This document shows, piece after piece, positions 1 to 64,000 of a stretch of DNA of 64,000 nucleotides (the stretch's first letter is position 1; each line of letters opens with the position of its first letter). Source of the stretch: Paludicola sp. MB14-C6 (lineage in GTDB: Bacteria; Bacillota; Clostridia; Oscillospirales; Ruminococcaceae); NCBI RefSeq assembly GCF_030908625.1, contig NZ_CP133133.1, forward strand, positions 2,294,001 to 2,358,000, written 5' to 3'. Under the pieces are notes generated by a model that was given only the letters and a program-made list of their open reading frames with translations, did no database searches and was not told the origin of the DNA. Made by a program: the position numbers and the translations under genes.

Positions 1-14
1 AAAGCTATTTTTCT

Positions 15-419
15 TTATTCTAAAACAGAAGTACAGTGTGCACAACGAGTTGCTTCTAAAGGAATCTCACTTTTGCAAAATGGACAGATTTTAGTAGTAA
101 CTACAACGGCTTCTTCTTTTTTGCCAAATCTTTTAATCTTGTTTATAAATTTAATGATAATAAAAATGACAAATGCCATTAAAGCAAAGTTAATAATAGC
201 AGAGATGAAAGAGCCGTATTTAATCGCAACGTCACCAATCATAAATACTTTATCACTTAAATCTTGGTTAGCTATAATTCCTACTAAAGGTGTAATAATG
301 TCTTTTACCAAAGAATCTACAATACCTTTAAATGCACCACCAACAACGATACCAACAGCCATATCCACAACGCTTCCACGGATAGCGAACTCTTTAAATT
401 CTGAAATAAATTTTTTCAT
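15..419 (-). CDS. mscL: Large-conductance mechanosensitive channel MscL with C-terminal zinc ribbon
   Basis: MscL forms a homopentameric pore in the cytoplasmic membrane that opens under tension and releases solutes during osmotic downshock. The 134-residue protein starts with the family's amphipathic N-terminus (FKEFAIRGSVVDMAVG) and has two membrane helices, about residues 16-45 and 65-92. The charged C-terminal helix of typical MscL is followed here by a short cytoplasmic zinc ribbon with paired cysteines at 112/115 and 126/129 (CPFC and CAHC). The start is supported by an AGGAGG site just upstream on the minus strand. It stands alone, divergent from the aminotransferase at 810. The channel assignment is secure; the role of the ribbon is unknown. 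Confidence 0.95.
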   Translation of the reverse strand: MKKFISEFKEFAIRGSVVDMAVGIVVGGAFKGIVDSLVKDIITPLVGIIANQDLSDKVFMIGDVAIKYGSFISAIINFALMAFVIFIIIKFINKIKRFGKKEEAVVVTTKICPFCKSEIPLEATRCAHCTSVLE

Positions 420-453
420 TTTGTTTTACCTCCTATTATTCTTCAACTTATAA

Positions 454-809
454 TTATACACTATTTTATTGGTCAAATAAACATATAATAAATGGCACCT
501 ATCAAGTGTAATATTTACAATATATCTTTTAAACGTGCATTGCTAGGCGATTTATGCAAGATGAAAATGAAGGTAGTCTACGAATATACGTTAAAGTGAT
601 AACGAAATAAAATGCATTCATATGTGTAATTTTATGCTAAATCAGTCTGAAATGAGGTACAATAATCATACATATTAACGATTTTTGCAAGAATTTAAAA
701 ACAATCTTGCAAATCTGCATATAATGTAGTACAATATATCTAGTAAATTATAATATAAAACACACTGCATATAATAATCGTTAAAGATTGTCCTTTCAGG
801 AGGGTTTAA
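454..809. other. Intergenic region between mscL and the aminotransferase
   Basis: This is an A+T-rich 356-base gap between two divergent genes. It contains an inverted repeat, TTTGCAAGA at 684-692 with TCTTGCAAA at 705-713. A possible promoter for the downstream gene is TTGCAA (708-713), 16 bases, TACAAT (730-735). The upstream half should also hold the mscL promoter. I see no convincing gene or known riboswitch. Confidence 0.4.
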
Positions 810-2087
810 ATGAAAAATTATCAGTCAATGTCAAAAGAAGAATTGCAAAGTGAATATGATATTTTGCTTTCTAAGTATAATGAAATGAAACAGCAAGGTC
901 TTTCGCTTGATATGTCAAGAGGAAAACCAGCACCGGAGCAATTAGATTTAGCAATGCCAATGCTTGATATTTTAACAGGCAATGAAATGATGAATACTGA
1001 AAACGGATTTGATACAAGAAATTATGGCATATTAGACGGTATTCCCGAAGCAAAAAAATTATTTGCAGATATGCTTGAACTAAAACCAGAAAATATTTTA
1101 GTGGGTGGAAATTCAAGTTTAAATATGATGTACGATAGCGTTGCACGTTCAATGTCTTTTGGTGTAATGGGCTCAACTCCATGGAATAAGCTTGAGAAAG
1201 TGAAGTTTTTATGTCCTGTTCCTGGATACGATCGTCATTTCGCAATTTGTGAACTGTTTGGAATTGAAATGATTAATATACCAATGGATAACAAAGGCCC
1301 AAACATGGATATGGTCGAAGAGCTTGTTGCTAATGATGATAGTATTAAAGGTATTTGGTGTGTTCCTAAATATTCAAATCCATCTGGAATTACATATTCA
1401 GCTGAGGTTGTGAAACGATTTGGTGCACTAAAACCAAAAGCGAATGATTTCAGAATTTATTGGGATAATGCCTATGTAGTGCATGATTTAACAGAAACAC
1501 CTGATGAACTTGTGAATATCTATGAAGAATGTAAAAAGAATAGCAATGAAGATATGGTTTTTGAGTTTGCATCTACTTCAAAAATTAGCTTTAGTGGTGC
1601 TGGTATTGCAGTAATGGGTGCAAGTGTAGATAACTTAAATTTCATTCGCAAGCATTTGACAATTCAAACAATTGGTTTTGATAAAATGAACCAACTACGT
1701 CATGTAAAATACTATAAAGATATTAACGGCATCAAAGAGCACATGAAAAAACATAAAGAAATTATTGCTCCAAAGTTTGATGCTGTAATCAACGCATTGA
1801 ATACCAATATTGCGCCTTATGGAATAGCAACATACGAAACACCAAATGGCGGCTATTTTATTTCATTCAACACTATGAGTGGTTGCGCAAAACGTGTTGG
1901 TCAACTTTGCAAAGACGCAGGTTTGGTTATGACTCCATCCGGTGCAACATTTCCATATGGAAATGATCCTGATGATAGTAATATTCGTATTGCACCAACT
2001 TATCCATCAATAGAGGAACTGAATACTGCAATGGAATTGTTCTGCTATTGTGTGAAAATTGCAACAATAGAAAAACTATTGAAGTAA
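810..2087 (+). CDS. PLP-dependent aminotransferase class I/II (aspartate aminotransferase-like)
   Basis: This is a fold-type I PLP enzyme of 425 residues that most likely transfers an amino group between an amino acid and a 2-oxo acid in the cytoplasm. It resembles the clostridial aspartate aminotransferase-like subgroup that starts with a helical arm and an LDMSRGKPAPEQLDL segment. The Schiff-base lysine candidate is K258 in the STSKISFSGAG motif. The KYSNPSG and WDNAYVVHDL segments match the PLP-ring binding Asn and Asp regions. An AGGAGG site precedes the start. The gene stands alone and ends at a strong terminator hairpin. Substrate specificity cannot be read from the sequence; an aromatic or aspartate donor is possible. 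Confidence 0.85.
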   Translation: MKNYQSMSKEELQSEYDILLSKYNEMKQQGLSLDMSRGKPAPEQLDLAMPMLDILTGNEMMNTENGFDTRNYGILDGIPEAKKLFADMLELKPENILVGGNSSLNMMYDSVARSMSFGVMGSTPWNKLEKVKFLCPVPGYDRHFAICELFGIEMINIPMDNKGPNMDMVEELVANDDSIKGIWCVPKYSNPSGITYSAEVVKRFGALKPKANDFRIYWDNAYVVHDLTETPDELVNIYEECKKNSNEDMVFEFASTSKISFSGAGIAVMGASVDNLNFIRKHLTIQTIGFDKMNQLRHVKYYKDINGIKEHMKKHKEIIAPKFDAVINALNTNIAPYGIATYETPNGGYFISFNTMSGCAKRVGQLCKDAGLVMTPSGATFPYGNDPDDSNIRIAPTYPSIEELNTAMELFCYCVKIATIEKLLK

Positions 2088-2098
2088 AAATATGATAT

Positions 2099-2135
2099 AA
2101 AGATAGATAAAAATCAACTTTATCTATCTTTTTTA
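2099..2135 (+). terminator. Intrinsic terminator after aminotransferase
   Basis: A perfect 13-bp stem (2099-2111 with 2119-2131, core AAAGATAGATAAA) with a 7-base loop runs into a T tract. It ends the monocistronic aminotransferase transcript. Confidence 0.85.
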
Positions 2136-2144
2136 TTTTATAGC

Positions 2145-2173
2145 TTGACATTTGTAATTTTATTACTTATAAT
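2145..2173 (+). promoter_or_regulatory. Perfect-consensus vegetative promoter for leader/GNAT unit
   Basis: TTGACA at 2145-2150 and TATAAT at 2168-2173 are separated by exactly 17 bases, which is the ideal sigma-A (sigma-70 type) promoter. Transcription should begin near 2180, about 25 bases before the leader peptide start codon. Such a strong constitutive promoter fits control at the attenuator that follows. Confidence 0.85.
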
Positions 2174-2204
2174 TTACCTATATTTTAAGAAAGGGAGCGA
2201 TTGT

Positions 2205-2255
2205 ATGATAATTATTACTATTTTAAAAAAAGATGGCTCCCGGCATCCTTTTTAA
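2205..2255 (+). CDS. Putative 16-residue regulatory leader peptide
   Basis: A short ORF encodes MIIITILKKDGSRHPF and stops at TAA. It has an AAGGGAG ribosome binding site with good spacing to the ATG at 2205. It sits between the perfect promoter and a terminator hairpin, and its codons for Gly-Ser-Arg (2235-2243) contain CTCCCGG, which can pair with the 5' arm of the terminator. This is the layout of translation-coupled attenuators that sense ribosome stalling, as known for several antibiotic-resistance genes. The peptide itself probably has no function beyond being translated. Which drug or amino-acid shortage it senses is not visible. Confidence 0.65.
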   Translation: MIIITILKKDGSRHPF

Positions 2256-2272
2256 TCACGTGCATTTATGAT

Positions 2273-2306
2273 TACCCGGGAGGAATCAAAACTCTCGGGT
2301 ATTTTT
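2273..2306 (+). terminator. Attenuator terminator upstream of GNAT gene
   Basis: TACCCGGGAG (2273-2282) pairs with CTCTCGGGTA (2292-2301) and is followed directly by five T residues. It lies before the GNAT start at 2337, so it would block expression unless disrupted. The CTCCCGG segment at 2237-2243 inside the leader ORF is complementary to CCGGGAG (2276-2282). That gives a competing antiterminator pairing. Confidence 0.8.
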
Positions 2307-2336
2307 ATGCCCAAATTTACAAAAGGAGCATTACAA

Positions 2337-2768
2337 ATGATAGCATTTAAACAAATTACAGAACATAATTTTGAGGAATGTATCGCATTAACAGTCAGAG
2401 AACATCAGAAAACATATGTATCAACTAATGTTTATTCACTCGCAGAAGCTTGGCTTTATCCAAATGCCGCCTTTCCTTTTGCAATCTATGAAGAGGAAAA
2501 TATGGTCGGGTTTATTATGTTTGCATATGAAGATGGTAAGTATTATATCTGCCGTTTTATGATTGATGAAAAGTATCAACAAAAAGGCTATGGAAAAGAT
2601 GCCTTAAAGAGTGCCATTCAATATTTAATTGATACTTATCAAGTAACAGAAATCTATTTATCCGTTGAGCCTGATAATGTTGTGGCAAAAGGACTATATC
2701 AATCAGTTGGTTTTTTGGAGACAGGTGAAATGCTTGAAGCTGAAGAACTGATGAAATTTACAGTATAA
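2337..2768 (+). CDS. GNAT family N-acetyltransferase (spermidine/spermine acetyltransferase-like)
   Basis: This cytoplasmic GNAT enzyme of 143 residues transfers acetyl from acetyl-CoA to an amine. The acetyl-CoA binding loop is QQKGYGKDAL, preceded by the strand YICRFMIDEKYQ. The tail has the usual NVVAKGLYQSVGF pattern, in which Asn and the YxxxGF segment are typical. The overall look is that of BltD/PaiA-type polyamine acetyltransferases, but the substrate is inferred. I place the start at 2337 because an AAGGAG site precedes it. The longer in-frame start at 2268 lies inside the attenuator. Expression is probably set by the leader-peptide attenuator upstream. Part of this gene is duplicated as a remnant at 3655-3730. 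Confidence 0.8.
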   Translation: MIAFKQITEHNFEECIALTVREHQKTYVSTNVYSLAEAWLYPNAAFPFAIYEEENMVGFIMFAYEDGKYYICRFMIDEKYQQKGYGKDALKSAIQYLIDTYQVTEIYLSVEPDNVVAKGLYQSVGFLETGEMLEAEELMKFTV

Positions 2769-2810
2769 GATTTTTTATTCTCTAAAGGTTACAATGAATT
2801 TTGATAGTGG

Positions 2811-2850
2811 TGATTTTTACGCTCTGGGGGCGAATTTATATAATTGGAGG
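2811..2850 (+). repeat. 40-base direct repeat (copy 1) carrying a ribosome binding site
   Basis: This segment matches 3751-3790 at about 36 of 40 positions and ends in the same TAATTGGAGG ribosome binding site. In copy 2 it leads into the NUDIX gene. In copy 1 it leads only to a 13-codon ORF (2860-2901, MWIVFLYNNNRIR). That short ORF may be a degenerated gene start. Confidence 0.8.
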
Positions 2851-2971
2851 ATGCATACAATGTGGATTGTTTTTTTATACAACAATAACAGAATTAGATA
2901 ATTCAGTGAATTCAAAAATTTATTAACCTATAAGATATAGGTTCTATTGTTATATGAAAAGGAGAATATCT

Positions 2972-3640
2972 ATGAATATTGCAAATAACATTTTAAAAAA
3001 CAGTTTAAAAAACGTATATTTTTTGACAGGAACTGCCTGTGGCGGAAAGACTACCATGGCAAAAGCACTTTGTGAAAAATACGGATTTATTCACTTTAAT
3101 GACAACTGGCATGAGGATAATTTTACTGTATGGCAGTCAATAATTGATGAAAAGTATCAACCCAAATCTGCCAAAAGGAAAGCAGTTACAGACTGGGAAG
3201 CGTGGTTTAGTCGTTCGATTGAAGATTTCTTAGCTGAACAAAATGACGATAATGGAGGCGATGAGTATCTCCAATATTCTCTTATTGAACTTATCAAATT
3301 ATCTCAAAATAACAAGGTTGTAGCAGATATTTGGTTTCCGGATGTAGAGCTGTTAGCAGAAATATCAGAACACAATAGGATTGCGTGTATGCTTGCTCCC
3401 GCTGAAATGATCATTCGTGATTATTATGGGCGTGACGACCATAAAGAATTTATAGAGTGCATAATGTCACTTAAAGAACCAGAAAAAAAGCTTGAAACGC
3501 AGAACGAATTATTTAGAATAGGGGCAAAATCAACCTTTGATGAAGCCGACAAATACAAATTTTTTAAGATCGTCAGAACACCAGATAGTACAGTTGAAAA
3601 AACATTACAGCTACTTGAAAAACACTTTGGCCTAAATTAA
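2972..3640 (+). CDS. P-loop nucleotide-binding protein, kinase-like
   Basis: The 222-residue protein has a Walker A motif near its N-terminus (GTACGGKTT). The following FHFNDNWHED and WFPD segments resemble small-molecule or nucleoside kinases of the AAA_18/shikimate-kinase-like group. A C-terminal helical region ends in TVEKTLQLLEKHFGLN. The start at 2972 has an AAGGAG site seven bases upstream. The alternative ATG at 2954 overlaps that site and is rejected. The substrate is unknown. The context, a resistance-like GNAT before it and a NUDIX hydrolase after it, hints at an accessory modification role, but that is only inference. Confidence 0.7.
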   Translation: MNIANNILKNSLKNVYFLTGTACGGKTTMAKALCEKYGFIHFNDNWHEDNFTVWQSIIDEKYQPKSAKRKAVTDWEAWFSRSIEDFLAEQNDDNGGDEYLQYSLIELIKLSQNNKVVADIWFPDVELLAEISEHNRIACMLAPAEMIIRDYYGRDDHKEFIECIMSLKEPEKKLETQNELFRIGAKSTFDEADKYKFFKIVRTPDSTVEKTLQLLEKHFGLN

Positions 3641-3643
3641 GTG

Positions 3644-3655
3644 AATGAGCATTCG
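3644..3655 (+). repeat. 12-base repeat AATGAGCATTCG (copy 1)
   Basis: The identical 12-mer occurs at 4223-4234. Each copy lies just after the stop codon of a gene in the accessory patch (kinase-like gene and NUDIX gene). This may mark a duplication or recombination joint. Confidence 0.6.
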
Positions 3656-3730
3656 TTTTATAATGGTTGCGCATGAAGAGTATAAGTATTATATATGCCG
3701 TTTTATGATTGATGAAAAGTATCAACAAAA
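3655..3730 (+). pseudogene. Internal fragment of a duplicated GNAT gene
   Basis: About 75 bases closely match positions 2512-2585 inside the GNAT gene at 2337-2768. The shared stretch includes the codons for CRFMIDEKYQQ. There is no start codon context, and the reading frame is lost after AACAAAA. The fragment is followed by copy 2 of the 40-base repeat that also follows the intact GNAT gene. This indicates that a GNAT-plus-downstream module was duplicated and then lost its middle. Confidence 0.8.
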
Positions 3731-3750
3731 TATTTGTAGAGCGGTAGTAT

Positions 3751-3790
3751 TGATTTTTACGCTGTTGAAGCGAATTTATATAATTGGAGG
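3751..3790 (+). repeat. 40-base direct repeat (copy 2), supplies the NUDIX ribosome binding site
   Basis: Counterpart of 2811-2850 with four mismatches. It ends in TTGGAGG, which places the NUDIX ATG at 3799 at ideal spacing. Confidence 0.8.
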
Positions 3791-3798
3791 TAATATAA

Positions 3799-4224
3799 AT
3801 GCAAGGATATAACGTAATTGCTGTTTATAATCAAACAATAGACAAACTTTTGATGTGCAAACGAAAAAAGAACCCTTACAAGGGATTGTCCAATTTGGTA
3901 GGTGGAAAAATAGAAATAGATGAAGATGGTCTTATTGCTGCATATAGGGAATTATTTGAAGAAACATCAATTTCTAAAGAGGATATACAACTTACTCATT
4001 TAATGGATTTTACTTATTACATAGATAATTGTTACGTAGAAGTTTACATTGGAAAATTAAATAAAAACATAGAAGTTATTGGTGATGAAAATGATTTATA
4101 TTGGTCTGATTTAGACTGCAACTTTTTCGATTCAGCAAAGTATGCTGGTGAAGGAAATATAGGGCATATCGTTGAACATATAAATTTCTCAAAAGAAAAA
4201 TTGTTATATAACAATCAAAGCTAA
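3799..4224 (+). CDS. NUDIX hydrolase
   Basis: This 141-residue enzyme should hydrolyse a nucleoside diphosphate linked to another group. The NUDIX box runs from GKIEIDE through REL-F-EE: the pattern G-x5-E-x7-RELFEE is intact, with the metal-binding EE pair present. The usual following Gly is replaced by Ser (TSI), a modest departure. The N-terminal strand NVIAVYNQTIDKLLMCKRK is typical of MutT/ADP-ribose type members. It uses the TTGGAGG site provided by the repeat at 3751-3790. The substrate cannot be predicted. Confidence 0.85.
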   Translation: MQGYNVIAVYNQTIDKLLMCKRKKNPYKGLSNLVGGKIEIDEDGLIAAYRELFEETSISKEDIQLTHLMDFTYYIDNCYVEVYIGKLNKNIEVIGDENDLYWSDLDCNFFDSAKYAGEGNIGHIVEHINFSKEKLLYNNQS

Positions 4225-4284
4225 TGAGCATTCGCTTGATTTGAACAGTTTACGCACTGCTTAATTTCAAACCTCATTACAACA

Positions 4285-4330
4285 AAATCGTGGGTATCCA
4301 AGCTATAATCGGCTTGTGTACCCACGATTT
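4285..4330. terminator. Bidirectional terminator between NUDIX and flavin reductase genes
   Basis: A 12-bp inverted repeat (AAATCGTGGGTA at 4285-4296 with its complement at 4319-4330) lies between two convergent genes. It has A- and T-rich flanks on both sides and an inner AAGC/GCTT pairing. Confidence 0.75.
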
Positions 4331-4373
4331 ATTCATTCATCATCCGTTTTCTGGCGAGTAGCATTCGGCATTT

Positions 4374-4877
4374 TTATTTTACTAATACCTTTACAATCTC
4401 GCCAATATACATACGATGATAATCTTTGTTCGCATAATTGTTTTCAATAGATGCATCATAGAAATTTTCAGGATCTATGTCTTGATGATAAAGTTTTTTG
4501 CAAACCAAAACAAGCTTTGCTTCTTCAAATGCAATTGTTTGCTCAATTGGCATAGGGGTTAGATTACATTCTTTTGCCTTATCATAATCACGTCCGGAGT
4601 ATTTTCCACAAAATCCAAGCGCTTTTTTATAGCTCTCATCAAAGAACGCAAGGGTAAAGTATTCGTTTTTCTCAATAAATTCATAAGTATATCGTTGTGG
4701 ACGAATATAGATTGTTGCAACATTTTTACCCCACAGTACTCCTAAACCGCCCCAACTAGCCGTCATTGTATTGTAGCTTTGTTCGTTTCCGGAAGTAACT
4801 AGCATCCATTCATCTCCTATGAGGTGAAACGGATTATTATTCAGCTCTTTACATGAATGTTCTTGAAATTGATACAT
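4374..4877 (-). CDS. Flavin reductase-like (FMN-binding split-barrel) protein
   Basis: The protein of about 167 residues belongs to the flavin reductase/flavoredoxin family, which binds FMN and either reduces flavin or carries electrons. Seen features are an N-terminal MLVTSGNEQ-YNTMTASWGG segment (the typical FMN-phosphate loop around NTMTASWG), the IRPQRYTYEFIEKNEYFTL strand-helix and a C-terminal HRMYIGEIV strand. I favour the ATG at 4877. The GTG at 4886 sits too close to the GAGAGGA site. It is convergent with the NUDIX gene and near a MATE exporter on the same strand. The partner is unknown. Confidence 0.8.
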   Translation of the reverse strand: MYQFQEHSCKELNNNPFHLIGDEWMLVTSGNEQSYNTMTASWGGLGVLWGKNVATIYIRPQRYTYEFIEKNEYFTLAFFDESYKKALGFCGKYSGRDYDKAKECNLTPMPIEQTIAFEEAKLVLVCKKLYHQDIDPENFYDASIENNYANKDYHRMYIGEIVKVLVK

Positions 4878-4957
4878 GATAGACACAGTCCTCTCTTAGT
4901 CGTAGTAAGTCAATATACTATCATTATGCAATAAAATTAGAATTGTTGCAAGTGAAT

Positions 4958-6340
4958 TTATGCGTGCTCGTGCGCTTTTGCATCATCAATTTCATGGGAT
5001 AGGTTAAAGCGCTGTCTTAATAGTCGATCAAACTTTGACTTTATCGGCAATATAATTATAAATGTAATAATTTCAGCAAATGTGATAGTAATCCAAACGC
5101 CTGCCTCACCAATAAGAGCAGGGAAAATTAGTATTCCAATTACTACAAAAATAAATCCTCTGGAAAGTGCAATTAGTGTGGTTATTTTTAATGATTCTGC
5201 AGATTGGAAGTAATACATTAAAACGGTGTTGATACCTGTGAAAACGAATGAAGTAAAATATAATTGAGAAGCCTTAATACCCATCGGCAGAAGTTCAGGA
5301 GAATCACCGATAAACATGCCGATAATTTGACTTGGGAATATTAAGATTAAAGCATATAGACCTAATGAGAATATCATACTGGTAATGGAAGCAACTTTCA
5401 ATGAGTGTTTCATTCTATCCATGTTTTGTGCACCGTAGTTTACGCTGATTAACGGCTGCGCAGCTTGCGAGATACCATTGAAGATACCCTTTCCAAGATA
5501 AGCAACATTAGAAACGATTGCATAAACAGCAACAGCTGAATGCCCACTAACTTTTAGTAACACAATGTTAAACATAAATACAACTGCACCAGAAGTAAAT
5601 TCAAGGATAAAGCTGCCCATACCATTTTGTAGTATTCGTTTAATTAAGTTTTTGTCGATGCATTTTAATTTAAAATGCATTGTATTTTTTTTGCATATAT
5701 AGTGGAAAGAAAGAATAAAGACAGCTAAACAAGGACCAATTGCAGTAGCTGTAGAAGCACCTGCTAAACCATATCCTAAAACGCTTACAAACAACCAATC
5801 GAAGAATATATTTGCAAGGTTTGCGCTGATCGCTGCTACCATAACAAGCTTTGGATTGAAGTCAGCACGAATAATAACTTGTAATGTGTTATTTAAAACA
5901 TATAAAGGTGCAATGATTTGGAGCGGTCTTAAATATTCAACTACCAATGGCACTAAATCAGTGGGCGCACCAAGTAAACGAGCACATAATTCAGGAAAAC
6001 ATAGGCTGAAAATACTGATGATTGCTCCTGACAAAATGCTTGCATAAACGCTAAATGAGAATACTTTGTTTACATTTGTTTTATCTCCTTGTCCGATTAA
6101 AACTGAGATAGTGGTGGCACCGCCAATGCCAAGCATTAACCCAATGCAAGAAAACAATGTGAAAATCGGCATTGCAATATTAAATGCTGCAAGAGCCTCA
6201 CTTCCTACACAAACACCAACAAACATAACGTCAACAACACAATAAACGGAATTGGTTATCATACTGATAATAGTTGGAATTAAATAAGAAATATAAGTTT
6301 TAGAAATTGGACCTTTTAAAAGTGCTTGTTCTTTGTTCAT
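4958..6340 (-). CDS. MATE family multidrug/sodium antiporter
   Basis: This is a 460-residue integral membrane exporter with about 12 helices arranged as two homologous halves. It drives drug or metabolite efflux with a Na+ or H+ gradient. The N-terminus (LLKGPISKTYISYLIPTI, then DVMFVGVCVGSEALAAFN) is characteristic of the MepA/DinF-like clostridial MATE group. The second half begins near GSFILEFTSGAVVFMFN. An ATG at 6340 with an upstream GAGGG-type site is plausible. It ends in a charged His-rich tail. The upstream flavin reductase is on the same strand but separated, so co-transcription is only possible. The substrate is unknown. Confidence 0.9.
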   Translation of the reverse strand: MNKEQALLKGPISKTYISYLIPTIISMITNSVYCVVDVMFVGVCVGSEALAAFNIAMPIFTLFSCIGLMLGIGGATTISVLIGQGDKTNVNKVFSFSVYASILSGAIISIFSLCFPELCARLLGAPTDLVPLVVEYLRPLQIIAPLYVLNNTLQVIIRADFNPKLVMVAAISANLANIFFDWLFVSVLGYGLAGASTATAIGPCLAVFILSFHYICKKNTMHFKLKCIDKNLIKRILQNGMGSFILEFTSGAVVFMFNIVLLKVSGHSAVAVYAIVSNVAYLGKGIFNGISQAAQPLISVNYGAQNMDRMKHSLKVASITSMIFSLGLYALILIFPSQIIGMFIGDSPELLPMGIKASQLYFTSFVFTGINTVLMYYFQSAESLKITTLIALSRGFIFVVIGILIFPALIGEAGVWITITFAEIITFIIILPIKSKFDRLLRQRFNLSHEIDDAKAHEHA

Positions 6341-6676
6341 ATAACTACCCTCGATGTTTATCTATTAATACCTAACATATCTTAGCACAACAACTTTAAA
6401 AGGTCTAGTGCGTTTTTGATTAAAAAAGATAGAAATAAAACTTTAAATATGGTAATTGTATCAGAAATGATAGTGCAAGTTCAGTAATATTTTGCAAAAC
6501 AGTTATTAAGAAATAAATTATGATGTTAATATAAAGTAAGCAATTGATTTTAATGTAATTTGTGCTATAATGTAGCTAAAATACAAATAAAGTAGTTTTC
6601 ATACATTGGAATCCATCCACAAAGATACTATACTGTATTCATCGGTAATGATTATATTTTGATTGGAGGAGTAAAA
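6341..6676. other. Divergent intergenic region upstream of the glucan-utilisation locus
   Basis: This 336-base A+T-rich gap separates the MATE gene (minus) from the sugar-binding protein gene (plus). Besides the promoter at 6544-6571 it contains an untranslated leader of about 100 bases. I see no clear cre-type catabolite site and no small gene. An AraC operator might lie here but no obvious direct repeat stands out. Confidence 0.4.
6544..6571 (+). promoter_or_regulatory. Extended -10 promoter for the sugar ABC operon
   Basis: TTGATT at 6544-6549 is followed after 16 bases by TATAAT at 6566-6571, preceded by TGC to give an extended -10 (TGnTATAAT). It precedes the binding-protein gene by about 100 bases. 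Confidence 0.7.
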
Positions 6677-7972
6677 ATGAAAAAAACATTTGCAAAAGGC
6701 ATTTCCATACTTCTAACAGTAATCATGGTTGCGTTATCCATTACTGGATGTGCACCTGATACGAAACAACAAAATTCAAATACGCAAGAAAATCCATCAT
6801 CAGGCCAAGCAACCCAAACTTTAAAACCTTGTAAACTAACTTTTTGGCATACATACGGTGATGGTGAGGAAGAACAATTAAAAAAAGTTGTACTTCCAAA
6901 ATGGAGTGCACTTCATCCTGAAATAACAATTGAACCAGTTAGGCAAGATGGTGGACAATTTCATCAAATGATAGTTACTGCATTTGGTACTGGTCAAACT
7001 CCTGATGTAGCTAGAATAGATATTGTGAATACAGCATCTTATGCTAAACAGGGTGGTATTATCGCTTTAGACGATATGAAAGGATTTGGCGAACTCAAAG
7101 AAAGCTTTTTGAAAGCACCAATGTCAACAAACTACTATAAGAATAAGTATTATGGACTTCCACTTGATACAAACTGTAAATCTGCTGTAGTAAATCAAAA
7201 CACAATGAAAAAAATAGGACTTGATAAGATTCCGGCTACGATGGAAGAATTTATTGCAGCTGCCGAGAAAAACGGTGGAGGAAAGTTCCGCTTAAATGTA
7301 TCTGGCGTTGGCGATTGGGATCTGTTCCCTTACTTTTGGCTTTTTGGCGGTGAATTAACTGATGCTAATTTTACAAAAGCAAGTGGATATATTGATTCTG
7401 AAGCAAGCATAAAAGCTATTCAAACTATGTTGGATTTAAATGCTAAAAAAGTATTTACAATTCGTGATGTAAATGGTTCTGTGGATGCTTGGGATGGTAT
7501 TAAAACAGGTGAATATGCAATGTTTTTCGAAGGACCTTGGTTCTTTGGTTCATATTCAGATACTGCAGCTGCAGGGATCATTCCATCTACTATTCCAACA
7601 TATAACGGAAAAACGACTTCTGTAGTTGGCGGTGAAAATATCGCAATTTTCGAAAATAGCAAAAATAAAAATGAAGCTTATGAGTTTATTAAGTTTATGG
7701 CATCAGAAGAGATTCAACTTGATATGCTTCAAAAAGGTCAACTTCCGGTTCTTAAGTCACTTGTAACGAACAAAGCTGTAACAGATAATCCAGTATGGTC
7801 TGTATACATGAAGCAAATGGAATCTGCAAGAGCTCGAATTCCATCTCCAAATCATACGGAAATTGGACAAATTTGGAGTGATGCAATGACAAATATATTT
7901 GCTAATAAAGCAGATGTGAAAAAAGAATTAGCCAAAGCTGCTACGTTAATAGACGAACAGCTTAAAGGTTAA
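6677..7972 (+). CDS. ABC transporter sugar-binding lipoprotein
   Basis: This extracellular solute-binding protein of family 1 (431 residues) delivers an oligosaccharide to the permease pair downstream. It has a lysine-rich start, a hydrophobic stretch and the lipobox SITGC, so it should be lipid-anchored on the outer face of the membrane. The mature part begins with a linker rich in Asn, Gln and Ser, followed by LTFWHTYGDGEEEQLKK, which is typical of sugar-binding proteins. A conserved aromatic segment occurs at FEGPWFFGSY. The start at 6677 has a GGAGG site; the upstream TTG at 6659 is rejected. The neighbouring GH66 enzymes suggest isomalto-oligosaccharides or cyclic forms as ligand. Confidence 0.9.
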   Translation: MKKTFAKGISILLTVIMVALSITGCAPDTKQQNSNTQENPSSGQATQTLKPCKLTFWHTYGDGEEEQLKKVVLPKWSALHPEITIEPVRQDGGQFHQMIVTAFGTGQTPDVARIDIVNTASYAKQGGIIALDDMKGFGELKESFLKAPMSTNYYKNKYYGLPLDTNCKSAVVNQNTMKKIGLDKIPATMEEFIAAAEKNGGGKFRLNVSGVGDWDLFPYFWLFGGELTDANFTKASGYIDSEASIKAIQTMLDLNAKKVFTIRDVNGSVDAWDGIKTGEYAMFFEGPWFFGSYSDTAAAGIIPSTIPTYNGKTTSVVGGENIAIFENSKNKNEAYEFIKFMASEEIQLDMLQKGQLPVLKSLVTNKAVTDNPVWSVYMKQMESARARIPSPNHTEIGQIWSDAMTNIFANKADVKKELAKAATLIDEQLKG

Positions 7973-7986
7973 CCCTAATTAAATTG

Positions 7987-8014
7987 TGTCTCACTCGCTT
8001 TAGCGAGTGAGACA
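7987..8014 (+). promoter_or_regulatory. Perfect hairpin between binding-protein and permease genes
   Basis: A 13-bp perfect inverted repeat with a 2-base centre (left arm TGTCTCACTCGCT) lies 15 bases after the binding-protein stop. It is not followed by a T tract. In many sugar ABC operons such stems protect the 3' end of the abundant binding-protein mRNA and reduce permease expression. That role is inferred here. Confidence 0.7.
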
Positions 8015-8075
8015 TTTAATATAAAATAAATGCTGGTTTTATAAACAAACCTCAATAACTACTAGGGGGGTAAAA

Positions 8076-9011
8076 ATGAAAAAATCGACGATTACCTCAA
8101 GAAAAATTTCAAAGGGCGTACATGGATGGATAAGCGCCTTACCTTTTGTTTTACCTGGACTTATATTAGTTGCAATATTTGTAATATACCCAATGTTTTT
8201 TACGGTTAGAGTATCTTTGTCTAAATATCAAATTGTACAAGGAAAAATCGACTTTGTGGGCATTAAGAATTATATCAATATCTTCACCGATTCATCCTCA
8301 CGTTTTTGGTATGCATACCGAAATAATTTCCTTTATGCAATAGTAACAACACCATGCATTATTTTAGGTGGAATGGTTTTTGCATACTTAATTAACAATA
8401 TTAAGCGAGGTAAAACTATATTTAAAGTAGGTTTTTATTTGCCGGTAATCACTTCTTGGGTAATTGTTAGTTTAGTGTTTACCTATATGTTTAATAATTC
8501 AGATCGTGGGCTAATTAACTACATTCTGGTTGATGTGATGGGTATTCTTGATGACTATGTACCATGGCTATTACGTGAATGGTCTGGTAATTTAGCTATT
8601 TGGATTATGGGAATATGGAAGAATACCGGATGGGCTATGCTTATTTTCTTAGCAGCACTTCAAGGAATTCCTCAAGATTTATATGAGGCTGCAGAATTAG
8701 ATGGTGCAGGAAAATTTCAAAAATTTCATTATATTGTGATACCTGCATTGAGACCAACTACATACTTTGTTTTGGTAAATATGATAATCGGATCTTTTAA
8801 TGTCTTTATTCAAGTTTTGATGCTGACCGGAGGAAAGCCAAATGGTCGAACTTCTGTATTGCAGTATTTACTGTATGATAGGGCATTTAATCAATTTGAA
8901 TTTGGTGAAGCTTCTGCAATAGGCCTAATAACAGCTCTTACAATTTTATTAGTGACAACTCTTTTAAATCGAATGATGAAGTTGGATACTGTTGAAAAGG
9001 AGGGGGACTAG
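8076..9011 (+). CDS. ABC sugar transporter permease (MalF/UgpA type)
   Basis: This 311-residue inner-membrane permease has six predicted helices. The first follows a short cytoplasmic N-terminus, and the segment beginning SALPFVLPGLILVAIFVIY is typical of carbohydrate ABC permeases. The coupling EAA loop is clear (YEAAELDGAGKFQKF followed by IVIPALRPT), which docks onto the ATPase. A GGGGG site precedes the ATG. The stop codon is separated by one base from the start of the second permease, indicating translational coupling. It forms the heterodimeric channel with that protein and is fed by the lipoprotein encoded upstream. Confidence 0.92.
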   Translation: MKKSTITSRKISKGVHGWISALPFVLPGLILVAIFVIYPMFFTVRVSLSKYQIVQGKIDFVGIKNYINIFTDSSSRFWYAYRNNFLYAIVTTPCIILGGMVFAYLINNIKRGKTIFKVGFYLPVITSWVIVSLVFTYMFNNSDRGLINYILVDVMGILDDYVPWLLREWSGNLAIWIMGIWKNTGWAMLIFLAALQGIPQDLYEAAELDGAGKFQKFHYIVIPALRPTTYFVLVNMIIGSFNVFIQVLMLTGGKPNGRTSVLQYLLYDRAFNQFEFGEASAIGLITALTILLVTTLLNRMMKLDTVEKEGD

Positions 9012-9012
9012 T

Positions 9013-9894
9013 ATGAATGCAAAGAATACAAGCAGAAAAGCAGCGTCAAGAATAAGTCAGTTGATCATTTGGTTATTATTACTGACAGGACTAATTATAT
9101 TTTCTGTTCCGTTTTTATTTATGATTACAAATTCATTTGAAAAGTTTAGCTTTGTACTACCTTATCCTCCAAAATTGTTCCCTACTAAGTTGGATTTTTC
9201 TGCATATCAACATATTTTAAATATTCCAATTTTCACTACAGCTGTAATGAACAGTGTGATAAATACAATAGTTACTGTAATATTTGCTGTTTTTATTTCA
9301 ACACTTTCAGCGTATGGATTCGCTAAAATAAATTTTCCGGGCAGAGAAATGATATTTAAAATATACATATTCACTTTGATGATGCCGGCATTTTTAAATA
9401 TAATTCCTCAATTCGTTACTTTAAGAAATATAAGATTACCGGGATTTGAAGAAGGGTTAGTTGGAACGAGAGTAGGACTTATACTAATTTATGTGGCAAC
9501 TGGTATCTGCGGGCATACTTTCTTTCTTAGAAATTTTTTCCGTTCCTTACCTGATGCACTTGGTGAATCAGTTATTATGGATGGTGGTGGACATCCTACA
9601 ATATTTTTCAAAATAATACTTCCACTATCAAAACCGGCGCTTGGAACGATGACAATTTTTGCAATACAAGGAATATGGGAGGAATATTTTACTGCAAAGG
9701 TTTTAGTTGGAGCAAAAGAGAAAATGATTACACTGCCTTTGCTGCTGCAAAGACTGAATGGACAACATGCAACTCGGTGGGAATGGGTATTTGCGGCTTC
9801 AATTATTACGCTAATTCCAATTGTTATTTTGTTTATTTTTGCTCAGAAAAAAATGGTGGTAGGCGGGCTAATAGAAGGCTCCATAAAAGAATAA
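9013..9894 (+). CDS. ABC sugar transporter permease (MalG/AraQ type)
   Basis: The second permease subunit has 293 residues and about six helices. The EAA-loop region is recognisable but less canonical (LGESVIMDGGGHPTIFFKI followed by LPLSKPAL). The C-terminal MVVGGLIEGSIKE tail is the usual signature of MalG-like subunits. An AAGGAGG-type site inside the end of the upstream permease gene supports the ATG at 9013. No ATP-binding subunit gene follows, which is common for Firmicute oligosaccharide transporters that share an MsmX-type ATPase encoded elsewhere. Confidence 0.92.
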   Translation: MNAKNTSRKAASRISQLIIWLLLLTGLIIFSVPFLFMITNSFEKFSFVLPYPPKLFPTKLDFSAYQHILNIPIFTTAVMNSVINTIVTVIFAVFISTLSAYGFAKINFPGREMIFKIYIFTLMMPAFLNIIPQFVTLRNIRLPGFEEGLVGTRVGLILIYVATGICGHTFFLRNFFRSLPDALGESVIMDGGGHPTIFFKIILPLSKPALGTMTIFAIQGIWEEYFTAKVLVGAKEKMITLPLLLQRLNGQHATRWEWVFAASIITLIPIVILFIFAQKKMVVGGLIEGSIKE

Positions 9895-9991
9895 TCAGAT
9901 TTTTATTAGTCTATGATATAGAATTTTTGAGTGGCTTATCTTATTTTGCTGCTCAAGTTTCCTAGTTGAATCGAAAGGAATGGTCATATTA

Positions 9992-11680
9992 ATGGTACAA
10001 CATAATAAACAAATAACAACAGACTGTTGGCCTGAAAAAGCGCAGTATATAGTTGGAGAAGTTGTTACTTTGAAAATGATTCGACCAATACAAATAAAGA
10101 CATTACCTAATATATGCCTTTTTAGACTTGCAGATATTTTTCCGGCAGAGCCTATTTGGAATCAAACGAGTAGTCAAAAAGATGCAGAAATTTTAACAGC
10201 TTCTTTTTCTCAGCTTCCAGCAGGATATTACGGGGTTGAGATATCATGGGGAGATACCATTTTGTCAACTGCATTTGATATTACCAAAGATCGAAGACAG
10301 GATGTACGATATGGATTTATTTCTGATTTTAAACAAAGCGATTGTGGAGAAGAAGATATTCTTTTTGCAAATAAATTGCATCTTAATGCTATTCAGTTTT
10401 ATGATTGGATGTATCGTCATGATAATTTAGTATCCAAAGTCGAGTTATACAATGATCCAATGGGACGAGAGACATCTCTTTCGACTATAAGAACTAAAAT
10501 ACTTGCATGTAAAAAATATGGTATTCGTCCATTTGCATATGGAGCAATTTATGCGGCTACACAAGAATTATATAATCAACATCCCGAGTGGGCATTATAT
10601 ACTATTGATGGTGTACCGATGAAATTTGCAGACTGGCTCTATTTTATGAATACCTCTGAAAATTGTCCTTGGAGCAATTATATTGTGGAGCAATATGAAA
10701 ATAGTATAAGTGAATTAGGGTTTCAGGGTATTCATATGGATACTTATGGCTTTCCTAAGCATGTTCTTGATAATAATGGCTCAGCAGTAGCACTCGAAAA
10801 AACCTTTCCGAGCTTAATTGAACGCTCTGCTTGTGCTGTGAAAGAAATTGACTGTGAAGCAGGAGTCATTTTTAATGCAGTTAATAATTGGCCGATTGAA
10901 GAGGTAGCACCAACAAACCAAGATGCAGTCTATATTGAAGTGTGGCCTCCACATGATACTTATTTTGAATTATATCGTTTGATTCGCGAAGCAAAACAAA
11001 TAGCGCAAAAGCCAGTTGTTTTGGCTGCATATATGAAGCCTTTTTTAGGAGCAGAAACCAATGAAAGTATAACTGCTGCGGAAACCTCATTGCTGCTTAC
11101 ATTTGCTGTTATTAACGCTTCAGGTGGACGTCAGTTAGTTTTTGGTGAAAATAAAGGTATATTGTGTGACAGTTACTATGCTAATTATGCCGTTATTAGA
11201 GATAGTTTTCTTTCGGTTGTGCGAAACTATTGTGATTTTGCTGTTCGTTACTCTCCTTTGCTTGAATATAATTCCGCTGTGGATATTTCAATGACTGCCG
11301 CTAACGGAATTAACGAAGATATATTATTTCATGCAAAAGAGGATATTCGTTTTTCTTCTAATGCACAAGCTGATACTGTGTGGACAATTATAAGAGAATA
11401 TGAAGAGCGTTTGGTAATTCATCTTATAAATTTATCGGGTATTACTCAGCAGTGGAACGAGCCTAAATTACAACGTCCTAATTCAGTACAAGATATTGAA
11501 ATTAAGCTATTGATTAACCATAGATTTAGTAATATTTATGTTGCATCTCCCGATTTTCAAGGAGGAACAGCTCAAATTCTTGAGTACCGTAAAGAAACAC
11601 AAAATAACGGTCAATATGTTTTTATCAAAGTACCCAACCTTGAAATATGGGATACTGTTTGGATCGAGTTAATTCAATAA
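9992..11680 (+). CDS. Cytoplasmic glycoside hydrolase family 66 enzyme (dextranase/cycloisomaltooligosaccharide glucanotransferase-like)
   Basis: GH66 enzymes act on alpha-1,6-glucans: endo-dextranases hydrolyse them and CITases cyclise them. This 562-residue protein has no signal peptide, so it should work on imported oligosaccharides. It has an N-terminal beta-sandwich, then a (beta/alpha)8 barrel starting at RYGFISDF with the family motif NAIQFYDWMYRHD. Candidate catalytic residues are D250 (nucleophile, GIHMDTYG) and E316 (acid/base, YIEVWPP), 66 residues apart. There is a C-terminal beta-domain. It lacks the CBM35 insertion of secreted CITases and of the large protein downstream. The start at 9992 is chosen from the AAAGGA site; the ATG at 9980 overlaps it. 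Hydrolysis of imported cyclic or linear isomalto-oligosaccharides is the likely role. Confidence 0.85.
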   Translation: MVQHNKQITTDCWPEKAQYIVGEVVTLKMIRPIQIKTLPNICLFRLADIFPAEPIWNQTSSQKDAEILTASFSQLPAGYYGVEISWGDTILSTAFDITKDRRQDVRYGFISDFKQSDCGEEDILFANKLHLNAIQFYDWMYRHDNLVSKVELYNDPMGRETSLSTIRTKILACKKYGIRPFAYGAIYAATQELYNQHPEWALYTIDGVPMKFADWLYFMNTSENCPWSNYIVEQYENSISELGFQGIHMDTYGFPKHVLDNNGSAVALEKTFPSLIERSACAVKEIDCEAGVIFNAVNNWPIEEVAPTNQDAVYIEVWPPHDTYFELYRLIREAKQIAQKPVVLAAYMKPFLGAETNESITAAETSLLLTFAVINASGGRQLVFGENKGILCDSYYANYAVIRDSFLSVVRNYCDFAVRYSPLLEYNSAVDISMTAANGINEDILFHAKEDIRFSSNAQADTVWTIIREYEERLVIHLINLSGITQQWNEPKLQRPNSVQDIEIKLLINHRFSNIYVASPDFQGGTAQILEYRKETQNNGQYVFIKVPNLEIWDTVWIELIQ

Positions 11681-11826
11681 AATTAAAACATATACAACCG
11701 AAATAACTGAATGGTGAAATTGCAAAATATGTAATATAAGAAGTGAGCTTTTGATATTATAACAAATGGGGTTAATATTTTTGTATGAAAGTACTAAAGT
11801 TATTTAACAACAGAAAGGAAATAATC

Positions 11827-12747
11827 ATGTTGTTTTCATATGATACAGAAATTCTTCCTGAAGTTCGCATGATAGGACAAATTAAATATCCGGGTCAATG
11901 GGTACATTTTAGCCGAGTTATTGATGAATATATTATGTATTTGATTAAGGAAGGCGATATGTACATTGAGGAAAAAGGAATACAATATCATCTAAAGCCC
12001 GGCGATTTATTCATACTAGAGCCCAACAAGCCTCATTTTGGATATAAAGCAGCTTCTTGCAATTATTACTATGTTCATTTTCAAAATATATCTTTCATTC
12101 CTTTAGCAGATGATAAAGAACGCTTTGCAATGAATGAGTTAGCCGATAAAAGAATCACATCACTTGCAAGTTACAATCTTGATAGTGGAAATGTTACTGA
12201 TTCAATTACATATATTCCAAAGCTGTTTTCCATACAAAATCAAGAATTTCGAACAATTTTAAAAGAATCAATTGATATTTATAATCATCGAGAAGAACAT
12301 TACAAACGAGCTTCATCGACTTTGTTGCATTTGTTTTTGCTTCAAGTTGCACATGCAAACTTAATACAACATAATGCAAATCAAATTTCTACTCATATAA
12401 AAAAATCAGCAGTAGTGGTAGAGAAAATTTTAAAATATTTAAATAATAATTATTATGAAAAAGTAAGCAGTAGCTTAATTGAAAAAACATTTGAGGTCAA
12501 TTTTGATTATATTAATAGAGTTTTTTCGGATATTACTGGAAACACCATTTTTCATTATTTAAATATTCTTCGTATTAACCATGCAAAAGAATTGATTGCA
12601 ACTACAAATTTGACATTCAGTGAGATCGGATATTTAGTAGGTATTGATGATCGTTATTATTTTACAAAGCAATTTAAAAAATATGTAGGGATGACACCGA
12701 CGGAATATTATAAAAGCGTAAATACATCGAATAAGAAAGAAGAGTGA
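11827..12747 (+). CDS. AraC family transcriptional regulator
   Basis: The 306-residue regulator has an N-terminal cupin-type sensor domain (KEGDMYIEEKGIQYHLKPGD, then LEPNKPHFGY). Its C-terminal double helix-turn-helix DNA-binding domain covers about residues 195-300 (typical end FSEIGYLVGIDDRYYFTKQFKKYVGMTP, here split by an atypical DDRY). It lies between the intracellular GH66 gene and the secreted GH66-GH15 gene, so it most likely activates the locus in response to an isomalto-oligosaccharide. The ATG at 11827 follows GAAAGGA; the upstream in-frame start at 11785 lacks a good site. Confidence 0.9.
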   Translation: MLFSYDTEILPEVRMIGQIKYPGQWVHFSRVIDEYIMYLIKEGDMYIEEKGIQYHLKPGDLFILEPNKPHFGYKAASCNYYYVHFQNISFIPLADDKERFAMNELADKRITSLASYNLDSGNVTDSITYIPKLFSIQNQEFRTILKESIDIYNHREEHYKRASSTLLHLFLLQVAHANLIQHNANQISTHIKKSAVVVEKILKYLNNNYYEKVSSSLIEKTFEVNFDYINRVFSDITGNTIFHYLNILRINHAKELIATTNLTFSEIGYLVGIDDRYYFTKQFKKYVGMTPTEYYKSVNTSNKKEE

Positions 12748-12798
12748 TAACCAAATAATGATTTTAAGAGCGGTCAAAATTTTATAGGAGGTATTATT

Positions 12799-15700
12799 AT
12801 GTGTAAAAAAACTTGTGCATTAGTATTATCCTTTAGCTTGATACTCTCATTGTTTTTATCAAGCACAACCGTTTCTGCATTAGCCTTAGATGGAAAATCA
12901 GTGCCTACATCTAGTATAGCAACCACAAACGTTAAAGTCATAAATAATGTTAGTACTGATAAGGCAAGATATGAGCCGGGAAGTAATGCAGTTATTAGTG
13001 TTGACCTTGTTAATGCTACTACTACATCTTGGAATGGAGTAATTACATTAGAGATTACCCATCTTAATAATCTGGTTCAAACCTTGACACAGTCAACTAG
13101 TATAGCCGCAAACCAATCAAAATCAATTACATTCACATGGCAATTGCCAACCAATGATTTTACCGGCTATTTAGTTAAGGCTTCCAGCTCAGCTGATGAT
13201 TTTTCTACAACAGCAATTGATTGCTCCAGTAATGTTAGCCGTTTCCCAAGATACGGTTATATTGCTGATTTCCCTCAGGGCCAAACACAAGCCCAAAGCG
13301 ATGCTATGATATCTGAACTGACAAAAGACTATCATATTAATGCGTTTCAATTCTATGACTGGATGTGGCGCCATGAAACTCTTATTAAGCGTCAGAACGG
13401 TGTTGTATCACCAACATGGAACGATTTGTTTAACAGAACAATATCATGGCAAACAATTTTAAATAATATTTCTTCTGTTCATTCCAACAACGCAAAGGCG
13501 ATGGCTTATGTAATGTCATATGCTGCTCGTGAAGGATATGAACAGTATGGAATTAATCCAGCACAGGGGCTTTATTCAGATAAAAGCCATGCAAACCAAT
13601 TAAATGTAGATTTTGGAAATGGTCAAACGTATCTTAAACTTTTTAATCCTAAAGATAGATTGTGGCAAAATAAGATGGTTCAGGAGTATGCGGATGCAAT
13701 TAACACAGCTGGTTTTGATGGGCTGCAAATGGACCAAATGGGTCAACGAAATAATGTGTATGATTATTTAGGCAGACCTGTTTATCTTGAGGATACTTTC
13801 TCCGATTTGGTAAATGCTTCAAAAAGTCATTTAACAAAAAATAATTCTCAAAAAAATGCCGTAACATTTAATATTGTTGATGGGACAGTTAATGGATGGG
13901 CGTTGAATGATGTTGCAGCTAATGCCAATACAGATTTTAGCTTTAGTGAAATATGGTGGAAATCAAACAGCTACAATGACATGAAGAATTATATTGAACA
14001 GGTTCGTGAAAAGACTGATGGTAAAGCGTTGGTATTAGCAGCTTATATGAACTACAAAGACAATTGTGGTCTTAAATATGAAGCGGAAAATGCTATACGC
14101 TATAATACAAATATTGCAACAAATCATACTGGCTATACCGGAACAGGATTTGTTGATAGCTTTGATACAATAGGCGATTCTGTTTCATTTCCGATTACTA
14201 TTCAAGAAGCAGGCAATTATTCCTTTGTATTTCGTTATGCAAACTCAATTGGTTCAACTGCTAACAGAAATATATATGTTGATGGCTCTTTAATCGGACG
14301 TGTAGATTGTAAAAACCTTCCTTCATGGGATAGCTGGGCACATGATGCTTCTATTGCAAGCTATTTAAGTGTAGGAACACATACAATAAAAATTGCATAT
14401 GATTCAAACAATATTGGCGCTATTAACTTAGATAGCCTAACACTTGGAACATTTGATGAAAATTCTGTAAGGTTAGCAAATGCAACTTTTGCTGCAAGTG
14501 GTGCATCTCATATTGAGCTTGGAACCGGAAAAACTCATGCTAATATGTTGTCACATGAATACTATCCTTCAAATGGAAAGTCAATGCGTAAATCATTAAG
14601 AGATGCTATGTCGAAGCAATATGACTTTATTACTGCATACGAAAATTTGTTGTATGATGCTGATATTAACTATTCTGATGGTGGATTACAAAATATTTCA
14701 ATATCCGGTGAGCAAGTAACGGGCAGTGGAGAAAGTAATAAAATTTGGTATATCAATCGGCAAAAAGACGATTATCAAATATTACATCTAATTAACCTAA
14801 CTGGTGAAAACGATACGGAATGGCGTAATGCAACGAATACGCCTGTTATGAAAAATAATATGGCAGTGAAGTATTATGTAGGACCAAATGCAAATATTTC
14901 TAATGTATACGTTGCATCACCTGATTATAATCAATGTATTAGTCAAGAACTTACATTTACAACCGGTGTAGATGATAAAGGAACATATGTATCCTTTACA
15001 GTTCCAAAACTAGAATATTGGGATATGATTTATCTCAAGAGAAATATTCAATCACCTTCTCTATCTATTTATGAAGCTGAAAGTGCTGTTAAATCTGGAG
15101 TGGCTGTTAATACAAATCATTCAGGTTATACAGGAACAGGCTTTGTAGATTGCTTTGGTGAAAATTATGATACTGTTACATTTACAGTAAACGCATTAAA
15201 GGATGCTGATTATTCTCTTAAATTTCGATATGCAAATGCCTCTGGTGGTGAAGCAACAAGAGCTATTTTAGTTGATGGAAAATTTATTAATAAAGCGTAT
15301 TTTAAAAGTTTAGCTAATTGGGATACATGGGGATATGCAGAACTTGGAGTAGCATTAACAAAAGGCCCACATACCATTGTTGTTTTATATGATCAATATC
15401 AAACTGGCCCTATCAATCTGGATCATATGCTACTTAATGTAAAAGAGGAAAGTGCGAGAAGTCTGTATCTAAACAACTGGAAGGATACAGTAGCAATTTG
15501 GCAAGATACATTTACTAATCAAAATACACCACTAAATGGTAGCGGACCTGGCTTATATGAGCTGCGCTATTTTGATGGTAATGTGAATTCAAATTATAAT
15601 GTCAATAATATAAAGAATTATTCGTCCTTCTTAAGGGATCAAGCATCTAGTGTTGCTTATACTACAGGAACAAAATTCGCATCTAGCGGATATTTTAATG

Positions 15701-18168
15701 GCGATGGAATATTGGTAAACGAATATAACACATATGATAATAACAGTTTGCCGGTAAAAATGACACGTAACTTCGCATTTGTCCCAGAAAAGAATTTCAT
15801 AATAGTTAAATATGATTTTACAAATCCTTCCACCTCTCAAAAGGCTGTAAAAGTATTGGATATGTTACATCCTAACAATAAAATGACTAGTCAGAATATT
15901 AGTGCAAACTACAATCCTATTACTAAAACTACTATTATAAATATGAGCAATTCACAACAACCTTATTTAGCTCATGGTATATTAGATGCAACAGGTAGTT
16001 TTTCATATCAAGTGGCAAATGATACGATTTCTAATCTTAATAACCAAGCCTGTTCTCCTTGGCATACATTTAATAATAATGGTACTATACAGAATAATAG
16101 CTCTGTTACATGTGCAGACATTTCAACTGCATATGCAAAAGAATTATCTTTGCCAGCTGGTTCAACGCAAAGTGTTTATTTCTATGTAGCGATTGCTAAA
16201 GATAATTCAGCTATCAATGCAACCATTAACGAGGCAATAGCACATGATGGAGCATATTGGATGCAGTATACAGCATCAAAATATCATGATTGGCTAAATA
16301 GTGGTAAACATACTAATTATGAAGAAAAGTCTTTAAATGATGCATACAACAATATTCTCGTTACAACAAAACAATCAACTGTTCCTGGCGATATTACTAT
16401 CAATGGCACTACAAAATCAAAGTTTGCTGCTTGTCCAGCTACAACCAATCCATCTGCTTATTCATACAAAGTATGGGCAAGAGATTCTGCTGTGACGGCA
16501 ATGTCTCTTGATGCAACTGGCCATTTAAAGGAAGCGGGAAACTATTGGACTTGGTTAGCAGATCGACAAATTAAAACGGATGAAGGCTCATGGAAAAAGC
16601 CTGGTACATTTTGGACTTGTTACTCTATTTGGGATAATAGCCCTATATCATTTGTAGAGCCTGAATATGACTCTATTGGAATGTTCCTAGTTGGCGCATA
16701 TAAACATTATGAGTTTTTACCTACAAATGAAAAAGCAGAATTTTTAAATAAAATATGGCCTTCCTATAAATTAAGTGCTGATTATGTCCTTAATAACATT
16801 ACTTCTGCTGGATTCGGTCCTGCTGACTGTAGTATATGGGAGGAGCAATCAGAGTTTAATTCCTTTACTCAGGCACTTTATGTTGCAGGATTGGATGCTG
16901 CACAATATATGGCATCAGCTATGGGACGACAAGATATAGCTGACATGTATAATGGCGGAGCATCTGCAATGCGCACTGCAATTCAACGAGATGATACGGC
17001 TTATCCAAAAGGACTTTGGAATGTTGCCGAGCAATATTTTAATCGTGCGGTATCTTTGAATGGAAATGCAAACACCATTCACGATTCATCATCCAATGTT
17101 TTAATTCCTTATGGCGTAATAGATGCTACATCATCTAGAGCAAAATCACATATTGATAAAACATTAGCAGCTTTGGCGCATGACACCTATGGAATTGCTC
17201 GTTATGAAAATGATGGTTTCTATCATCGTATGCCTTGGGATCCAGGCGGAAATGAAGCTTTAGAAGATGAACCATCTTGGCCACAAATGGCTATGTGGGT
17301 TGCAATGTATGAAATTCAATCTGGCTATCAATCTTACAAAGCAAATGCTTACGAAAGATTGAAATGGTTTGTAAGTCGCACAGCAAAAGGATATATGCCA
17401 CAGGGCGAATGTTGTTCAAATATAACTTTGAAACCACTCGTTAGTACAATGTGTGAGCCAATTACTGGTGCAGCGTATCTTATGACCGCATTAGCATATG
17501 AAAATCAATTTGATATGCGGGTATTTTCACCACAAGCGAATGCTGGTGCAAATAAAAATATTACGATAGTTAATGGTTGTGCGGGTGATTGGGAACAATG
17601 GAGTAATATTCCATACTACGTTGACCGCACAGGAGATGCTGCTTTGTCTGATAAAAATTATGACATGGAGCGTGTTTATCTAGCAAATGATTCAGATAAT
17701 TTATATTGTCGTATTGATACAGTAGGCAGAAATTTACCAGGCTATCAGTCATCAGATAAGTTTGCTGTTCAAGTATATTCTGAAGATTTTGCAAGTACAG
17801 CAAATTCAACGAATACCGGAATTTATGGAAACGGTTTTACTCATAATATGAGCTATATGTTAACTCGAAGTAACCAAAATAGTGATTATAAAAAATATTC
17901 TGTTTCTAATAATACTTGGATACAACAAGCAAATGTAGCTAACATTATAGCTCCACAATGGGAAACTAATTCCGGAAGAATTGAAATGGCCATCCCATTT
18001 TCAGCATTATCCAGTACAGGCGCTGTTGGTGATAATAATTGGGCTAATTTAGTTATCGTTTTAACAAAAGAAACTTCTCCGGGAGTATGGACTCAGATGG
18101 ATACATTAGCTATTCATTATCGTAAAACAGGTTCTGGAATTGAATGGATTAAAGGCAACTTCGAATAA
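12799..18168 (+). CDS. Secreted multidomain alpha-1,6-glucanase: GH66-CBM35-CBM35-GH15-like fusion
   Basis: This 1789-residue secreted protein begins with a signal peptide (hydrophobic core to about residue 28, VSALA before cleavage). A GH66 domain spans about 30-750, with the motif NAFQFYDWMWRHE (181-193), candidate nucleophile D312 (GLQMDQMG) and acid/base E384 (FSFSEIWW). It is interrupted by a CBM35-type module at 427-550, as in known CITases. A second CBM35 follows at 757-880, and the two share the motif GYTGTGFVD. Residues 881-1170 look like the beta-sandwich domain of bacterial GH15 enzymes. Residues 1175-1575 form an (alpha/alpha)6 GH15-like catalytic domain (YKVWARDS at 1223-1230, IWEE with putative acid E1348, putative base E1537). 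The last 200 residues resemble a CBM9-like glucodextranase tail. No cell-wall anchor is seen. It should cut dextran internally and release glucose from chain ends. Confidence 0.85.
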   Translation: MCKKTCALVLSFSLILSLFLSSTTVSALALDGKSVPTSSIATTNVKVINNVSTDKARYEPGSNAVISVDLVNATTTSWNGVITLEITHLNNLVQTLTQSTSIAANQSKSITFTWQLPTNDFTGYLVKASSSADDFSTTAIDCSSNVSRFPRYGYIADFPQGQTQAQSDAMISELTKDYHINAFQFYDWMWRHETLIKRQNGVVSPTWNDLFNRTISWQTILNNISSVHSNNAKAMAYVMSYAAREGYEQYGINPAQGLYSDKSHANQLNVDFGNGQTYLKLFNPKDRLWQNKMVQEYADAINTAGFDGLQMDQMGQRNNVYDYLGRPVYLEDTFSDLVNASKSHLTKNNSQKNAVTFNIVDGTVNGWALNDVAANANTDFSFSEIWWKSNSYNDMKNYIEQVREKTDGKALVLAAYMNYKDNCGLKYEAENAIRYNTNIATNHTGYTGTGFVDSFDTIGDSVSFPITIQEAGNYSFVFRYANSIGSTANRNIYVDGSLIGRVDCKNLPSWDSWAHDASIASYLSVGTHTIKIAYDSNNIGAINLDSLTLGTFDENSVRLANATFAASGASHIELGTGKTHANMLSHEYYPSNGKSMRKSLRDAMSKQYDFITAYENLLYDADINYSDGGLQNISISGEQVTGSGESNKIWYINRQKDDYQILHLINLTGENDTEWRNATNTPVMKNNMAVKYYVGPNANISNVYVASPDYNQCISQELTFTTGVDDKGTYVSFTVPKLEYWDMIYLKRNIQSPSLSIYEAESAVKSGVAVNTNHSGYTGTGFVDCFGENYDTVTFTVNALKDADYSLKFRYANASGGEATRAILVDGKFINKAYFKSLANWDTWGYAELGVALTKGPHTIVVLYDQYQTGPINLDHMLLNVKEESARSLYLNNWKDTVAIWQDTFTNQNTPLNGSGPGLYELRYFDGNVNSNYNVNNIKNYSSFLRDQASSVAYTTGTKFASSGYFNGDGILVNEYNTYDNNSLPVKMTRNFAFVPEKNFIIVKYDFTNPSTSQKAVKVLDMLHPNNKMTSQNISANYNPITKTTIINMSNSQQPYLAHGILDATGSFSYQVANDTISNLNNQACSPWHTFNNNGTIQNNSSVTCADISTAYAKELSLPAGSTQSVYFYVAIAKDNSAINATINEAIAHDGAYWMQYTASKYHDWLNSGKHTNYEEKSLNDAYNNILVTTKQSTVPGDITINGTTKSKFAACPATTNPSAYSYKVWARDSAVTAMSLDATGHLKEAGNYWTWLADRQIKTDEGSWKKPGTFWTCYSIWDNSPISFVEPEYDSIGMFLVGAYKHYEFLPTNEKAEFLNKIWPSYKLSADYVLNNITSAGFGPADCSIWEEQSEFNSFTQALYVAGLDAAQYMASAMGRQDIADMYNGGASAMRTAIQRDDTAYPKGLWNVAEQYFNRAVSLNGNANTIHDSSSNVLIPYGVIDATSSRAKSHIDKTLAALAHDTYGIARYENDGFYHRMPWDPGGNEALEDEPSWPQMAMWVAMYEIQSGYQSYKANAYERLKWFVSRTAKGYMPQGECCSNITLKPLVSTMCEPITGAAYLMTALAYENQFDMRVFSPQANAGANKNITIVNGCAGDWEQWSNIPYYVDRTGDAALSDKNYDMERVYLANDSDNLYCRIDTVGRNLPGYQSSDKFAVQVYSEDFASTANSTNTGIYGNGFTHNMSYMLTRSNQNSDYKKYSVSNNTWIQQANVANIIAPQWETNSGRIEMAIPFSALSSTGAVGDNNWANLVIVLTKETSPGVWTQMDTLAIHYRKTGSGIEWIKGNFE

Positions 18169-18192
18169 ATAGATTATCTTTTATGAAATCCT

Positions 18193-18241
18193 AAACACAA
18201 AAAGGATGGAAGATTAAATTTCTTCCATTCTTTTTGTGTTT
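18193..18241 (+). terminator. Terminator of the glucan-utilisation locus
   Basis: A long stem of 21 bases per arm (18193-18213 with 18221-18241, one G-T pair) and a 7-base loop follows the giant glucanase gene. The right arm contains CTTTTTGTGTTT. Confidence 0.85.
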
Positions 18242-18399
18242 GAGATTACATTATGATATTTTGAGATAGGTATCTTTTCTAATGATATTAAAAATATAAG
18301 TTCTAGGAGCCGTAAATATATAATTCCAACAATAGATTAAAATATAAAAATTACAGTAATTGCATATACCTATAATAATAAAACTGTAGGGGGATGCAT

Positions 18400-19173
18400 A
18401 TGAAGAGTCACGTAGTTACAAGAAGAACGAGCAAAACATTGTTTTATGGAATTGTATTAGTAATGATAATTTTTGTTTCAGTAGTATTTTGTAAAACAAT
18501 TATAGTGCAAACCAATGGCAATATCGATAAAAAACTGCCAATCTATTATGTAGATACAAAAGATAAAAAAATAGCCTTAACTTTTGATTGTGCTTGGGAG
18601 AATAGTAATACACAAGAAATATTAGATTTACTTTCAACAGCTAATGCGAAAGCTACTTTTTTTGTAACAGGTGATTTTTGCGAACGACATCCCAATGACG
18701 TAAAAATGCTTAGCAAAGCAGGACATTCTATTCAAAATCATTCCAATAAGCATCCTCATGTAAAAAATATTGAGAAGGAACGGTTAATTAAGGATACAAC
18801 AGAGTGTGATAAAATAATAGAAAATATTACAGGAAAGAAGCCAACCTTATATCGTGCACCATATGGAGAATACAGTAATACAATGCTAAGTGTTTTTGAA
18901 ACAGATTTAAAACATAAGGTGATTCAATGGAATGTTGATAGCGTCGATTGGAAAAGACCAACACCAGAAAAAATGAACGAACGTATTTTAAAAGGGGTAA
19001 AGCCTGGCAGCATCTTATTGTTTCACAATGATATTGAAAACACAACCCAAGCACTAACTACATTATTACCGACGTTAAGAAAACAAGGATATGAATTTGT
19101 ATTGGTAGAAGACCTTATTTATAAGGAAAATTATTATTTGGATCATGAAGGGAAACAAGTCAAATCACAATAA
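18400..19173 (+). CDS. Membrane-anchored polysaccharide deacetylase (PdaA/PdaB-like)
   Basis: This is a carbohydrate esterase family 4 protein of 257 residues with one N-terminal membrane helix (about 15-35) and an external NodB domain. Motif 1 is TFDCAW rather than the usual TFDDG, so the second Asp is missing, as in PdaB-type sporulation deacetylases (TFDISW). The zinc-binding HSNKHPH motif, the RAPYGEY motif and the final LLFHND motif are present. The likely substrate is peptidoglycan or another cell-wall glycan. The ATG at 18400 is preferred because GGGGG lies six bases upstream; the ATG at 18394 overlaps it. A role in spore cortex or wall modification is inferred. Confidence 0.85.
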   Translation: MKSHVVTRRTSKTLFYGIVLVMIIFVSVVFCKTIIVQTNGNIDKKLPIYYVDTKDKKIALTFDCAWENSNTQEILDLLSTANAKATFFVTGDFCERHPNDVKMLSKAGHSIQNHSNKHPHVKNIEKERLIKDTTECDKIIENITGKKPTLYRAPYGEYSNTMLSVFETDLKHKVIQWNVDSVDWKRPTPEKMNERILKGVKPGSILLFHNDIENTTQALTTLLPTLRKQGYEFVLVEDLIYKENYYLDHEGKQVKSQ

Positions 19174-19177
19174 TAAA

Positions 19178-19209
19178 AAAGGGGGTGGAAATCATATTTC
19201 TACCCCTTT
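19178..19209 (+). terminator. Terminator-like hairpin after deacetylase
   Basis: AAAGGGGGTGGAAAT (19178-19192) pairs imperfectly with ATTTCTACCCCTTT (19196-19209). No long T tract follows, so it is less certain than others in this window. Confidence 0.6.
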
Positions 19210-19425
19210 CCCATAATAATCTTAAACATTGCAATATTTTGTGCAAATCTGATGTGTTCATATTAATCTTACAAAATTGTTAGTGTTGCGTAATATTAAG
19301 CAATGGTTATTCTAAACTACAGTTGTTATAATTACTATATAGTAAATGAAAGATAACATAAATGTTCTTTTATATTTTGCTTGAAAAAGAGAGAATGAAA
19401 CCGGTCTTATTATAGGAGGATTTTT

Positions 19426-20034
19426 ATGAGAAAGAAAATATCATACTTCATTTCAATAGTATTATTAGCGGCTATTGTAGTTATTGCAATATGTATAACA
19501 CCAATTATATGTGATGGATACCATATGTATAAAAAAGCAATTACATCAGTAAGTTTGAATGAAGTAATAACAAAGGTAAGGAATGATGATAGCTATATAA
19601 AATTAGATGACATTTCTGATGAGTATTTAAAAGCAGTTGTACAATCGGAAGATAAAAGATTCTATTACCATATTGGTATTGACCCAATTGCAACAGTTCG
19701 AGCGTTTTATAACAATATAAAATCACAATCTTTTTTACAAGGAGGAAGCACTATAACGCAACAGCTGGCCAAAAATTTGTATTTTTCTTTTGAGAAGAAA
19801 ATGGATAGGAAAGTCGCAGAACTATTTGTTGCATTCGACCTAGAGCGGCTGCTTACCAAAGATGAAATTTTAGAGTTATATTGTAATGTTACATATTTTG
19901 GCCAAAACTGCGTTGGATTAAAAGAAGCAGCTAATCATTATTATGGAGTGGAACCCAAAGCATTATCAACTAAGCAAGCTGCTGCACTAGCCCACGCCCT
20001 TAGAAGTCCGAACAGCTTTAACCCGAAAAAATAA
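19426..20034 (+). CDS. Monofunctional peptidoglycan glycosyltransferase (GT51)
   Basis: The 202-residue enzyme polymerises lipid II into glycan strands at the outer face of the membrane. It has an N-terminal membrane helix (about 7-28) and a complete GT51 domain. The first catalytic motif EDKRFYYHIGID has its catalytic Glu at about residue 75. GGSTITQQLAKN lies at 106-117, followed by the RKVAELFVAFDLE helix and the ILELYCNVTYFG motif. No transpeptidase domain follows, so it is an MtgA-like stand-alone form rather than a class A penicillin-binding protein. The start is supported by AGGAGG. It lies next to a cell-wall deacetylase but has its own upstream gap. Confidence 0.9.
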   Translation: MRKKISYFISIVLLAAIVVIAICITPIICDGYHMYKKAITSVSLNEVITKVRNDDSYIKLDDISDEYLKAVVQSEDKRFYYHIGIDPIATVRAFYNNIKSQSFLQGGSTITQQLAKNLYFSFEKKMDRKVAELFVAFDLERLLTKDEILELYCNVTYFGQNCVGLKEAANHYYGVEPKALSTKQAAALAHALRSPNSFNPKK

Positions 20035-20208
20035 TATAAAATATCTTCCTTGCATGGCTTAAAAGCTTAGCCAATGAATACCTTAATGCATTTTTGATAA
20101 CGATATGATATAATAACCTCTATGGTACCCAAAATCAAAGATTTTGATCAAAACGAGAACATTTTATCACGGGAAACTGTTTTCACTTACGTGCAAACAG
20201 ACTTTTTA

Positions 20209-20217
20209 TGATATAAT
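20209..20217 (+). promoter_or_regulatory. Extended -10 promoter upstream of a short hairpin transcript
   Basis: TGATATAAT (TGn plus TATAAT) has no good -35 partner. A transcript from here would start near 20224 and meet the hairpin about 25 bases later. Confidence 0.5.
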
Positions 20218-20232
20218 GATTGTAAAGAATAT

Positions 20233-20280
20233 AATATGTTTGTGTGGTTTGGCAACGTTGGTTTTGCCAAACATATTTTT
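20233..20280 (+). terminator. Terminator hairpin with an alternative overlapping stem
   Basis: Stem B pairs GTTTGGCAA (20247-20255) with TTGCCAAAC (20264-20272) and is followed by ATATTTTT. Stem A pairs AATATGTTTG (20233-20242) with CAAACATATT (20268-20277) and shares five bases with stem B, so the full forms compete. This could be a terminator with a regulatory switch, upstream of the gene at 20359. Confidence 0.6.
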
Positions 20281-20358
20281 AAAAATATATATTGTTTTTA
20301 CTGATGATATATTATAATGATAATAAAATGTAAGAAAAAATAAGGAGTGTTAACGGTT

Positions 20359-20751
20359 ATGATAAAATGTATGGTAGCAACAAAAGAAACACAAGGACAA
20401 AGAGCTAGTGATTTTTGTAATGCGAATGAAGATGAAATTGTTAGATTTGGTCCTTTATGTTGCAGTGATATTGACTTAGATGGCGGTTGCGGATGTGCAA
20501 GAAGTCTTATTGGAATTGAGTCATTAAAGGGAACTACTACAATGAAAACGGTAGAGCTTGATATGACACAAGAGGAATACTATGCAAAAATGATTGCAAG
20601 CGCACGTAAAACGGATGATGATGCTTCAGATGATACAATTATTGCAGAGGCGACGGAAGTATTATATGCAAGTGAACAGTTTGGTGTTGGCTATATAATT
20701 GAGTATCGAGGCGGATTTGTAAAAAGATTAGAGCAAAAAAACGAAATATAA
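20359..20751 (+). CDS. Uncharacterised Cys-rich small protein (possibly DUF7715-like)
   Basis: I do not recognise the function of this 130-residue protein. The first half carries a conserved-looking block: ATKETQGQRASDFC, then PLCCSDIDLDGGCGCARSLIG with clustered cysteines that could bind metal, then KGTTTMKTVELDM. The pattern recalls an uncharacterised family with TQGxRxxDFC and GxCGCxRS, but I cannot confirm the name. The second half is acidic and helical (DDDASDDTIIAEA). The ATG at 20359 follows AAGGAG at 20342-20347; the GTG at 20347 overlaps it. It may share transcription with the ABC-F gene 40 bases downstream. Confidence 0.6.
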   Translation: MIKCMVATKETQGQRASDFCNANEDEIVRFGPLCCSDIDLDGGCGCARSLIGIESLKGTTTMKTVELDMTQEEYYAKMIASARKTDDDASDDTIIAEATEVLYASEQFGVGYIIEYRGGFVKRLEQKNEI

Positions 20752-20791
20752 GTTAAGTTAGTATTACACATTAGAAATTGAGGATGAAATC

Positions 20792-22588
20792 GTGCTACTA
20801 TTGACAGCAGAAAAAATAAGTAAAAAATATACAGATAAAGCATTGCTAGAAGATGTTGTTTTAGGTATCAATGAAGGCGACAAAATAGGCTTAATCGGAG
20901 TAAATGGTACAGGAAAATCTACCTTGTTGAAAATAATTGCTGGAATAGAAACTCCCGATAGTGGTGTAATTACCAAAGCAAGCGGGGTAAGAGTCGGCTA
21001 CTTACCGCAAAACCCAGAGTTTAAATCAGGGCTAACTGTATTACAACAAGCGATGAAAGGAATTGCATTGCAGCAAAGAGAATCTAAAGAATATGAGTGT
21101 AAAGCAATACTAACAAAGCTTGGATTGACTGATTTTGATGAGCCTGTTGATATTCTTTCAGGTGGACAAAAAAAGCGCCTTTCTATTGCAAGTGCATTAG
21201 TTACACCTGTTGACGTTTTAATATTAGATGAGCCAACGAACCATATTGATAACAACACAGTGGATTGGTTGGAAACTTATCTTTCTAAATATAATGGTGC
21301 TTTGTTAATGGTAACCCATGACCGTTACTTTCTTGATAGAGTTACAAATAAAATTATAGAATTGCAAAATGGTAATTTATATTCTTATCAAGGAAATTAC
21401 AGTAAGTTTTTAGAATTAAAGATAGAACGAGAAACTATGTTGGTTGCAAGTGAGCGCAAACGTCAAAGCTTTTTAAGAAAAGAGCTTGCATGGATACAAC
21501 AAGGACCTAAAGCACGTGGAACAAAACAACAATTTCGTGTGAATCGTTTTGCTGAAATGAGCCAGCAAGAAGTAAATTTAGACCAAGAGCAATTGCAAAT
21601 GAGTTCTATTAGTACAAGGCTTGGAAAAAAGATAATATCTTTAGAAAATGTAACGAAAAGCTATGAGGAAAAAGTGCTAATAAACAATTTTTCTTATAAC
21701 TTACTTCGTAACGACCGTATTGGTATCGTTGGTGAGAATGGCTGCGGAAAATCCACTTTGCTAAAAATAATTCAAGGGTATATTACTCCTGATTCAGGAA
21801 CAGTTGATATTGGACAAACTGTTAAAATCGGATATTTCTCGCAAGAATGTGAAGAATTGAACCCAACCGAGCGGGTAATTGATTATATTAGTAATATTTC
21901 TTCAGAAGTTATCACACCGGAAGGAACATTTTCGGCTTCACAAATGCTCGAGCGGTTCTTATTTTCATCTAACTTGCAATATTCAACAGTTAATAGATTG
22001 TCCGGCGGTGAAAAACGTAGACTTTATTTGCTTGGTATTTTGATGGAGGCACCAAATGTACTTTTATTTGACGAGCCAACCAATGATTTAGACACACAAA
22101 CGCTTACCATTCTTGAAGATTATTTAGACAATTTTAATGGTGCGGTAATTGTAGTATCACATGACCGCTATTTTCTAGATAAGGTTGCCGATTATATTTT
22201 TGCATTTACGGATAATGGCGAAATTGTCCCTTATGTAGGGGGATATTCTGACTATATAGAAAAAATAAAGCTGAGCCAAGTAAAAGGCGAAAAAGAAAAA
22301 CCAGTAGCAAAAGAGCAGGACGATAGTCGTAGAAAATCTACTAAGCTTAAGTTTTCTTATAATGAGCAACGTGAATATGATACAATTGATGTTGTTATCG
22401 CTGATTTAGAAGCACAAATTGAGCAAGCTGAAGCTGATATTGTAAAAGAAGCCAGTAATTATACTTTGCTTCAAGAGTTATTGCATCAAAAAGAGGAGCT
22501 AGAACAAAAGTTAGCTGAAAAAATGGAGCGATGGGTGTATTTGAATGATTTATCCGAAAGAATAGAAGCACAAAACAATAATCAATAA
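20792..22588 (+). CDS. ABC-F family ATPase (ribosome-associated, Uup/YfmR-like)
   Basis: ABC-F proteins are soluble twin-ATPase translation factors that act at the ribosomal E site; some confer antibiotic resistance. The 598-residue protein has two complete cassettes: Walker A GVNGTGKST, signature LSGGQKKR and Walker B LILDEPTNH in the first, then GENGCGKST, LSGGEKRR and LLFDEPTND in the second. A charged linker between them carries the KELAWIQQGPKARGTKQQ segment, which is typical of the housekeeping Uup/YfmR type. A C-terminal coiled coil rich in Glu and Gln ends the protein. It starts with GTG preceded by GAGGA. No transmembrane segment is present, so it is not a transporter. Confidence 0.92.
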   Translation: MLLLTAEKISKKYTDKALLEDVVLGINEGDKIGLIGVNGTGKSTLLKIIAGIETPDSGVITKASGVRVGYLPQNPEFKSGLTVLQQAMKGIALQQRESKEYECKAILTKLGLTDFDEPVDILSGGQKKRLSIASALVTPVDVLILDEPTNHIDNNTVDWLETYLSKYNGALLMVTHDRYFLDRVTNKIIELQNGNLYSYQGNYSKFLELKIERETMLVASERKRQSFLRKELAWIQQGPKARGTKQQFRVNRFAEMSQQEVNLDQEQLQMSSISTRLGKKIISLENVTKSYEEKVLINNFSYNLLRNDRIGIVGENGCGKSTLLKIIQGYITPDSGTVDIGQTVKIGYFSQECEELNPTERVIDYISNISSEVITPEGTFSASQMLERFLFSSNLQYSTVNRLSGGEKRRLYLLGILMEAPNVLLFDEPTNDLDTQTLTILEDYLDNFNGAVIVVSHDRYFLDKVADYIFAFTDNGEIVPYVGGYSDYIEKIKLSQVKGEKEKPVAKEQDDSRRKSTKLKFSYNEQREYDTIDVVIADLEAQIEQAEADIVKEASNYTLLQELLHQKEELEQKLAEKMERWVYLNDLSERIEAQNNNQ

Positions 22589-22687
22589 TGATCACGATAT
22601 TAGAAAATTATTCAAATGGCAGTGAAAAGCAATGAAAAATATAGTATAATAAAATTTACCATATCGATAAAGAAAAAGGTGAAATAG

Positions 22688-23515
22688 ATGTATAAAATTA
22701 TACTGGCAGATCAAGTTGATGAGTTATCCCCATATATTGAAGACCATATTATTCGAAACATTAAAAATAAACAAATTGATAAATTTGAATGTCATCTGAA
22801 TGGATATTTACTCTCTTTTTATTGGTATGATATTCTTAATATTACCCAAGAACCGATACAGGTTATTATCTATTTTACAGATGATGACCTATTCTTTCTG
22901 TGTGAAAACGAGGAATGTTTGAATAAAGTGAAAGCAATGGTAAAAGAGGAAACATCGGATGAAAAAACCTTGTATAGCTTTTTCATTGCTTTAATTAATG
23001 GAGATACTGATTATTTAGAAGAATTAGAAGAGCTGATAACCGATACAGAAGATAATTTACTAACCTCTCATAAAAAAGAATGTACAGCTGATATATTAGG
23101 CTATCGCCGATTATTGCTTCGATTAAAACGATATTACGAGCAATTAAATAAAATTTTCGAAGGCTTAGTGGATAATGAAAATGATATAATTTCAGAAGAA
23201 CATCTTCGCTATTTTCGTATATTAGATGGCCGTATTGATCGCTTGTTTGCTCATGTATTAAATCTTCGAGATTATGTCACACAAGTGAGAGAAGCGTATC
23301 AAGCGCAAATTGATATTGAACAAAACAGCCTGATGAAAACATTTACTGTGGTAACTGCAATTTTCTTACCTCTAACATTATTGGTAGGTTGGTATGGAAT
23401 GAATTTGAAAATGCCCGAATTTACTTGGAACTTTGGGTATCCTATGGTTATAGGAATCAGTATTTTAATTGTAATTGTATGTATTATTTGTTTTAAGCAT
23501 AAAAAGTGGTTTTAG
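22688..23515 (+). CDS. corA: CorA family divalent cation transporter
   Basis: CorA forms a pentameric Mg2+ (or Co2+/Ni2+) channel. The 275-residue protein has a cytoplasmic domain rich in acidic residues and long helices. Two C-terminal membrane helices follow, the first ending in the hallmark YGMN motif (LLVGWYGMNLKMPEF). The tail after the second helix is positively charged (FKHKKWF), as expected. The ATG at 22688 follows AAAGGTGA. It is shorter than E. coli CorA, in line with the clostridial branch. Selectivity for Mg2+ is likely but not shown. Confidence 0.9.
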   Translation: MYKIILADQVDELSPYIEDHIIRNIKNKQIDKFECHLNGYLLSFYWYDILNITQEPIQVIIYFTDDDLFFLCENEECLNKVKAMVKEETSDEKTLYSFFIALINGDTDYLEELEELITDTEDNLLTSHKKECTADILGYRRLLLRLKRYYEQLNKIFEGLVDNENDIISEEHLRYFRILDGRIDRLFAHVLNLRDYVTQVREAYQAQIDIEQNSLMKTFTVVTAIFLPLTLLVGWYGMNLKMPEFTWNFGYPMVIGISILIVIVCIICFKHKKWF

Positions 23516-23605
23516 GTAATCTTATACTATCTTTTTTTAAGGATAAGTGGTAAAATAAAATCAGAACAAACTTTCGAGAAAAAGAAAGCGAATAGGGGGA
23601 TTCAT

Positions 23606-24082
23606 ATGGTAATTCAAGATGATTACATAACCTTTACACTTCCAAGCAAAAAGCATATTGCTTTAATTGCACATGATAGCAAAAAGCAACAGCTTTTGGA
23701 ATGGGTTAACAAGAATAAAGAAATTTTAAAAGATCACGTTCTTTGTGGTACAGGAACAACAGCAAGATTATTATCTGAAAGAACAGGTCTAAATGTAAAA
23801 GGCTATAACAGTGGCCCTTTAGGCGGTGACCAACAAATCGGTTCTAGAGTAGTAGAAGGAAAAATTGATTTTATTATTTTCTTTTGGGACCCGCTAGAAT
23901 CTCAACCACATGATCCAGATGTAAAAGCATTACTTCGTATTGCTGTGGTATACGATATTCCGATTGCCAACAATCAATCAACCGCCGATTTCTTATTGAC
24001 TTCTAAATATATGAATTCTGAATATGAACATTCCGTAATGAATTTTAACAAAAACATTAACGAGCGTATGAATAGCTTCTAG
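23606..24082 (+). CDS. mgsA: Methylglyoxal synthase
   Basis: This enzyme converts dihydroxyacetone phosphate to methylglyoxal and phosphate, a bypass of lower glycolysis used when sugar phosphates accumulate. The 158-residue length fits the family. Seen motifs are IALIAHDSKK (phosphate-loop region), LCGTGTTARLL, SGPLGGDQQIG with the catalytic Asp, and FFWDPLESQPHDPDVKALLRI followed by PIANNQSTADFLL. AGGGGG precedes the start. It is monocistronic between corA and pepD and ends at a hairpin. Confidence 0.95.
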   Translation: MVIQDDYITFTLPSKKHIALIAHDSKKQQLLEWVNKNKEILKDHVLCGTGTTARLLSERTGLNVKGYNSGPLGGDQQIGSRVVEGKIDFIIFFWDPLESQPHDPDVKALLRIAVVYDIPIANNQSTADFLLTSKYMNSEYEHSVMNFNKNINERMNSF

Positions 24083-24105
24083 GAAATAAGTGAATAAAGA
24101 TGTTA

Positions 24106-24156
24106 AAGTGCACCCTAAATGTTAGATTGAATGTTCTAATATTCAGCGGTGCATTT
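24106..24156 (+). terminator. Hairpin after mgsA
   Basis: A two-part stem: an outer AGTGCACC with GGTGCATT and an inner CTAAATGTTAGA with TTCTAATATTCAG. The T tract is weak (TTTGCTT). Confidence 0.65.
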
Positions 24157-24244
24157 GCTTATACTACGATATAAATTCGTATTAGAAATAATCAATCAGT
24201 AAACTACATAAAATGAAATAAGAAACCATTAAAGGAGAATGATG

Positions 24245-25690
24245 ATGCATATAGAAAATTTAGAACCGAAATCTGTTTTTACCTACTTTTACGAAATCAG
24301 CCAAATTCCAAGAGGCTCAGGCAATGAAAAAGCAATTAGTGATTATATTGTAGCTTTTGCAAAAAAGCATAACTTAGAATATACGCAAGATAAGGCTTGG
24401 AATGTTTTAATTAAAAAAGCGGGAACTATGGGGTTAGAAAATGCTTCGCCTGTTGTATTACAAGGCCATATTGATATGGTTTGCGAAAAAAATAAAGAAG
24501 TAGAACATGATTTTGAAAAAGATCCGCTGAAACTGCAAATAGACGGCGATTTCATAAAAGCAACGGAAACTACGCTTGGCGCAGATAATGGTATTGCTGC
24601 AGCTTATAGTCTTGCAATATTGGCTTCAGATGATATTACACATCCACCAATAGAAGCACTATTTACTACCAATGAAGAAGTAGGAATGGATGGCGCAAGA
24701 GCAATTCCAAAAGGATTATTAAAAGGAAAACGCTTAATCAACATTGACTCTGAAGAAGAAGGAATTTTCTTGGTAAGTTGTGCCGGCGGTGTACGAGTAA
24801 CTATTCATCTACCAATTCAACAAGAGCTTTCTTGTGACTACAAAAATGCTTATGAAATTAAATTATGTGGCTTAAAAGGCGGCCATTCGGGAATGGAAAT
24901 TGATAAACAAAGAGCCAATGCCAACAAGCTGATGGGAAGAGCATTAAGCCGATTATACAATGAATTTGATTTAAGAATTGCTGATTTAAATGGTGGTTCA
25001 AAAGATAATGCAATTGCAAGAGAATCGGATGTTGTTGTCGTAACCAATGCGCCAAAATCACAAATGGAAAGCTTGATAAACGAACTGCAAGAGGCATTTC
25101 AGTATGAATACAGAAATACCGAAACTGATATTTCGCTAACCCTAGAAACTATATATATACCGCAAAAGGTATTTACTAAGGAAACAACGAAGAAAGCAAT
25201 TGATATATTGGTTTTAATTCCAAACGGTGTTCAAGGTATGAGCGATGACATTAAAGGATTAGTTGAAACTTCAACCAATGTTGGAGTAGTGAATATGATA
25301 GATAATGAATTACGATTTGTAAGCGCAATCAGAAGCTCTGTTTCAACAAAAAAAGAAGAAATCAAAAATCAAATCAAGCATTTATCAGAAATCACAGGTA
25401 CTACGATTACTACTATGGGAGATTATCCTGCATGGGAATATAAAGAGAACTCTGAATTACGGGATACTTGTTTAAGAGTATACAAAGAGATGTACGGAAA
25501 AGAACCTGAAGTAACTGCCATTCATGCAGGCTTAGAGTGCGGATTGTTATCTGAAACAATGGATGATGCTGATATGATTTCAATGGGCCCGAATATGTTT
25601 GATGTGCATACTCCAAACGAAAAAGTTAGTATATCATCCGTTCAAAGAGTGTGGGATTATCTTAAAGCTGTATTAAAGGAACTAAAGTAA
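24245..25690 (+). CDS. pepD: Aminoacyl-histidine dipeptidase (peptidase D)
   Basis: This M20 metallopeptidase of about 481 residues cleaves dipeptides such as Xaa-His in the cytoplasm. The N-terminal IPRGSGNE segment, the metal-ligand motif QGHIDMVCEKN, the LGADNGIAAAYSLAIL segment with the bridging Asp, the catalytic TTNEEVGMDGA and the DSEEEG segment are all present. The lid domain is followed by HAGLECGLL and DVHTPNE near the end. Three consecutive ATG codons occur at 24239, 24242 and 24245. The third has the best spacing (seven bases) to AAAGGAG. Confidence 0.93.
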   Translation: MHIENLEPKSVFTYFYEISQIPRGSGNEKAISDYIVAFAKKHNLEYTQDKAWNVLIKKAGTMGLENASPVVLQGHIDMVCEKNKEVEHDFEKDPLKLQIDGDFIKATETTLGADNGIAAAYSLAILASDDITHPPIEALFTTNEEVGMDGARAIPKGLLKGKRLINIDSEEEGIFLVSCAGGVRVTIHLPIQQELSCDYKNAYEIKLCGLKGGHSGMEIDKQRANANKLMGRALSRLYNEFDLRIADLNGGSKDNAIARESDVVVVTNAPKSQMESLINELQEAFQYEYRNTETDISLTLETIYIPQKVFTKETTKKAIDILVLIPNGVQGMSDDIKGLVETSTNVGVVNMIDNELRFVSAIRSSVSTKKEEIKNQIKHLSEITGTTITTMGDYPAWEYKENSELRDTCLRVYKEMYGKEPEVTAIHAGLECGLLSETMDDADMISMGPNMFDVHTPNEKVSISSVQRVWDYLKAVLKELK

Positions 25691-25698
25691 TATAAAAT

Positions 25699-25757
25699 AA
25701 AAAAAGATAGCAAATACCTCTTTTGCAACATTGCAAAAGGGCTTGCTATCTTTTTTT
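25699..25757 (+). terminator. Strong terminator after pepD
   Basis: Nested inverted repeat: AAAAAAAGATAGCAA (25699-25713) pairs with TTGCTATCTTTTTTT (25743-25757), with an inner TTTTGCAA/TTGCAAAA stem. The right arm ends in seven T residues. Confidence 0.92.
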
Positions 25758-25892
25758 ATTTTGCTTAACTTGATAAATTAACTGTTGCTTTTATCAAGTT
25801 ACATTATAAATTGAATATAAAAGTTGTACTAAAAATTGATTAATGGCTTAAAATAATATACAATAGAAAATATTGAAACAAAGGAGCAATGA

Positions 25893-26420
25893 ATGAAAAA
25901 ATTGTTGGTAGTAGTAGATTATCAAAATGACTCAGTTTGTGGCTCAATGGGTTTTGCAAAAGCAGTTTCATTAGAAACGCCAATATATAATAAAATCAGG
26001 AAATATCAAAAAGACAATCAAGATGTTTTATTTACGTTAGATACCCATTATGATGATAGCTATGAAACCAAAGAGATTATGTGTGATACACAAAAATATC
26101 AAAACGGATGGGAACTATACGGTAAAGTAAAAGAGCTTAAAAATGAAAAAAGTATTTGTATTTCAAAGCATACTTGTGGTTCTTTGGACTTGTTAGAATT
26201 TTTATTAAGGCAGCAATATGATGAAGTTGAATTTGTGGGAATTGTAACAAATATGTGTGTATTGGTAAACGCAGTTTTAGCACGTACTGCCTTGCCCGAT
26301 TCTGCTATCAGTATTGATGCTGAATGCGTTGCAAGTCAAGAGGAAGAGTTACATGGAAAAGCACTTGATATATTAGCAAAACTGCAGATAAAAATAAATA
26401 ATCGTGAAAAGGAGCATTGA
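25893..26420 (+). CDS. pncA: Nicotinamidase / isochorismatase-family cysteine hydrolase
   Basis: The enzyme deamidates nicotinamide to nicotinic acid for NAD salvage. The 175-residue protein has the family's catalytic triad candidates: Asp in VVVDYQND near the N-terminus, Lys in SKHTCGS, and the nucleophilic Cys in IVTNMCV. The metal-binding Asp-x-His segment is TLDTHYDDSYE. The next gene, nadE, starts one base after its stop and supplies the last step of NAD synthesis, which strengthens this assignment over other isochorismatase-family activities. An AAAGGAG site precedes the start. Confidence 0.88.
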   Translation: MKKLLVVVDYQNDSVCGSMGFAKAVSLETPIYNKIRKYQKDNQDVLFTLDTHYDDSYETKEIMCDTQKYQNGWELYGKVKELKNEKSICISKHTCGSLDLLEFLLRQQYDEVEFVGIVTNMCVLVNAVLARTALPDSAISIDAECVASQEEELHGKALDILAKLQIKINNREKEH

Positions 26421-26421
26421 C

Positions 26422-27171
26422 ATGAAAGAATTTAACGTAAAAAAAGAAACTGAGGCTTGTATTCAATGGATAAAAGATTGGTTTGAAAACGAAAGCGGCG
26501 GCGCAAAAGGTGTTGTTCTCGGTATTTCCGGTGGTAAAGATTCTACCGTTGTATCCGCTTTATTATGTAAAGCAATAGGCAAAGAGAAAGTTTTAGGCGT
26601 GTTGATGCCAAACGGAGTGCAAAAAGATATTAACGACAGTAAACGTGTATGCGAATTTTTGCAAATTGACCATAAAGTTGTGAATATTGAGCAAGCTTAT
26701 CAAGGAATTTTAAATTGTGTTGAAAGTGAAGATATTACAATTTCAGCGCATACAAAGACGAACATTCCACCAAGACTACGAATGACCGTTTTATATGCAA
26801 TTGCCCAGGAAATGAATTATCGTGTTGGCGGAACGGGAAACTATTCCGAAAAATACGTTGGCTATTGCACAAAATGGGGCGATATGGCACACGATTTTAA
26901 CCCAATTGGCAACTTTACAACTGAGGAGGTAATTGCAATAGGAAAAGAATTAGGCTTACCGATTGACTTAGTAGAAAAGCCTCCACAAGATGGTTTGTCA
27001 GGTAAAACCGATGAAGACAATATGGGCTTCACATATGCTGCAGTTAATCGTTATATTGAAACAGGTGAATGTGAGAATGAAGAGATAAAAGAAAAAATTG
27101 AAAAACGTCATCAATATAATCTTCATAAAATGAATCCTATTCCTGTTTATAAACCAGCAACAATGAAATAA
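26422..27171 (+). CDS. nadE: NAD(+) synthetase
   Basis: This enzyme converts nicotinic acid adenine dinucleotide to NAD using ATP and ammonia. The 249-residue length matches the ammonia-dependent form without a glutaminase domain. The PP-loop SGGKDS lies in VVLGISGGKDSTVVSALL. The GTGNYSEKYVGYCTKWGD segment and DFNPIGNFT are typical of the NAD synthetase active site, as is the KPPQDGLSGKTDE loop. The ATG at 26422 follows AAAAGGAG. It is translationally linked to pncA upstream. Confidence 0.95.
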   Translation: MKEFNVKKETEACIQWIKDWFENESGGAKGVVLGISGGKDSTVVSALLCKAIGKEKVLGVLMPNGVQKDINDSKRVCEFLQIDHKVVNIEQAYQGILNCVESEDITISAHTKTNIPPRLRMTVLYAIAQEMNYRVGGTGNYSEKYVGYCTKWGDMAHDFNPIGNFTTEEVIAIGKELGLPIDLVEKPPQDGLSGKTDEDNMGFTYAAVNRYIETGECENEEIKEKIEKRHQYNLHKMNPIPVYKPATMK

Positions 27172-27216
27172 CGAAAAGCAAACATAAATATTATATTTCA
27201 AATAAATATGTTTTAG

Positions 27217-27242
27217 GGTATCATCTTTTTATTGATGATACC
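27217..27242 (+). terminator. Hairpin after nadE
   Basis: GGTATCATC (27217-27225) pairs with GATGATACC (27234-27242) across an 8-base T-rich loop. A short TTAATT follows. Confidence 0.7.
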
Positions 27243-27345
27243 TTAATTCGCAAAAAGGGAAACGATTCAATTAACAATTTGTGTTATCATAAAGTTAGCA
27301 GATAAGCTTGCAAGCTATTATTTGCATTGAAGGAGGTGTATTTGT

Positions 27346-28647
27346 ATGCAATATATTGATAGTATTCAAGAAAGTCTTGACTATATTGAAATGAACCTTA
27401 AAGCAGAAATTAAAGTCGAGGAACTTGCTAATGCAGCCGGATATTCACTGTTTCATTATTACAGGATATTTCAAAATCTCGTTGGAATGCCTGTTATGCA
27501 ATACATAACTCGAAGAAAACTTCTGTATTCTGCTTTTGAGATTTCAAAAGGCAGTAAAGTAATTGATACCGCATTATCTTATGGGTTTGATACTAATGCT
27601 GGCTTTTATAAGGCTTTTATGCGTGAATTTGGCAAATCACCTTTGGACTACATTAAACATCATACAATTAAACAACCTTATAAAATCAAACTCATTCAGG
27701 AGGAACACATTATGATAACACAAAATAAGATTCGAGAAATGCTCTTTCATTGGAATTTGCAAAACGAAAAATTATCAGACTTCTACTATATAGGAACTGG
27801 GAATAGAGCAGATAATGTATGGAATGTAGGCGAAAAATATATTATCAAAATTGGTACAAATGTAAAAGGACTTGAAAACCATATCAAAATTTCTAAAGCA
27901 TTATCCGAACTAGGTTTTGATACGTCAATTCCAGTTGAATCATGTGATGGCAAAGAATATATTCTAGATGGAGAACTTTATTATTACATAGCAAACAAAT
28001 TAAGTGGAAAACCAATAAAAAGCATTGATATTTATGGAGAGGAACACAATTATATAGCACGTTACATTGGCGAAATTGTTGGTCAACTTGATTTGGTTTT
28101 AGCTAGGTTTGATAATGATATTGTATGTAATGAGACTAATATTTTAAATGATATGTTAAATTGGGCAATACCAAAAGTAAAACAAGTATCAAACTTGTCA
28201 GATAGCTTTTATGATGACTACTTGAATAATTTTTCAGTTTTATATCCACATCTACCAAAACAGATAATCCATAGGGATATTAACCCTAGTAATATTATAA
28301 TGCAGGATGGTAAAGTAAGTGGATTTATAGACTTTGAACTGACGGAAAAAAACATTCGCATTTTTGATCCTTGTTATACTGCAACTGCAATTCTCTCAGA
28401 AACGTTTACCAATGAAAAAATTGATAAAAAGAAATGGTTAGCTATTTTTGAAAGTATTGTTACAGGTTATGACAGTGTTGTGAAGTTATCTAAACAAGAA
28501 AAAGAGGCTATTCCTTATGTGATTTTTAGTATTCAGTTCATTTGTATTGCATATTTTAGTGGATTTGAAAAATATAAAGAACTAACAAAGATAAATCGCG
28601 ACATGTTAAACTGGTTTATCGAAAATAAAGAAAAGCTTATTGTATAA
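27346..28647 (+). CDS. Fusion of AraC-type HTH domain and APH/choline-kinase-type phosphotransferase
   Basis: Residues 1-110 of this 433-residue protein are an AraC-type double helix-turn-helix (IKVEELANAAGYSLFHYYRIFQ, then NAGFYKAFMREFGKSPLDYI, each a standard helix pair). Residues 123-433 are an aminoglycoside/homoserine-type phosphotransferase. The catalytic loop HRDINPSN places base D311 and metal-ligand N316, and the IDFE motif places D329. At the boundary there is an internal AGGAGG (27698-27703) eight bases before an in-frame ATG at 27712, which would make the kinase domain alone. The full-length start also has a strong GGAGG site. The substrate is unknown (drug, sugar or amine). The fusion suggests a regulator that senses or shares control with a small-molecule kinase. 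Confidence 0.85.
   Translation: MQYIDSIQESLDYIEMNLKAEIKVEELANAAGYSLFHYYRIFQNLVGMPVMQYITRRKLLYSAFEISKGSKVIDTALSYGFDTNAGFYKAFMREFGKSPLDYIKHHTIKQPYKIKLIQEEHIMITQNKIREMLFHWNLQNEKLSDFYYIGTGNRADNVWNVGEKYIIKIGTNVKGLENHIKISKALSELGFDTSIPVESCDGKEYILDGELYYYIANKLSGKPIKSIDIYGEEHNYIARYIGEIVGQLDLVLARFDNDIVCNETNILNDMLNWAIPKVKQVSNLSDSFYDDYLNNFSVLYPHLPKQIIHRDINPSNIIMQDGKVSGFIDFELTEKNIRIFDPCYTATAILSETFTNEKIDKKKWLAIFESIVTGYDSVVKLSKQEKEAIPYVIFSIQFICIAYFSGFEKYKELTKINRDMLNWFIENKEKLIV
27698..27714 (+). promoter_or_regulatory. Internal ribosome binding site and start codon inside the AraC-APH gene
   Basis: AGGAGG, eight bases, then ATG (27712-27714), in frame with residue 123 and located exactly between the two domains. 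It could drive synthesis of a separate phosphotransferase. Confidence 0.65.
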
Positions 28648-28657
28648 TATAATTATA

Positions 28658-28686
28658 AAAGGACGGTTTTCCGTCCTTTGCTTTTT
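28658..28686 (+). terminator. Terminator after the AraC-APH gene
   Basis: AAAGGACGG, TTTT loop, CCGTCCTTT, then GCTTTTT: a compact 9-bp perfect intrinsic terminator. Confidence 0.92.
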
Positions 28687-28754
28687 ATGTATACTATAGC
28701 TATTTTCGCTAGTTAATTTGCATTTTTGCGCTTTTGTATTATCGCTTTACATCA

Positions 28755-28783
28755 TTGAAAAGCAATATCCATTATGTTATAAT
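28755..28783 (+). promoter_or_regulatory. Promoter of the aromatic amino acid cluster
   Basis: TTGAAA at 28755-28760 and TATAAT at 28778-28783 are 17 bases apart, a near-consensus vegetative promoter. The leader to pheA is only about 50 bases, with no T-box, leader peptide or attenuator visible. Confidence 0.8.
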
Positions 28784-28843
28784 ATAGCAAACATATCAGA
28801 TTAACTGAAAAGATAAAAAATTACATCAGAAAGTTGTGGGAAG

Positions 28844-29911
28844 ATGAATTCATTAGAACAAGCAAGAGCGCAAATTAACCAAATTGATAAAGACATGGCA
28901 ATCCTTTTTGAAAAGAGAATGAAAGCGGTAGAGGATGTAGTTGCGTTTAAAATAGAAAATAATCTTCCCGTTTTAGATCAAAATAGGGAACAATTTGTTA
29001 TAGATAAAAACCTAGCATATATTCAAAATGAAAGCTATAAAGAATATTATAAAGAATTCATTCAAGAGTTAATGAATGTTTCTAAAAAGTATCAAACAAG
29101 GCTTTTAAACAACGATATCATTGGCTATCAAGGTACACAAGGGGCTTTTTCTCATATTGCATTACAACAGTTGTTTCCCAATCAAAAAGAAAAGTCATAT
29201 AAGACTTTTAAAGAAGTATTTCAAGCTGTTGAATCCGGCGAAATTACGCAAGGAATCTTACCTTTTGAAAACTCTTATACAGGTGAAGTCGGCGAAGTGC
29301 TAGATTTGCTATATCAACACAAATGTTATATCACGAAAATATATGATTTAAAAATAAATCAAAATTTGCTTGGTGTAAAGGGCACAAAACTGACTGACAT
29401 TAAGCAAGTTTATTCTCATCATCAAGCGTTGAGTCAATGCAAACGATATTTTGATTTATATGATTTTGAGCTTATCCCATTCCAAAATACAGCATTAGCA
29501 GCGCAATATGTTAGTGAAACGAACGATAAAACTAAAGCTGCAGTTGCATCTACAGAAACTGCGAAACTTTATGAGTTAGAGATATTAGTAGAAAATATTA
29601 ATACCAGCGCAGAAAACACAACTCGTTTCGTTGTAATATCAAAGAATCAAAATAAAAGCGGTAACCGTTTTAATATTATGTTTACGCTATCTCATAACGC
29701 AGGTCAGCTTGCGAGCGCAATGCAAATTATTTCAAAGTATAATTTTAATATGGAAAGCATTCAATCAAAATCCATTCAAAATATCCCGTGGCAATACTAT
29801 TTTTATGTTGAAATTATCGGCGATGCAAGTGATAAAAATGCAATTGCTCTTTTAGAGGAGCTAAAAGCGAATTGTAAAGAAATAAAATTGCTTGGAGTTT
29901 ATAATAAATAG
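28844..29911 (+). CDS. pheA: Bifunctional chorismate mutase / prephenate dehydratase
   Basis: The 355-residue P-protein makes phenylpyruvate from chorismate. Residues 1-85 are an AroQ-class chorismate mutase helix bundle (INQIDKDMAILFEKRMKAVEDV). Residues 92-270 are prephenate dehydratase, beginning IIGYQGTQGAFSH and containing the catalytic NTTRF segment. The C-terminal ACT domain (about 280-350; LSHNAGQLASAMQIISKYNFNMESIQS) normally binds phenylalanine for feedback inhibition. The ribosome binding site is weak (GTGGGA). It is the first gene of the aromatic cluster, followed after 12 bases by aroB. Confidence 0.94.
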   Translation: MNSLEQARAQINQIDKDMAILFEKRMKAVEDVVAFKIENNLPVLDQNREQFVIDKNLAYIQNESYKEYYKEFIQELMNVSKKYQTRLLNNDIIGYQGTQGAFSHIALQQLFPNQKEKSYKTFKEVFQAVESGEITQGILPFENSYTGEVGEVLDLLYQHKCYITKIYDLKINQNLLGVKGTKLTDIKQVYSHHQALSQCKRYFDLYDFELIPFQNTALAAQYVSETNDKTKAAVASTETAKLYELEILVENINTSAENTTRFVVISKNQNKSGNRFNIMFTLSHNAGQLASAMQIISKYNFNMESIQSKSIQNIPWQYYFYVEIIGDASDKNAIALLEELKANCKEIKLLGVYNK

Positions 29912-29923
29912 AAAGGAAAGCTT

Positions 29924-30919
29924 ATGAAACTTACTGTTGAATTAAAGGATACGCAATATGATATTATAATTGAGCGTGGGGTATTATCCCGTATATCTGA
30001 TTATGTAAACCTAAACCGTAAAGTCTTAGTGATAACGGATGATGGAGTTCCAAAAGAATATTTGCAAACTGTGTTAAGCCAATGCAAAGAAGGCTATTCA
30101 CAAGTAGTAATGCAAGGGGAAGGCGCTAAAAGTTTTCCTGTTTATGAACAGCTTTGCAGAGTACTATTAAACAATAACTTTACAAGAAAAGATTTGGTAA
30201 TCGCTTTGGGTGGCGGAGTTATTGGTGATTTATCAGGATTTGTTGCATCTACTTATATGCGTGGAATTGATTTTGTTAATATCCCAACTACAACCCTTTC
30301 TCAAATTGATTCTAGTGTTGGCGGAAAGGTTGCAATCAATCTTGATCATGTAAAGAACATCATCGGTTGTTTCTATCAGCCGAAAATGGTATTTGTAGAT
30401 AGTGATACGTTAAATACACTACCAAATCGCCATTATGTAAACGGCTTAGTTGAAGCGATTAAATCGGGACTGATTTATGATAAAGATTTATTTGAGTTGT
30501 TTGAACGAGAAAATATAAAAGAACATATAGACGAAATTATTTTCCACTCTTTATCTGCAAAAAAAGATGTAGTTGAAAAAGATGAAAAAGAAGAAAATCT
30601 TCGTAAAATATTAAATTTCGGCCATACAATCGGCCACGCAATCGAAAGCATAAACATTGATTCTATGTTACATGGAGAATGTGTTGCAATCGGAATGCTT
30701 CCAATGATTGAAGATGAAGCGTTAAAACAACGTGTAATCAATGTATATCAAAAGCTTGGATTAAAGCAAACAGTGGCTTATGATAAGCAGCAAGTAATTG
30801 ATTTAATTCATAAAGACAAAAAAGCATATGGCAGTAAAATAACGATTATTAAAGTGAAAGAGCTAGGTAAAGCTGATTTAGAAGACATAAATGCGAACGA
30901 TTTATTTGCTTATTTATAA
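29924..30919 (+). CDS. aroB: 3-dehydroquinate synthase
   Basis: Second step of the shikimate pathway: closes DAHP to 3-dehydroquinate using NAD+ and a divalent metal. The 331-residue protein contains the NAD-binding ALGGGVIGDLSGFVASTYMRG segment, the PTTTLSQIDSSVGGK substrate/phosphate region, the KSGLIYD motif and the metal-ligand histidines in NFGHTIGHAIE and MLHGECVAIGM. A GAAAGGA site precedes it. It is co-directional and tightly spaced with pheA and the DUF3795-like gene. Confidence 0.96.
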   Translation: MKLTVELKDTQYDIIIERGVLSRISDYVNLNRKVLVITDDGVPKEYLQTVLSQCKEGYSQVVMQGEGAKSFPVYEQLCRVLLNNNFTRKDLVIALGGGVIGDLSGFVASTYMRGIDFVNIPTTTLSQIDSSVGGKVAINLDHVKNIIGCFYQPKMVFVDSDTLNTLPNRHYVNGLVEAIKSGLIYDKDLFELFERENIKEHIDEIIFHSLSAKKDVVEKDEKEENLRKILNFGHTIGHAIESINIDSMLHGECVAIGMLPMIEDEALKQRVINVYQKLGLKQTVAYDKQQVIDLIHKDKKAYGSKITIIKVKELGKADLEDINANDLFAYL

Positions 30920-30931
30920 GAGAGAAGGATT

Positions 30932-31372
30932 ATGAAGAAAATGATAGCAAAAGAGTTAACCGCAAAGCAAGTCGCAGATAATATAGGCTATTGTGGGTTG
31001 GTGTGCAGTTTTTGTCATGAAGCAGACCATTGTAATGGCTGTAAATCTGTTAATAACAGTTGTGGACGTTATTTAAGCGAAACAGGATGTTTTCAATATA
31101 ATTGTTGCAAAGAAAAAGGAATTAACGGTTGTTGGGAATGTAAAGATGCACCTTGTAAAGAAGATATGTTTAGCGAACATCATAATATTAGAAATCGTAC
31201 ATTTGTTAAATGTGCAAAAGAAGAAGGCATTGAGAAGCTAGCAGAGTATGTTTTAACAAATCAGCAAAATGGTATTCAATATGGTTGGAACAAAGATTAT
31301 GATATTTTAAATTCCGAACAAGCGGTATTCGATTTGTTACATAATGGCGTGAAGAGTAAATTTGCGAAATGA
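30932..31372 (+). CDS. DUF3795-like cysteine-rich protein
   Basis: I recognise the family only as an uncharacterised one. The 146-residue protein carries many cysteines in its first 90 residues (IGYCGLVCSFCHE, DHCNGCKS, GCFQYNCCKEKGINGCWECKDAPC). The spacing suggests metal or Fe-S binding. The second part is helical (KCAKEEGIEKLAEYVL), as in other DUF3795 members. It is inserted between aroB and aroC, 12 bases after aroB, so it is probably co-transcribed. No known shikimate enzyme is missing from the cluster, so its role there is not evident. Confidence 0.75.
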   Translation: MKKMIAKELTAKQVADNIGYCGLVCSFCHEADHCNGCKSVNNSCGRYLSETGCFQYNCCKEKGINGCWECKDAPCKEDMFSEHHNIRNRTFVKCAKEEGIEKLAEYVLTNQQNGIQYGWNKDYDILNSEQAVFDLLHNGVKSKFAK

Positions 31373-31404
31373 GGATAGTTAATGCGACTATAGTGTTTAA
31401 ATAA

Positions 31405-31458
31405 TGTAGGGTGCGACTAGTAGTCGCACTGCGGAACGGCTAATAGCCGTTCCCTACA
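31405..31458. repeat. Double-hairpin palindromic intergenic repeat (copy 1)
   Basis: The 54-base element starts TGTAGGG and ends CCCTACA. Between these ends lie two perfect hairpins, GTGCGACT/AGTCGCAC (31411-31429) and GGAACGGCT/AGCCGTTCC (31433-31453). A related element lies at 36818-36863. It resembles bacterial REP/MITE-like interspersed repeats and lies within a transcribed operon gap. Confidence 0.75.
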
Positions 31459-31495
31459 GGTAAAAGCAATATTATCAAAATAAAGGAGTGAGTGT

Positions 31496-32596
31496 ATGAA
31501 AAGCTGTTTTGGAAATAACCTGAATATTAGCCTGTTTGGCGAATCTCATTCAGAAGCTATCGGCGTTGTTATAAATGGATTGGCTCCCGGTATCAAATTG
31601 GATTTAACATTCATTCAAAAACAACTTGATATGAGAAAGCCAAAAGGAAAGATTTCCACACAAAGACAAGAAGAAGACGAATTTAAGATTGTAAGTGGCT
31701 TTTTCAATGGATATACAACAGGAACACCACTCTGCTTATTAATTTATAATAAAAGCCAGCATAGTAAGGACTATGAGGCAACAAAGTCACTCATGCGTCC
31801 ATCCCATGCAGATTATACAGCACAAATGAAATATCAAGGCTTTCAAGACTATCGAGGCGGCGGACATTTTTCGGGTAGAATAACCGCACCATTAGTAGCG
31901 GCTGGAGCAATCTGTATTCAGGTTTTAAAACAAAAAGGAATTTTAATCGGAACGCAAATTCAATCCTGCGGTGGCATAGCAAATGAACCATTAAGTGAAG
32001 ACGAGGCGACATTGAAACAGCAAATTGAAAAATTAAATGAGAGCTATTTCCCAGTGCTAAATGAAGAAGTAAAAGTAAAAATGATTGAAGCAATTGAAAA
32101 AGCACAGACAGAGGGTGATTCTGTTGGTGGTGTGTTGGAAACTACAATTTTGAACATGCCAGCAGGAATTGGTGAACCATTTTTTAATTCGATAGAAAGC
32201 ACATTATCTCAACTTCTATTTAGTATTCCAGGCATTAAGGGTGTGGAATTTGGAGCAGGTTTTGCTATGCAAAATATGCGAGGTAGTGAAGCAAATGATA
32301 GTTTCTTCTATAATGAAACTGTAAAAACCAAAAGCAATAATAACGGCGGAATAAATGGTGGTATCTCTAACGGTATGCCAATACGTATAAAGTGTGCAGT
32401 AAAACCAACGCCATCAATCTTTAAACCACAGCAAACGGTGGATATTAACACAAACGAAAATACAACATTCCGAATTCAAGGGCGTCATGATCCGGCAATT
32501 ATTCATAGAGCCAGAGTCGTAGTCGATAGCATAGTAGCAATTGGCTTACTTGATCTGTTTTGTGAACGTTACGGCTATCTTTGGATGACAGAATAG
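31496..32596 (+). CDS. aroC: Chorismate synthase
   Basis: Last step of the shikimate pathway: removes phosphate from EPSP to give chorismate, using reduced FMN. The 366-residue protein shows the family signatures GESHSEAIGVVINGLAPG near the N-terminus, the RGGGHFSGRITAP segment in the middle (flavin and substrate binding), and the C-terminal RGRHDP-like motif, here QGRHDPAIIHRA. AAGGAG precedes the ATG. The gap to the gene upstream carries the palindromic repeat, and aroE-aroK follows after 43 bases. Confidence 0.96.
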   Translation: MKSCFGNNLNISLFGESHSEAIGVVINGLAPGIKLDLTFIQKQLDMRKPKGKISTQRQEEDEFKIVSGFFNGYTTGTPLCLLIYNKSQHSKDYEATKSLMRPSHADYTAQMKYQGFQDYRGGGHFSGRITAPLVAAGAICIQVLKQKGILIGTQIQSCGGIANEPLSEDEATLKQQIEKLNESYFPVLNEEVKVKMIEAIEKAQTEGDSVGGVLETTILNMPAGIGEPFFNSIESTLSQLLFSIPGIKGVEFGAGFAMQNMRGSEANDSFFYNETVKTKSNNNGGINGGISNGMPIRIKCAVKPTPSIFKPQQTVDINTNENTTFRIQGRHDPAIIHRARVVVDSIVAIGLLDLFCERYGYLWMTE

Positions 32597-32639
32597 TTTA
32601 AAATTAAGATGATACAAGACACGAAAGGAATAAAATACT

Positions 32640-33890
32640 ATGAGCAGATACGGTCTACTAGGAGATAAATTAGGACATAGCTTTTCAAAAATCATACACG
32701 AGAAGCTAGGTTTTTATTCTTATGATCTTCTGCCGATGGAAAAAGATGAGTTGCACGAATTTCTAACAAAAAAAGATTTTGATGGCGTAAATGTGACAAT
32801 CCCATATAAATTAGATGTTATTCCTTATTGTGATGAAATTGATGACACAGTAGCACAAATAGGTTCCGCAAACACTATTGTAAATCGAAATGGAAAGCTA
32901 AAAGCATATAATACAGATTTCTATGGCTTCTTATACAACATGCAGTTTCATCACATTGCCATGAAAGATAAAGTAGTCATGATTCTCGGCAGCGGTGGAA
33001 CTTGTAAAACAGTAACTGCAGTAGCAAAATTTCAAGGAGCGAAAGAAATTGTTATTGTAAGCCGAACAGAATCGGATACTACGATTACCTATAACCAAGC
33101 AAAGCAAAGAGAAGATGTTCAAGTGTTGGTAAATGCATCTCCAAGCGGGATGTATCCGAATAATCAAAATTGCCCAATAGATATAAACTGTTTTCCCAAT
33201 TTAGAAGCAGTTGTTGATGTGATATATAATCCATTGAAAACAAAATTACTGCAACAAGCGCAGCAACGAAACATTCCGTTTGCAAACGGACTCTTAATGT
33301 TAGTAGCGCAAGCAAAATTTGCAGCAGAGTTATTTATAGATGAAAAAATTCCCGATCAAGAGATAGAAAGAATTTATCAAGAATTAAAATCCGACTTAAG
33401 TAATGTTGTATTAGTCGGTATGCCAAGCTGTGGCAAAAGTACAATTGGAAGAGAGTTAAGCAAGCTCTTAAATAAAGAGTTTGTTGACATAGATAGCCTA
33501 ATCGAAGAAGAAATGAAACTAGCAATTCCACAAATTTTTGAACGTTACGGTGAAATTGGTTTTCGAAGCATTGAACGAAACGTTGTTGCAAATGCCGCTA
33601 AACAAACAGGAATGATTGTTGCGACTGGGGGAGGCGTTGTTTTAAATCCTGATAATATTAAGGATTTAAAGCAAAACGGAATCATAATCTTAATCGATAG
33701 ATCAACTGACGAATTATTGGTAGGGAATAATCGTCCGTTATCGAAAAGCAAACAAGCCATAGAAGAAATGTATCGAAATCGATACCCAATTTATATGGCT
33801 TGTAGTGATATTGTCGTTTTCAATAATGGCGATATTGAAAGGGCTGTGAATGATACTAATATGCAATTAAAATCTCATTTAGGATTTTGA
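32640..33890 (+). CDS. aroE-aroK: Fused shikimate dehydrogenase-shikimate kinase
   Basis: One 416-residue chain combines two consecutive pathway steps: 3-dehydroshikimate to shikimate (NADPH) and shikimate to shikimate 3-phosphate (ATP). Residues 1-250 are AroE: the substrate-binding HSFSK motif, catalytic K57 in NVTIPYK, and N78 and D93 nearby. The dinucleotide loop GSGGTCKT is altered from the usual GAGGAxxA. Residues 255-416 are AroK: P-loop GMPSCGKST (260-268), the DIDSLIE region, the RSIE segment and ATGGGVVL. The linker is short. An AAAGGA site precedes the start. Physical fusion could help transfer of shikimate between sites. Confidence 0.94.
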   Translation: MSRYGLLGDKLGHSFSKIIHEKLGFYSYDLLPMEKDELHEFLTKKDFDGVNVTIPYKLDVIPYCDEIDDTVAQIGSANTIVNRNGKLKAYNTDFYGFLYNMQFHHIAMKDKVVMILGSGGTCKTVTAVAKFQGAKEIVIVSRTESDTTITYNQAKQREDVQVLVNASPSGMYPNNQNCPIDINCFPNLEAVVDVIYNPLKTKLLQQAQQRNIPFANGLLMLVAQAKFAAELFIDEKIPDQEIERIYQELKSDLSNVVLVGMPSCGKSTIGRELSKLLNKEFVDIDSLIEEEMKLAIPQIFERYGEIGFRSIERNVVANAAKQTGMIVATGGGVVLNPDNIKDLKQNGIIILIDRSTDELLVGNNRPLSKSKQAIEEMYRNRYPIYMACSDIVVFNNGDIERAVNDTNMQLKSHLGF

Positions 33891-33967
33891 AAACCCATCA
33901 ATCAAAGTTTTCAAATTGTTAATTGATTATTTTAATCCAATATTAGTATAGATGAAGGAGGAATACA

Positions 33968-34402
33968 ATGAAGCTGTTGGTAATTAACGGTCCAAACTTA
34001 AATATGTTAGGCATCCGTGAGCCAAATGTATATGGCAAAACAACCTATTTAGAATTAGAATCATTTATTAAGGGTATCTGTGTGCAGGAAGATATCCAAG
34101 TCGAGGTTATGCAAAGTAACCATGAAGGCGTTATCGTTGATACAATTCAAGCGGCATATCAAGTATTTGATGGTATTGTAATCAACCCTGCTGCATTTAC
34201 CCATACCAGTATCGCTATCCTTGATGCATTAAAAGCAGTCGGAATTCCTACAGTAGAAGTACATTTATCCAATATATATGAACGTGAGGAGTTCCGCCAT
34301 ATCTCTTACATAAGCAATTATTGTATCAAGACGATTTATGGAGAAGGTATTCAAGGATATCAAAAAGCGATTATGCTTTTAAAAGAAACGGTAAGTAGTT
34401 AA
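33968..34402 (+). CDS. aroQ: 3-dehydroquinate dehydratase, type II
   Basis: This 144-residue enzyme dehydrates 3-dehydroquinate in the third shikimate step. It is of type II, a dodecameric flavodoxin-like fold unrelated to AroD. The N-terminal NGPNLNMLGIREPNVYG contains the active-site Asn and Tyr region. QSNHEGVIVDTIQ, INPAAFTHTS and the catalytic His in VEVHLSNIYEREEFRH complete the signature. GGAGG lies before the ATG. Confidence 0.96.
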   Translation: MKLLVINGPNLNMLGIREPNVYGKTTYLELESFIKGICVQEDIQVEVMQSNHEGVIVDTIQAAYQVFDGIVINPAAFTHTSIAILDALKAVGIPTVEVHLSNIYEREEFRHISYISNYCIKTIYGEGIQGYQKAIMLLKETVSS

Positions 34403-34527
34403 GTAACGATTCAGCATACCTTAACTGACTTACAATTATCCTAGAACATAAAAGTTGTGGCATATTGACAAAAACGTAAGAAAGGCTTAACTCAATATAG
34501 ATATGAGTAAGTGAAAGGTATACAATT

Positions 34528-35544
34528 ATGATTATTACATTAAAAAAGAATACACCAAAAGAAGAAGCACAAAAAATTATTAGCGCAATTGAGAAAAAGG
34601 GGCTACATGTTACCGTTATAGAAGGAACAAACTATAACGTTTATGGAGTGGTCGGAGATACTACGGTTCTTGACGAAAAAGCAATTTCAGCGAATCCGTT
34701 TGTAGATAATGTTACTCGCATTGCAGCACCATATAAAAAGGCAAACCGTTTATTTCATCCAGATGATTCTATTATTGATGTAGCAGGAATCAAAGTGGGC
34801 GGTCAAGAAGATATCGTAGTTATCGGCGGTCCTTGTTCTGTTGAAGATAGACTTTCCTTGCTTGAACTTGCAAAAGACGTAAAACAAGCAGGCGGCTGTA
34901 TGTTGCGTGGCGGCGCATATAAACCTCGTACTTCTCCATATGCATTCCAAGGAATGGGTACAACAGGAATTGAATGGATGTGTGAAGCAAGAGAACAATA
35001 TGGGCTACCAATTGTAAGCGAATTGATGAGTATTGACAAAATGGATGAGTTCGAAGAACACGTTGACTTAATCCAAGTTGGCGCTCGCAATATGCAAAAC
35101 TTCGATTTATTAAAAGTACTAGGAAAATCAAAAAAACCAGTATTATTAAAACGTGGACTTGCGAATACAATCGAAGAATGGATTATGTCAGCAGAATATA
35201 TCATGGCGGGCGGTAATGAAAACGTTATTTTATGTGAACGTGGTATTCGAACATTTGAGAAATACACAAGAAATACATTGGATTTAAGCGTTATTCCAAT
35301 CATCAAGCAAAAGAGCCATTTACCGATTATTATCGACCCATCTCATGCAACAGGCGATTGGAAATTGGTTGAGTCAATGTCATTAGCAGCAATCGCAGCT
35401 GGCGCTGACGGATTGATTATCGAAGTGCATAATAATCCGGAAAGTGCATGGTCAGATGGTGCACAATCTTTGAAACCGGATAAATTCAAAGCTGTGATTG
35501 AAAAAGGCAGACAAATAGCACATGTAATTGGAAGAGGAATGTAA
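34528..35544 (+). CDS. aroF: 3-deoxy-7-phosphoheptulonate (DAHP) synthase
   Basis: First step of the pathway: condenses phosphoenolpyruvate and erythrose 4-phosphate. The 338-residue protein is type I-beta. A ferredoxin-like N-terminal regulatory domain (about 1-70, starting MIITLKKNTPKEEAQKI) is followed by a TIM barrel with GGPCSVE, RGGAYKPRTSPYAFQG, QVGARNMQNF, LLKRG and IDPSHATGD. The N-terminal domain is the usual site for feedback control by aromatic amino acids. A TTGACA-like element lies upstream without a clear -10. The stop codon overlaps the aroA start (ATGTAATGA), so translation is coupled. Confidence 0.95.
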   Translation: MIITLKKNTPKEEAQKIISAIEKKGLHVTVIEGTNYNVYGVVGDTTVLDEKAISANPFVDNVTRIAAPYKKANRLFHPDDSIIDVAGIKVGGQEDIVVIGGPCSVEDRLSLLELAKDVKQAGGCMLRGGAYKPRTSPYAFQGMGTTGIEWMCEAREQYGLPIVSELMSIDKMDEFEEHVDLIQVGARNMQNFDLLKVLGKSKKPVLLKRGLANTIEEWIMSAEYIMAGGNENVILCERGIRTFEKYTRNTLDLSVIPIIKQKSHLPIIIDPSHATGDWKLVESMSLAAIAAGADGLIIEVHNNPESAWSDGAQSLKPDKFKAVIEKGRQIAHVIGRGM

Positions 35545-36812
35545 TGAAAGCGACAATTTATCCATCTGTATGTAAAAAGGAAGTAACCATACCCCCATCT
35601 AAAAGCATGTCGCATCGTGCGATTATCTGCGCTTGCTTAGCAAAAGGGAAAAGTGTTGTTTCTAATATTGCCTATTCTGATGATACGAAAGCTACTATTG
35701 AAGGAATGCGTCAGCTTGGTGCAAATATCACCGAGCATAAATCTCATCTTGAAATAGAAGGTACATCTGATTTTTCAAGACTCAATCATGCAACTATTAA
35801 TTGCAAAGAATCAGGCTCAACCTTGCGCTTTTTCATACCTATTTTCTCGTTTTGTAATCAAGAGGTAACATTTTTAGGTGAAAACCGTTTGTTAAAACGT
35901 CCGCAAGCAATTTATGAAACTATATTTCAAAAGCAAGGACTTACTTATGAACAGACAGACAGCCATATCAAAATAAACGGCAGTTTACAAGCTGGTGAAT
36001 ATACTTTAGACGGGAATGTAAGCTCTCAATTTATAACAGGCTTACTGTTTGCATTGCCATTATTGAATGGAGATTCTACAATTCATATTAAGCCACCGTT
36101 CGAATCACGTTCCTACGTGGATTTAACACTCCAAGTGCTTGAAGATTTTGGCGTGAAAGTGATGTTTTTAGATGATAACACAATTTTTATACAAGGAAAT
36201 CAAACCTATCAACCTTGTAATTATACTGTGGAAGGTGACTTTTCTCAATTTGCTTTTTTTGCAGTTTTAGGTGCAATAAACAATGATATACGTTGCCTTG
36301 GAATGAAACACAATTCATTGCAGGGAGATAAGGTTATTCTATCTATTTTAAAGCAATGTGGAATTCAAGTTGACGAAATAGAAAACGGTTATCTTATCCA
36401 TAAAGGAAAATTACATGGTACAGAGATTGATTTAAGTAATTGCCCTGATTTAGGCCCGATTTTAACAATCCTTGCAATGTATGCAAAGGGGACAACTAAA
36501 ATTTATAATGCAGGAAGATTGCGCTTAAAAGAGTCCGACCGAATAGAGGCAATGGAAACCGAATTGAAAAAGATTGGTGTTCCCATCACAACAACAGAAG
36601 ACACCATTCAAATTACAGGAGATGCAAGCTACCATTGCACACAACAACTGTTTGCACACAAAGATCACCGAATCGCCATGAGTTTAGCGGTCGCAATTGC
36701 GTGTAGCAATCAAATTGCAACGATTGACGGTGTTGAATGTGTCAATAAATCCTATCCAGCCTTCTTTGAAGATTTGCAAAAAGTTGGAGTTAAGGTAGAT
36801 ATATTAAATTAA
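35544..36812 (+). CDS. aroA: 3-phosphoshikimate 1-carboxyvinyltransferase (EPSP synthase)
   Basis: Transfers the enolpyruvyl group from PEP to shikimate 3-phosphate. The 422-residue protein shows PPSKSMSHRAIIC near the N-terminus, ESGSTLRFF as the divergent version of the glycine loop, VSSQFITGLLFALPLL, the RLRLKESDRIEAM motif with catalytic Glu and Arg, and DHRIAMSLAVA. The glycine loop differs from the class I LGNAGTAMRP form, so inhibitor sensitivity should not be assumed. It overlaps aroF by one base and is followed by a palindromic repeat before tyrA. Confidence 0.95.
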   Translation: MKATIYPSVCKKEVTIPPSKSMSHRAIICACLAKGKSVVSNIAYSDDTKATIEGMRQLGANITEHKSHLEIEGTSDFSRLNHATINCKESGSTLRFFIPIFSFCNQEVTFLGENRLLKRPQAIYETIFQKQGLTYEQTDSHIKINGSLQAGEYTLDGNVSSQFITGLLFALPLLNGDSTIHIKPPFESRSYVDLTLQVLEDFGVKVMFLDDNTIFIQGNQTYQPCNYTVEGDFSQFAFFAVLGAINNDIRCLGMKHNSLQGDKVILSILKQCGIQVDEIENGYLIHKGKLHGTEIDLSNCPDLGPILTILAMYAKGTTKIYNAGRLRLKESDRIEAMETELKKIGVPITTTEDTIQITGDASYHCTQQLFAHKDHRIAMSLAVAIACSNQIATIDGVECVNKSYPAFFEDLQKVGVKVDILN

Positions 36813-36817
36813 CAAAT

Positions 36818-36863
36818 TGTAGGGAACGCATTGCATGCGTTCCAACATGTGACATGTTTTACA
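36818..36863. repeat. Double-hairpin palindromic intergenic repeat (copy 2)
   Basis: It has the same layout as 31405-31458: a TGTAGGG left end, hairpin GGAACGCAT/ATGCGTTCC (36823-36843), a second hairpin AACATG/CATGTT (36844-36858) and a TACA right end. Hairpin bases differ from copy 1 but pairing is conserved, which suggests selection on structure or a mobile repeat family. Confidence 0.7.
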
Positions 36864-36914
36864 ATCGCAATTTTAGCGTGAGTAATGATATAAACAAAAT
36901 AACGGAGAAATATT

Positions 36915-37763
36915 ATGAATCAGAATCAAACAATACTAATTGTAGGACTTGGGTTAATAGGCGGAAGCTATGCCAAAGGGCTAAAAGAAAAGGGCTATGC
37001 TGTAACCGCAATTGATGTAAACCAGCAATCTATCGACTATGCAGTAGAAAATCATATTATAGATAGCGGTGCAACGAATAGTATTGATTTCATTCGTAAT
37101 GCTGACGTTATTATTTGTGCATTATATCCGACTACTATGATTCATTGGATGAAAGAAAACCAACAGTTTTTTAAATCAGGGATTTTTATTACAGATGTAA
37201 GCGGTGTGAAATGCAATGTTGTTGATGTAATTCAATCTAATTTACGTAATGATGTTGAATTTATTGCTTCGCATCCAATGGCAGGTAAAGAAGTGAGTGG
37301 TGTGCAGTTTAGCGACTCTAATATATTCAAACAAGCAAACTTTATCATTACACCAACTGAGAAAAATACAGAACGAGGAATTGCTTTTGCACGTGAATTG
37401 GCTGAAACGATCCAGTTTAATCGGATTGTAACCCTTTCGCCTCAAAAACATGATGAAATGATAGGCTATCTCTCTCAACTTACTCATGCAATTGCAGTAA
37501 GCTTGATGAATGCCAACGACAATCCTCATTTAAAAGAATATACAGGCGATTCCTTTCGTGATTTAACTCGTATTGCCAAAATTAACGAAATCATGTGGAG
37601 CGAATTGTTTTTCTTGAATAAGGATATTTTAATTTCTGAAATTGATAGCTTTCAAGCAGAGTTATCAAATTTGAAATACAAGCTTCAAAATAACGATGAA
37701 AAAGGCTTAAAGCAATTATTTATCCAATCAACTGAAAGACGAAAACAGTTTGACAAGGAGTAG
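36915..37763 (+). CDS. tyrA: Prephenate dehydrogenase
   Basis: Converts prephenate to 4-hydroxyphenylpyruvate with NAD(P)+, the tyrosine branch. The 282-residue protein begins with a Rossmann GLGLIGGS loop (11-18). The catalytic His region is ASHPMAGKEVSGV, and the helical dimerisation domain contains QLTHAIAVSLM and GDSFRDLTRIA. No ACT domain is fused, unlike many Bacillus enzymes, so feedback by tyrosine is uncertain. An ACGGAG site precedes it. Confidence 0.95.
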   Translation: MNQNQTILIVGLGLIGGSYAKGLKEKGYAVTAIDVNQQSIDYAVENHIIDSGATNSIDFIRNADVIICALYPTTMIHWMKENQQFFKSGIFITDVSGVKCNVVDVIQSNLRNDVEFIASHPMAGKEVSGVQFSDSNIFKQANFIITPTEKNTERGIAFARELAETIQFNRIVTLSPQKHDEMIGYLSQLTHAIAVSLMNANDNPHLKEYTGDSFRDLTRIAKINEIMWSELFFLNKDILISEIDSFQAELSNLKYKLQNNDEKGLKQLFIQSTERRKQFDKE

Positions 37764-37768
37764 ATGAT

Positions 37769-38272
37769 ATGAAAATAGAAAAATATCTAAAACCAGTTAT
37801 CGTTCTTTTAATAGCAGTCATTATTGGTTTGGGTGTTACGTTGCGTGTGCAAATAAAAGAGAAAAACGAAACGGTGAAACAAGTGAATCAAGCGTTTACA
37901 GCATCTTTGTCATCATCTGCATCTGATTTAAACTTTGACTATACCAAGGCTGATACACAAGCAAAGTTATCTCAATATGTTAAGTTAACAAGCCATCTTC
38001 AAGCAGCTGCGGCTATTTTCCCACAAACACAGTATGCAAAAAATAATCGAAATTTTGGATATCTATTAGAGTGCTTGAGCCAGTATTTTCGGGAGCAATA
38101 TGAGTCAAATGGATTAGATATAGTCGGTGAAAGACAAACGAAGCTCTATAACTATCTATTGGATATTGCTAGAAATCCAAAGGATACAAAGCTGATGCAG
38201 GAATTAGATGAATATATTGATTCTTTTGATAAGCCAATTCGCCCCGATTCATTAAGCCATAAAATGCCTTAA
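37769..38272 (+). CDS. Single-pass membrane protein of unknown function
   Basis: I do not recognise this 167-residue protein. It has one N-terminal membrane helix (about 8-26) and a soluble, probably extracytoplasmic helical domain with a Ser/Ala-rich start (FTASLSSSASDLNFDYTK). It begins five bases after tyrA with an AAGGAG site, so it is the last gene of the aromatic cluster transcript. A functional link to aromatic synthesis is not evident. Confidence 0.7.
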   Translation: MKIEKYLKPVIVLLIAVIIGLGVTLRVQIKEKNETVKQVNQAFTASLSSSASDLNFDYTKADTQAKLSQYVKLTSHLQAAAAIFPQTQYAKNNRNFGYLLECLSQYFREQYESNGLDIVGERQTKLYNYLLDIARNPKDTKLMQELDEYIDSFDKPIRPDSLSHKMP

Positions 38273-38356
38273 AAAATACAAACTATCATTATTCTATTTG
38301 TAGAGAAAAAAGTATATTAGGAATGAGTAGTCACGGCTTGATAGTCGGAAAGAAGT

Positions 38357-38396
38357 AATAGTAAAAGGGAGGTCATAAGACCTCCCTTTTACTATT
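38357..38396. terminator. Bidirectional terminator ending the aromatic cluster
   Basis: An 18-bp perfect stem (38357-38374 with 38379-38396) with a 4-base loop and GGGAGGTC core lies between convergent genes. It serves the aromatic cluster on plus and the transporter gene on minus. Confidence 0.9.
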
Positions 38397-39428
38397 TTAC
38401 AATTGTCCTAAAAGCATTTGTACTAAGAAAGCTACAATAACAACCAAAGCTGAAATGATGAAACCATGTAACATTGGTTTAAATCCCGATTTTGCAACTT
38501 TTTTAAAGTCCGTTTTTAACCCAATTGCGCCAAGCGACATGACCATAAAGAACTTACTGAAATGAGCGATTTCTCGGCTGACATCAGATGGAATAATCCC
38601 TGTACTTTGAATTGCAACAACACCTAGAAACATTAAGATAAACCAAGGAAAAATCTTTTTCCAATTTAGTTTTTTAGCTTCTTCAGCAGAAGTTGCGTTA
38701 GCTGTAGCTTTTTTACGTTCTAATCTAGCATTTACGAATGAGAAAATCAACACAATTGGAATGATAGATAATGTTCGAGTCATTTTAACGATAATTGCGT
38801 AGTTACCTGCAATATCTGAAAACGCATATCCCGCCGCAACTACAGAGGAAGTATCGTTTACGGCAGTTCCAGCCCATAAACCATAACCTAAATCGCTCAT
38901 TCCAAAGAAATGCCCCATGATAGGAAAAAGCACAACCATAACAATATCAAAAATAAAGGTAGCAGAAATTGCATATGCTACATCGTTGTCTTCAGCATCA
39001 ATTGCAGGCGCAATAGCAGCAATTGCCGAGCCACCGCAAATACCTGTACCGGCTGAAATTAGCCCCGATAACTTCCAGTTCATTTTGAATAGCTTCCCGA
39101 ATAGATATCCGCCGCCGAAAGCTGTTACCAAAGTAAAATACATAACAAATAATGATACTTTACCCACTTCAAAAACTTGTGCGAAGCTTAGTGTTACACC
39201 CATTAAAATAATGGAGAGACGTAATATTTTTTTTGAAACAAATTCAATTCCCACTTTAAAGAAATTGTACTTTTTCATAATAGGATGGAGTGCCATTCCA
39301 ATTAACATAGCAAATACTCCAGCACTAATTAAGTGATATGGTATGTAGTTACTGATGAAAACTGAAATTGCTGCAAGTACAATAGTCAATAATATTCCTA
39401 AAGAATACTTTTTCATAACGTTCATCAT
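38397..39428 (-). CDS. YeiH/UPF0324 family putative sulfate exporter
   Basis: This is a 343-residue inner-membrane protein with about 10 helices. It belongs to the UPF0324 family (YeiH), whose transport of sulfite or sulfate is proposed rather than proven. Signature segments include GMALHPIMKKY, SAGTGICGGSAIAAIAPAI (a conserved glycine-rich re-entrant region) and GLWAGTAVNDTSSVVAAGY. A LysR gene is divergently transcribed 127 bases away, the usual arrangement for this family. Start options are ATG at 39428 or nearby ATGs at 39425 and 39416. Confidence 0.88.
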   Translation of the reverse strand: MMNVMKKYSLGILLTIVLAAISVFISNYIPYHLISAGVFAMLIGMALHPIMKKYNFFKVGIEFVSKKILRLSIILMGVTLSFAQVFEVGKVSLFVMYFTLVTAFGGGYLFGKLFKMNWKLSGLISAGTGICGGSAIAAIAPAIDAEDNDVAYAISATFIFDIVMVVLFPIMGHFFGMSDLGYGLWAGTAVNDTSSVVAAGYAFSDIAGNYAIIVKMTRTLSIIPIVLIFSFVNARLERKKATANATSAEEAKKLNWKKIFPWFILMFLGVVAIQSTGIIPSDVSREIAHFSKFFMVMSLGAIGLKTDFKKVAKSGFKPMLHGFIISALVVIVAFLVQMLLGQL

Positions 39429-39555
39429 AATTTCCCTTCAATTTTTAATTTCTTACTTGATTATAGTAGGAAATTAGTATAAAGTAAAATTATAAATTAT
39501 TATATTGTTATAAAAATTATTTATAGATAAAATAACATAAAAAGGAATGAAGATA

Positions 39556-40449
39556 ATGTTAGATTTTCGCATATCAACTTTTTTAGCGTTATGTAAAACA
39601 ATGAGCTATACCAAAACAGCCATATTATTAAATTTAACGCAACCGGCAGTAACACAACACATTCAATACCTTGAAAATCAATATCAGGTTAAGCTTTTTC
39701 AGTACATTGGAAAAACATTGTATTTGACAAAACAAGGTGAGCTTTTGCAAAAGTTAGCAACTACTATGCAAGCAGATAGTTACAAAGTAATCGAGCAATT
39801 AAAGAAATGCGAGCAAGAAATGCAAAAGCTTACAATCGGTGCAACACTGACAATAGGGGAGTATGCTTTACCACAGGTATTGGAGCAATTAGCAATGGAA
39901 CAGCCCAAAACACAGTTGACAATGTATGTTGAAAACACACAAGAGTTGTTAAAACGGTTGAATGACGGAGAAATTGATTTTGCTTTTATTGAAGGTCAAT
40001 TTAATAAAGAAGATTATAGCAGTATGTGTTTTTCAAAAGAGCGGTTTATTGCTGTATGTTCACCCTCACATCCATTTGCATCAGCAAGAGTATCGTTAGA
40101 AGCATTGTTAAATGAGAAACTCATTATTCGTGAAAAAGGTTCAGGAACGAGAGATATTCTTGAAACGGTATTACAAGAGCGAAGCTTAAAAGTAACCGGC
40201 TTTCAAACGGTAACTGAAATTGGAAATCTAAATGTCATCAAACAATTTGTTGAATATGAGCTTGGAATTACCTTTTTGTATTATCAAGCTGCAAAACGAG
40301 AATTAGAGGAAGAAACTTTAAAACAAATTGATGTAATTGATTTTGATGTAACAAGAGAATTTCACTTTGTTTTCTTAAAAAATTCAATATTTGAAGAAAA
40401 ATATATATCATTTTTCAAGTATGCTCGTGACATATATACTAAAATATAA
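39556..40449 (+). CDS. LysR family transcriptional regulator (CysL/YeiE-like)
   Basis: The 297-residue regulator has an N-terminal winged helix-turn-helix (FLALCKTMSYTKTAILLNLTQPAVTQHIQYLE) and a C-terminal substrate-binding domain. It is divergent from the YeiH-type transporter, which it probably controls in response to a sulfur compound or related ligand. The ATG at 39556 is nine bases after AAAGGA; the ATG at 39547 directly abuts that site and is rejected. LysR proteins usually bind in the shared intergenic region, here 39429-39555. Confidence 0.9.
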   Translation: MLDFRISTFLALCKTMSYTKTAILLNLTQPAVTQHIQYLENQYQVKLFQYIGKTLYLTKQGELLQKLATTMQADSYKVIEQLKKCEQEMQKLTIGATLTIGEYALPQVLEQLAMEQPKTQLTMYVENTQELLKRLNDGEIDFAFIEGQFNKEDYSSMCFSKERFIAVCSPSHPFASARVSLEALLNEKLIIREKGSGTRDILETVLQERSLKVTGFQTVTEIGNLNVIKQFVEYELGITFLYYQAAKRELEEETLKQIDVIDFDVTREFHFVFLKNSIFEEKYISFFKYARDIYTKI

Positions 40450-40469
40450 GTACAATAGATATAGCAAAA

Positions 40470-40490
40470 GGTGCCGAATATTTCGGCACC
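40470..40490. terminator. Bidirectional terminator after the LysR gene
   Basis: GGTGCCGAA, TAT loop, TTCGGCACC: a 9-bp perfect stem between convergent genes, with a weak T tract on the plus strand. Confidence 0.75.
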
Positions 40491-40501
40491 CTAGTTGTTT
40501 A

Positions 40502-41308
40502 TTACCATGTTAAAGAAACCTCATCCACTTTACCGCATTCGGTAAATCCAACATTTTTGTAAGCTTTATTGGAAGATGGGTTGGCAAGATCAGTATATAA
40601 TACAGGCGTTTTGCCTTTATTCAAAATAATTTGAGAGATATGGGCAACAATTGCAGCAGCATATCCTTTTCCCCTGTGCCCAGGCTTGGTATAGACACCA
40701 TTGACTGCAATATGAGTTGCTGTTTCTCTTGAACTTTTTGCCATAGCCACAATTTGTTTATCCTTTTTTATTACAAAGCATAGATTGCTTTTGACTAACT
40801 CTTTGGCTTTATCTAAATAGCAATCAACAGGTTCGTTGTCACCAAAACAATCTAAATCAAATGCAGATAAGCACTCTGCTATTTGATGCACATCATCTAG
40901 TATTGGATGCTCTATTATAACAGAGCTATTTTTGGCTGGTATCACAGTTTTACATTCAAAGCTTTCCATATTTACAATGGAAGCCTTTACAGCTCGATTT
41001 AATTCAAATTGAAGCTTTATTTTTTCAGCAATATTAGGTTTTGCTACATAACATATCGTTTGGTAAGAGGAAAACCGTTCATACATATAATCACATAGCT
41101 CTTGTATAGAGAAATTCAAAACAGTATCAGAAGTCCAAACCCAAATTGGATTTTGTGGGGAAGTTGTTCCAAGTATAACATCCCGCTCATTACTGACAAT
41201 AAATAATGGATATTCTTTGATGATTTCCATTAAATTAAAAGGAACAATGTCTTTTAGATATGCAGATGTTTGGAATATTGGATGTGTTTTGTCGATTGAA
41301 ACAAACAT
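40502..41308 (-). CDS. GNAT family N-acetyltransferase, two-domain
   Basis: This 268-residue protein has a GNAT fold in its second half: AMAKSSRETATHIAVNGVYTKPGHRGKGYAA carries the acetyl-CoA loop (HRGKGYA), followed by the TDLANPSSNKAYKNVGF tail. The first half is a divergent extension as in clostridial GNATs of the FR47-like group. The start at 41308 is backed by AAAAGGAG; the longer frame from 41371 has no such site. The substrate is unknown. Confidence 0.82.
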   Translation of the reverse strand: MFVSIDKTHPIFQTSAYLKDIVPFNLMEIIKEYPLFIVSNERDVILGTTSPQNPIWVWTSDTVLNFSIQELCDYMYERFSSYQTICYVAKPNIAEKIKLQFELNRAVKASIVNMESFECKTVIPAKNSSVIIEHPILDDVHQIAECLSAFDLDCFGDNEPVDCYLDKAKELVKSNLCFVIKKDKQIVAMAKSSRETATHIAVNGVYTKPGHRGKGYAAAIVAHISQIILNKGKTPVLYTDLANPSSNKAYKNVGFTECGKVDEVSLTW

Positions 41309-41392
41309 TATTTTGTCTCCTTTTGTTAATTGTATTCCTATTACTATATCACACAATGATTTCCAAATCAACAGCTTTATTTGGTATATTAC

Positions 41393-42334
41393 TTAATATG
41401 AAGTAAATCCAAAATCTTTAAATTTTAACCCAGTTTTCGGATATAGAAGTTTATCTTGAATTGTATTGATAAGGTCATTTAGTTTATCACTCATTTTTTG
41501 AGCAAATTCTTCTTCAGTACATTGAATACCATTATAATTGTTAAAATTATCTAATTTTAAAGTTGTTGATGCATTTACTTTTGATGGGTTTAGATTAACG
41601 TAACCACAAATCCTATCTTTATATATTTCATAATGAATATCGCAGCTTGAAATATCATCTATCATATTTATTAATAATGATTCTGTTGATTCGTTATTAG
41701 GATCATAAACAAATTGAATATCGTCATTAACTTTATTATATTCATATGTAAGTGTACTAATGCTATAGTTTCCATATGCAATGTAATACGCTTTGCCATT
41801 ATCATAAAGTGTACCATTTTTTAATATCCATGCTCTTAATGATTGAATTGGCTCGGAGCGGGATGGTTGTCCGCAAAATTTGCAAAGATAATTGATATAT
41901 GTATGCTGTGGAGTAGAATAGGCATCTTTATAGCTATCTCCACATGACTTACAAGTGTGAATGGTGTAACCTTTTACTGTGCATGTGGGTGGAATTGTTT
42001 TAGATGTATATTCATGAACGTGTTTTTTTGATGCAATAGAGCTTGCTTTTAATTTCCCAGCGTTACTTGAATTGGTCTCTATAATCGTTTCTGAATTTGA
42101 TTGCAAGCTTTCAATACTGCTTGAATTGTTCTTGTTTTGGTTAGATTCTTTTTTTGTTTCTGAACGGTTAATGCTAGAAATGCCACTAGTTAATTTTTTA
42201 TTCGCTTTTGCGGCTTGATTACTATTAACTAATATAGTAATCGCAACCACTGTAAGAATTAATGTTGATATAGATAAGCATAATAGAACGATTTTTTTGT
42301 TTTTAGCCACAAATGATTTTATTTTAGTAAACAC
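41393..42334 (-). CDS. Membrane-anchored protein with CxxC motifs, function unknown
   Basis: The protein of about 313 residues has one N-terminal membrane helix (KNKKIVLLCLSISTLILTVV) and a Ser/Asn/Lys-rich linker. Next comes a HVHEYTSKTIPPTCTVKGYT block followed by HTCKSCGDSY and YLCKFCGQ. That His/Cys pattern is often seen in cell-surface proteins of Clostridia and may bind zinc. The remainder is a soluble domain I cannot assign. An AAGGAG site seven bases before a GTG at 42334 makes that the likely start. The ATG at 42385 lies inside the end of the adenine deaminase gene and has no ribosome binding site. Confidence 0.65.
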   Translation of the reverse strand: MFTKIKSFVAKNKKIVLLCLSISTLILTVVAITILVNSNQAAKANKKLTSGISSINRSETKKESNQNKNNSSSIESLQSNSETIIETNSSNAGKLKASSIASKKHVHEYTSKTIPPTCTVKGYTIHTCKSCGDSYKDAYSTPQHTYINYLCKFCGQPSRSEPIQSLRAWILKNGTLYDNGKAYYIAYGNYSISTLTYEYNKVNDDIQFVYDPNNESTESLLINMIDDISSCDIHYEIYKDRICGYVNLNPSKVNASTTLKLDNFNNYNGIQCTEEEFAQKMSDKLNDLINTIQDKLLYPKTGLKFKDFGFTSY

Positions 42335-42368
42335 TTTTTTGCTCCTTAATTTTTGTGAAGAATTTGTT

Positions 42369-44084
42369 TTATTTGATATACTCATATTTCACTGAATCGA
42401 ATATCCCGTTTGCTGTAATTCGAATTTCAGGAATAACAGGAAGCGATAAAAATGCCATTGTCAAAAATGGATCGAAGCAGTCGGGTACACCTGATTGTCT
42501 GGAAAGAGTAGTCATTTTATTCAGCTTTTGATTTACAAAATCTGCATCTTGGTTAGAAACAAGCCCGCAAATAGGAAGTGGGAGCGTATCTAAAACAACG
42601 CCATCCTTTACAATGGTAAATCCACCATTACTGCGTTTCAGCTCGTTGATAGCAAGTAACATATCTTCGTCATTATCACCAATCAAAATCAGATTGTGAG
42701 AATCATGGGAAACAGTGGAGGCAGCAGCTCCATGAAGATGCATTCCTTTTACAACGCCAATTCCCATTCTTCCTGTTTTTTGGTGACGATCAATTACAAC
42801 TATTTTTTGATAGGTTTCATTTGCATGAAAAACTCCGTCGATAAGCGGAATTTGCTCTATGCTTTTCTTGGTTAGTATTTGATGAGGTACAAGCTCTATC
42901 ACAGGAAATGGTTTATCGTCCCATTCCAAAATAAGGTCTTTTTTTGTAACTTCATGTATATTTACAGATTGCAATAATGAAGCAGGGCATTGGTCTGTTA
43001 AAGAAATAGCTTTTTGCAGCTCCTCTTTCACACATTTTCCTTTACAGTATACAGAATCAATGGATACTTCATTTATATCATCTAAAACAACAAAGTCAGC
43101 CTGATAACCTGCTGCAACTGCGCCTAGCTTGCGAAGTCCATATATTTTTGCGGCATAATAGCTGCTTATTTTATATGCTTCAATAGGGGATAAGCCTAAC
43201 TGAATTGCTTTTTTGATGTTAAAGCTAATATGACCTTCATTGCGAATGGCTTCAATATGCTTATCATCTGTACAAAAAGCAAATCGATCGGTAGGCAAAG
43301 CATATTTTAAAATACTGTTAACTATCACTTCTAAGTTTTTTGCAGCAGAACCTTCTCGAATGAGTACATTGAATCCAGTTCGTACTTTTTCTAAAACCTC
43401 TTGTGCATTGGAAACCTCGTGGTCGGTTTGGATACCAGCAAGTTTATATGCTTGCAAAGCTGTGCCAACTAATAAAGGAGCATGACCGTCAATCATTTGA
43501 GATTGAAATGCATTCAGCTTTTCAAAAATCGCTTCGTTATATGAAACAACAGCAGGATAGTTCATCATTTCGCCAAGGCCAAGTACATTCGGATGATTTT
43601 GCAAAGATATTAAATCCTTTGCCTCTAATATTGCACCACTCTCATCAAATTCGGTTGCTGGAACACAAGAAGGCAACATAATAAAAATATTACAAAGTGA
43701 TTTTTCTGATTCAGCTAGGATGTACTCCAATCCTTTCATTCCGCTGACATTTGCAATTTCATGTGGATCGGCTATCATAGTTGTAGTTCCCCAAGGTAAA
43801 ATTTCCTGGGCAAATTTTTGGGGACAAAGCATAGAAGATTCAATGTGCAAATGTGCATCAATGAAACCCGGAACAACGTATTTACCGTTACAGTCGATTT
43901 CCTTTTCACCGGAATACGCTCCGACACCAATTATGGTATCTCCACAAACTGCAATATCTTGTTGAATGAACTCATTGGTAAATACATTTAAAACAGTGGC
44001 ATTTTTAAAAACAAGTTCTGCCTTTATGTTCCCGTTTGCTGCATCTATCATTGGTTTGGTCAGTAAATTGATTGGTTGTTTCAT
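42369..44084 (-). CDS. ade: Adenine deaminase
   Basis: This 571-residue amidohydrolase converts adenine to hypoxanthine and ammonia for purine salvage. The metal-binding HLHIESSM motif sits in VVPGFIDAHLHIESSMLCP. TTTMIADPHEIANVSG and the FCTDDKHIEAIRNEGH segment give further metal and catalytic residues. The C-terminal half contains TVSHDSHNLILIGDNDEDM, typical of the AdeC family. The start at 44084 is set by AAGGAG; the longer form from 44120 lacks support. Confidence 0.95.
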   Translation of the reverse strand: MKQPINLLTKPMIDAANGNIKAELVFKNATVLNVFTNEFIQQDIAVCGDTIIGVGAYSGEKEIDCNGKYVVPGFIDAHLHIESSMLCPQKFAQEILPWGTTTMIADPHEIANVSGMKGLEYILAESEKSLCNIFIMLPSCVPATEFDESGAILEAKDLISLQNHPNVLGLGEMMNYPAVVSYNEAIFEKLNAFQSQMIDGHAPLLVGTALQAYKLAGIQTDHEVSNAQEVLEKVRTGFNVLIREGSAAKNLEVIVNSILKYALPTDRFAFCTDDKHIEAIRNEGHISFNIKKAIQLGLSPIEAYKISSYYAAKIYGLRKLGAVAAGYQADFVVLDDINEVSIDSVYCKGKCVKEELQKAISLTDQCPASLLQSVNIHEVTKKDLILEWDDKPFPVIELVPHQILTKKSIEQIPLIDGVFHANETYQKIVVIDRHQKTGRMGIGVVKGMHLHGAAASTVSHDSHNLILIGDNDEDMLLAINELKRSNGGFTIVKDGVVLDTLPLPICGLVSNQDADFVNQKLNKMTTLSRQSGVPDCFDPFLTMAFLSLPVIPEIRITANGIFDSVKYEYIK

Positions 44085-44127
44085 AATATTCTCCTTGTCC
44101 TGTTGACTTATATTTTTCAATTATATG

Positions 44128-44159
44128 AAAAGCGAAACAGTAAATGATTACTGTTTCGC
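44128..44159 (-). terminator. Terminator after the DUF1015 gene
   Basis: A 12-bp perfect stem (GCGAAACAGTAA at 44132-44143 with 44148-44159) and a 4-base loop. Read on the minus strand it ends in TTTTC. It lies between the DUF1015 stop and the ade start. Confidence 0.8.
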
Positions 44160-44233
44160 ATAAAGTTTTTATCGTAATTTATTCTTTTTGTACGGTATTA
44201 TTTATGTGTAAGTTTAACACATTTAAACATAAA

Positions 44234-45508
44234 TTATTCAGATATTTTGCGAGCTTCTAAATAAAATCTCTTGTCGCAAGCTTCACCCATAGAAAAAGTT
44301 TTTCTTGGAAGTGCGCCATCTAAAATAACTGTTTTAAATAAATCGTTTTTATCCATACTAGGTAGAATAAAACCAATACTGCTTTTATTTTCAGCACAAA
44401 GAGATTTTACAACATCCTCGCCATGAATATAATCTACTTCACCAGAATGGGCTGCAAGGTATTCATCAATAAATTCTTGTAAGCTTCCAACAGCAAGATT
44501 TAATGTTGGATTTGTAATGTACACAGTTTTAATAGTATCATTAACTACAACTTCTATTTGTTGTGAATTGGTGGTTGGGGTTTCGCTTAAAATGTATCGT
44601 TTTGTAAAAGCATCCATGACTTCTTTTGGATTCACATCAAATATAACACGATGAATTGCTTCAAATTCCAAAGACTCATCATGTAAATTTACAATTTCAA
44701 CTAAAGCATATCGTGCTGGATGATTTCTTGCTTTTTCTTCACCAATCTTCTCTTTTAAGTTTAAATAGCATTGTCTTGCAGTAGCAAGCGAGTGGTTGCC
44801 ATCGCCAACAGCAAACAGTAAAACATCTTTGTCAGAAACATGGTAGCGTTGATTAAAATGATTTTGGTCGCCTAAAAGATGAATTGCAGTATTTATTTTT
44901 TCAATAAATGTTTGCGGTAATTCGTATCCTTTAATAGAACCACTATTTTGCATCAAAGGAAAATCATATACTTTTTTAAATTGTTCTGTGTGTTTTCCAA
45001 GAGATTCAATAATCTCTTTTTTCTCATCATCAATTAAAAGCATAACGTGAGGAAGCTCCAAAGGTGCATTTTCACGAATTTTCACACGAGGTGGAATTCG
45101 TTCTAAAACGGTTCCTTCTGTTGCACGAATTGCACTCTGTGAGCCTTTTGCATAATCATAACATTCTAAATCGACTGCACCGATAATGCCTTTTCGTATT
45201 TTACCATTTTTTTGTGTGCGTTCAATATAAAAATAGGTGTTAGCATATTCTTGAAAAAGTCCGTCATCTAAATAACGCTGCATAGAAAGGTTAATGCCAT
45301 TAATCATTCCATCAAAATCAGCAGTTTTTAAATAAACTTCAGGGAAAACTGTATGGTATGTAGATGGAGCATCTTTTACATACTGTTTAACTTGATTCCA
45401 ATATGAAGGCTCGGAAGTGTATTGATCGCAAGCAACAACACTCCACGCAGTCATATTGTTCGTTTTTGGCAATAGAATTGTCGCAGGAAATAAAACGTTG
45501 TTTTTCAA
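44234..45508 (-). CDS. DUF1015 family protein
   Basis: This cytoplasmic protein of about 424 residues belongs to the DUF1015 family. Recognisable segments are AWSVVACDQYTSEPSYW near the N-terminus, GAVDLECYDY, LFAVGDGNHSLATARQCY with the conserved DGNHSLATA motif, and YIHGEDVVK. The function is not established; some members sit near serine metabolism genes, which is not the case here. The likely start is a TTG at 45508, seven bases after AAGGAG. The ATG at 45538 lies upstream of that site. Confidence 0.85.
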   Translation of the reverse strand: MKNNVLFPATILLPKTNNMTAWSVVACDQYTSEPSYWNQVKQYVKDAPSTYHTVFPEVYLKTADFDGMINGINLSMQRYLDDGLFQEYANTYFYIERTQKNGKIRKGIIGAVDLECYDYAKGSQSAIRATEGTVLERIPPRVKIRENAPLELPHVMLLIDDEKKEIIESLGKHTEQFKKVYDFPLMQNSGSIKGYELPQTFIEKINTAIHLLGDQNHFNQRYHVSDKDVLLFAVGDGNHSLATARQCYLNLKEKIGEEKARNHPARYALVEIVNLHDESLEFEAIHRVIFDVNPKEVMDAFTKRYILSETPTTNSQQIEVVVNDTIKTVYITNPTLNLAVGSLQEFIDEYLAAHSGEVDYIHGEDVVKSLCAENKSSIGFILPSMDKNDLFKTVILDGALPRKTFSMGEACDKRFYLEARKISE

Positions 45509-45585
45509 ATTGATTCTCCTTAAATATAATTTTGCCATTTACATTTAATACAAAAAAGCTTTGACTTTTGATTTATGATAGGAGA

Positions 45586-46251
45586 TTATACTCCGTTATT
45601 CACAATTTCGCTCACTTTATCATTTACAAAGGTAATGAAAACAGATGCATTTGGATTGTTTTCACCAATCCACTGATAGGTATAGTAATTTTCTTCTAAA
45701 GGGGTTTCGCCTTGATCCGTTAAAACGCCATCTCCACCAATAATGGAACTGACATGAGCATAAGACATACCTTGCATTATATTTTTTAATTCTTGTTTAG
45801 AAATGCCGTTTGGTATCGTTCCGTTTTCTTGATTATTAAAAATACCGGGGTTTTCATCAATTAAAGGCAAATTGCTATTTTTAAAAATAAGGCCGGCAAA
45901 GAAAATAATGCCTGATATCATTGCTGTAATGAGTACCAAACCGCCTAAAACGAATGGCCAAATATGAGTTTTTTTATTTTGGGTCTTTGCAGCAGCTTGA
46001 AACGGTGACTGCTGATAATATGCTTGATTTGGGTTATAAAAGTTTTGGTATTGATAGTTAGCTTGGTTTTGTTGATAATAATTCTGATTTTGTTGTTGAT
46101 AAGCTGCTAAATCAAAACCACAAAACAAACAGAATCTATCGTTGCAAATATTGCGGCAACGAGGACAAATTTGAGGTGCTTTTTGACATTGCGGTTGATT
46201 GTTTGGTTGTGCTTCATTGTTGTTTATTTCATTTGTAGAATTAAAGTCCAT
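45586..46251 (-). CDS. Zinc-ribbon single-pass membrane protein with BLIP/SmpA-like C-domain
   Basis: The 221-residue protein begins with a low-complexity acidic/Asn-Gln segment, then a zinc ribbon (CPRCRNICNDRFCLFCG). A Tyr/Gln/Asn-rich linker, a membrane helix (about 112-135) and an external domain follow. The C-terminal ISKQELKNIMQGMSYAHVSSIIGG start and the YQWIGENNPNASVFITFVNDKV strands fit the SmpA/BLIP-like fold. Zinc-ribbon plus membrane helix proteins of this type are common in Clostridia; the role is unknown. A GGAGG site supports the start. Confidence 0.7.
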   Translation of the reverse strand: MDFNSTNEINNNEAQPNNQPQCQKAPQICPRCRNICNDRFCLFCGFDLAAYQQQNQNYYQQNQANYQYQNFYNPNQAYYQQSPFQAAAKTQNKKTHIWPFVLGGLVLITAMISGIIFFAGLIFKNSNLPLIDENPGIFNNQENGTIPNGISKQELKNIMQGMSYAHVSSIIGGDGVLTDQGETPLEENYYTYQWIGENNPNASVFITFVNDKVSEIVNNGV

Positions 46252-46534
46252 ATTTTTTTGGCCTCCATCTAAATTTGATATTGTTTATATAACTGTACAT
46301 ATATTATCATCTATTAGCCTTATTATATCAATAATATAGCTTGTTGTAAACAGTAACATCATATAACAATCAATTGGAAAACATTAAAATAATTTGTGAA
46401 AGATTATGAAAAAAGAGTGAATATACTTTCAGAAAATTTAGGAAAACGAAAAAAACTTGTTGTATAATAACGAATGAAATGGTATTATTGAATAGGCACT
46501 CTTTGCCCTAATATTTTTTTAGAGGGTGTTAACT

Positions 46535-48019
46535 ATGCAAATCGGCTTTGATAACGCGTTGTACGTTAAAAAGCAAGCAGAATTTATTAGAAAGCGTATT
46601 GAGATGTTTGACAACAAATTATACCTGGAATTTGGTGGAAAATTGTTTGATGACTATCATGCGGCTAGAGTTCTACCGGGGTTTGACGTAAATGCAAAAA
46701 TTAAACTTTTACAAGAGTTTAAAGATCAAGCCGAAATTATTTTCTGTATTAATGCTGCTGATATTGAAAAGAATAAAATCCGTGCTGATTTTGGAATTAC
46801 ATATGATTTAGATGTTCTACGTATTATTGATAATATGCGTAACATGGGATTATATGTGAACGGAGTTGTTGTAACGCAATATAAAGATCAACCTGCAGCA
46901 GATATATTTAGAAAAAAATTAGAAATGCGTGGAATCAAAACATATATTCATTATCCTATTAAAGGTTATCCTACTGATGTTGATTTAATAGTAAGCGACA
47001 AAGGTTATGGTGCGAATGATTATGTTGAAACATCAAGACCTTTAGTAGTAATTACTGCACCGGGTCCATGTAGCGGTAAATTGGCTACTTGTCTTTCTCA
47101 ACTATATCATGAATATAAACATGGTGTAAAAGCGGGATACGCAAAATTTGAAACATTCCCAATTTGGAATATTCCATTAAAACATCCTGTAAACTTAGCT
47201 TATGAAGCTGCAACTGCAGATTTAAAAGATGTGAATATGATTGATCCGTTTCATCTAGAAGCATATGGTGAAACAACTGTTAACTATAATCGTGATATTG
47301 AAGTTTTCCCAGTTGTAAAAACAATATTAACGCGTATTACCGGTAACGCAAATATTTATCATTCTCCAACCGACATGGGTGTAAACATGGCTGGTTACGG
47401 TATTTTTGATGATGAAGTAGTGAAAAAAGCGGCGAGACAAGAAATTATCCGCCGATATTATAAAGCAATGTGTGATCATAAACAAGGAAGAGTAGATGCT
47501 GATACTGCTACTCGAGTTGACTTGATTATGAAGCAAATTGATATTTCAGTAGAAGATCGTAAGGTAGTTGCGAAAGCAAATGAAAAATTTGAAGCAACTG
47601 AAATGCCATCTGTTGCAATTGAATTACAAGATGGAAGAATTATTACAGGAAAAGCTTCTGAGTTAATGAATGCAGGGGCAAGTTGTTTATTAAATACAAT
47701 TAAAGTCTTAGCTGGTTTGGAAGATGATTTGCATCTGATTGCACCTCATGTTTTAGAGCCAATTAAACTTTTAAAAGGCGAAGTATTTAAAAATCGCAGA
47801 ACTTCTTTAGATATGGAAGAAGTGTTAATTGCATTAAGTATTAGTGCATCTAAAAATGAAACTGTGAAACGTGCTATGGATATGCTAAGTGAGTTGAAAA
47901 ACTGCGAGGCGCATAGTTCTCATATGGTGATTCAAAATGATGAAGATGTATTTAGAAAATTAGGTATTAACTTAACTTGTGATGCAAAATTCCCAACAAA
48001 AGATTTATACTATATATAG
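46535..48019 (+). CDS. DUF1846 family protein
   Basis: This 494-residue cytoplasmic protein belongs to the uncharacterised DUF1846 family found in Firmicutes. Typical segments are IGFDNALYVKKQAEFIRKRI at the start, the LEFGGKLFDDYHAARVLPGF block, and the APGPCSGKLATCLSQLYHE phosphate-loop-like motif. HSPTDMGVNMAGYGIFDD follows later. The CSGK segment suggests nucleotide binding, but the activity is unknown. The ATG at 46535 follows AGAGG; the GTG at 46526 lies inside that region. It ends at a strong terminator and has its own upstream A+T-rich region. Confidence 0.9.
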   Translation: MQIGFDNALYVKKQAEFIRKRIEMFDNKLYLEFGGKLFDDYHAARVLPGFDVNAKIKLLQEFKDQAEIIFCINAADIEKNKIRADFGITYDLDVLRIIDNMRNMGLYVNGVVVTQYKDQPAADIFRKKLEMRGIKTYIHYPIKGYPTDVDLIVSDKGYGANDYVETSRPLVVITAPGPCSGKLATCLSQLYHEYKHGVKAGYAKFETFPIWNIPLKHPVNLAYEAATADLKDVNMIDPFHLEAYGETTVNYNRDIEVFPVVKTILTRITGNANIYHSPTDMGVNMAGYGIFDDEVVKKAARQEIIRRYYKAMCDHKQGRVDADTATRVDLIMKQIDISVEDRKVVAKANEKFEATEMPSVAIELQDGRIITGKASELMNAGASCLLNTIKVLAGLEDDLHLIAPHVLEPIKLLKGEVFKNRRTSLDMEEVLIALSISASKNETVKRAMDMLSELKNCEAHSSHMVIQNDEDVFRKLGINLTCDAKFPTKDLYYI

Positions 48020-48024
48020 TGATA

Positions 48025-48057
48025 AGAATAGTGCGAGTTTTTTACTCGCACTATTCT
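48025..48057 (+). terminator. Terminator after the DUF1846 gene
   Basis: A 14-bp perfect stem (48025-48038 with 48044-48057), loop TTTTT, core AGTGCGAGT, followed by ATATTTTA. Confidence 0.85.
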
Positions 48058-48087
48058 ATATTTTATAAAAATACGGGAGAGATTTAT

Positions 48088-48588
48088 TTGAAATTTACAA
48101 TTCGAAACGAAATGGAAACGGATTATCCATTCATACAGAAAATTTACGAACAAGGAATTGCAACCAATCTAGCAACTTTTCAAATGCAAAGTCCTACTTA
48201 TGAAGAATGGGACGCTATTCATCATTCGTTTTGTAGATTTGTTGCACTCGATGAGGAGCAAGTAATCGGGTTTGCACTGCTATCACCAACATCTGCTCGA
48301 CCGGCATTTCGTGGTGTAGCTGAATTGAGCGTTTACATTCATAATAATTATAAAGGCAAAGGTGTTGGATCTATGCTTATCAATCATATAATAGAACAAT
48401 CTGAGCAAAATGGTATTTGGACTTTATATTCATCTATAATGAGCGATAATGAGCCAAGTATTGCTTTGCATAAAAAGTGCGGCTTTCGTGAAATTGGGTA
48501 TCGTGAAAAAATTGCACAAGATTGCAATGGTGTATGGAGAGATACCATTATAATGGAACGAAGAAGTCAAAAAGGTCTATACAAATAA
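48088..48588 (+). CDS. GNAT acetyltransferase, phosphinothricin acetyltransferase-like
   Basis: This 166-residue enzyme resembles PAT/BAR and related amino-acid N-acetyltransferases. The acetyl-CoA loop is NNYKGKGVGSMLINHII, the preceding strand AELSVYIH, and the tail NEPSIALHKKCGFREIGY is characteristic, as is CNGVWRDTIIMERR. The start is most likely TTG at 48088 with GGGAGA upstream. The longer frame from 48019 would run through the terminator hairpin. The substrate is unknown; methionine sulfoximine or similar is possible. Confidence 0.85.
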   Translation: MKFTIRNEMETDYPFIQKIYEQGIATNLATFQMQSPTYEEWDAIHHSFCRFVALDEEQVIGFALLSPTSARPAFRGVAELSVYIHNNYKGKGVGSMLINHIIEQSEQNGIWTLYSSIMSDNEPSIALHKKCGFREIGYREKIAQDCNGVWRDTIIMERRSQKGLYK

Positions 48589-48618
48589 TAAACATCTGCA
48601 AATAAAATTACAGATGCA

Positions 48619-49743
48619 TCAAAATAGTGAGATATCACAAATATTACTAAAGTAAATATACATGTTGGAAAGCCTGTTTGTAATATAACGATTGTTATCC
48701 GATTTTATTGTAAGTGGAATTTCCGATTCATTAGCAATTGGAAGAGCCAATACAACAGTCGTTCCTTTATTAACTTCGCTTGTAATAAAAAGTTTTCCAT
48801 TAAAGGCTTCTACGATTTTTTTGGTAATGGGAAGCCCTAATCCGATACTTTCTTGTTCTAAGGCTTTATTACTATCAATTGCGGAATAGAATGGCCTAAA
48901 AATTCGATCCATTTTCTTTTGAGGAATTCCAATGCTTTCATCAGTTATTGTAATAGATACAAAATCATTATTGGTTTTTAAAGAAATATGAATGGTTGAT
49001 TCTTTCGGCGAAAAAATGCAGCTGTTAGAAATAATATGAAAAAGTGCAATAGATAGATATTCTTCATCAAATAGGCAAATTACGTTTTGAGGGCAAATCT
49101 CATAAGTAAGTTTGTATCCCGAGTTTAGGAGTAATAATTGAAGTGCTTTTACTAAATTTTCTAAATAGTTGTTTATGATATGATAAGAAAGATTAAATTT
49201 GATTTTATTATTAATTAAATTATAATAGTTTGAAACTTCGGCTGATTTTCTTAATATTTGATAGCTGTTTTTGGCAATATGATTTAATGGCTTTAAGTCA
49301 TCATATTCTTCAAGTTGGGTTAGCTTTTGAGCAATAGGAGGAAGCAAATTTAAAATACGAACAGCAGGCCCCTGTAATGCCCCATATAAAGAACTATGAT
49401 CTAATTGTTGGGTTATTTTCGTTTTTTTATTATACTCCAAATAACAAACTATTTTTTCAGTTTTGTTTTGCTCTGATTGTACCGGAATAAAATGAATTGG
49501 ATAATCAATATAGTTTAATATAAATGTTTCACAATGAAATGGGGTTCCTTTTTTCAATTCATCAGATGCATTGCTTAGAAGCTTGGCGTTTAAAGCAGAA
49601 TAATTGTGTAAGCTATCCCCGCATTTGATGTTTATTGCATTGTTTTTAATAAAATTATTTATATAAATAACTGTAAAATTGGTATTGCAAATAAATATCG
49701 GAGTATTTTGATTATCCAATATTGCATATTCGTTTTTCCCCAT
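48619..49743 (-). CDS. Orphan histidine-kinase-like protein lacking the phospho-acceptor His
   Basis: This 374-residue soluble protein has an N-terminal PAS-like region (about 8-105) and a helical segment where the dimerisation helix should be. A HATPase_c domain spans about 225-335. The segment GALQGPAVRIL aligns with the usual HELRTPLxxIL, so His is replaced by Gly121. The ATP-lid motifs are partly kept: N-box with N240, G1 box DESIGIP (first Gly is Ser), G2 box IGLGLPI. There are no membrane helices and no response regulator next to it. The C-terminal extension after about 335 is unassigned. It may sense something and bind ATP without acting as a classic kinase. Confidence 0.75.
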   Translation of the reverse strand: MGKNEYAILDNQNTPIFICNTNFTVIYINNFIKNNAINIKCGDSLHNYSALNAKLLSNASDELKKGTPFHCETFILNYIDYPIHFIPVQSEQNKTEKIVCYLEYNKKTKITQQLDHSSLYGALQGPAVRILNLLPPIAQKLTQLEEYDDLKPLNHIAKNSYQILRKSAEVSNYYNLINNKIKFNLSYHIINNYLENLVKALQLLLLNSGYKLTYEICPQNVICLFDEEYLSIALFHIISNSCIFSPKESTIHISLKTNNDFVSITITDESIGIPQKKMDRIFRPFYSAIDSNKALEQESIGLGLPITKKIVEAFNGKLFITSEVNKGTTVVLALPIANESEIPLTIKSDNNRYITNRLSNMYIYFSNICDISLF

Positions 49744-49919
49744 CCCTATATTTCACCACCAATCACCATATTTTACCTAAAACCAAATCTATTATACAAA
49801 ATATAATATTGTTTGTAAAGATATTAAATTATAATTGTATTATGCGATTATGATTAATAATTATGTTAATAATATAATTATTAATGAAATAAATATTCCG
49901 TTAATTTTCTAACAAACTA

Positions 49920-49948
49920 TTGCTATTTTAAGAGAAATAGTTTAAAAT
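49920..49948 (+). promoter_or_regulatory. Promoter of gapA
   Basis: TTGCTA at 49920-49925 and TAAAAT at 49943-49948 are 17 bases apart. A strong AGGAGG follows before the ATG at 49983. Confidence 0.65.
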
Positions 49949-49982
49949 AATTAAAGTATTAAAACTTAGGAGGTTTTTTATT

Positions 49983-50999
49983 ATGGCAGTTAAAGTTGCT
50001 ATTAATGGTTTTGGACGTATTGGACGTCTAGCATTCAGACAAATGTTCGGAGCAGAAGGATATGAAGTTGTTGCAATCAACGATTTAACAAATCCTAAAA
50101 TGCTTGCTCACTTATTAAAATACGATTCAGCACAAGGTAGATATGCTCTAGCTGATAAAGTTGAAGCAAAAGAAGAGTCTATCGTTGTTGATGGTAAAGA
50201 AATTAAAATCTACGCAAAAGCTAATGCTGCTGAGCTACCTTGGGGCGAAATCGGCGTTGACGTTGTTCTAGAATGTACTGGTTTCTATGTATCTAAAGCA
50301 AAATCTCAAGCACACATTGATGCAGGTGCTAAAAGAGTTGTTATTTCTGCTCCAGCAGGAAACGACCTACCAACAGTTGTATTCGGCGTAAATGAAAATA
50401 TTTTAACAAAAGAAGATACAATCATTTCTGCTGCTTCTTGTACAACAAACTGCTTAGCTCCTATGGCTAACGCATTAAATAAACTTGCTCCTATTAAGAG
50501 CGGTATTATGGCTACAATCCATGCTTACACTGGTGACCAAATGGTTCTTGATGGTCCTCACAGAAAAGGCGACCTAAGAAGAGCTAGAGCTGCTGCTTGC
50601 AATATCGTTCCAAACTCTACTGGTGCTGCAAAAGCTATCGGTTTAGTTATTCCTGAACTAAACGGCAAACTAATCGGTTCTGCACAACGTGTTCCAGTTC
50701 CAACAGGTTCTACTACTATTTTAACTGCAGTAGTTGAAGGCGAAGTAACAAAAGATCAAATTAATGCTGCTATGAAAGCTGCTTCTAATCCTTCTTTCGG
50801 TTACACAGAAGAAGAATTAGTATCTTCTGATATCGTTGGTATCAATTATGGTTCATTATTTGATGCAACTCAAACAATGGTAACTAAAATGGATAACGGT
50901 ACTTCTCAAGTTCAAGTTGTAGCTTGGTACGATAATGAAAACTCTTACACAAGCAACATGGTAAGAACAATTAAATACTTTGCTGAATTAAGCAAATAA
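49983..50999 (+). CDS. gapA: Glyceraldehyde-3-phosphate dehydrogenase, type I
   Basis: Central glycolytic enzyme (NAD+-dependent oxidation and phosphorylation of glyceraldehyde 3-phosphate). The 338-residue length is standard. The Rossmann loop is INGFGRIGR, the catalytic Cys lies in [12 protein letters not shown], and the phosphate-site TGAAKAIG and the C-terminal [13 protein letters not shown] are typical. Codon use is noticeably more uniform (GCT, CTA, GTT, GGT) than in neighbours, as expected for a highly expressed gene. It is monocistronic with its own promoter and terminator, not in an operon with pgk. Confidence 0.97.
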
Positions 51000-51016
51000 T
51001 TTTTTGAATACATCTG

Positions 51017-51044
51017 ACCACTCCTCTTATAGGAGTGGTTTTTT
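51017..51044 (+). terminator. Terminator of gapA
   Basis: ACCACTCCT and AGGAGTGGT form a 9-bp perfect stem with a 5-base loop, followed by a run of T. Confidence 0.92.
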
Positions 51045-51203
51045 GTGTTTCTTGCATAATTGAATAGCATTTTGTATACTTATAGAGTAAATGCTATTCG
51101 TTTTTAAAAAGTGTACTTTTAACCTAATGAAACAAAAAACCCTGATAAATCACTTTTATGTTATTACAGCGTCTCAGTCCATTAGAAAGGATTGATTATA
51201 ACA

Positions 51204-51686
51204 ATGAATTTATTTATTAAGCAAAAAATTTTTTCTTGGAAAGATAGGTTCTTTGTATATAATGAGAATGGAGAAGTAGTATATGAAGTAGAAGGCGAGC
51301 TATTTAGCTGGGGAGCAAAAATTCATATCTATAATCGCTATGAACGAGAGTTGTTTTATATCAAACAAAAGCTAATGTGTTTTTTACCTGAATACGAAAT
51401 ATATCGCAATGAAACACTTTATGCTCGAGTGAAAAAAGAGTTGTCTTTCATTACACCCAAATTAAATGTAAGTAGTAACTGCGGAGATTTTGTGATGAAA
51501 GGCGATTTTCTGAGTATGGATTTTTCGATTGAATGTAATAATGTCTTAATTGGAGAAATCCATAAGAAGTGGTTTACATGGGGAGATACTTATTGCTTAA
51601 CTGTTGTAGATAATGAGGATTCTGCATTTTTTACTGCAATGGTTATTGCCATTGACCATTGCTTACATAATGAATCGGAATGTTAA
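51204..51686 (+). CDS. LURP-one-related (YxjI-like) family protein
   Basis: This 160-residue protein has the Tubby-like beta-barrel signature of the LOR family: an N-terminal MNLFIKQKIFSWKDRFFVYNE start and alternating short strands (VVYEVEGELFSWGAKIHI, LYARVKKELSF). GEIHKKWFTWGDTYCLTVVD precedes the C-terminal helix. The function is unknown. The ATG at 51204 is chosen although the AAAGGA site is 12 bases away. It may be co-transcribed with the small gene at 51718. Confidence 0.75.
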   Translation: MNLFIKQKIFSWKDRFFVYNENGEVVYEVEGELFSWGAKIHIYNRYERELFYIKQKLMCFLPEYEIYRNETLYARVKKELSFITPKLNVSSNCGDFVMKGDFLSMDFSIECNNVLIGEIHKKWFTWGDTYCLTVVDNEDSAFFTAMVIAIDHCLHNESEC

Positions 51687-51717
51687 AGACTAAAGTAGAA
51701 TAAATAAGGAGATAAAT

Positions 51718-51915
51718 ATGTGCATAACATCACAATGTAAAGACTGTATCTATTTTTTATTGGATAATCGTGTTCATGCTTATCGTTGTGAGCCATATTA
51801 TTTTTGTAAGAAAAAAGGAAATCTGCATAGCAGAAATTATAAAATAGGCGAAGGAACAAGAATCTTACCCAATGATTTAGCTTGTGAATATTTTGAAATA
51901 AAGAAGCGACCGTAG
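51718..51915 (+). CDS. Small Cys-rich protein of unknown function
   Basis: This 65-residue protein is preceded by a good AAGGAG site. It contains six cysteines (CITSQCKDC, then YRCEPYYFC, then LACEYFE), which suggests metal binding or a small zinc-finger fold. No homologue is recognised. It ends at the terminator shared with the convergent hemerythrin gene. Confidence 0.65.
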   Translation: MCITSQCKDCIYFLLDNRVHAYRCEPYYFCKKKGNLHSRNYKIGEGTRILPNDLACEYFEIKKRP

Positions 51916-51935
51916 TTCAAACTGCGGTCGCTTCT
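51902..51935. terminator. Bidirectional terminator between convergent genes
   Basis: AGAAGCGACCG (51902-51912) pairs with CGGTCGCTTCT (51925-51935), with further AGTT/AAACT pairing inside. It overlaps the end of the small Cys-rich gene and the end of the hemerythrin gene. Confidence 0.88.
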
Positions 51936-52339
51936 GTGTAATTTTTATAGAAAATACAAAAAGGTATATCTTCCTCATATAAATGTTTATTGACACTATT
52001 TATAAAGAAAAGTTCAAATTCATTTTGAAATTCATTTGAATAATCTTTCGTTTCTAATTTTAAACATAAGTTTTTCAATTGAATACAAATCATATCATGT
52101 GCGGCTTGGTGTTTCCTAAAGTCGGGATACATGCTTGTTTTTTGAAAAGCTTCTTCTGCTTGAAAGTGATATTCGACATAGTGCTTTAGAAATTCAATAA
52201 ATTCTCGTATCGCTTTTTCTTTCATATTAAATTGGCAGCTGATTTTATAATTGTTAATCATTTTTAATAATTGCTTGTGTTGGCTGTCAATGAGTGGGTT
52301 TCCAGATTCATAAAAGTCAAACCATTCTAATAAACTCAT
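51917..52339 (-). CDS. Bacteriohemerythrin
   Basis: This 140-residue four-helix protein binds O2 or senses oxidative state through a non-haem diiron site. All seven ligands of the family pattern can be placed: H21, H58, E62, H77, H81, H119 and D124 (DSQHKQL, HFQAEE, HQAAHDM, NKHLYEED). It stands at the end of a minus-strand series whose next member is a PilZ protein. An oxygen-related or signalling role in an anaerobe is inferred. Confidence 0.93.
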   Translation of the reverse strand: MSLLEWFDFYESGNPLIDSQHKQLLKMINNYKISCQFNMKEKAIREFIEFLKHYVEYHFQAEEAFQKTSMYPDFRKHQAAHDMICIQLKNLCLKLETKDYSNEFQNEFELFFINSVNKHLYEEDIPFCIFYKNYTEATAV

Positions 52340-52372
52340 TTTTAAATCCCCATTTTTATCTTTATCTTAATA

Positions 52373-53020
52373 TTAAGATTCAGCTTCTCGACTTTTTCGT
52401 AAGAATTCAACTTGCTTTAGATAGATATATTTATATAAATTATCCATCTGACGTTGATCATTATCTGTAAATTCGCAGCCATAGCCATATTTATCATTTT
52501 CGGGTTGAATTCGTTGAATGATACATGGAAAAACAGATAGTGTTTGTGGTAAATCTAAAAGAACATAAACAGTTTGATTCAGCTCAAATTCTTCTTCCGA
52601 TATAAAATAAATACCACATAAACTAATATTACTAACGATAACTTCAATTGATGGAACTTCAGTGTAGTGAATTTCTTCAGTTGTAACCAATTTTTTATAT
52701 AGAGTTGCATGTTCAAAAATGTTAATTCTAAAAAATTCTCTTTTTTCAAAATCCATCAGTGTTACGACTTCAACTAAACGAACAAAATCATTTGTACCAA
52801 TAAATACTCGCCCGATAAGCACTTTAAATCCAAGTTTTTCGTTAAATATACTGACTTTAATTAAGGTATTAGCTGCAAGCAAAAGCTTTGTGTCGTCCCT
52901 GTAATGAATTTCAACGTATTCCTCATTAACATCTTGTATATATCCAGCACACAAGACCCTGTTTTCAATGGTCTTCAACTCGCATAAAGAGTTAATGTAA
53001 TTTTCAGAAATGGGCAACAT
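52373..53020 (-). CDS. PilZ domain protein (YcgR-like), c-di-GMP effector
   Basis: The 215-residue protein has an N-terminal beta-barrel flagellar-brake-like domain (about 1-110) and a C-terminal PilZ domain. The c-di-GMP binding motifs are seen: REFFRI (RxxxR) and NISLCGIYF ([D/N]xSxxG). The start at 53020 is fixed by AGGAGG; the longer frame to 53074 is rejected. Its presence implies cyclic di-GMP signalling in this organism, with possible control of motility or surface traits. No diguanylate cyclase or flagellar gene lies in the window. Confidence 0.9.
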   Translation of the reverse strand: MLPISENYINSLCELKTIENRVLCAGYIQDVNEEYVEIHYRDDTKLLLAANTLIKVSIFNEKLGFKVLIGRVFIGTNDFVRLVEVVTLMDFEKREFFRINIFEHATLYKKLVTTEEIHYTEVPSIEVIVSNISLCGIYFISEEEFELNQTVYVLLDLPQTLSVFPCIIQRIQPENDKYGYGCEFTDNDQRQMDNLYKYIYLKQVEFLRKSREAES

Positions 53021-53082
53021 GATAAGTCCTCCTAGTGTCAAAATCATAATATGAAGTGAAAAGATATGTGCCATATTCAGTT

Positions 53083-53388
53083 TTATTTTTTCAAATATTT
53101 TAATCTTCGTTTATAGATAAAAGCAAATAAAAAAGTTGCAACCGAAGAAAAGAATAAAGGAATCGAAAGAACAATGAGTGCAATATCCATCATTCCTTGC
53201 ATCGGAAATAGTATTGCAACGGTAAAAATACTGATTGTCAGTATCAATAGAAATATTGGTAAAATATATGCAATAACTTTTTTCTTAGTATACTTACAAA
53301 TAATAAATTCAAATAAAACTGCAATCGCTGATACAATAGCAGAAAGTAATATTAGCCTAAAAATAGCATTATTAAATAGGTCGATCAT
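53083..53388 (-). CDS. Small three-helix membrane protein
   Basis: This 101-residue hydrophobic protein has about three membrane helices and a lysine/arginine-rich C-terminus (YKRRLKYLKK). No homologue is recognised. It sits 20 bases downstream of ruvX in the same direction, so it is probably co-transcribed. Confidence 0.65.
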   Translation of the reverse strand: MIDLFNNAIFRLILLSAIVSAIAVLFEFIICKYTKKKVIAYILPIFLLILTISIFTVAILFPMQGMMDIALIVLSIPLFFSSVATFLFAFIYKRRLKYLKK

Positions 53389-53408
53389 AGTATACCTTTT
53401 TCTTTCAA

Positions 53409-53837
53409 TTAGTTTGTATCCGCTTGATTTTTACGATATGCCATATAGCTTTCCAATAGAATAGTAGCGGCTACTTCATCAATAACACTTTTGCGCTTTT
53501 TCCCATAAACATTAGCTTCACTCAAATAGTTTGCGGCTTGCATAGTGGATTGTCGTTCATCCCACAGTGTTACAGGAAGCCCAGTTATGTTGTGAAGCTT
53601 GTTAGCTAAGTCTTCGCACTTTTTGCCTTTTTCGCCAACTGTACCGTCCATGTTTTTTGGATATCCAATTATAATTGCTTGTACGCCGTATTCTTTCGCA
53701 GCATATACAATTTTTTCAACAGTTTTCAAGTATTCTTTCTCATGAATAACGCCAACTGGGGAAGCTAAGAATTCCGTTCTATCGCAAACAGCAAGACCAG
53801 TTCTAGCGGCGCCAAAGTCAACAGCCATAATTTTCAT
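53409..53837 (-). CDS. ruvX: Holliday junction resolvase-like protein RuvX (YqgF)
   Basis: The 142-residue RNase H-fold nuclease acts in pre-16S rRNA processing or in Holliday junction processing. The N-terminal MKIMAVDFGAARTGLAV carries the catalytic Asp. IIIGYPKNMDGTVGEK and TLWDERQSTMQA hold the second and third motif regions, and the final DEVAATILLESYM is conserved. An AAAGGAG site supports the start. In this window it is not next to a mltG-like gene but follows pyrD. Confidence 0.93.
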   Translation of the reverse strand: MKIMAVDFGAARTGLAVCDRTEFLASPVGVIHEKEYLKTVEKIVYAAKEYGVQAIIIGYPKNMDGTVGEKGKKCEDLANKLHNITGLPVTLWDERQSTMQAANYLSEANVYGKKRKSVIDEVAATILLESYMAYRKNQADTN

Positions 53838-53870
53838 AGATTTCTCCTTTATTGAATCGAATAATGCGAC

Positions 53871-54782
53871 CTACCAAGGCTGCACTTTACCGATAATATC
53901 GTTTATGTTTTCTATCTTATTATCGTCAAGATATTGATTTAATCCATCGATAATTTTCATAGGAGCAAATGGAGTGTCGAATAATGCCGCACCGATTTGT
54001 ACTAAAGAAGCACCAGCAAGCATCATTTCAACGGCATCTTTCCATGTAGAAACGCCTCCCATGCCACAAACAGGAATAGAAACGCTGTTTGCAACTTGCC
54101 AAACCATCCGTACAGCAACAGGAAAAACAGCAGGTCCTGATAATCCACCAACGTTGTTTCTTAGAATTGGTCTGCGTGTATTGATATCTATTTTCATACC
54201 TAAGAGGGTATTGATTAAAGAAACTGCATCTGCACCACCTGCTTCAACTGCTTTTGCAATATCTGTTATGCTTGTTACATTGGGTGAAAGCTTTACCATA
54301 AGCGGCTTTGTTGTCACGTTCCGAACCGCTTCAGTAATTGTTTGAGCACTATTACAATTTACTCCAAAAGCAACTCCGCCTTCTTTTACATTTGGACAAG
54401 ATATATTTAACTCGATCATGTCTACAGCACTGCCTTCAATGCGTCTTGCAGTTTCCACACAATCTTCAATTGTGGAGCCTGCGATGTTCGCTATAATACG
54501 AGTATCTTTTGTTGCTAAATACGGAACTTCATGTTCTAAAAAAGAATCAATACCAGGGTTTTGCAATCCTACAGAATTAAGCATACCTGAAGGAGTTTCT
54601 GCAATTCTTGGAGCAGGATTTCCGTTTCTTGGTTCTAATGTTGTACCTTTTGTTGAAATACCGCCTAAAGTTGAAAGCGGATATAGTTCTTCATATTCTC
54701 TGCCAAAGCCAAAAGCACCGGAAGCCGGTACAATCGGATTTTTAAATGTAACTCCAGCGAAGTTTACAGATAAATTTGCCAT
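53871..54782 (-). CDS. pyrD: Dihydroorotate dehydrogenase, type 1B catalytic subunit
   Basis: This 303-residue FMN enzyme oxidises dihydroorotate to orotate in pyrimidine synthesis. It is of the 1B form, which requires PyrK for NAD+ reduction. Key segments are NPIVPASGAFGFGREY, STKGTTLEPRNGNP, the NISCPNVKEGG substrate/catalytic region with the active-site Cys in the usual position, and VCGMGGVSTWKDAVEMM with the FMN phosphate site. An AAGGAGG site lies upstream. It overlaps the end of pyrK by one base. Confidence 0.95.
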   Translation of the reverse strand: MANLSVNFAGVTFKNPIVPASGAFGFGREYEELYPLSTLGGISTKGTTLEPRNGNPAPRIAETPSGMLNSVGLQNPGIDSFLEHEVPYLATKDTRIIANIAGSTIEDCVETARRIEGSAVDMIELNISCPNVKEGGVAFGVNCNSAQTITEAVRNVTTKPLMVKLSPNVTSITDIAKAVEAGGADAVSLINTLLGMKIDINTRRPILRNNVGGLSGPAVFPVAVRMVWQVANSVSIPVCGMGGVSTWKDAVEMMLAGASLVQIGAALFDTPFAPMKIIDGLNQYLDDNKIENINDIIGKVQPW

Positions 54783-55552
54783 TATAGTATAACCTCCTTA
54801 GAGTCAAACACAGGGCCATCCTTACAAACATGAGCAAAGTATTCTTTCCCGTCTTTTACCGTTTTGCAAGCACATACTAAGCATGCACCGACACCACATC
54901 CCATACGTTCTTCCAAAGAAACCTCGCAACGAATATTATATTTATTTGCAAGCTCAATAATCCCTTTTAACATAAGATGTGGGCCACAAGCATAAATAAT
55001 ATCGGCAGTTTCTTGCTCCAAACGTGTGGCTAGTGCTGTAGTGACATAGCCTTTTTGCCCCATAGTACCGTCATCGGTACATAACATAACATTAGCACCA
55101 AGACTATCGAAATCTTCATTTAATATTACAGCATTTGCAGAACGAAATCCTATAATTGCAGTTGCATTTTTGCGATAATGCTTTGCTACTTCAACCATTG
55201 GGGGAACTCCGATTCCGCCGCCGATTACAATTGCTTTTTTAGAGGAATCCAATAGGGTAAATCCATTGCCAAGAGGAGCAATGATGTCAATCAATGTATT
55301 CTCGTTGCAATCAGCTAATGCTTTGGTTCCTTCGCCTCTAATTTCAAAAACGATTCGAATCGTACCATTTTCTTTGTCAACCTCACAAATTGAAATTGGT
55401 CTACGAAGTGAAAAGCCGTTAATTTTTACATGAGCAAATTGTCCTGCTTGAGCAATTTCAGCGATTTCAGGACAAGCTATTGTAAAGTCATAACAGTTTT
55501 TTGCTAGATTTTCTTTTTTTACAATGCGATAGTTTCCTTGTGTATACTTCAT
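54782..55552 (-). CDS. pyrK: Dihydroorotate dehydrogenase electron transfer subunit
   Basis: The 256-residue FAD and [2Fe-2S] subunit passes electrons from PyrD to NAD+. FAD binding is marked by LRRPISICEV, the nicotinamide site by GGGIGVPPMVEVAK, and the C-terminal cluster by CGVGACLVCACK and, further on, HVCKDGPVF. Together the cysteines give the PyrK-type 2Fe-2S pattern. It is the upstream partner of pyrD in the same transcript. Other pyr genes are not in the window. Confidence 0.95.
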   Translation of the reverse strand: MKYTQGNYRIVKKENLAKNCYDFTIACPEIAEIAQAGQFAHVKINGFSLRRPISICEVDKENGTIRIVFEIRGEGTKALADCNENTLIDIIAPLGNGFTLLDSSKKAIVIGGGIGVPPMVEVAKHYRKNATAIIGFRSANAVILNEDFDSLGANVMLCTDDGTMGQKGYVTTALATRLEQETADIIYACGPHLMLKGIIELANKYNIRCEVSLEERMGCGVGACLVCACKTVKDGKEYFAHVCKDGPVFDSKEVIL

Positions 55553-55562
55553 TTAAAAACTC

Positions 55563-56030
55563 CTATTTTGATTTTATATATTTCCGAATGGAATCTATTA
55601 AAAATAGTATGATTAAAATTAAGCCGATATAAATTATGAGCGGAGAAAAGCCTTGTATTTGTTTAGCTCTGTTGAGCAATTCAATTTGTATAAAAAACAA
55701 AGTAACCATCAATAAAAAGTTAAATCCGATTACGCTGTCGTGCAAAACCCGAATTGGTTGAGTTGCTGTTCTATCAATCTTTTTCGTATCAGCTAATTTC
55801 TTTTTCAGCTTGTTCACAATATGATAGAAAATACAGCAAAGAATTGTTGAACAAAGTGGAAGAATCAGTAATATTAATTTTGAGTGTAATTGGGAGTGAA
55901 ACAGCATAATTTGATTTGGTAATACAAATAGGATAAGTATTGTATAGAGCAATGAGAACAGAGTGATTACAAAATTAAGTCCATTAAATAGTTTTGCATT
56001 GCTTCTTATTGACCAAATTTGTTTTATCAT
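55563..56030 (-). CDS. Four-helix membrane protein, possibly DUF1648-like
   Basis: This 155-residue protein has about four membrane helices. The segment LPNQIMLFHSQLHSKLILLI faintly recalls the DUF1648 motif (LP...FH), but I cannot confirm it. It lies 10 bases before pyrK in the same orientation, so it is likely part of the pyrK-pyrD-ruvX unit. Function unknown. Confidence 0.6.
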   Translation of the reverse strand: MIKQIWSIRSNAKLFNGLNFVITLFSLLYTILILFVLPNQIMLFHSQLHSKLILLILPLCSTILCCIFYHIVNKLKKKLADTKKIDRTATQPIRVLHDSVIGFNFLLMVTLFFIQIELLNRAKQIQGFSPLIIYIGLILIILFLIDSIRKYIKSK

Positions 56031-56225
56031 GATAGAAATTGAGCCTTTCTTTCAATACAAAGTAAAATATATTAGTAAATACAATTTATTATAACATTTT
56101 TTTTCGAATACTTGCAAGCCAAAACGCTATGAAACGTTTATCTTTTTTATGTAAAGGAAAATCATTGACACTCTTTCCAAAATCATATAAAATACAAATA
56201 ATACAACCAGTTGAAAGGAAACACC

Positions 56226-57572
56226 ATGAATACACCAATTTTCGACTTTTTAACAAATTATCGCAATCAAAATGGTTCACGTCTTCATATGCCTGGGCAT
56301 AAAGGAATTGGTATTGCTCCAAAAGGCAGTTCTTACGAATCAATCTATTCTTATGATATAACTGAAATAACAAATGCGGATGAATTATTTAGTGCCGATG
56401 GCATCATTTTAGAATCAGAAGAAAACACTTCATATTTATACCAAACCAAGCACACAAGCTTTTCTGCCGGAGGCTCAACACTTTGCATTCAAGCTATGCT
56501 CAAATTGGTTGCAAAACCCGGTGAAACAATAATTGCTGCTAGGAATGTTCACTCATCCTTTATCAATACGTGCGCATTACTCGACATTACTCCGTATTTT
56601 GTATTACCGAAATTCAATGATGATTTTTTTGTGAGCGGCGAAATTACGCCACAGTCAATACAACAAGCAATTAACGATTGCCCCAATGCAAAAGCCGTAT
56701 ATATAACTTCGCCGGATTATTTGGGGTGTATCAGCGATGTAAAAGCAATTGCAGCGATTTGCAACCAACATCATATCCCACTAGTAGTGGATAATGCGCA
56801 TGGTGCTCATTTAAAGTTTCTACCTGAAGATATTCATCCTATTACATTAGGCGCTACTCTATGTTGCGATAGTGCACACAAAACGCTACCGGTGCTCACC
56901 GGTGGAGCATATCTTCATGTATCAAATAAAAGTAATATTACCAAACAACAAGTGAAATCGGGAATGGCGTTATTTGGATCAACAAGTCCTTCTTATTTAA
57001 TATTAGCATCATTGGATTTAAACAATTGTTATTTGGATTGTTTTGCAAAAAAAGATTTTGAAAAATTGCAAGAAAACGTTTTACGTATAGAACAAATTGC
57101 TAGAGAAAAAGGATTTACACCTATTTCAAAATATTATGATATTACAAAGCTTACATTTGATGCGTATCAAGTTGGATTAACAGGTGTTGAATTAAAGCGA
57201 CATTTTCAAAACTATCAGATTGAACCTGAATATACAGCAGAGCGTCATGTAGTGCTTATGCTATCCCCAATGAATTCGGATGTTGATTTACAAAGAATCA
57301 TTACTGCGATTCAATCGATTAAACAGAAACCGAGAATACAAACGGAAAAAGCTTCATATTGTATTCCAAAACGACATATGAATATCAGAGAAGCTTTATT
57401 TTCCGAACAAGAGAAATGTGATATTAACGAAGCTATTGGAAAAATTGCGGCAGAGGTAAAAATTAAGTGCCCACCAGGTGTGCCAATAGTCTTACCTGGG
57501 GAGCAGATTGACCAAAATACACAAAAACTTTTGAAAAAAAGTAGCATTTCTTCTCTTAATGTGGTAAAATAA
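56226..57572 (+). CDS. Orn/Lys/Arg decarboxylase-family protein (SpeA/YaaO-like)
   Basis: This fold-type I PLP enzyme of 448 residues probably decarboxylates arginine, lysine or ornithine. The start has the LHMPGHKGIG motif typical of the family. The PLP lysine lies in CDSAHKTLPVLTGGA, and VDNAHGAHL carries the aspartate that pairs with the PLP ring nitrogen. The C-terminal CPPGVPIVLPGE motif is conserved. ATG at 56226 follows AAAGGA. In Bacillus the counterpart (yaaO) heads the tmk-darA-holB-ricT region. The same order is seen here except that tmk is absent. Confidence 0.9.
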   Translation: MNTPIFDFLTNYRNQNGSRLHMPGHKGIGIAPKGSSYESIYSYDITEITNADELFSADGIILESEENTSYLYQTKHTSFSAGGSTLCIQAMLKLVAKPGETIIAARNVHSSFINTCALLDITPYFVLPKFNDDFFVSGEITPQSIQQAINDCPNAKAVYITSPDYLGCISDVKAIAAICNQHHIPLVVDNAHGAHLKFLPEDIHPITLGATLCCDSAHKTLPVLTGGAYLHVSNKSNITKQQVKSGMALFGSTSPSYLILASLDLNNCYLDCFAKKDFEKLQENVLRIEQIAREKGFTPISKYYDITKLTFDAYQVGLTGVELKRHFQNYQIEPEYTAERHVVLMLSPMNSDVDLQRIITAIQSIKQKPRIQTEKASYCIPKRHMNIREALFSEQEKCDINEAIGKIAAEVKIKCPPGVPIVLPGEQIDQNTQKLLKKSSISSLNVVK

Positions 57573-57676
57573 AGTTGTAAAAAGTATAGGAATACTTGCT
57601 TTTTATCACATTTATTGCATTCCAATGGTGCAGTGAAGGTTTTGCAAAATGAACATTGGAGAAATGGTGGCTTATT

Positions 57677-58000
57677 ATGAAACTGATTTATGCAATTGTA
57701 AGTAATGACGACAGTTCAGCAGTATCATCTGCATTGACAAAGGTAGGCTTTTTTGCAACTAAATTATCTTCTACAGGCGGATTTCTAATGGCTGGTAATA
57801 CAACTTTTATGATTTGTACAGAAGATGACAAAGTGGATGAGGCGATTGAAATTATTGCTCAAAAGAGTAAAAAACGTTCTCAAATGGTTCCTTCTCCTGC
57901 TGCATACGGAATGGGTGGTTATACTCCATACCCAGTTGAAGTAACAGTAGGCGGTGCTACAATTTTTGTTACAAATGTAGAAAGATTTGAAAAAATCTAA
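57677..58000 (+). CDS. darA: Cyclic di-AMP receptor DarA (PstA-like)
   Basis: This small trimeric signal-binding protein of about 107 residues resembles nitrogen PII proteins and binds cyclic di-AMP. The N-terminal MKLIYAIVSNDDSSAVSSAL, the TKLSSTGGFLMAGNTTFMIC strand-loop and the C-terminal VEVTVGGATIFV are characteristic. The ATG at 57677 is chosen by family alignment; its ribosome binding site is weak. The stop overlaps the holB start. Confidence 0.9.
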   Translation: MKLIYAIVSNDDSSAVSSALTKVGFFATKLSSTGGFLMAGNTTFMICTEDDKVDEAIEIIAQKSKKRSQMVPSPAAYGMGGYTPYPVEVTVGGATIFVTNVERFEKI

Positions 58001-58980
58001 TGCAGAATATGAAATATAAATTTTATTCCAATAAAGCTTTCATTCAAATGCTCACTCGCTCATTGAACAGTGAGCATTTGTGTCATGCGTATTTGTTTTA
58101 TGGGGCAAAGGGTATTGGTAAAAAAACGCTTGCAAATTATTTTGCAATGGGTGTTTTATGTAAAAGTGAAGAAAAGCCATGTTATCAATGCTCAAGTTGC
58201 CATAAGTTTTTAACCGGTAATCATCCCGATGTGCATATCGTTGGAATTGAAGATAATAAGAAGAGCATTTCGGTTGATACCATTCGTAAATTAAGGCAAG
58301 ATGCATATATAAAACCAAATGAAAGCAAAGTTCAAGTATATATCATTCCAAATATAGAAACCATGTCTATCGGAGCGTTTAATGCTTTTTTAAAAGTATT
58401 AGAAGAACCACCTGAGACCGCAATGTTTATTTTAACCGCAGAGTCAAAGGCAGCAGTGCCTGAGACTATTTTATCTCGATGCATTTCTTATCCATTATAC
58501 CCTTTAAGCTATGAAGAGTGTGTACAAGCTTTAAAAGAGCTTGCTCCTGAAAAAGAGGAAGCTTCTATTGAAAAAGCAGCTATCCATTCAAATGGCATAT
58601 TAGGCAAAGCATTGGAAATTATAAATAGCGAATCCTATTCCGAAGTAGAGTTAATCTCAAATGCAATTTTAGAAGGTATATTACAGCGTAACGAATATGA
58701 GGTTCTCAAGGTCCTTACAAATATGAAAGCCGATAAAGAAAAATTATCGAATTTAATTAACGAATTGACTCGTGTAATTCGAAATATTGTTTTAACGAAA
58801 GTTAATGCACAACAACCTGTTGATGACCAAATAGAAGCGTTATCTTATAAAATAACATTAACGCAAGCAAATAAATTGGTTGAAGTATTGCAACAATCTA
58901 ACGATTATATGCAATCAAATATGAACGTTGGATTGCTTGTTAATTGGTTATGTGCTCAAATATTTTCTGTATTATCTTAA
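58000..58980 (+). CDS. holB: DNA polymerase III subunit delta'
   Basis: Clamp-loader subunit of the replicative polymerase. The 326-residue AAA+ protein has a Walker-A-like loop GAKGIGKKTLA, the zinc-binding cysteines CYQCSSCHKF, HPDVHIV, the DEAD-box-like region replaced by IPNIETMSIGAFNAFLK, and the SRC motif in ILSRC, followed by a helical C-terminal domain. It overlaps darA by one base, in the arrangement conserved in Firmicutes. The start could also be the in-frame ATG at 58009. Confidence 0.93.
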   Translation: MQNMKYKFYSNKAFIQMLTRSLNSEHLCHAYLFYGAKGIGKKTLANYFAMGVLCKSEEKPCYQCSSCHKFLTGNHPDVHIVGIEDNKKSISVDTIRKLRQDAYIKPNESKVQVYIIPNIETMSIGAFNAFLKVLEEPPETAMFILTAESKAAVPETILSRCISYPLYPLSYEECVQALKELAPEKEEASIEKAAIHSNGILGKALEIINSESYSEVELISNAILEGILQRNEYEVLKVLTNMKADKEKLSNLINELTRVIRNIVLTKVNAQQPVDDQIEALSYKITLTQANKLVEVLQQSNDYMQSNMNVGLLVNWLCAQIFSVLS

Positions 58981-59062
58981 TCAAAAATGTACACACTACT
59001 ACTAACGGCAAGTGTGTGCTGGTTACATAATATTATGCGCCGTTAGAGAAACGATGGTGAAT

Positions 59063-59926
59063 ATGGCAGAGGTAATTGGTGTTAGATTTAAAAGCGTTGG
59101 AAAGATATATTATTTTGATCCTCAAGGTAGTACTTTTACAGTCGGTCAAAACGTAATCGTTGAAACTGCAAGAGGTGTTGAATGTGGTGAGGTAGTTTTA
59201 CCGAATCGTGAAGTGGATGTAAATGACATTGTCTCTCCTTTAAAGCCTGTTATGCGCCTTGCAAATGAAGAAGATTTTAAAATAATCGAAAATAATGCAA
59301 TTAAAGAAAAAGAAGCATTTGAAATATGTTTGCAAAAAATTGATAAACATAAATTAGATATGAAATTAGTTGATGTAGAGTATACTTTTGATAATAATAA
59401 AATTTTATTCTATTTTACTGCTGATGGAAGAGTCGATTTTAGAGAGCTTGTAAAAGATTTAGCGGCAGTATTCCGTACTCGAATTGAGCTTCGTCAAATT
59501 GGTGTTCGTGATGAATCCAAAATGCTTGGTGGATTAGGTGTTTGCGGAAGACCATTTTGTTGTGCAACATTTTTAGGCGAATTCCAACCTGTTTCTATTA
59601 AGATGGCAAAAGAACAAAGCCTTTCTTTAAACCCAACTAAAATCAGCGGAACTTGCGGACGCTTAATGTGTTGCTTGAAATACGAACAAAACGTTTACGA
59701 GGAATTATTGAGTATTACTCCGAAAATTGGTGCATATGTAGATACTCCTGATGGAAAAGGCACTGTTGTTGATTTAAACCTCTTAACAGGTGTATTACAA
59801 GTACGTTTGGAAAAAAATCAAGATGCTCCGCCACGTACGTTCAAAAAAGATGAGGTCATTTTAATTCGTGACGCTCAAATTAAGCTTGACCGTGAAGAAA
59901 TTGCTGCATTATCTGGTTTAGAGTAA
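59063..59926 (+). CDS. ricT: PSP1-domain protein RicT (YaaT)
   Basis: In Bacillus RicT forms an Fe-S-binding complex with RicA and RicF and promotes mRNA maturation through RNase Y, affecting sporulation and competence. The protein of about 287 residues begins MAEVIGVRFKSVGKIYYFDP, which fits the family start and favours the ATG at 59063 over 59054. The cysteine-rich motifs GVCGRPFCCATFLGEF and SGTCGRLMCCLKYEQ provide cluster ligands. It follows holB as in Bacillus. RicA and RicF genes are not in the window. Confidence 0.92.
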   Translation: MAEVIGVRFKSVGKIYYFDPQGSTFTVGQNVIVETARGVECGEVVLPNREVDVNDIVSPLKPVMRLANEEDFKIIENNAIKEKEAFEICLQKIDKHKLDMKLVDVEYTFDNNKILFYFTADGRVDFRELVKDLAAVFRTRIELRQIGVRDESKMLGGLGVCGRPFCCATFLGEFQPVSIKMAKEQSLSLNPTKISGTCGRLMCCLKYEQNVYEELLSITPKIGAYVDTPDGKGTVVDLNLLTGVLQVRLEKNQDAPPRTFKKDEVILIRDAQIKLDREEIAALSGLE

Positions 59927-59964
59927 ATTTTTAATATGTTCTAATGTCTTTTCCTTGAAAATTG

Positions 59965-59993
59965 TTGATTTTTCGGTGAAAAGGTGCTAGTAT
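59965..59993 (+). promoter_or_regulatory. Promoter of the ferredoxin gene
   Basis: TTGATT (59965-59970), 17 bases, TAGTAT (59988-59993), followed by TAAGGAGG before the ferredoxin ATG. Confidence 0.6.
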
Positions 59994-60009
59994 ATATATA
60001 GTTTTTTAA

Positions 60010-60195
<186 letters not shown>

Positions 60196-60229
60196 TTTTG
60201 AATTGAATCAACATCATTTTAATGATGTG

Positions 60230-60264
60230 AAAAAAGCGTGAGTCTATATGACTCTCGCTTTTTT
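60230..60264 (+). terminator. Terminator of the ferredoxin gene
   Basis: AAAAAAGCGTGAGTC pairs with GACTCTCGCTTTTTT around a short TATAT loop with one internal mismatch, ending in a T run. Confidence 0.88.
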
Positions 60265-60315
60265 ACTATAAGCATTGGTTTATTAACATTTAGATAAGAG
60301 TATAGGAGGATAGTC

Positions 60316-60942
60316 ATGAAAGTTTTATTATTAAATGGAAGTGCAAGAAAAAACGGATGCACATATACTGCGTTATCCGAAATTGCAACTATTTTAGAGC
60401 AAGAAAATGTGGAATGTGAAATAATGCATCTTGGAAATCAGTCTGTTCGAGATTGTATAGGTTGTGGTAAATGTGCAACATTAAATAATCAGTGCGTTTT
60501 TGATGATGATATCGTGAATGAAATCATTGCAAAAGCGGCAGAAGCTGATGGATTTGTTTTTGGTACACCTGTTTATTATGCTCACCCTAGCGGAAGAATT
60601 CTATCAATATTAGATAGAGTATTTTATGCAGGAGGAAAGGTGTTTGCACATAAACCGGGTATGGCAATTGCATCTGCTAGAAGAGCAGGAACAACGGCTT
60701 CTATTGATGTATTAAACAAGTACATGACAATTGCACAAATGCCCGTTGTATCCTCAACCTATTGGAATATGGTGCATGGAAGCACACCAGAAGATGTGAA
60801 AAAGGATGAAGAGGGACTTCAAACCATGAGAAATTTGGGCAGAAATATGGCATGGCTTTTGAAATGTATTGAAATAGGCAAGCAAAATGGAATACAGCCA
60901 CCCAAAATTGAACGAACTTTCCGAACAAATTTTATAAGATAA
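60316..60942 (+). CDS. Flavodoxin-fold NAD(P)H-dependent FMN reductase / iron-sulfur flavoprotein
   Basis: The 208-residue flavodoxin-like protein binds FMN through LLLNGSARKNGCTYTAL, and GTPVYYAHPSGRI forms the second flavin contact. A CIGCGKC motif (about residue 48-54) with a further Cys (NNQC) gives the compact pattern of iron-sulfur flavoproteins, though one ligand may be missing. It could pair with the ferredoxin just upstream as an electron carrier or quinone/azo reductase. AGGAGG precedes the start. The substrate is unknown. Confidence 0.85.
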   Translation: MKVLLLNGSARKNGCTYTALSEIATILEQENVECEIMHLGNQSVRDCIGCGKCATLNNQCVFDDDIVNEIIAKAAEADGFVFGTPVYYAHPSGRILSILDRVFYAGGKVFAHKPGMAIASARRAGTTASIDVLNKYMTIAQMPVVSSTYWNMVHGSTPEDVKKDEEGLQTMRNLGRNMAWLLKCIEIGKQNGIQPPKIERTFRTNFIR

Positions 60943-60948
60943 AATAAG

Positions 60949-60980
60949 AAAGTCTGGCATCTTGTTTGATGCCAGACTTT
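60949..60980. terminator. Bidirectional terminator after the FMN reductase
   Basis: A 13-bp perfect stem AAAGTCTGGCATC/GATGCCAGACTTT (60949-60961, 60968-60980) between convergent genes. Confidence 0.9.
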
Positions 60981-61017
60981 AAATATAACATAGATAATTA
61001 TATTTATACTGTTTGTA

Positions 61018-61533
61018 TTATAAAGTGATCCAATATCGCTGTGTAATTTCGTTTTCATTGGCTCTTTCATCTTCTAAAATACCATTATTCTTTTGAATCG
61101 TTTTTGCAGAACCAATGTTTTCTTTATTACAGCAAACTAAAACTTTTTCTAAACCAAGCTCTTTTGCAATAGGAAGCGAAAGAGCAAGCATTGTAGAAGC
61201 ATATCCTTTTCTTCGCTCGCTTGGAGCTATACCATAGCCTATATTTCCACCATAATTCAAAAGCATTTCGTTCAATTCAAGGCGGATGTTAATTGCACCG
61301 AGAATTTTATGATTGTTATCCATTAAAAAATAGGTGTATGCAGGAACAAACTGAGAAGGACAGGTTTCTTTTTTTTCAAACTTTTCGGTCTGTGTAAGCC
61401 AATCCTGATAAGAGTTACCAATCGGTTTTACTGCCGCCGGTATAATTTTCTCGCCTTTTTCATTCCATTCTTTTATAAAATCCCAATATGCCGTTTCATG
61501 TTGTGGTATTGGTTTTACTAGTTGTATTTCCAT
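61018..61533 (-). CDS. GNAT family N-acetyltransferase
   Basis: The 171-residue enzyme has the acetyl-CoA loop APSERRKGYASTMLALSLPIA and the preceding strand GYGIAP. The NKENIGSAKTIQKNNG tail matches clostridial GNATs of the RimJ/RimL-like group. The start at 61533 follows TTGGAGA. It is 14 bases downstream of mtnN in the same direction, so the two are likely co-transcribed. The substrate is unknown. Confidence 0.85.
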   Translation of the reverse strand: MEIQLVKPIPQHETAYWDFIKEWNEKGEKIIPAAVKPIGNSYQDWLTQTEKFEKKETCPSQFVPAYTYFLMDNNHKILGAINIRLELNEMLLNYGGNIGYGIAPSERRKGYASTMLALSLPIAKELGLEKVLVCCNKENIGSAKTIQKNNGILEDERANENEITQRYWITL

Positions 61534-61547
61534 AGTAATTCTCCAAT

Positions 61548-62291
61548 CTATTTACTTAAAAAAGCTTTCATTGTTCCTCTTGTAAAATGAGAAGCTGCTT
61601 CTACAACAAATGCATCAAAGTCTACCGCAGATCCATCATTCGCACTGTCAGATATTACACGAATAATACCAAATGGAATATCAAACTCATAGCAAACCTG
61701 CGCCACTGCCGCACCCTCCATCTCAACGCATTGGATGTTGCGTACATTTTCTTCTAACCAAGCATTTTTTGAACCATCACAAATAAATTGGTCACCGGAT
61801 GCTACAGTTCCAATTACCGCTTTCGGTGATCTAATGTGAAATTCGTCTAAATGGCTTTGTGGGATATCCTTTTTTAAATCATTTTCAATAAAAGATGTAA
61901 CTGCATTATATAAAGCAGAAGTAAGATTTTTATTACTTGGAAAATAGTCAACGTCAACTCTAGGAATTGTGAATAGCTCACCCATAACAACAACGTCATG
62001 TTGTACAGTGTAATCACCGATTACAACGTCGCCTACGTTTAATGCCTTATCAATACCACCCGCAGTACCGCAAAAAATTATCTCATCAACGTTGAAGCGG
62101 TCAATTAAAATAGTAGTAGTTAAGGAAGCTGCTACTTTGCCAATTCCAGATTTCACAAGAACAACGTCTTTTCCGTATAAATTTCCTTCTATAAATTCTC
62201 TATGTGCAATTGCTTTTTTGTCAGATGCCAAAATATCTTGTAACAAAAGGTTAATTTCGCTTTCCATAGCGCAAATAATTCCGTATTTCAT
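61548..62291 (-). CDS. mtnN: 5'-methylthioadenosine/S-adenosylhomocysteine nucleosidase
   Basis: Cleaves adenine from methylthioadenosine and S-adenosylhomocysteine, linking polyamine and methyl-transfer metabolism with methionine recycling. The 247-residue protein starts KYGIICAMESEI with the catalytic Glu. GIGKVAASLTTTILIDRF, FCGTAGGID, ASGDQF, and VEMEGAAVAQVCYEF carry the phosphorylase-fold active-site residues, and the final SDSAND includes the catalytic Asp. A GAGAGGA site precedes the start. Confidence 0.95.
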   Translation of the reverse strand: MKYGIICAMESEINLLLQDILASDKKAIAHREFIEGNLYGKDVVLVKSGIGKVAASLTTTILIDRFNVDEIIFCGTAGGIDKALNVGDVVIGDYTVQHDVVVMGELFTIPRVDVDYFPSNKNLTSALYNAVTSFIENDLKKDIPQSHLDEFHIRSPKAVIGTVASGDQFICDGSKNAWLEENVRNIQCVEMEGAAVAQVCYEFDIPFGIIRVISDSANDGSAVDFDAFVVEAASHFTRGTMKAFLSK

Positions 62292-62489
62292 TTTTATTAT
62301 CCTCTCGATGTTTTTTTACGATTATATCATTTTTTTTGCTTTTTAGCAAATAACTTTATTTGCTTCAGTTTGTAGAAAAAATGAAAACGCAAGTAAAAAC
62401 TAAAAGATAGAAGTAATTTAGTTGCGAAAATTGTTTTTTCGAAAATGACATAAAGTAAAAATATACTACTTTATCAATTTTTAATCGCG

Positions 62490-62498
62490 TGGTATAAT
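62490..62498 (+). promoter_or_regulatory. Extended -10 promoter in the mtnN-ung gap
   Basis: TGGTATAAT (TGn plus TATAAT). The -35 candidate TTTATC at 62470 is weak. Confidence 0.5.
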
Positions 62499-62504
62499 TG
62501 CTGG

Positions 62505-62792
62505 TCGCATAACGATTTTAAAAGAATTTATCTAGGGGAATAAATAAAAATAATAAAGCACAAGCTGAAATTTTATCGCTTTGTATAAACATAGTCGCGA
62601 TGTCATATAAAAAACAATTTTAAGAAATAAAGCATTTTTTATCCATGCTTTTTGGGGCGATTGCCAAAAAGCATGGTCAGGTTTGGGCGGATAGTCCAAT
62701 ATTGATATAGCATTAACCTTATATCTTGCAAATATCAAATAATTATTAACTTTATCGATAGTATATAGCAAATAACTTTATTTGCTTTTTTA
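62505..62792 (+). ncRNA. Candidate structured noncoding RNA
   Basis: A transcript from the extended -10 at 62490-62498 would run about 280 bases to the hairpin AGCAAATA/TATTTGCT with a T run at 62767-62792. It contains a strong 13-bp hairpin: CCATGCTTTTTGG (62643-62655) with CCAAAAAGCATGG (62664-62676), loop GGCGATTG. The next segment, GGTCAGGTTTGGGCGG, recalls SRP RNA only in GGTCAGG; the rest of that motif is absent. The family is unidentified. Confidence 0.35.
62767..62792 (+). terminator. Hairpin with T run upstream of ung
   Basis: AGCAAATA and TATTTGCT form an 8-bp stem followed by TTTTTTT. The same 21-base sequence occurs at 62345-62365. Confidence 0.7.
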
Positions 62793-62850
62793 CTGTATTA
62801 AGATATAATTATGTTTAGGATGATAATATGTTAAAAAGGAGAAACCTTTT

Positions 62851-63513
62851 ATGTGGGAATTACCAAATGAATGGAATAACTTGTTACATGAAGAGATGCA
62901 TAAACCATATATGCAAAATCTTTATGATTTTATAGAAAATGAATATCATACACAAACGATATATCCTAAAAAAGAAGACTTATTTACTGCATTAAGGTTA
63001 ACACCATTTACAAAAGTAAAGGTAGTTATTATAGGACAAGATCCTTATCATCAGCCGAATCAAGCGCATGGATTGAGCTTTTCTGTAAAAGAGGGGAATA
63101 AGATTCCACCATCATTACGAAATATCTATAAAGAAATAGAAAATAGCATTGGAATAAAATCTTCTGCGTCAGGAGATTTATCACGATGGGCAAAACAAGG
63201 TGTTTTGCTGTTAAATGCTATTTTAACAGTACGTGACAGTAGCCCATTAAGTCACAAGGGGAAGGGTTGGGAACTGTTTACCGATCAAATTATTTCTTTT
63301 TTGAATCAATCAGATAAGTCAATTGTTTTTTTATTGTGGGGAAATGATGCTAAGAAAAAAGTAGAGTTGATTACTAACCCCAATCACCTTATTTTGACTT
63401 CTGTACATCCGAGTCCGCTTTCAGCAAGTAGAGGTTTTTTCGGATGTAATCATTTTCAGTTAGCAAATGAGGCTTTAATTCAAAACGGTTTAGAACCAAT
63501 TGATTGGAGTTAG
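62851..63513 (+). CDS. ung: Uracil-DNA glycosylase, family 1
   Basis: Removes uracil from DNA as the first step of base-excision repair. The 220-residue protein contains the catalytic water-activating motif VVIIGQDPYHQPNQAHGLSFSV, the LLLNAILTVRD uracil-binding segment, and the DNA-intercalation loop HPSPLSASRGFFGCNHF. AAGGAG precedes the ATG. A small membrane protein gene follows 45 bases later. Confidence 0.96.
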   Translation: MWELPNEWNNLLHEEMHKPYMQNLYDFIENEYHTQTIYPKKEDLFTALRLTPFTKVKVVIIGQDPYHQPNQAHGLSFSVKEGNKIPPSLRNIYKEIENSIGIKSSASGDLSRWAKQGVLLLNAILTVRDSSPLSHKGKGWELFTDQIISFLNQSDKSIVFLLWGNDAKKKVELITNPNHLILTSVHPSPLSASRGFFGCNHFQLANEALIQNGLEPIDWS

Positions 63514-63558
63514 CCAATATTACGTTTGTGATAGCACATATGCATGAGGAGAACAAAT

Positions 63559-63798
63559 ATGACAACAAGTAAAATCAAATTATTCCGCAATCTTTCGTTT
63601 GGAGCGTTATTATTGGTGGCAATAACTGCTATTATTCACATTACAATTAGTATAATTGACTTTTTTAATTGTACTATTACAAGTTTTACTTGGTACGATA
63701 TAATCTTTTTAACGGGTATTCGTTATGTATTACCAATTTTAATATTACTGTGTTTAACAATTGTGTTTAGCGTTATCTTGAAGAAACACAAGAAATAA
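63559..63798 (+). CDS. Small two-helix membrane protein
   Basis: This 79-residue protein has two membrane helices, about residues 15-35 and 50-73. Between them lies a short loop with Cys and aromatic residues, and the tail is basic (KKHKK). ATG at 63559 has a GAGGAG site upstream; the ATG at 63544 lies before that site. No family recognised. Confidence 0.65.
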   Translation: MTTSKIKLFRNLSFGALLLVAITAIIHITISIIDFFNCTITSFTWYDIIFLTGIRYVLPILILLCLTIVFSVILKKHKK

Positions 63799-63836
63799 GG
63801 AAAAGCAGAACAATTTCGTTCTGCTTATCCTTATTT
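63793..63836. terminator. Bidirectional terminator near the window end
   Basis: AAATAAGG with CCTTATTT (63793-63800, 63829-63836) and AAGCAGAAC with GTTCTGCTT (63803-63811, 63818-63826) make a long near-perfect stem between convergent genes. Confidence 0.85.
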
Positions 63837-64000
63837 CTTTGTAGATTTAATATAGGAATCTGAGATAGTGGCAATGGGGCATATTGTGCACCATGTGCGA
63901 GGCTTATAGAACAATGCAAGTACTAGTCCTAACGTTGTTGTAGTCATCATCATTGAATAAAATCGATAGGATAAATGCGTAATCCAAGGGGCAAAGTAAT
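63831..64000 (-). CDS. C-terminal part of a 4Fe-4S-binding membrane protein (truncated by window)
   Basis: Reading the minus strand gives 55 residues in frame to a TAA at 63831-63833. They include a hydrophobic stretch (TTTTLGLVLALFY) followed by PRTWCTICPIATISD. The CxxCP pattern after PRTW is typical of small membrane proteins with a 4Fe-4S or NapH-like motif. The N-terminus lies beyond the window, so length and start are unknown. Confidence 0.6.
   Translation of the reverse strand, partial: YFAPWITHLSYRFYSMMMTTTTLGLVLALFYKPRTWCTICPIATISDSYIKSTKK

Follow-up and report, generated by a model that had tools for sequence, protein, structure and literature searches.

Gene content of the locus

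Within the 64,000-nucleotide stretch of the Paludicola sp. MB14-C6 genome analyzed here (the window), one long gene encodes a GH66 half and a GH15-type half in the same protein. Genes for a solute-binding protein, two ABC permeases, a second GH66 protein and an AraC-type regulator all lie upstream of it on the same strand. The features are as follows.

6659..7972, + strand: lipoprotein-type solute-binding protein (lipobox by eye; ATG at 6677 is the likelier start)
8076..9011, + strand: ABC permease 1
8992..9894, + strand: ABC permease 2 (start codon uncertain)
9980..11680, + strand: second GH66 protein, without visible signal peptide or CBM35 insert
11785..12747, + strand: AraC-type regulator, ending 51 bases before the fusion gene
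12799..18168, + strand: fusion gene, a single uninterrupted frame of 1789 residues
12799..12885, + strand: putative signal peptide (residues 1-29), recognized by eye from a hydrophobic run up to ALA
12940..15042, + strand: catalytic GH66 part (residues 48-748; top PDB match CITase 3wnk, E 3.9e-247)
13732..13734, + strand: D312, presumed GH66 nucleophile, pairing with the Ala of the D308A mutant 3wnl
13948..13950, + strand: E384, presumed GH66 acid/base
14068..14454, + strand: CBM35 within the GH66 part, residues 424-552
15058..15438, + strand: junction CBM35, residues 754-880, in the position of domain N1 of dextran dextrinase
15439..16248, + strand: N2 beta-sandwich domain of the GH15-type module, residues 881-1150
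16324..17523, + strand: (alpha/alpha)6-barrel of the GH15-type module, residues 1176-1575
16840..16842, + strand: E1348, equivalent to Glu671 (acid/base) of dextran dextrinase
17218..17223, + strand: F1474-Y1475 dyad, equivalent to Phe797-Tyr798 of dextran dextrinase
17404..17409, + strand: G1536-E1537 dyad, equivalent to Gly857-Glu858 of dextran dextrinase
17539..18165, + strand: CBM9-fold C-terminal tail, residues 1581-1789

A 12-pair hairpin lies at 7987-8014, between the solute-binding protein and permease 1 genes. Hairpins in such places are commonly tied to uneven expression of the flanking genes.

The solute-binding protein shares 36% identity over 402 aligned residues with PDB entry 9xf5, which bears just the title "ABC transporter substrate-binding protein" and which we read as the Tepidibacillus decaturensis protein TdCIBP, judging from residue numbering, length and paired entries. 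It keeps all nine of the residues named in PMC13084667 as contacting cycloisomaltooligosaccharides (CIs), a set that excerpts of that paper describe as conserved in CI-binding proteins. The second GH66 protein, which appears to lack a leader, is probably an intracellular CI-degrading dextranase.

Elsewhere, the genome encodes a GH13 amylase whose leader and lipobox were recognized by eye, a GH77 enzyme, and a GH13 enzyme that resembles oligo-1,6-glucosidases by its nearest PDB chains; the top NCBIfam model of this last enzyme is phosphotrehalase, below cut-off. The amylase, with its lipoprotein-type leader, and the GH77 enzyme are encoded within 9 kb of each other (G000:C1:178987-187859), and this is probably a maltodextrin locus that feeds the CI pathway. 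Searched by family, the genome has GH15 matches in the fusion alone and two GH31 matches.

Domain architecture and the GH66 half

Pfam finds GH66 (residues 53-745), two CBM35 domains and a weak but significant GH15 match in the fusion protein, which is apparently secreted. The module order given in the preliminary description (a GH66 part interrupted by one CBM35 and followed by another, then a GH15-type module and a CBM9-like tail) holds throughout, including the assignment of residues 1175-1575 to GH15. For the tail, only the fold was borne out: Pfam gives no CBM9 profile, or any other match, up to E 5, so we call it a CBM9-like fold rather than filing it as CBM9. Such a tail may bind alpha-glucan. 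Domain N2 likewise has no Pfam family up to E 5.

The N-terminal half matches the GH66 Pfam family at E 9.5e-148. In the PDB search, CITase (cycloisomaltooligosaccharide glucanotransferase) 3wnk aligns across residues 48-746, straight through the CBM35 insert, in agreement with the CITase-like barrel first proposed. The residues that we take to be the GH66 nucleophile (D312) and, from the GH66 literature, the acid/base (E384) are Asp and Glu, respectively, in all 58 of 58 fusions. By analogy with characterized CITases, this half would cyclize its products to CIs.

An alternative is that the C-terminal half is a transferase while the GH66 half acts mainly as an endo-dextranase with little cyclization, so that linear isomalto-oligosaccharides are made, trimmed and imported by the ABC system. 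The family includes both dextranases and CITases, and excerpts of PMC13084667 report that TdCIBP also binds linear isomalto-oligosaccharides of at least three units. Furthermore, the CITase-named chains 9sje-9sjh (576-592 aa) match in two parts around the CBM35 insert, so the insert is usual but not strictly defining for CITases. However, the four top PDB matches are all insert-bearing CITases (E 7.1e-243 or better), compared to E 6.4e-105 for dextranase 5axg, which aligns in two pieces on either side of the insert. We therefore consider a mainly endo-dextranolytic GH66 half unlikely.

The GH15-type half

The preliminary description regarded the C-terminal module as a glucodextranase-type enzyme that frees glucose, with E1537 as the catalytic base. 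Our analyses point elsewhere. In the PDB search, the C-terminal part matches the dextran dextrinase of Gluconobacter oxydans (9ju0) over residues 881-1565 at E 2.3e-65, and in a single-sequence search with residues 880-1575 alone it is the sole PDB match up to E 1. The structural model aligns with 9ju0 from model residue 3, which places the junction CBM35 as the CBM35-like N1 in front of N2, a domain found in almost half of the cluster of dextran dextrinases and GH15 4(6)-alpha-glucosyltransferases and thus not strictly defining.

The catalytic residues follow the same enzyme. Among the 121 relatives listed, E1348 is conserved in 121/121, as is the Gly-Glu dyad of the alpha11-alpha12 loop (G1536-E1537), while the Phe-Tyr dyad of the alpha9-alpha10 loop (F1474-Y1475) is Phe-Tyr in 97 and Tyr-Tyr in the remaining 24. 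E1537 is preceded by Gly and followed by Cys; in inverting GH15 enzymes, the equivalent Glu has Pro or Ser before it and Gln after it, based on the three inverting enzymes compared in the excerpted text of PMC12446779. Thus, the PQGE motif, correctly noted at the outset as a departure from the common PEQ (no Gln follows the Glu), can be understood as a transferase mark, because the module has the dextran dextrinase signature (E1348, F1474-Y1475, G1536-E1537). E1537 itself reads as a probable nucleophile rather than a base, since its dyad matches Gly857-Glu858. For Glu858 of dextran dextrinase, Tagami et al. report a position 1.2-1.6 A nearer the anomeric carbon than in inverting enzymes, and a glycosynthase test with beta-glucosyl fluoride has been applied to this residue. 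Altogether, the module is probably a retaining transglucosylase of GH15 fold, not a glucose-releasing exo-glucanase; retention and transglucosylation from alpha-1,4 donors would be shared with its characterized relatives.

The competing reading is dextran degradation, with the GH66 half cutting or cyclizing dextran and an inverting GH15 glucodextranase or glucoamylase freeing glucose from the ends. There is a GH15 Pfam match, glucodextranase 1ug9 is the first protein behind dextran dextrinase in Foldseek, and inverting GH15 enzymes also have both Glu catalysts, with the barrel alone matching them well. Against this, glucodextranase and glucoamylase chains give no sequence match to the module up to E 1 in the PDB, both transferase dyads are present, and the inverting signature of these enzymes was not found around E1537; the Arthrobacter globiformis glucodextranase (1ug9) is an inverting hydrolase with Pro-Glu-Gln at this place. 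Glucose release would also leave the CI-type binding protein and the signal-less second GH66 unexplained, and we find an inverting module quite improbable.

The distinction matters for annotation: six relatives (P0013, P0018, P0022, P0038, P0040 and P0052) are labeled "GH15 family glucan-1,4-alpha-glucosidase", a misleading label, as all six have both transferase dyads.

Known systems and proposed pathway

In excerpts of the literature, Paenibacillus sp. 598K and P. algidevorans (T-3040) convert alpha-1,4-glucan to CIs by a 6-alpha-glucosyltransferase and a CITase, and strain 598K takes up CIs and has an intracellular dextranase. The glucosyltransferase of these strains is a GH31 enzyme rather than GH15, as PDB entry 5x7o also suggests, and a separate protein.

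Although a GH66-GH15 fusion initially seemed unusual, one has already been published. Excerpts of PMC12446779 and PMC13084667 state that the CITase of Thermoanaerobacter thermocopriae (TtCITase) has both domains, with Jeong 2019 cited in both (Yang 2019, Hong 2022 and Park 2021 are further references in PMC13084667), and that its C-terminal part converts malto-oligosaccharides to isomalto-oligosaccharides. As described there, TtCITase (WP_028992696) has a GH66 CITase plus a GH15-like transglucosylase region at 1184-1559, compared to the barrel at 1176-1575 here, and a solute-binding protein gene near the CITase gene; this comparison is by published description. The fusion here is thus a good example of an already described system and is known in kind. 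GH66 fusions among dextran-dextrinase-like enzymes are also mentioned in the excerpted text of PMC12446779. The Gluconobacter enzyme itself shares N1 (CBM35-like), N2, the (alpha/alpha)6 barrel, the Glu pair and both dyads, but lacks the GH66 half and a typical secretion signal, and ends in a beta-helix domain where our protein has the CBM9-fold tail. The CI locus of T. decaturensis, as excerpted from PMC13084667, clusters the same activities (solute-binding protein, CITase and the GH15 enzyme 46GT) with the same transporter type and conserved binding-protein residues; however, 46GT is described there as having an extra gene next to that of the CITase, whereas the two are fused here.

We consider it highly likely that the fusion is a TtCITase-type bifunctional secreted transglycosylase in a starch-to-CI import pathway, a reading directly supported by architecture, catalytic residues, family placement, gene neighborhood and conservation of the CI-contacting residues. 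Linkage and donor specificity, retention, cyclization and import, as well as the order in which the steps occur, would follow those of characterized relatives. In such a pathway, the GH15-type module would act on alpha-1,4-glucans (starch fragments), detaching one glucosyl unit at a time from a non-reducing end. Each unit would be held on E1537, its configuration retained, and then passed to an acceptor at the 6-position, so that alpha-1,6 chains, or isomalto-oligosaccharides, are built up. The GH66 module, with D312 as nucleophile, would cut these chains and close them to CIs; its CBM35 insert may grip the chain, and the CBM9-fold tail may hold the protein on alpha-glucan. The neighboring solute-binding protein would capture CIs and long isomalto-oligosaccharides for import by the two permeases. 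Inside the cell, the second GH66 would open the CIs, and the oligo-1,6-glucosidase-like enzyme encoded elsewhere would take the products to glucose. The net effect would be to convert common starch into rings usable by few competitors. The locus provides a complete candidate CI operon.

Relatives and distribution

A search with the GH15-type module returned 65 proteins, including the fusion itself (P0001). The alignment search returned 493 proteins and that with the separate CITase 192; the best 120 of each were listed. Among the matches listed, the 121 barrel rows comprise 61 GH66 fusions (a few of them fragments; P0006, P0025, P0116 and P0117 are counted though incomplete), 46 free transferases with CBM35, nine free without CBM35 and five fused to GH13. 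The "solo" row P0091, one of the 46 with CBM35, has a match that begins within the CBM35 and is probably a cut fragment. The architecture is common to dozens of relatives, which is new at the family level here.

Of 18 named loci, 10 carry the fusion in one frame (L004-L012 and L017; L012 ends at a contig edge). In four others, CITase and transferase are adjacent genes: Clostridium zeae (L013), Caproicibacter fermentans (L014), Clostridium sp. C8-1-8 (L015) and C. oryzae (L021). The last four (L016, L018-L020) have a transferase without a CITase directly upstream, two with frame breaks. These natural fused and unfused pairs offer a means to test whether fusion causes better cyclodextran yield from starch.

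Although the adjacent gene pairs show that the halves can be two genes, an assembly or sequencing error joining them here has a negligible chance. As the preliminary description held, they form one polypeptide: the 12799-18168 frame has no stop or break, including where it passes through a CBM35 domain, which excludes the frameshift that this description named as a possible objection. Single-frame fusions occur in 10 of the 18 loci, and P0002, encoded on a different contig, shares 89% identity across the module within a single frame.

Counterparts of the solute-binding protein, the two permeases and the second GH66 lie next to the fusion, at 46-74% identity, in L004-L007 and L017. In L013, L015, L020 and L021, where the transferase is unfused or stands alone, they lie next to it at 34-44% identity, with some truncated by the end of the stretch. 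In L009-L011, permease identity is just 28-32%, and a search at E 1e-10 gave no solute-binding protein. L014 and L018 show no member of the set, and L016 and L019 have only permeases at 25-30%; L008 has the second GH66 at a contig end, and L012 is too short to display the set.

Across 391 genomes of the class, only the source genome has a strong module match. Another 26 match at E 1e-17 or weaker (23-31% identity); these matches, 25 in frames 419-704 aa long and the other in a frame of 2639 aa, look like ordinary GH15. Of 148 genomes of the family, 19 match somewhere, mostly in a CBM35 alone, with the full protein only in the source genome; one (G097) has a 911-aa CITase-like frame, 45% identical over 35-877, adjoining a second GH66. 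We read this distribution as patchy inheritance.

History of the fusion

On the barrel tree, whose root is not fixed, the fusions do not form one clade, and a grouping of this kind, as a test of single origin, is rejected: forcing together the 22 fusions among 46 hand-picked rows of the 121 costs 107 log units (AU p 2.5e-05). The fusion P0051 is placed among CBM-less free transferases. Without it, the test gives p 0.037 for a group picked after the tree was seen, so we do not claim more than two origins. Counting P0091 as solo adds one change. The 17 tail-less fusions, one named Roseiflexaceae (P0114), form one branch.

We also built an unrooted tree of 90 CBM35s (128 columns), thinned from 223 non-insert CBM35s. 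The N-terminal CBM35s of free transferases fall on one side of a branch (100/98; 200/200 bootstrap trees), which adjoins a group with P0001 at weak support (80/60; P0001's own placement 84/85). The junction CBM35s are intermingled with those that end proteins lacking the transferase; two of these C-terminal rows, P0123 and P0125, come from proteins with another C-terminal half. The junction CBM35 of the fusions therefore looks CITase-derived. There is no sign in this tree of fusion by recombination between tandem CBM35s, one at a CITase end and one at a transferase start; the simplest path would join a CITase ending in CBM35 to a CBM35-less transferase (the 920-aa type, P0093-P0098). PMC12446779, in excerpt, suggests that N1 derives from a GH66 protein, and the unrooted tree is compatible with such an origin of N1 in free transferases. 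New here, at the family level, are the shared architecture, the four split loci, the rejection of one clade and the interleaving with CBM35s of separate CITases.

More speculatively, and with considerable doubt, the fusion may have arisen repeatedly and been kept because the product of the C-terminal transferase passes directly to the cyclizing half. Two retaining transfer reactions would then be genuinely coupled, with the shared CBM35 serving both as N1 and as the chain holder of the CITase. If true, fused CI factories and GH13-transferase fusions would be an overlooked, widespread way to turn starch into private alpha-1,6 sugars. We found no report of repeated origin of the GH66-GH15 fusion in the open-licence literature.

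Other architectures among the relatives

The five GH13 fusions (P0055, P0061, P0062, P0063 and P0088; 1626-1631 aa) form one tree branch and carry a C-terminal GH13 alpha-amylase domain behind the transferase, with bounds of 1062-1416 taken from P0062, the one of the five scanned. They are possibly one-piece starch-to-alpha-1,6-glucan enzymes; we met no report of such fusions in open-licence literature searched on other subjects. In P0118, which lacks CBM35, starch-binding CBM25 and CBM26 precede the transferase module. P0123 and P0125-P0128 (1761-1771 aa; P0128 is named Ardenticatenaceae) join GH66 and CBM35 to another C-terminal half, of which one part in P0128 is 25% identical to the GH15-type barrel, with no Pfam family there up to E 0.01. 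The transferase frames appear broken in Clostridium manihotivorum (L020:10379-12366) and Paenibacillus cymbidii (L019:10013-13020), by decay or sequencing error. In Clostridium zeae, a third large gene (L013:15677-18811, 1044 aa) that matches none of the modules used stands beside the CITase and transferase genes.
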